22,500 nt of DNA from positions 312,501 through 335,000 of the forward strand of contig JACVTC010000049.1 of the NCBI GenBank assembly GCA_016946835.1, given 5' to 3'. Of this stretch, positions 1 through 22,500 are shown piece after piece. The DNA comes from Neocallimastix lanati (nom. inval.). Taxonomy: Eukaryota; Neocallimastigomycota; Neocallimastigomycetes; Neocallimastigales; Neocallimastigaceae. Positions within the stretch are counted from its first letter, which is position 1, and every line of letters starts with the position of its first letter. The translations under genes and the position numbers were made by a program. The notes under the pieces are model-generated. The model ran no database searches and had not been told where the DNA came from. It worked only from the letters and a program-made list of their open reading frames with translations.

Positions 1-520
1 CAGTAAATAAGTTAAAAAGAACAGTAGATAATTTAAAAAAAAAAAAAAAAAAAATTATTCTATATATATATTAAATAAATATTTTTATAAAATAATAATA
101 TTAATTTTATCTTTTTCTGTTTTTTAATTATTAATAGATTTATTATTATTATTTAAATTATTATTCTATATTTTTATTATCATTTTATATTAATTGTTCA
201 TCATTGAAACGAATAAAAATAATTAATATAATCCTAAATAAAAAGTTTATGAAAAAAAAAAAAAAACTATTTTATAATTATTTATGAATTTTTTATGTGT
301 TATAATATTATTTATTATTATTATTATTATTATTTTTCTTCTTTTATTTTATTTTTTTTTTTTTATAAATAAATAAATAACTTAATAAAAATATAGATAA
401 AAAATAAAATAATAATAAAATCAATAGTAGAAATTTAAATATAAAGTACAGATGGAATAAAAATAAAAATAAAATTAAAAGGTTCTATAAATATTTATTC
501 TTTATTCTAATTTTCTAACT
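1..520. other. AT-rich intergenic DNA, downstream flank of the GT71 gene
   Basis: No credible coding sequence is seen on either strand. The stretch holds A and T homopolymers (for example near 36-54 and 250-266) and a short ATT microsatellite near 308-334. Since the neighbouring gene is on the minus strand, this is its 3' side. TTTATT at about 495-506 reads AATAAA on the minus strand just after the stop codon and could serve as a poly(A) signal. Confidence 0.6.
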
Positions 521-2719
521 TTACTTCATTTTTTTTTCTTCTTCCCTTTTTTCTTCCTTTTTTTCTTCTTCTTTATTATCTTCTTCTTTATTTTCTTTTT
601 TATTTTCTTCCTTTTTATTTTCTTCTTCTTTATTTTCTTCTTTATTTTCTTCTTTTTTATTTTCTTCTTCTTTATTTTCTTCTTTATTTTCTTCTTTTTT
701 ATTTTCTTCTTTATTTTCTTCTTTTTTATTTTCTTCTTTATTTTCTTCCTCTTTCTTTGGTATGATATAATGTAATGTTTTTTCTCTTTCAATAATTATT
801 CTTAGTGTATCTTTTTCTTCCGTTGAAAATGGTGTTGGCTCTTTTAAAGTTTTATTAAAATAAAAACATTCTAGATTATCGGTCCATTTTATATTTCTGT
901 CTTCCACATAATATCCTTCAAAATCAATGAATTTTAGATTATTAATTTTGCTTTTATCTCTAACTAAATGTCCATTCCAAAAATATAATTTATTGTGAAT
1001 GAGATGTCCAATATGTCCACAGAATTTATTTTTATAACATTTCCCGGTAAATGCCATCGGTGTTGGGTTTAAATTATAATGCATTCGTGCCATATCAAAT
1101 CCAATCCAAAAGGTTTCCTTATCCCCATGAACTTTCTTATACACCACTTCGGAACGAATCCTTTTTTCATTCAATTTACAGGCCGCTAATAATCCTGTGA
1201 GTGTTTTAATTTTATGAATCACTACAGTACTTGATTCCATTTCATGAATTGTCTGCTTGTTATAAAATCTTAACTTGGAGGTCTCAAACAGCGGATCGGA
1301 CATCCATGACTTCATCCATCTTATTTGGTTATTGGGTCCAGGAAAGAGTGAGCGATCTTTAAAGAAGAGGGTTCCCACCTTAAGATACCCTTCCTCTTCA
1401 AAAAGATCTTCAGGATTATGAAGGTAAACCACGTCGGCATCCATTAAAATAACCTCTTCAAAACGTGAGGCTAAGATGGCAAATGGTTTAATGGCCCAAC
1501 CTTCAATATCAACAATAGTATTATCAAAATAGGTTGTAATGTCCGATAGATAGACATTTTCATATCCGCTAAGAATGTTGCGATTTTCCAGAGAGAGATC
1601 ATTATTTCCAGCATAGAATACTTCGATTGGCAGTGTACAGTTGATGACATTACGGAGGGCATCAATGGTACTTCTTGCATACCTGAAATGCTTTTCTCCC
1701 GTACAGATAACTATTCCTTTCCCATTAAACGATTCTATCATTTTTTGAAAGGAATGGTATCGATGACCGTACAACCAAGGATACAGATCTTGATGTAATG
1801 TCGCTAACATTTTTTTATTCCCTGAGATATTCTTTTTGAAGTGTTTCTGTGACATAAATGAGGATTCCTGCAGTAGTCCATTTTTATATTTGGATATTCC
1901 ATTTTTAAATTTTAGTATGTCTTCTCGTTCAAATACAGAATCCCATAGTGCGGAGTGCAATTCTATTTGATTTCGTAATTCAATAAAATAGTCTAAACTT
2001 GTAATAATTTTTTTATCATCATTTTGTTGTTGTTGAAGTCCTTCCTTATTATTATTATTATCATCATTATTATTTTTCTGAACTTCAGTATTGTCATTTT
2101 GTTTTTCTTTGTTATCATTTTGTTGAACTTCCGTACTATCATTTTGTTGTTGTACTTCAGTATTGGTGTTTTGTTGAACTTCAGTATTATCATTTTGTTG
2201 TTGTACTTCAGTATTATCATTTTGTTGTTGTACTTCAGTATTATCATTTTGTTGTTGTACTTCAGTATTGGTGTTTTGTTGTACTTCAGTATTATCATTT
2301 TGTTGAACTTCAGTATTGGCGTTTTGTTGAACTTCAGTATTATCATTTTGATTCTCTTTGTTATCATTTTGCTGAACTTCATCATTATTATTTTGATGTA
2401 CTTCATTATTATTAATATTAATATTATTATTATATTTTAATGTTTCATTATCAACATTTTGCTCTAATGTTTCATTATTATCATTTTGTTCTAATGTTTC
2501 ATTATTTATATTTTGCTGTAATGCTTCACTAACATTTTGTTGTAACACTTCATTATTAATATTTTGTTGGTCATTTTTATTAATATGATTTTCAGATAAT
2601 TGATGTATAATTTTATTATAATGAGCCCTTTGAAATGTGAATATTGCAATAAATGAACATAATAGTATTAGAAATGGTATTATCAAAATAATTGCTCTTC
2701 TCCTTTTAAATATTTTCAT
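521..2719 (-). CDS. GT71 (Mnn1-type) alpha-1,3-mannosyltransferase-like, type II Golgi membrane protein
   Basis: This is an intronless 732-residue protein. Residues 1-8 are basic (KRRR), then a hydrophobic anchor spans about 9-29, giving the type II topology of Golgi glycosyltransferases. Residues about 46-234 are an Asn/Gln/Glu-rich linker with tandem NDNTEVQQ-like repeats. The catalytic region is about 335-630. It contains GIVICTGEKHFRYA, the pattern EVFYAGNNDL, a WAIKPFAIL segment, the metal/nucleotide-sugar binding DXD motif in LMDADVVYLHNPEDLF (DAD at 427-429) and a late KETFWIGFDMA segment. These are family hallmarks of Mnn1/GT71 mannosyltransferases, which use GDP-mannose to extend N- or O-linked glycans in the Golgi lumen. 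Residues about 655-732 form a Lys/Glu/Asn repeat tail that the family normally lacks. The first ATG was chosen because it begins the basic-hydrophobic anchor. The sugar specificity is inferred from family only. Confidence 0.88.
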   Translation of the reverse strand: MKIFKRRRAIILIIPFLILLCSFIAIFTFQRAHYNKIIHQLSENHINKNDQQNINNEVLQQNVSEALQQNINNETLEQNDNNETLEQNVDNETLKYNNNININNNEVHQNNNDEVQQNDNKENQNDNTEVQQNANTEVQQNDNTEVQQNTNTEVQQQNDNTEVQQQNDNTEVQQQNDNTEVQQNTNTEVQQQNDSTEVQQNDNKEKQNDNTEVQKNNNDDNNNNKEGLQQQQNDDKKIITSLDYFIELRNQIELHSALWDSVFEREDILKFKNGISKYKNGLLQESSFMSQKHFKKNISGNKKMLATLHQDLYPWLYGHRYHSFQKMIESFNGKGIVICTGEKHFRYARSTIDALRNVINCTLPIEVFYAGNNDLSLENRNILSGYENVYLSDITTYFDNTIVDIEGWAIKPFAILASRFEEVILMDADVVYLHNPEDLFEEEGYLKVGTLFFKDRSLFPGPNNQIRWMKSWMSDPLFETSKLRFYNKQTIHEMESSTVVIHKIKTLTGLLAACKLNEKRIRSEVVYKKVHGDKETFWIGFDMARMHYNLNPTPMAFTGKCYKNKFCGHIGHLIHNKLYFWNGHLVRDKSKINNLKFIDFEGYYVEDRNIKWTDNLECFYFNKTLKEPTPFSTEEKDTLRIIIEREKTLHYIIPKKEEENKEENKKEENKEENKKEENKEENKEEENKKEENKEENKEEENKKEENKKENKEEDNKEEEKKEEKREEEKKMK
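524..757 (-). repeat. Coding repeat: Lys/Glu/Asn tail of the GT71 protein
   Basis: This encodes residues about 655-732, a run of KKEENKEEN-type units ending in KKEEKREEEKKMK. The coding strand is almost pure purine and the plus strand almost pure pyrimidine over about 230 bp. The tail is highly charged and would lie in the Golgi lumen after the catalytic domain. No fold is predicted by eye. Confidence 0.85.
2018..2584 (-). repeat. Coding minisatellite: Asn/Gln-rich linker of the GT71 protein
   Basis: This covers residues about 46-234 of the glycosyltransferase. The core (about 2075-2383) is built from 24- to 27-bp units encoding NDNTEVQQ or NTNTEVQQQ variants. The flanking parts carry looser units such as NNETLEQN. 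It separates the membrane anchor from the catalytic domain, so it probably acts as a flexible stalk. The near-identical units suggest slippage or unequal crossover, so copy number probably varies between alleles. Long open frames seen in the other frames here are by-products of the repeat. Confidence 0.85.
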
Positions 2720-2998
2720 TGTATAAAAGAAATAATTTAAATAGGATAGGATTATTTTTAATTATTACTTTATTAGGTATATATTAATATATTAAAAAAT
2801 TTATAGATTAATGATTAAAAAAAAAAAAAAAAAAAAAGATTATTGTTTATATATAAAATGGTATTCAATTAGGTTTAAATTTTATTTTATTAATTTTATT
2901 TATTTACTCTAATATATATTAAATATATATATATAATATATATATGTATTTTTTTTACTTTTTAAAATAAAATATTATTTTAAAAAAAAAGAATTAAG
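2720..2998. other. Upstream region of the GT71 gene
   Basis: This is AT-rich DNA on the 5' side of the minus-strand gene, with a poly(A) run at about 2817-2837 and TA-rich stretches near 2920-2946. The GT71 promoter should lie here, but no specific factor site can be named. No open frame of interest was seen. Confidence 0.5.
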
Positions 2999-3640
2999 AA
3001 TATAATAATCAGAATAATAATAATAATAATAATAATAAAAGGATAGAAAATTATATTTATATCCATTAAAATAATTTTTTGTCAAAAAATAAAAATTAAA
3101 CTTTTTTCTAAAACAAAAATTTCAAACTTTAAATTTTAAAAATAATAATAATAATAATTAAAAAAAAAAAAAAAATTAAAAAATTTAAAATAATTATAAA
3201 ACAAAAAAAAATAAAAATAAAAATAAAATAAAATAAAAAATTATTCAAACATTAAGAATATGTTTATATATCTATTACAATAAAAATGTCTATTACAATA
3301 AAAGCATATTATGTAAATATATATTTCATACTTTTTTTATAATATTTTACTTTATAAAAAGAGTACAAAAAATTTTTTTTTTTTTATTTTTTTTTTTTTA
3401 TATAATATATAAATATAATGTATTTACAAGATATTATAAAATTATTGATGATGAAATATCTCATATAATTAATATTAACATTAATATTATTATTATTATT
3501 AGTAGTTTTCCATAATTAATATATATATTTTTTAAATGTATTAAAAATAATATATAACATTTTGAATATTATAACAGTATATTCTTCAAGATTTAATTTT
3601 AAAATAAATAAAATAATTATAGATTAATATAATTTCTTTA
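2999..3640. repeat. Old direct duplication, copy 1
   Basis: This segment shares an ordered series of sequence blocks with 3903-4463. Shared blocks include GGATAGAAAATTATATTTAT at about 3040, a TTCAAACATTAAG block near 3244, a CATACTT...AAAAAGAGTA block near 3328-3365, ACAAGATATTATAAAATTATT near 3426, and an AATATATAACATTTTG block near 3549. Spacing differs by homopolymer and microsatellite indels. No gene is visible in either copy, so it may be duplicated non-coding DNA or a decayed element. Confidence 0.65.
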
Positions 3641-3706
3641 GAAGTATATAATTTTAAATTTAAAATTTTTTAAAAACTAAAAAATTGTTAATACTATGAT
3701 TTATAA

Positions 3707-3755
3707 TAATAATAATAATAATAATTATAATAATAATAATGAATACTATTTTTAC

Positions 3756-3825
<70 letters not shown>

Positions 3826-3863
3826 TAGATAATAAGTAATAATAATAATAATAATAATAATAA
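3707..3863. repeat. AAT/ATT trinucleotide microsatellite
   Basis: This is a long run of AAT units, about 23 in the uninterrupted core (about 3755-3823), flanked by shorter runs on both sides. The open frame it creates on the minus strand is poly-Leu/Ile and has no biological credibility. Confidence 0.95.
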
Positions 3864-3902
3864 ATTATTATTCATTATTTAAGATATTAAACTTTACTTC
3901 TA

Positions 3903-4146
3903 ACAAATAATAATAAAAGAATAGAAAATAGTATTTATATCCATGGAAATAAATTTTTGGTAAAATAAAAAAAAAAAAAAATATTCAAATATTAAGTTTT
4001 ATTAATATATTTATATATTATGATAAAAAGATATTATTAAATTTTTATTATTCGATTATAAATAGATTCAGAATTTTATATATCAATATCATATTAAGAA
4101 TTAAGAAAATATATTTTATACTTTATTTTATTTATAAAAAAGAGTA

Positions 4147-4178
<32 letters not shown>

Positions 4179-4463
4179 TTATTAGTATTATTATTTTACC
4201 AAAATTTTTTTAATATACATGTTATTATAAAATATGTAAATGTAATGTTTTAACAAGATATTATAAAATTATTGATGAAATATCTCATATTATTTTTATT
4301 ATTTATTATTATTTTTTTTCTATAATTATTACATATATACATTTTTATATGTATTTTATAAAAATAATTTATAACATTTTGTATAATTGTAACCATATAT
4401 GTTATTTGTCGCAATTTAAATTTAAAATAAATAGGATTAATTATCAATTAATAAAATCCATTT
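3903..4463. repeat. Old direct duplication, copy 2
   Basis: This is the partner of 2999-3640, with the same blocks in the same order about 830-870 bp downstream. Examples are AGAATAGAAAATAGTATTTAT near 3916, TATTCAAATATTAAG near 3981, CAAGATATTATAAAATTATT near 4254 and ATTTATAACATTTTG near 4369. Homology continues up to the left LTR at 4464, so the copia element inserted into or beside this copy. Confidence 0.65.
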
Positions 4464-4694
4464 TGCTAAATATAACACTTAAAATCAGAAATGATATTTA
4501 TATTTTATTATATGTTTGTTTATTTATTTTTATTTGCTTTTACATTAAGAAAGACCATCTCCATTTAAGAATATGTCTAACATTATTGGTAGCATTTAAC
4601 GTTACACTGCATTATTTTATCGAATAAAAATATACTCTTAATAATGGAGTATAATATACAATGTAATTAAACACATCACTGGTGATATTTAACA
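4464..4694 (-). repeat. 3' LTR of copia copy 1
   Basis: This 231-bp LTR has TG...CA ends. On the element strand it begins TGTTAAATATCACC and ends TATAACACTT-complement followed by TTTAGCA, giving short inverted ends (TGTTAAATA/TATTTAGCA). Its inner boundary is fixed by the adjoining polypurine tract. The block AAATATAACACTTAAAATC and the TTTAAGAATATGTC block are shared with the other LTR copies at 7941 and 18127. Confidence 0.82.
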
Positions 4695-4708
4695 TTTCCC
4701 CCTACCTT
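4695..4708 (-). other. Polypurine tract of copia copy 1
   Basis: The minus strand reads AAGGTAGGGGGAAA directly next to the LTR start TGTTAAATA. This is the expected plus-strand primer position for an LTR retrotransposon, and its adjacency supports the LTR boundary. Confidence 0.75.
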
Positions 4709-5422
4709 GACATTTTTTACATTTCCATGATGAAATTCGTAAAATATTTTAAGCTTGGGTCCAGAAATACTTTTGGTTTAATGGATCTACCATCACTGAG
4801 TTAGAACCAATGAGTGTTACTTTAATTTCATTTTTTCAATAATTTTATCTTGAACGTATTTGTATTTTATAACCATCTCTTTGCATCGTCCCTTTTGGTT
4901 TTTTTTTTTTTTTTTCATTTTCAGCTATATCCTTACATGGTTTATTATCTCTTCTAATATTAATTCTAAATATTTTAATTGAATATTTCATTTACTTACT
5001 TTCTTATCCATATTAGTTTGTTTGGTACATTTCATCAAACTTGAGTGTTCGGCTTCTGAGGTTGATAAGGCTTTATTTTTCTATTTTACTGAGTTAAATT
5101 AATTTTGATTTCCATGATATTTGGACTATTTCCTAATACAAAAATATATTCTGAAATGGATCTTCTTTTAATCTCATTACCAGCGAAATCTTAGATTCTC
5201 AGAAAATCTTGCAGCTTGATTTACTGCGAATGCTATGTCAGGTCTTGTTTTTGTTGATACATATAATAGAGATCCAATCCATCTTTTTTATAATCCGTTT
5301 TGTTTAATTTTTTTTTTCAGAGTTTTCTCTATCTTCTAATTTTTGAATTAATACATAGTATTTTCTAGTTATTTTAGTATCGCTTATATATTATAGTTAG
5401 TTCACGGTTTTTTTCAATATAA

Positions 5423-5459
<37 letters not shown>

Positions 5460-6220
5460 AATTTTGTAGCCTTTATTTGTTTTAATTACATTAATTCCTA
5501 TGATTTAGTTTGCTGTTTTATCTGTGGAGACTTTATATTTATGTTTTATCTTTGAAACAACATTGATAGTTTCTTTATTCTCTCCTGCAATTAATATATC
5601 ATCAACATAGAGTGTTAGTAATAAGCATAATTTATTATTTTTATATTTACCAAATAAATAACTATCTGTATTATATTGAATTAATCCAAATTTCCTTAAG
5701 AAAAACCTAGAGATTTTCGTAAAACCATTGTCTTCCAGCTTGTTTGAGTCCATAGTGAGCCTTTTGTAATAATCCTGATTTTCCGCAATTGTAGTTTTTA
5801 TCACCCATTGGAATTTGAACATAAATTTTCTTATCTAGATTAGCATTCAAATATACAAGCTTTAATATCGATTTGTCTTAAATTCCTATTTATATATTAA
5901 TGCAATAGTAATTGTTAATCTAAAAACTCTCCATTTCTATTGTAGAAGAATAGGTGCAAGTATAATCAACTCCTCCTTTAAATTGTCGAAAACTTTTTGA
6001 TGACTAATCATGCTTTGTATATACCATTATCCTTAATAGTAAAAAAAAAAAAAACTCATTTAACATCGAGTGGTTTAATTCCTTCTGAGAATATTTTTGT
6101 TTTCCACAATTTTCATAAACATTATTTCTATATAAATTTTCGTAATTCTTTGTTAATTGCATCTTTCCATTTGTCCACATTTTCTGAAGTCATAGATTCT
6201 TCATGATTTTTTGGAAATAA
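4709..6220 (-). pseudogene. Copia RVT_2 reverse transcriptase and RNase H, broken
   Basis: Reading the minus strand through several frames gives the RT start (ESMTSENVDKWKDAINKEL, IKDNGIYKA, GGVDYTCTYSSTI), then SYLFGKYKNN and the catalytic LYVDDILIAGENKE (YVDD at 5598-5609). RNase H follows, with TKTRPDIAFAVNQAARF near 5205-5265 and ALSTSEAEHSSLMKCTKQT near 5000-5080. The RNase H end (near 4730-4830) reads VTLIGSNSVMVDPLNQ. A segment around the central GDE motif of RNase H is deleted. The largest intact piece, 5505-5822, holds the palm region only. Stops and shifts make it non-functional. Confidence 0.85.
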
Positions 6221-6560
6221 ATGTATTAATATATTATTAACTCTATTTCTCTTGCGTCTTTCGTTTTTTATCAGAATCAGTTTTTCCTCTCTCTCTCAAA
6301 AAAAAAAAAAAAATTGGTTTATTTAATGTAGATATTCTATCTTTTATTTTTCTTTCTTCATTCGATTTATAAATTTTTCCTTTTTTCTCTTTTTCGATAG
6401 TTTTTTTTTTTTGCTTTTTCATTATCAATTTTTACAATTTTTGTTTATTTGTTTATGGTAAAATTTTATTTTTCCTTTTTTAATATTAGATTTAATATTT
6501 TTTTCTTTGGTTTTTCTTTATTTTCTTTTATCTAATAGTTTCCAGATCACTAAAACTGTC
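6221..6560 (-). pseudogene. Charged linker upstream of copia RT, broken
   Basis: The minus strand reads SNEERKIKDRISTLNKP, a Phe run, then GKTDSDKKRK. The same segment in copia copy 2 (about 20150-20340) reads ERQNTYIK/ERKMKDR-like residues followed by SDENESRKRNRINNNNILI. In copia polyproteins this is the low-complexity stretch between integrase and RT. Integrase itself is missing. Confidence 0.6.
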
Positions 6561-7735
6561 CTCAGATTCATTTTTTTTTTTTTTTTTTTTTTTTTTTTGA
6601 ATTATAGTCATTAATTTTAATATTTTCATATATTTTATTTTTTTTTTCCAAATTTAATTTTTCATTTCATCTTCATATTAACTATATTTTTTTAGGATTA
6701 CTTTCAATTCTATTGTTCAATAAGTTTCTAGTTTTTGCAATTTCATAAATCTTTTATAATTATTAAAGATTTGAAATTTTTTATTTCAAATTTTTATTAA
6801 TTAAAACCTTTTTTTTTACATTTTTTCATTTTTTGTTCAAAAAATCATTTTTTTTGTGATTTTTATATCCTTTATGTTTGTTTATCGTTATTTCTATTAA
6901 TAATACCATTTATTTTCATTACTCTTACTCTTATCATGTAGGGTTTTGGCAAGGTTTTTCATCTGTTGTATTTTTTATTTTTTTCTTTAATAGTTGAATT
7001 TTTGAGTATTTCCTCTTGATTTCCAGCTAATTTTTGATTTTCATTAATATAATTTGATCTTCATGTTGATATACTTTTTGCTTTTCTTGATTATGGTGCT
7101 TAGTTTTGTTATGTCTTCTTTTAAATCTTTAAATGTCTTTTCAACATATAGAAGTGTGAATGAATACGTCATACCGACTTTATTTAATTCCTCTAAAGAA
7201 TATAAAACTTTTGTTTCTTCACTTAGTTCTGGTTTATTTTGTAATTTTGCCTCGTTATTGTATTCTCTAAATAATGAGTTAAGATTATCTAAATACCGCT
7301 TAACATTATCGTTTTCGATTTCTAGCTTCTTTATCTTCATTTCAATTTCGAATAGTCTGGATGGGCCTGTTTCTGAAAATCTTTCTTTTAATTAATTTAC
7401 CACTAAATATGCACTTGTGCAATTATTTAATAAACTTTTTGTATATTCATTGAGGCTGTTCAGTATTATAATCCCGACGGTACTGGTCATATTAAATAAA
7501 TGTTTTTTCATTGGTGTTTATATCTTTAATATTCTTTAATATATAATCACCTAATTCTTCAGAAGCGAGGAATAATTTTAAGTCTGAATACCATTTGTGA
7601 AAGTTTCTTTTGTAATTTTTAAAGTTTTTGAATATAAAATTTATTATGTGTATTTGTTTGAATATTTGGAGGTTCCATTTCAACAAGAGAGTATCATTCA
7701 TTGTTATACTTGATGTATTTGTTGTCTTTGACTGT

Positions 7736-7780
<45 letters not shown>

Positions 7781-7822
7781 AAGAATTCCCTGTAGTTGTT
7801 GAATTTTCTGATTTAGTCATTT
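6561..7822 (-). pseudogene. Copia gag (UBN2-type), broken
   Basis: The likely start ATG lies near 7822 (MTKSENSTTTGNSSKK). It is followed by a 41-base T run (plus strand, about 7739-7779) that destroys the frame. The piece at 7492-7701 contains WYSDLKLFLASEELGDYILK, the gag N-terminal core. The piece at 7044-7400 reads LKERFSETGPSRLFEIEMK, then VKRYLDNLNSLFREYNNEAK and SLEELNKVGMTYSFTL, the family's helical capsid region. The tail near 6550-6580 is acidic (NESEDSFSDLET). Copy 2 has close homologues of the later parts. Frame breaks separate the pieces. Confidence 0.75.
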
Positions 7823-7940
7823 TTAATGTGACTGCTAATATTTCTTTATTTTGATATTTAATGAATGCTTACTATTTAATATATTGAATTTTGATATTAA
7901 CAATTGTTAATGAATTATTAAGTCATTGAGACTCTTAATC

Positions 7941-8166
7941 CGTTTAAATATAACACTTAAAATCAGAAATGACTTTTATATTTTATTATGTGATTATTTA
8001 TTTATTTATTGTTTTTACATTTAGAAAGACCTTATTCATTTAAGAATACAATTTATTATTCGTTGTAATTATTTATGACATATACTATGACAGGTAAACA
8101 ACTCTACTAAGATTAATAATCCATGTCTTTAGATGTAATTGTTTCCAATGGCCCTAATTCTACCCA
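7941..8166 (-). repeat. 5' LTR of copia copy 1
   Basis: This is homologous to the LTR at 4464-4694. Shared blocks are AAATATAACACTTAAAATC and AGAAAGACC...CATTTAAGAATA at the inner side. AATTACAT sits at the same distance (about 27 bases) from the outer TG on the element strand. The inner end has lost its terminal dinucleotide (GTTTAAATA rather than TGTTAAATA). The outer half is very diverged, so 8166 is the best estimate of the boundary. Confidence 0.6.
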
Positions 8167-8169
8167 TTT

Positions 8170-8460
8170 TAGCGATATAATTAATGATTAATACAATAAT
8201 ATTATATTGGCTATTCTTTTTCTTTTGTGGAAAAAGGTCCAGTGATTTAAGTCCTAAATGTGCGTGAGATTATTTATATTAGTATGATGTATCTCTATAT
8301 TGGGTCAGGTAACATAGAGGACTTTGTTCACATAAGTACATAAATTAATAGTAGGTTTGACATCATTACATATTCCTTTTCCAATAATAATGATTTTATT
8401 TCATTCTTTGATAGAATTTTCATTACACCTTTATGTTCTATAATGTGGGTTTCCCAGATT
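8170..8460 (-). pseudogene. Fragment of a second copia-like pol gene (protease/pre-integrase region)
   Basis: Outside the copy 1 LTR, the minus strand reads IIIGKGICND followed about 12 residues later by VNKVLYV, then NIEIHHTNINNLTHI and HKRKRIANI across stops. This resembles the segment between protease and the GAG_pre-integrase domain of copia polyproteins, where a GxG stretch precedes VLYVPD and NLISVNKL-like residues. It is not part of copy 1 and may be the remains of an older element into which copy 1 inserted. Recognition is by eye over a short, broken stretch. Confidence 0.4.
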
Positions 8461-8809
8461 AATTTTTTTTTTTTTTTTTTTTTATTATAAGTTTTTTTTA
8501 TTATTCTTTTTATAGATATCTTTATCTCTATAGTATTTATTATTATAAATTTTTAAGTATATTATTATCAAAAAATTTTGTCATAACTTCAGTTATATCT
8601 TCATTATTACTTGTTCCATTCTTTTCTTTAGGTTCTTCTTCGGAGATTGTAATCATTTTCATTTTAGTTATTTATCATTTATATGAACTTTCTGATAACA
8701 AGGGATGATAGATACATTGTTATATTAATTAAGGTCATTAATATTAAATATATATCTTTGAATAATTTTTATTTATTTTAATAATAAAATATAAATTTAT
8801 TAATATAAA
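8461..8809. other. AT-rich DNA with a short minus-strand open frame
   Basis: A T run lies at 8462-8483. The only codon-like stretch is a 39-residue minus-strand frame starting near 8662 (MKMITISEEEPKEKNGTS...) and ending near 8544. It has no recognised relative. It could be part of the broken retroelement fragment at 8170-8460, since both are on the same strand. Otherwise nothing was seen. Confidence 0.35.
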
Positions 8810-8819
8810 TGTTAATATC
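8810..8819. repeat. Left target-site duplication of the MITE
   Basis: This is TGTTAATATC, identical to 9126-9135 and directly abutting the left terminal inverted repeat. Confidence 0.75.
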
Positions 8820-9125
8820 GAGGAGTGGGACATTTTGCCATGGCGTATTATTATAATGTTGCATTTGAAAATTATTATGAATAAAAAAAATATTATTAAT
8901 ATTGATGTTATTTATTTTCTCAAAGGAAATATTTAAATATTAAAAAAAAAATAAAATAAATAAATAATATTAAAATAATATTGACTATTAAATAAATATT
9001 ATAAATATATTTTTTATAATTAAATTATAATTAAATATTATAAATAATAATGAGAGTGACATTTCACCAACGTATTAATAAAAATTTGCATTTTAATGAC
9101 ACCACTTGGCGAAATGCAACTCTCC
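8820..9125. mobile_element. Short inverted-repeat transposon with 10-bp target duplication (MULE-like MITE candidate)
   Basis: The left end begins GAGGAGTGGGACATTTTGCC. The right end, read on the other strand, begins GGAGAGTTGCATTTCGCCAA. These form imperfect terminal inverted repeats of about 20 bp. TGTTAATATC lies immediately outside both ends (8810-8819 and 9126-9135), a perfect 10-bp direct repeat. A 9-11 bp target duplication with G-rich ends is characteristic of Mutator-like elements. The 306-bp interior is non-coding. A second left-end-like motif at 9052-9070 (GAGAGTGACATTTCACCAA) forms a subterminal hairpin with the right end. Superfamily assignment is an inference. Confidence 0.7.
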
Positions 9126-9135
9126 TGTTAATATC
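9126..9135. repeat. Right target-site duplication of the MITE
   Basis: This is TGTTAATATC, identical to 8810-8819 and directly abutting the right terminal inverted repeat. Confidence 0.75.
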
Positions 9136-9945
9136 TTCAGTATAACTACTACATATATTAAATGTAAACCTAATTTATTAAGTATTATTCTTTTTTTTAT
9201 TCAATTCGTAAAAAAAAGATATATTCATATAGAAAAATTTTTATTGATCAATGTTTTTCATAAAATAAAATAAAATAAAAATTAATAGTAGAATATTAAA
9301 TATTAAAGTAGAGGTTGAATAATATAAAAAAAATAAAATAATATAAATTTATGACACGTCGTATCGTCGTATTCTCATGTGGTCCTTCATAATGATACTA
9401 ACTGCACCATCAATAAACCCTAATCCCTAATACCAATTTATTGTAGTATATTGTAGGAATTATTAAATAATAACTATCATTATATATTTAATATTAAATA
9501 ACTATTGAGAAATAAATTGAACAGTAATAGAAGTTGTTGAATTAAATAAACAAAAATAAAAAAAGCAATCAATATATATGTAACCAATAAATATTAATTT
9601 TAGGAATAAATGTTAGTTTACATTTTAAATAATGATATATAAGCAAATGTAATTCTTCTAAATAAATAAAATTATTTTTATAAAACATATAAATTATATC
9701 CCCCATTTAAAGAACAAACCTTAAAAGAACCGAACTAGAACTTCATACTTTATCATTAACTACTACTATTTGTTTTATATCAAATGTAGAATTGAAATTA
9801 ATAATTAATATAAACCTTATTTATTAATATTCTCAGAATTATTAGGCTAAGATAATTCTTTAAATATTAAACAAGAATTTATATTAATTATTAATTATTT
9901 AAATATATATATTATTTATAATTAAATAAATAATATTTTTAACTA

Positions 9946-9996
9946 TTGAAATGTAAATAACTGAAATTGAGATTTCAATTCAGTTATAATTTCAAC
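9946..9996. repeat. Imperfect inverted repeat (hairpin)
   Basis: TTGAAATGTAAATAACTGAA on the left pairs imperfectly with TTCAGTTATAATTTCAA on the right around a short loop. It is an unusually ordered palindrome for this region. No transposon boundary or terminator role could be shown. Confidence 0.5.
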
Positions 9997-11063
9997 AATT
10001 ATATAAATATAAATAATATAATAATACTTTAAAATTTTAAATAATTTTAAAATTTTAATTATTCGGATATTTGTTTCACTGTTAATATGATATATGTTTT
10101 ATTATACTTTTGCACTTTTCAGTATTTTGTATAGTGGATATATTGGAAAATATATTATTAATTCTTCATGATAATAATTATATACATATATAAATATAAA
10201 ACGTCACATTGTTGCATATTTAATACCTTTAATGTTAATGATTATTATTAATATTGATGACATTAATAGAAATGCTATAAAAATATTATAATAATTTATT
10301 ATAAAAAACAACTGACTTTCTTTTGGATAGCTGTACATTTGTTTTATTGCAATGATTTCATCATCTTTATTTTCTATAAAATATTATAGAACTCCTCCAT
10401 TATATCTACATCTACAGTTGATAAGTTGATTATGAAATTGATTTAAGGCTTTTTTTTTTGAGTGATTGTTTTCTGATAATTATAGTTAATATGCTATTTA
10501 TTTTTTGGCCAAGAAAAAATAACCTTTTTTTTTTTTTTAACTTTTATTTTTTTAATTAGTAAATTAGATTTGTCAGTTGCTTATAAAATTTAAGGATAAA
10601 ATATCTTAATTAATAAAAAATAAAATAATATTTTTTTTTATAAAAATCCGTATTAAAAATTTCACTATTTTTTTAAATTTCATATGATAATTTGTTATGA
10701 AAAATACTATTTTTGATGTTTTTTAGTTAATAATTACATTATTAAAAATGTTAAATAATTATTATATATAATAAAATTCATTATTAATCTTTTTTTTTTT
10801 TTTTTTTTTTTTTTTTCTATAAATTTCTTTTGTATAATAAATATAAAAAAAAATGTATAGAATATTTGAAATATGTATGATCCATTAATGTTATATATAT
10901 ATATAATAATCATTATATTATATATTATTAAATAAGTCTTTTACTTTAAATAAATTTATTAAATTAACAAAATATTTAACAATACTAATTTCAAACTTAT
11001 ATTTTCTTTATTTAAATTTTAATAATAGAGAAGAAGTAAAACACAATAAAAAGAAAAAGGAAA

Positions 11064-11064
11064 A

Positions 11065-11119
<55 letters not shown>
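11064..11119. repeat. AAAT tetranucleotide microsatellite
   Basis: About fourteen consecutive AAAT units, ending in ATGAAT. Confidence 0.95.
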
Positions 11120-12152
11120 ATGAATATTTATGAAATATAAAATATGCTTAAAAATAAATTGAATTCTATTATAATAATATTATATATTGTTTATATTATT
11201 ATTTATTGTTATATTTAATTTTTTATTATAAAATTGGAAAATTAAAAAAAAAAAAGAATTTATTTTATTTTTAATAAAAATTAATTATTAATTTTTAAAC
11301 CCAATAATATAAGTATAAATATAAATGTTTTTATAATATTATTTTTTTTTTATCTTTTTTTATTATGTATATATTTTATTTTTTAGATTCAAAAATATTC
11401 TTTTTATACTTTTATTTTATTATATTATTATTAAATACATAAATACTATTGGTTATTAATTAATATAGGTTATATTTTCTTATAAATATTTTTTTTAAAT
11501 TTGTTTCTTTTTTAAATAATATTCTTTTTAATTTGTTTCTTTCTGGCATAAATAACCTTTATTTTATTTTTTTTTTTGTGTGTGTTCCACATTAAATTAA
11601 TAATATTTTTTTTATTATTTTAATTCTTAAAAATTTTCTTTGAATTCTTTAAACAATATTATTGGTAATCATTAGATTACTATATAGTGATAATCCATAA
11701 AACATTGTATACATTTTTTAAAGAAAAAACTCAAAAAAATAATGAAATGACAGCATATTAAATAAATATATATATTATTACATAATTCTAAATTTAATTT
11801 TAAAATAAAATAATTAAAAATAAAAAAATTTTTAAAGAAATAAATATTTTAAAATTATTTAAAATTATTAACAATAATATTAATAATAATATAACTCAAA
11901 TTTAAATTTAGAGCGTTACAGCATTTTTAAAAAATGTTTAATAATTTATTTAGGTATTCAAGCTCATATATATATATGGACAAGAAAACTTTTAAAATTA
12001 ATGTATTGGTTGATTAAAAAATAAAAAAAAAATATTACATTTTAGTCTATTTATTGTTTATTAGTTTAAAAAACTATTAATGTCTTTTGAAACAAAATAT
12101 TATTGAATTAAAAAATAAGGGAAAAAAAATATGCTTTATATATATTAATAAA

Positions 12153-12154
<2 letters not shown>

Positions 12155-12196
<42 letters not shown>
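12155..12196 (+). promoter_or_regulatory. 42-base oligo(dA) tract upstream of the receptor gene
   Basis: This is an unbroken run of 42 A on the coding strand, ending 32 bp before the receptor ATG. Rigid poly(dA:dT) tracts exclude nucleosomes in fungal promoters, so a promoter role is plausible. In this genome such tracts also occur in introns and transposons, so position alone is weak evidence. Confidence 0.4.
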
Positions 12197-12198
<2 letters not shown>

Positions 12199-12228
12199 TT
12201 TTATTATTGGAATAATTATTATTAAATA

Positions 12229-12817
12229 ATGAAATATAAAAATTCATTCATATGTTTTTACATAATATCTCTCATTATTTTTATAAAAGTCAAAATATGT
12301 AAATGCCAATATAATAATAATTATGAAAACGAGAAGTTTTTACTCAAGCTTTATGATCTAGATGATTCATTAATAACAGAATTAAATTTACATTATAGTT
12401 ATACATCCTATCTTTTTAATGAATACTATTATTTATATCAATTGTATGTAATTTATATATATATAAATTTTTTAAATTATTTAAAATAAATATTTATATG
12501 AAATTATTAAGTTCAAATTATTGCTTTTGTTCTTATATTAAAAAAAAAATTAAATAAATAAAAATGAAACAAACAAACAAAATAAAATAAAATAAAATAA
12601 AATAAAAAAAAAGATCAAATATAAAGTATGCAATAATATGTAGTGAAGAAGATAATGATTTAGATGAAAGTGAAATAGAGACATTTGTATTCTGGAATGT
12701 AGCATCATATTCTATATTTTTATCATCATCTATTTTTTTAAATGTTTTTCCATTATGGTATAATGAACAAAAAAAAAATAACAAACATTTTTGCATGAGA
12801 ATTGATTCTGTCGGATG

Positions 12818-12862
<45 letters not shown>

Positions 12863-15329
12863 TAAAAGTATATTACATAAGAATATATTAAAGGATATAA
12901 TAATTAATAGAATTAAAATAAAAGGTATGATAATGCATATGCTTCAATATGCGATGACGAACATAAATATCCATGTCCAGATTTAATAATACTTGGTGTA
13001 ACACAGGTAAAGAAAAAAAGTACTCTTATTTTATATTTAATTATTATATATAATAATTATTTTATGATATATTATGAATTAAACTATTTATTATATAATA
13101 TATATTTTATATATATGCATTTTCTTTATATATGCAAATTACTATATATATATAAATTACTATATATATATATATTTATGACTAATTATTAAAAAAAAAA
13201 GTTAACTCATAGATATTATAATGATGAAATAATTGATTTAAATAAATACTTCAGAAATTATTTTAAAAAAAATGGAAGGCCATTGGAAAGTTTATTAAAT
13301 AAATATTCATTTTATGATTGTGAGTTATATAATGCATTCATAAAAAATTTATGTATATAGTTTTTATTAACATTTTAATTAAAAAAAAAAAAAAATAGAT
13401 AATATTGATAATAATTGGCTGGCTGTCCCAGTAATGTTAGATTTTCGAGTATTAAAATTTAATATTACAACGTTTGATTATTGTATAAGTCAAGGATATA
13501 ATCTTAAATATCCTCCGGTAGTTATAAAAAAAATATAGTATAATTGTTTTATTTATCATTTATTTTATTAATATATATATATATTTAAATATATTTTAAA
13601 TCTTTAGCCTATAAATGATAATTGGTAAATTTATAATTACAATGAAAAACTCCATTATGAAAAATATTAATTTATATTTAAAATTTTAAATAATTATTTA
13701 TAAGGGGGAAAAATTATAGAGATACTGTAATTAATAATAGTAATAATGATGATAATACTTAATTATGATATATAAAATATTAACAATAATAATAATTATA
13801 TATTATTTTATCATTTAGTGGAATTGGGAAAAAGTTTTTGAATATGCAAAAATGATTACTGAATGTACAAAGAATCCAGGATTTAAACTTTTAACTAACT
13901 ATTATGAAGGTTTTTTATTTTAATATATCAAAATAGTTATTAAATATAGAAATTTACAAATATTATCATTTTTATTAAATTTATTTTATCATTTTTATTA
14001 TATTTTATAAAATTTTAATATGCTTTATTTTATTATATATATTTTATTATATTTTATTATATTTTATTATATTTTATTATGTTTTTTTTTTATTATATAT
14101 ATATATTTTTATTTATTTCCATAGATATGAATTTTTTTATAAATATATGCCAAACACTAAATATTCCTTTTTTTACTGAAAACTCAGAATTAAATACTAA
14201 AAAATGTGGATTACGAAATCCAGAATACATTATGAAACTGTCGACTCTAAGAAGCGTATTTGAAAATCATTATGTAAATATAATATATATATATATATAT
14301 TATTTTATAAGTATTGTTACCATTACTAAATTAAAATATGATTAAATAATAACTTGATTTTTTTTTGATATATAAAATAGATTGAAAATTGGTTTAATGA
14401 AACTATAATAGAAACATGGCTAAATTCAGATTATCCTAAATCTATTGATAATCTTCCAAAAATTGAATATAATGATACATTAATCTTTGATGAAAGCCTT
14501 ATAAATGGGTTATACTATACAAATTTATTTTCAATGGTAATTTTTTTTTTAAAATTATTTTTTTCATTTTTTATTTTTTATTTTTTATTTTTTTTTAATT
14601 TTTAATATATCAAAAATATCAATATTTTATTATTAAAAAATTAAATTCATAGAATGAATACCCTGATATAAAATTATCGGTAATATCAATATAGAATCTA
14701 TTTAAAATCATTATTAAACTATATTAATATATAATTATTAATAATAAATATAACTATTAATAAAAATAAATAAATAAAATAGTATTATCCAGGAACTTCA
14801 ACAAGTAATTTTTGAACATATTATATATATATTTGTTGTTTCATTAGATATTTTTAATTAATAATAATTACATAATTAAATATAATATATTAACTATAAT
14901 GGTAAAAATATTATGAAAATAAATATAGTATTTGGGTCAGGTATAATAAAAAAAATTATTTAAAAATGTAATTTTATATTTATAGTTGAAATAGTAATTA
15001 AACTTATTTCATTTTATATTAATTATTCAAAAAAGGTTTTGTAATTACAAAAAAATCTAAATATCCTGATCAGGCTTTTGAATTTATAGAAATATTCATT
15101 GATGAAAAGTATCCTTTTTTTACTGAAGCAAACATTTCTGTTACTGTAAATATATATTAGTTAATGATAATTTAGAAAATAATATATAAAGAAATAAAAT
15201 AAAGTAAAAATAAAAAATATTATAATCAATTGATTAATTAGTATTATTACTATTATAATTGTAATTATTATTATTATTATATTATTATTATTTCATAAAT
15301 AAGCCATTTGATGATAGAAATGGAAAGCA
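12229..15329 (+). other. Receptor exons 1-15: signal peptide and solute-binding-like ectodomain
   Basis: Exon 1 gives a hydrophobic leader ending near KICKCQ. The binding-protein-like core follows. Recognisable blocks are KYAIICSEED (exon 2), PCPDLIILGVTQ (exon 3), NNWLAVPVMLDFRVLKFN (exon 5), PPPINDNWGKNYRDTWNWEK joined from exons 5-8, SMNEYPDIKLSYYPGTST (exons 10-12) and FVITKKSKYPDQAFEFIEIF (exon 14). Order and spacing follow family 1/8-type extracellular solute-binding proteins: lobe I strand, hinge near LAVPV, WxW helix, and the late residues where sugar-binding proteins say that extra residues count as helper helices. Very short exons 6, 7, 11, 12, 13 and 15 supply loops between conserved blocks. 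Family identity is from memory of fold patterns, not from a search. Confidence 0.7.
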
Positions 15330-16140
15330 GTATTTATTAAGCATAATTATTTATATAATTATATATATATTTTCTATTAATTATATATATAAAATATATA
15401 ATGTATATTATTGTTTTTTAATATTATTAATTATTTTGCTTTTATTTTTAAACTCATATTTTAAGATGCCAATTAAATAAAATAAATAAAAAGACAAAAT
15501 GTAATTCTTTATTGGAATTAGATGGAATCTATCCATATTATTATAATATTAACAATATTACAGAAATAGTATATTTGAAACATATATCAAGTAAATCGGA
15601 TAGAGGAATATCAATAATTAATAATAATACTCTATATCCTTTAAAATCAAAAATTTTTCATAATATTCAAAATATTAATTTTACATGTGATAATGAAGTA
15701 AGTTATGAAAAAAAAACGATAACCTATAAGGATGAATATAGGATTGAAATACCAATTAATAGCAAGGAAAATTTATTGTTAAAATCAATGACAGATGTTA
15801 TATATATTAATCAAGCTGATAAAACAAAATGTGAAATATATGATGAAACATCTAAATATGCAAAACCATTACCAGTATATATATTAAATCATTAATATTA
15901 TTAATATTATCAAATATAATAAAATTAATAATTTTAAATATAATTATATAATAATATAATATAATTTTTTTTTTTTTTTTTTTTTGATATTTTTTCAATA
16001 AAATAAAAATTATAAAAAAATAATACAATAAAATAAATAAATAAATACACACATATATATAATAACAGTTTCCTTATACAAATTTGTAAGTATTTGAAAA
16101 AAATTATTTTATACAATTCATAAATAATATATATTTAATG

Positions 16141-16189
<49 letters not shown>

Positions 16190-17605
16190 TTTTTTTAATT
16201 TTTTTTTATTAATCATTATTACTCTATAACAAATAAATTAAAAGTATGGAATTTAAGAATCTAGAGTTAAGATCACCAGTATCACTTTTATTTTCACATT
16301 TGTATTATAATTATTATAAAACGTATAAAAAAGAAGAAGCAACATTTGAAGATTTGATAGATGAATTTTGTGATATTGTTGATGATTCTTTAATTCCATA
16401 TTGTAAAGATACAAAGATTTTACATTATTCTTTAACTGAATGTAATATTAGAACTCTAAAAATGAATATTAATTATTTGAATTGTAAAACAGAAAAAAAT
16501 GATGGTATTCCAAGGTTAATAACATGCCCTTATTTGCCAAATAAAAATTATTTAGGATTTACAATACGATTATTTGGAATAATATTTTTAATTATAGAAG
16601 TACTACTTTTATTATTTCCAATAATGTAAAACAATAGTTTATAAATATATATATATATAAATTATTATGTGCATATTGTTTTTTATATTTTAATATTAAT
16701 ATATAAATATTTATTAATTAATATACATAACCACTTTATTAACTCTGTTGATTTATAATTTATAATTAATAATTTATAAAATTACCTATTATAATAATTA
16801 TTAGTTATCGAAAAGAAAGATGTATTTATATAGCAGGAATAAACTTTTTAATAATTACAATTATATTTTGTATATTAATAAATATGTCAATATTTTATTG
16901 GATTGGTGAATTTAAAACACATAAATGTATATTAAAAGTATGGACGATGATTCTTGGGGTAAATAAAAATTCTTATAAATGTACTATAAAAAAAAAAAAT
17001 AAAACTCATAATAAATATATATATTATTTATATTTATATGACATTTTATAAATTTTTTTTTATTATAAAAAAAAAAAAAAAAGATAACTGGGTACATAAG
17101 TTCATACTCTGTTAAATCAAAAATAATTATTTCAGTTTATAATAATAAAAAACTGAAAAGTAATAGTAATAAGCAATCTATATTTATTACTTATGGAATT
17201 GTTTTTTTAATTCAAATAATTTTATTAACAATATGGACATTAACACATAAAGGTGTACAAAAAGAAAATGTATATTATCAAATTATTGGATATATTGAAT
17301 TAAATAAATGTTCAACAGGAAATAAAAGAATATTTTATTTAATATTTATAATAGATTATATTTTATTAGCAATTTCTATTGTAATTTCTTATCAAGGAAG
17401 AAAAAGTATGATATATATTTTTTTATATATTATTAATTATATAAATAATAAATTCTTTTTTCAAAAATTAAATATTATAATTTTTAATTTATTAATTTAT
17501 TTTAAAAAATATTATTATTAAAGTACCTGATGAATTTAATGATGTAAGAAAAAAATTTTTTATATTTATTATTATTAATATTATTATTATTATTATTTTT
17601 TATTT

Positions 17606-17639
<34 letters not shown>

Positions 17640-18060
17640 CTAAATAATATAATTAATATTATATATCAATTTTTATTTTAATATTATATTATAGTCAAGA
17701 AAAATATATATTTCATCCTTAATATCTATTTTTCAAGTAATTATATAAAAATATTTATTTCTAATGTAATAAAATTATCTACTAACGTATTTTTTAATTT
17801 TATTTTATTTTATTCTTAATAATTATTAATATATTAATATATTAATATTAATAATAATTATATATAAGTTGACGCTATGTAATCTTGTTGCTCAATATAA
17901 TATTGAAAATTTAATTCTTTATGCTGTTATGTTATTACTAATAATGTTAATATCATTAATTAATACAATCGTTTTTATCATGCCAAAAATGTTCATAATA
18001 TTTAATTTCAATGTAACAGAATCTTCAATAAGAGTTATTAACAACTCAACTTCAGAATAA
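12229..18060 (+). CDS. Class C GPCR-like receptor with solute-binding-protein-like ectodomain (23 exons, 968 aa)
   Basis: Exons: 12229-12443, 12614-12817, 12925-13006, 13202-13319, 13399-13517, 13608-13624, 13705-13726, 13819-13909, 14125-14273, 14381-14536, 14653-14679, 14783-14804, 14929-14940, 15036-15145, 15304-15329, 15466-15874, 16069-16085, 16245-16625, 16805-16958, 17084-17405, 17524-17543, 17695-17736, 17869-18060. All 22 introns are GT-AG (79-215 bp), phases agree throughout, and no internal stop remains. The protein has a signal peptide (1-27), a periplasmic-binding-like ectodomain (about 35-450), a Cys-containing juxtamembrane region (about 457-700) and seven helices (702-945). 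The class C motif IPDEFND precedes TM6, and Cys767/Cys853 fit the TM3-ECL2 disulfide. It probably senses an extracellular solute such as a sugar at the plasma membrane. The ligand is unknown. Exon 4 has an alternative in-frame donor at 13353. Confidence 0.85.
15466..16625 (+). other. Receptor exons 16-18: juxtamembrane region and TM1
   Basis: Exon 16 starts CQLNKINKKTKCNS and is joined in phase to exon 15. It carries several Cys and N-glycosylation-type sites (NNIT, INFT). The 17-nt exon 17 contributes FPYTNF, bridging PLP of exon 16 to MEFKNLELRSPVSLL of exon 18. Exon 18 adds four further Cys and ends in TM1 (about residues 702-725, TIRLFGIIFLIIEVLLLLFP). The ATG at 16246 is internal, not a start. 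The upstream AAAAG acceptor and phase require the join. Confidence 0.75.
16805..18060 (+). other. Receptor exons 19-23: TM2-TM7 of a 7TM_3 domain
   Basis: Exon 19 encodes TM2 (about 733-757) and the extracellular start of TM3 with Cys767. Exon 20 encodes TM3, an intracellular YNNKKLK loop, TM4 (about 810-830), Cys853 and TM5 (about 859-880). The 20-nt exon 21 encodes IPDEFND, matching the conserved LPxxFNE motif before TM6 in class C receptors such as metabotropic glutamate receptors. Exons 22-23 give TM6 and TM7 with FIMPKMFIIF, like the class C FxPK at the end of TM7. The short C-tail ends NNSTSE. Confidence 0.85.
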
Positions 18061-18126
18061 AATGAAATATTAATAATAACAATAATAATAATTCAAATAA
18101 TTAAAAAATGATATTAGTAAATTAAT

Positions 18127-18396
18127 TGATAAATATCGTAGCTATATGTTAATTACATTATACATTAAATTACATTATAATGTTAAAAATATTTCTATTT
18201 GATAGTATCATACAGTGTAACATAAAATGTTACAAATAACGTATGAGTATTATAGAAAAAACTATTATATAAAAATCATGTAATGACATATTCTTAAATG
18301 AATAGGTCTTTCTTAATGTAAAAGCAATAAAATAAATAAAATAAATACATAATAAAATATAAATATCATTTCTGATTTTAAGTGTTATATTTAACA
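18127..18396 (+). repeat. 5' LTR of copia copy 2
   Basis: This 270-bp LTR begins TGATAAATATCG and ends AGTGTTATATTTAACA. Read in the opposite sense, its end matches the LTR at 4464-4694 (AAATATAACACTTAAAATC, AGAAAGACC, ATTTAAGAATATGTC). Its start aligns with the same LTR through GTTAATTACAT and CAGTGTAACAT. An extra block of about 40 bp explains the length difference. It starts 66 bp after the receptor stop codon. Confidence 0.78.
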
Positions 18397-18479
18397 TGTT
18401 ATATATTATTTGTTAATTGTAAAGTATTAATTAATAAATATTAAATAAAAAATAAATAAATTTATTTAAATATAATTAA

Positions 18480-19270
18480 TATATCAAAGAATTTTAAAGA
18501 TATAAACACCAATAAAAAAAACATTTAATATATGATAGTACCGTCAGAATTATAATATTGAACAACCTCGACAAATATACAAAAAGTCTATTAAATAAAA
18601 AGCACAATATTTAATAATTAATGAGTTAAAAGAAAGATTTTTAGAAACAGGATCATCCAAACTATTTGAAATAGATATGAAAATAAAGAAATAAGAAATT
18701 GAAAAGACTTTAAGCTGTATTTAGATAATCTTAACTTGTTATTTACAGAAATTAACAATGAGGCAAAATTACAAAACAAACCAGAACTAATTGAAGAAAC
18801 AAAAGTTTTATATTCTTTAGAGGAATTAAATAAAGTCGGAATTACATATTCATTCACATCTCAATATATTGAAAAGATATTTAAATATTTTAGAAGGCAT
18901 ATTAAAACTAAGTACCATTATCAAGAAAAGCAAAAGTATTAAAAGGGTCGATATTAAGGAAGAACTATATAAACACGAAAATCAAAATTGCAGAGTCCGA
19001 AATGGGAAATTTCCATATAATTTCAATAAAGAATCAAATTCCAACGAATACTACCACTAATGCCATAAAATCTTTGTACTACTGATAACTGTTTTTTCAA
19101 ATTCACCAAAGAATAACTATATAGGGGAGAGGAAAAAATAATAATAAATCAAATAAAAAAAAAAAAGAACATCTATAAGTAGAAAAGGTAGTAAAAGAAA
19201 CTTCAAATCATATAATGCTAATTATGAAGATGAAAACAATTTTGATTCAGATTCAGATCCATCATTCGAC
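18480..19270 (+). pseudogene. Copia gag remnant, copy 2
   Basis: The sequence starts at the block encoding KDINTN, which lies in mid-gag of copy 1, so about the first 110 residues are missing. The best stretch (18740-18890) reads INNEAKLQNKPELIEETK then SLEELNKVGITYSFTSQYIEK, nearly identical to copy 1. Frame breaks occur near 18650-18740 and after 18900. The acidic tail near 19215-19270 reads NYEDENNFDSDSDPSFD. Confidence 0.78.
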
Positions 19271-19389
19271 TTCTGCTTCAATATAACAAAACTAAAATTA
19301 TCAAAGATAATTATAATAACAATCCAATAACTCCTAGGGACATAAAGGTAAATAAAATAAAGGTCGAAATCTTAAAAGAAAAAAATAAT

Positions 19390-19690
19390 GATAAAGAAGA
19401 TAACAACAAAGACTCATGGATCATTGATATTGGAATATGAATTAACTTAACCAAAAATATAAAAATACTATCAAACATTGAAGAAGTTTCTAATAGAGGG
19501 ATTATATACCAAAATAGACAATCCAATAGAATTTACAAAAAGGGTATACATGAAGGACTACATAAAAATAATAATTCTTCTATTGGAGAAGCGCTTTATG
19601 CTCCAAATATACAATATAATTTAATTTCCACTTATTTCCTATGAAAAAAAGGGGCTTTAAATTAGTAATGAAAATGTACAGTAATAAAGA
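19390..19690 (+). pseudogene. Copia protease and following linker, broken
   Basis: Positions 19407-19470 read KDSWIIDIGI, a stop, then INLTKNIKILSN. This matches the copia aspartic protease start, where the family has WIIDSGAS. The catalytic Asp is present but the Ser-Gly neighbour is changed to Ile-Gly. Positions 19590-19640 read EALYAPNIQYNLISTYFL, the conserved VLYAPN-NLIS segment that precedes the pre-integrase domain. Stops follow. Confidence 0.75.
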
Positions 19691-19814
19691 AAAATTCCAA
19701 ATATATATAAAAATAAATTAAATACTACCATCTATATAAGAATAGTGAAAACCTTTTTTTTTTTAAATACATTCCCAACAAAAGATATAGTTTATAATAT
19801 AAATAATATTGATC

Positions 19815-19905
19815 AAAATTTATGAAAAACTAGATTAGATCATTATTAACAATCAAAATCTTCATAAATTTTTAGAAAGCAACAACATTAAGGAAAAAAA
19901 AAAAG
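19815..19905 (+). pseudogene. GAG_pre-integrase fragment
   Basis: After RLDH a one-base shift leads to NNQNLHKFLESNNIKEKKK. The copia pre-integrase domain has the form LxHxNxxNLxKFL. The sequence then runs into low-complexity DNA with no integrase DDE motifs. Confidence 0.5.
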
Positions 19906-20149
19906 AATAATGATATAAATTACAAAAAAAAGTTCTGTTAATAAAATTTTGAATAAAAATTTAGAATTTTAAATTAAAGAATAAATTAAAAATTTCAACT
20001 TACAGTAATTATAAATGTTTATCTAAGTCAGATATGGAATCTTTAGATAGAAGAATAATTAAGGTAAAATAAAGAAAAGGATAAAAAATTTAATATTAAA
20101 TGAAATAATAATTTTATTATTCCATTTAATATTAAAAAAACAAGTAAAC

Positions 20150-20683
20150 AAAAATGACAAAATTGATAAAAAAAAACTATCGAAAAAGGAAAAGAAAAAA
20201 TTATCAACAGAATGAAGAAAGAAAAATGAAAGATAGAACACCTATATTAAATAAATTCCTTTTTTTTTGAGAGGAAAACAGATTCAGATGAAAATGAAAG
20301 CCGCAAGAGAAATAGAATTAATAATAATAATATATTAATTTAAAAAATTTTTTGAAGAATCCATGATTTTGGAAAATGACAACAAACGGAAAGATGAAAT
20401 AACCAAAGAATTACAAAATTTATAAATAATGTTATGAAAATTATGGAAAACAAAAATATTTTAAAAAAAGGCATTAAACTCCTTGGTGTTTAATTGGATT
20501 TTATTATTAAAGATAATTGTATTTATAAAGCAAGATTTGACGTCAGAAGTTTAATGCAGATGATTGTTTATTTGGTAAATATAAAAATAATAATTTATAC
20601 TCATTACAAGCACTTTATGTTAATGATATATATGTTCAAATATTAATTTCAGGGGAGAATAAAGAAATTACCAATGTTATTAA

Positions 20684-20717
<34 letters not shown>

Positions 20718-20969
20718 ATAAATACAAAGTTTCCACAGATAAAAGAACGAACGAAATCATTAAAACAAAAACATATATAATTAAAACAAATAAAGGCTAC
20801 AAATTAATCAAAAGGATTATATTAAAAAAATGTTAACTAACTATAATATAAACAATACAAAAATAACAAGAACACACTATAAATTAATATAAAATTAGAA
20901 GATAGGAAAAATTCTGAAAAAAATTAACAAAACTGATTATAAAAGATTGATTGAATATTATATGTATTA
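20150..20969 (+). pseudogene. Copia linker and reverse transcriptase, 5' part, broken
   Basis: The linker reads SDENESRKRNRINNNNILI near 20285-20340. RT begins with IKDNCIYKARFDVRS near 20505-20550, then jumps by internal deletion to DDCLFGKYKNNNLYSLQALYVNDIYV. The active-site YVDD is changed to YVND. A poly(A) run of over 30 bases (about 20684-20716) lies within the frame just before HKYKVSTDK. The sequence KTNKGYKL follows near 20780-20810. The frame is cut at 20969 by the nested LTR. Confidence 0.8.
20965..20969. repeat. Left target-site duplication of nested solo LTR
   Basis: This is TATTA, against TATCA at 21570-21574. Comparing with copy 1 (ATGTATCAACAAAAAC), removal of the LTR and one duplicate restores a matching uninterrupted site. 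Confidence 0.8.
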
Positions 20970-21569
20970 TGTAACGGTAGGGGTAGTCACGATAGGCTGG
21001 TATACACCGAGAGATAAAAATATGCTTTATTAAAAATAAGTTTTATTAACATTTAAAAATTAAAAAAATAATAATTAATTAATTAATCGATGTAATAATT
21101 TCAAATTACATATTAGTTAATTAATAATAGTACAAAAAAAATTTTTTTTTTTTTTTTTTTTTTCATTCGAAGAGTTCGTACTATTTATAATTTAGTCGGA
21201 AAAATAGTTTTAAAATGTATAAGTAATATTAATGAAATATTTAGAAAGATTTTAGTGATAATTAATAATATAAAGTTTCTAGAAATAGATTTTAATAGAT
21301 GAAAATGAATCTTTTAGAAAAAAGAATAAAATAATTTCGAAAATAAGAATTTCTAAATTCATTTAGGCTAAATTACAAACCGAAAGAATCATTAACTTTC
21401 TACAATTTTATACAGAAAGAATATTAAGATTGTTATTATTAGTAATAAAATAAATTTTTTTTTTCAAAATAGGTTGAAGTGCGAGTCAAATCCATGATGT
21501 TATAGTCATGGCCAAGGTAACTAAACATTAGCCATGGCTCTAACTTTACTAATGAAAGACTTCATTACA
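20970..21569 (-). mobile_element. Solo LTR, Ty3/gypsy type, nested in copia copy 2
   Basis: This 600-bp segment has TGTAACGG... at the left and ...TTCATTACA at the right, giving TGTAA/TTACA inverted ends. It is flanked by a 5-bp duplication TATTA/TATCA. Copia copy 1 has uninterrupted sequence at the equivalent point, so the insertion boundaries are exact. No internal coding region is present. The minus-strand reading of its right end (TGTAATGAAG..., GCCATGGCTAATG, TTACCTTGGCCATGAC) matches the sequence starting at 21785, which precedes a gypsy-like gag. That fixes the family and the minus orientation. Confidence 0.85.
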
Positions 21570-21784
21570 TATCATTAAAAACAAAACCTGATATAGCATT
21601 TGCTGTAAATCAAGCCGCAAGATTTCCGAGAATCCAATAGAACTTAATTTGAATGCTGATATTCAAATATTAAAATATCTTAATAATACAAAGGATTTTT
21701 CAATCCATTATAATAGGAAAGTTTTAATAGTTTATTGTGATGCTGATTTCTTTGGTGATGAAATTAGAAGAAGATCCACCTCAG
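21570..21784 (+). pseudogene. Copia RT/RNase H, 3' part, broken
   Basis: The sequence resumes after the nested LTR with TKPDIAFAVNQAARFPRI (from about 21589). After a frame change it reads YCDADFFGDEIRRRSTS (about 21734-21784), the copia RNase H motif around the catalytic Asp (family: YSDADWAGD...RKSTSG). The frame ends abruptly at the TG of the next LTR. Confidence 0.85.
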
Positions 21785-22085
21785 TGTAACGAAACTAAAA
21801 ATCTCAGAAATTAAAACCATAGTTTAGTAGTCAGTTACTTTGGCTATGACCTATGTTTCATATCGACTCCGATCTTGATTTAAATCAAGCCTCTGAACCA
21901 GGATTCTTTTCAGGAAAAACATCTGAAATCGAATAGTTTTGCCAATTCTGTGAAGATACTTTTAGGACTACCCCAAATAGATATTTATCAGAAGAAACAG
22001 AAATTAATTTTGTTAAATCTTATTTATTAGATTTAACGAGAAATTGGTATTAATCGACTCCTTCGCAAAAAGCTATGTTTTGATT
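21785..22085 (+). mobile_element. Ty3/gypsy-type LTR start joined to a gag fragment
   Basis: Positions 21785-21880 begin TGTAACGAAAC and align with the minus-strand start of the solo LTR (ACCATAGTTTAG, GTTACTTTGGCTATGACC). The rest of the LTR is absent. From about 21868 an open frame reads DLDLNQASEPGFFSGKTSEIE, a stop, then FCQFCEDTFRTTPNRY and EETEINFVKSYLLDLTRNWY, another stop, and STPSQKAM. This has the layout of a gypsy gag capsid domain (F-G start, ...TxxxRYxxEExKI.FxxSYL...W). It is an internally deleted copy inserted into the RNase H of copia copy 2. Confidence 0.65.
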
Positions 22086-22500
22086 ATTTGATATTTTTAA
22101 TTTCTACATTTTTCTATTTGAACATTAATTGTTGAAATTAAGAAAATCTCTTGGTTAATTTATTTAGCCAAAAATTATTAGAAAAATCTTGCTTTTTTTT
22201 GTTTTTATTATTTATCATATGGTTCATTTTCATATTAAATTTTTTTCTAAAAATTTTTACACGTTCAAAATTAGGAAATTGTTTTTCTAGAAAAAGTATA
22301 AATATAAAGGATTTACTCATCTAAAAATATTTTCCTTTCTGTTTTTATTTATTTTTATGTTCAATATGTAAGTAATATCTTTGTTATAGTTATTTAATAT
22401 TTTAATACTTTTTATATTAAATATATAAATATTTCTAATAAAACAAATCCTTTCATTTCTTCATTACTTATATATTTATAATGTCGACCTATTGGGTTAA
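22086..22500 (-). other. Right-edge AT-rich DNA with a doubtful minus-strand coding fragment
   Basis: A minus-strand frame of 60 residues (22138-22320) starts MSKSFIFILFLEKQFPNFER and ends KLTKRFS. A second codon-like piece near the edge reads GRHYKYISNEEMKGF (about 22435-22490). TTTTTAG precedes the first frame, so the two could be exons of a gene continuing past the window. No family is recognised. Both pieces may equally be chance frames. Confidence 0.25.

Follow-up and report, generated by a model that had tools for sequence, protein, structure and literature searches.

The question raised by this locus is whether the short open frames dispersed through the AT-rich DNA of the window (the whole 22,500-nt stretch analysed) belong to a single gene and, if so, what kind of protein the gene encodes. 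A sequence-only reading had joined 23 exons into a 968-residue receptor, and this model is borne out by the splice join, by the intron agreement among related loci, and by junction recovery. The joined exons (Table 1) form a frame with no internal stop codons, based on homology and splice signals, and all 22 introns (79–215 nt) have GT-AG borders. Exon GC (0.167–0.417) exceeds intron GC (0.033–0.127) throughout, as the poorest exon is richer than the richest intron. In spliced alignments of 17 related loci, intron position and phase were identical in 317 of 337 comparisons; the least fixed position is intron 10, before exon 11, which was exact in 4/15 and within three residues in 10 more. When the 17 related proteins were used as queries against positions 11901–18300, they recovered 330 of the 344 window junctions covered (nine of the 14 misses came from the single query L055) and scored 964–3102, whereas the same queries scored 98–145 on the reverse strand and the L041 query reached a maximum of 136 against 60 first-order shuffles. 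A chance exon chain, for which short frames and GT-AG pairs are easily found because the region is ~12–17% GC per 1-kb window, has practically no probability left and is already refuted by these scores (at most 145 in the controls) and by the recovered junctions. As judged from sequence, the locus is confirmed as a real gene whose exon chain is far beyond chance.

An alternative donor of exon 4 (GTATAT at 13353), which extends the protein to 979 residues, was disfavoured because relatives from the same genome favour GTGAGT at 13320. The longer version leaves a gap at this site in 11 of the 14 covering relatives and short odd inserts in L040, L045, and L050, whereas the GTGAGT version is read straight through (Table 1). 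The 979-residue version was used for hydropathy, for the Pfam searches for ANF and NCD3G, and for the cysteine conservation counts.

Table 1. Exons of the predicted receptor gene, with positions in the window and the supporting evidence.
Feature	Position	Strand	Evidence
Whole gene, start to stop, 23 exons, 968 aa	12229..18060	+	Spliced alignment to relatives, junction recovery
Exon 1, hydrophobic signal-peptide-like N-terminus, ectodomain start	12229..12443	+	Junction 1 recovered by 14/14 relatives
Exon 2, ectodomain	12614..12817	+	Spliced alignment, junction recovery
Exon 3, ectodomain	12925..13006	+	Spliced alignment, junction recovery
Exon 4, ectodomain, donor GTGAGT	13202..13319	+	Junction 13319/13399 recovered 14/15; read-through in 14/14 covering relatives
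Exon 5, ectodomain, SBP-like part	13399..13517	+	Spliced alignment, junction recovery
Exon 6, 17-nt microexon, ectodomain	13608..13624	+	Spliced alignment, junction recovery
Exon 7, 22-nt microexon, ectodomain	13705..13726	+	Spliced alignment, junction recovery
Exon 8, ectodomain, SBP-like part	13819..13909	+	Spliced alignment, junction recovery
Exon 9, ectodomain	14125..14273	+	Spliced alignment, junction recovery
Exon 10, ectodomain	14381..14536	+	Spliced alignment, junction recovery
Exon 11, 27 nt	14653..14679	+	Spliced alignment
Exon 12, 22-nt microexon, ectodomain	14783..14804	+	Spliced alignment, junction recovery
Exon 13, 12-nt microexon	14929..14940	+	Junction recovery; 9–15 nt in 15 measurable relatives
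Exon 14, C-terminal part of SBP-like domain	15036..15145	+	Spliced alignment, junction recovery
Exon 15, link of SBP-like domain and stalk	15304..15329	+	Spliced alignment, junction recovery
Exon 16, stalk, Cys458, 469, 531, 579	15466..15874	+	Both flanking junctions 17/17; Cys conserved 18/18
Exon 17, 17-nt microexon, stalk	16069..16085	+	Both flanking junctions 17/17
Exon 18, membrane-proximal stalk (Cys641, 652, 665, 679, 693), most of TM1	16245..16625	+	Junction recovery; 7tm_3 match from residue 701
Exon 19, TM2 with the start of TM3, Cys767 at 16926–16928	16805..16958	+	Spliced alignment, junction recovery, Pfam
Exon 20, remainder of TM3 to TM5, Cys853 at 17309–17311	17084..17405	+	Genome scan, Pfam, junction recovery
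Exon 21, 20-nt microexon with IPDEFND (third intracellular loop)	17524..17543	+	CaSR alignment, joined frame
Exon 22, first part of TM6	17695..17736	+	Spliced alignment, junction recovery
Exon 23, remainder of TM6, TM7 (MPKMFIIF), short C-tail	17869..18060	+	Spliced alignment, junction recovery, Pfam

The SBP-like domain, identified as such via relatives, and the seven-helix domain lie in one reading frame. A mistaken fusion of two adjacent genes, one for a secreted solute-binding protein and one for a GPCR, is highly improbable: SBP-like proteins that are not GPCRs are also described in gut fungi (PMC5168858), but the bridging introns 14–17 are exact in all covered relatives (16/16, 17/17, 17/17, and 17/17), and 12 relatives carry the ectodomain and helices in a single frame free of stops, as do L053 and L054 apart from one stop each.

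The assignment of the C-terminus to the class C GPCRs, as proposed in the sequence-only reading, is confirmed by profile and alignment evidence. The Pfam family 7tm_3 matched at 91.7 bits (cut-off 33.5; E 7.9e-26) over profile positions 6–250 of 251, and in the genome scan a single window exon was above this cut-off by itself (35.2 bits). The stalk and helices together gave profile matches to CaSR (2.2e-9), GABA-B2 (6e-7), GPR158 (6.1e-7), and T1R2 (8e-6). In the CaSR alignment, Cys767 and Cys853 paired with two CaSR cysteines, and the motif R.(I/L)P(D/E).FN(D/E) lined up, with IPDEFND opposite LPENFNE; the class C motif of the third intracellular loop is P..FN(E/D). Both cysteines and IPDEFND (residues 885–891) fall in the joined frame where they had been placed before, and the TM3-ECL2 cysteine pair occurs in 18/18 family members (778/864 in the 979-residue numbering). 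Hydropathy displayed an N-terminal signal-like stretch and six clear helices, as well as one weak hydrophobic stretch within the ectodomain (residues 96–119); TM3, with hydropathy below the threshold of 1.3, was placed by the full-length 7tm_3 alignment alone.

The genome looks like that of an anaerobic gut fungus, as its size is 199 Mb and the CBM_10/dockerin family was matched by 150/150 scored candidates (1440 found in a first look), and it contains 51 exon-level matches to the G-alpha family at E ≤ 0.001. Within the window, no Rfam family matched. The repeat search of the two flanks, each taken separately, matched mostly poly-T/poly-A tracts, with no LTR pair standing out clearly, and the scores of the L041 query against the flanks (109–212, in many short pieces with ~30% identity) were taken as noise.

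The genome holds at least 18 related genes with shared introns and cysteines, which form a clade with a support of 100/100 and have in common 22 introns that are nearly fixed. A search of the literature on gene structure found nothing for this receptor family. In at least the seven best-scoring class C matches of the genome, the seven-helix domain is read through unbroken. The window gene could be a decayed or silent copy, with the frame still open and the receptor no longer working, yet this is improbable: its coding GC is low (0.219 vs 0.245–0.295 for nine class C frames elsewhere in the genome), and the family undergoes birth and death (one stop each in the aligned frames of L053 and L054, and most SBP exons not found in the fetched stretch for L039, L051, and L055, 3 of the 18), but all 23 exons are open with GT-AG borders, the cysteines are conserved, and comparison with L040 gave a dN/dS of ~0.47 (dN 0.25, dS 0.53; simple counting, averaged over both branches).

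The ectodomain had been described as resembling a bacterial-type binding protein, and an SBP_bac_1-like identity is supported, mainly via relatives. The window ectodomain alone scored 25.4 bits (E 1.7e-5) against SBP_bac_1, just below the cut-off of 26, and the whole protein scored 22.1 bits, whereas the nearest relative L040 (33.1 bits, profile 50–304 of 307) and L048 (27.2 bits) were above the cut-off; L047 (25.8 bits) and L052 (20.0 bits) were below it. L041 matched only SBP_bac_8 (23.3 bits, cut-off 27), and for the L045 ectodomain Pfam gave nothing up to E 0.1. Altogether, SBP_bac_1 matched at E ≤ 1 in five of seven family ectodomains, and NCBIfam in 0/7. Scans of the genome, in which its exons were scored one at a time, gave 8 matches for SBP_bac_1 and 7 for SBP_bac_8, and the window gene was not among them. 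When solved structures were searched with a profile of seven family ectodomains, no SBP appeared up to E 10. Profile-profile comparisons, all of low probability, gave E 0.018 against two solved sugar SBPs, 0.043 against these with the SBPs of L056 and L057, and 0.26 against L056 and L057 alone; with controls at 0.14 and 0.49 against a four-sequence profile, they are too weak to lean on. The SBP of the sister receptor L056 matched the maltose-binding protein MalE3 at 1.7e-19 and a trehalose/maltose-binding protein at 2.1e-11. Bacterial genomes scanned with this sister SBP yielded 100 pattern stretches, among which tblastn identified no relatives. A sub-threshold Pfam GFP match in the stalk (16.7 bits, cut-off 22) was discarded, being present in one of three members, and matches of the ectodomain profile to fluorescent proteins and PIH1 in the PDB (E ≥ 0.1) were judged to be chance.

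Nine stalk cysteines, spread across 236 residues (458–693), are conserved in 18/18 family members, and eight further conserved cysteines lie in the SBP-like domain; the odd total of 17 is a hint of a covalent dimer. In the 979-residue version, Pfam gave no hit to the nine-cysteine domain NCD3G up to E 10 and listed no ANF (type I) ligand domain up to E 10, a range in which the HMMER filters drop most matches above 0.1. Less expected is that at least 18 genes have 22 introns in common and all keep nine stalk cysteines.

The SBP-like domain might instead bind no small solute and serve dimerisation or adhesion, or it might bind a ligand other than a sugar. This is rather unlikely but deserves more weight than the alternatives above, as divergence is strong enough to leave the window score below the Pfam cut-off, ligand residues are not mappable, and to our knowledge bacterial sugar SBPs usually lack conserved cysteines such as the eight seen here. 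Against it, dozens of positions are invariant across seven family ectodomains, including many aromatics and prolines, and another receptor of the same genome carries a maltose-binding-protein-like SBP.

The explanation as a whole, in which a spliced gene, one of at least 18 relatives in the genome, encodes a class C protein that we infer to act as an SBP-gated surface solute sensor, is probable. The protein would reach the cell surface by secretion and expose its SBP to the exterior, where a small rumen or gut solute, most likely an oligosaccharide, would close the SBP. The rigid, disulphide-braced stalk, probably as part of a dimer, may relay this closure to the helices, which may then activate one of the G-alpha proteins of the genome. 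The paralogues could then represent a panel of chemical sensors for the fungus, perhaps for its zoospores, and may have a role in sensing plant sugars. Automatic annotation could easily fragment receptors of this type; with a gene model that has been checked, and that is one of a large paralogous set, gut-fungal nutrient sensing becomes directly testable. The receptor also offers a second, fungal route from a bacterial-style binding protein to a class C receptor. More tentatively, the family may be a distinct, so far undescribed clade combining a type II SBP, a disulphide-braced nine-cysteine stalk, and class C helices with 22 near-frozen introns and a microexon of 9–15 nt, and possibly an independently built fungal counterpart of the animal flytrap-plus-cysteine-rich-domain receptor.

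Bacterial maltose/trehalose-binding proteins (MalE3 and TMBP) belong, like the ectodomain, to the SBP_bac_1 group, but they serve ABC transporters in free or lipid-anchored form and are not receptors; sequence similarity to them was seen for the sister receptor L056. Metazoan class C receptors, represented by CaSR, have in common with the window receptor the transmembrane domain by sequence (2.2e-9), the cysteine pair, the motif of the third intracellular loop, and, by inference, the flytrap logic, but they carry an ANF (type I) domain in place of an SBP_bac_1-like domain. The gut-fungal receptors published from transcripts, in work that reports 51 class C receptors in an N. species, likewise have class C helices and a long N-terminus with a sugar-type SBP type II domain, and up to 10 cysteines that are not alignable to the nine-cysteine domain (Seppala et al., 2016, PMC5168858). 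The main text of that paper does not contain the word ‘intron’, and its passages on these receptors do not describe a 23-exon subfamily or nine conserved stalk cysteines. In Allomyces macrogynus, which belongs to a different phylum (Blastocladiomycota), SBP_bac_1 likewise precedes the helices in eight class C receptors, a likeness to the window receptor that is by description only (Krishnan et al., 2012, PMC3251606). The view that such fusions are known as a class in anaerobic gut fungi thus agrees with published work, whereas ‘not typical of other fungi’ was too strong because of the eight Allomyces receptors. As these fusions have been published for both gut fungi and Allomyces, the window gene is not the first of its type; the receptor type itself is already known, and the window gene is one more member.

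No open frame long enough to span the receptor gene was found, as the sequence-only reading had stated, and the 968-residue frame that it had joined from 23 exons holds with donor GTGAGT at 13320, with Cys767, Cys853 and IPDEFND all in place. Independent exon joining also gave 23 exons, but 979 residues; the exon 4 end of that version was rejected, as comparison with relatives speaks against its donor. All 22 introns are GT-AG and 79–215 nt long, with a GC content of 0.033–0.127 compared with 0.167–0.417 for the exons (all exons and introns).

A protein search found related exons elsewhere in the genome (59 hits at E ≤ 10, counting those of the window itself), and 17 related loci (L039–L055) were compared using a purpose-written, splice-aware protein-to-DNA aligner, which returned the same model when fed the model (979-residue version). 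The 968-residue protein aligned with these loci at 40–60% identity, beginning at the N-terminus in 14, stop-free in 15 and both in 12. Of 337 covered intron comparisons, 317 agreed in both residue and phase, and a further 16 introns shared the phase within 3 residues. The aligner also placed extra introns in the relatives; nearly all of those listed for the 979-residue version fall within the N-terminal 31 or C-terminal 26 residues, where the family proteins diverge. Opposite strands of the loci scored 87–170 versus 965–3093 on the true strand (979-residue version). In the other direction, querying with the relatives' 17 proteins recovered 330 of the 344 window junctions that they cover; the reverse strand of the window region scored 98–145, and 60 shuffles of it reached at most 136 (query L041). 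Because the window model guided the reading of the relatives' proteins, the two alignment directions are not fully independent of each other, unlike the splice sites of the individual loci. The weakest junction was intron 10 (exact in 4/15, near in 10) and the weakest query L055 (12/21 window junctions).

The proposed class C GPCR identity was confirmed by Pfam 7tm_3 (91.7 bits), and the solved structures matched were, in order, CaSR, GABA-B2, GPR158, T1R2, and mGlu3; by sequence, the 7TM part is assigned to class C. The bacterial-type binding-protein-like ectodomain also found support, through family membership more than the window. SBP_bac_1 (cut-off 26) scored 22.1 bits with the whole window protein and 25.4 with its ectodomain, 33.1 with the nearest relative L040 (profile 50–304 of 307), 27.2 with L048, 25.8 with L047 and 20.0 with L052, while L041 matched SBP_bac_8 at 23.3 (cut-off 27) and the L045 ectodomain had no Pfam match up to E 0.1. 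The window gene was not among the matches listed when the genome was scanned with SBP_bac_1 or SBP_bac_8, and neither profile search against solved structures nor profile-profile comparison gave a clear SBP match for the ectodomain. The window protein is sub-threshold, with L040 and L048 above the cut-off and others below; the SBP-like ectodomain is therefore read as a type II SBP more on the strength of its family than of the window protein.

The stalk has nine cysteines conserved in 18/18 family members, and the SBP-like part eight more (six in 15/15, two in 14/15 and 13/15). The last five stalk cysteines are similarly spaced, by eye, in two other sequences, L006 and L007, also linked to stalk and helices by blastp (L007, E 2.4e-14). 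The odd total of 17, excluding signal-peptide cysteines, would fit one intermolecular bond, which is a guess. The receptor may lie at the cell surface, where the SBP would close on a solute, possibly a sugar, and the signal would pass through the stalk to activate a G-protein; G-alpha genes are present in the genome (51 exon-level matches).

At least 131 7tm_3 matches were obtained from 150 scored of 303 candidates, and the seven best each cover the domain in one stop-free frame. In a tree of 28 7TM stretches, the 18 intron-rich members form one clade (support 100/100) with L040 beside the window gene (100/99); the wider branching order is unsure because of long branches outside this clade. 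With a single genome to go on, the 22 introns may either be gains of the clade or have been lost from the other receptors. In three family members, L039 (4140–6420), L051, and L055, most SBP exons were missing from the stretches retrieved; L039 lies on the window's contig, ~10 kb past the gene's end. Family coding GC (0.197–0.260) is mostly below that of nine other class C frames (0.245–0.295). A sister receptor, L056 (G000:C751:525300-527700), carries its SBP and 7TM parts within a single open frame; its SBP is clearly maltose-binding-protein-like (1.7e-19 against bacterial maltose-binding proteins), and it offers ligand screening a better start than the window gene does.

Copia-like retroelement pieces seem to flank the receptor gene in opposite orientation. 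The mannosyltransferase frame also carries low-complexity Asn/Gln-rich and Lys/Glu-rich stretches, and its coding GC is 0.283, compared with 0.197–0.260 in the receptor family.

Features in the window around the receptor gene
Feature	Position	Strand	Evidence
Mannosyltransferase frame	524-2761	-	746-residue open frame; Mannosyl_trans3 2.1e-41
Possible copia-like pieces, left	5508-7391	-	
Reverse transcriptase piece	5508-5834	-	RVT_2 4e-6, 27.1 bits (cut-off 31.6)
Look-alike frame	7047-7391	-	Likeness by eye
Receptor gene	12229-18060	+	23 exons
Look-alike frame	18703-18939	+	Likeness by eye
Possible copia-like pieces, right	18703-21786	+	No Pfam match

The largest gut-fungal assemblies are those of Neocallimastix, and the present one comprises 199 Mb in 762 contigs; in the genome scan, CBM_10, the fungal dockerin module, matched 150/150 scored candidates. 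A table in PMC12341934 gives 56–201 Mb, GC 16.3–21.2% and coding GC 26.2–29.1% for gut-fungal assemblies. Nothing on the intron-rich subfamily was found in the literature searched, most subscription journals and supplements lying outside its reach. The SBP-class C receptor type is itself already known, since two reports describe 51 class C receptors in a gut fungus (PMC5168858) and SBP_bac_1 on eight Allomyces receptors (PMC3251606).
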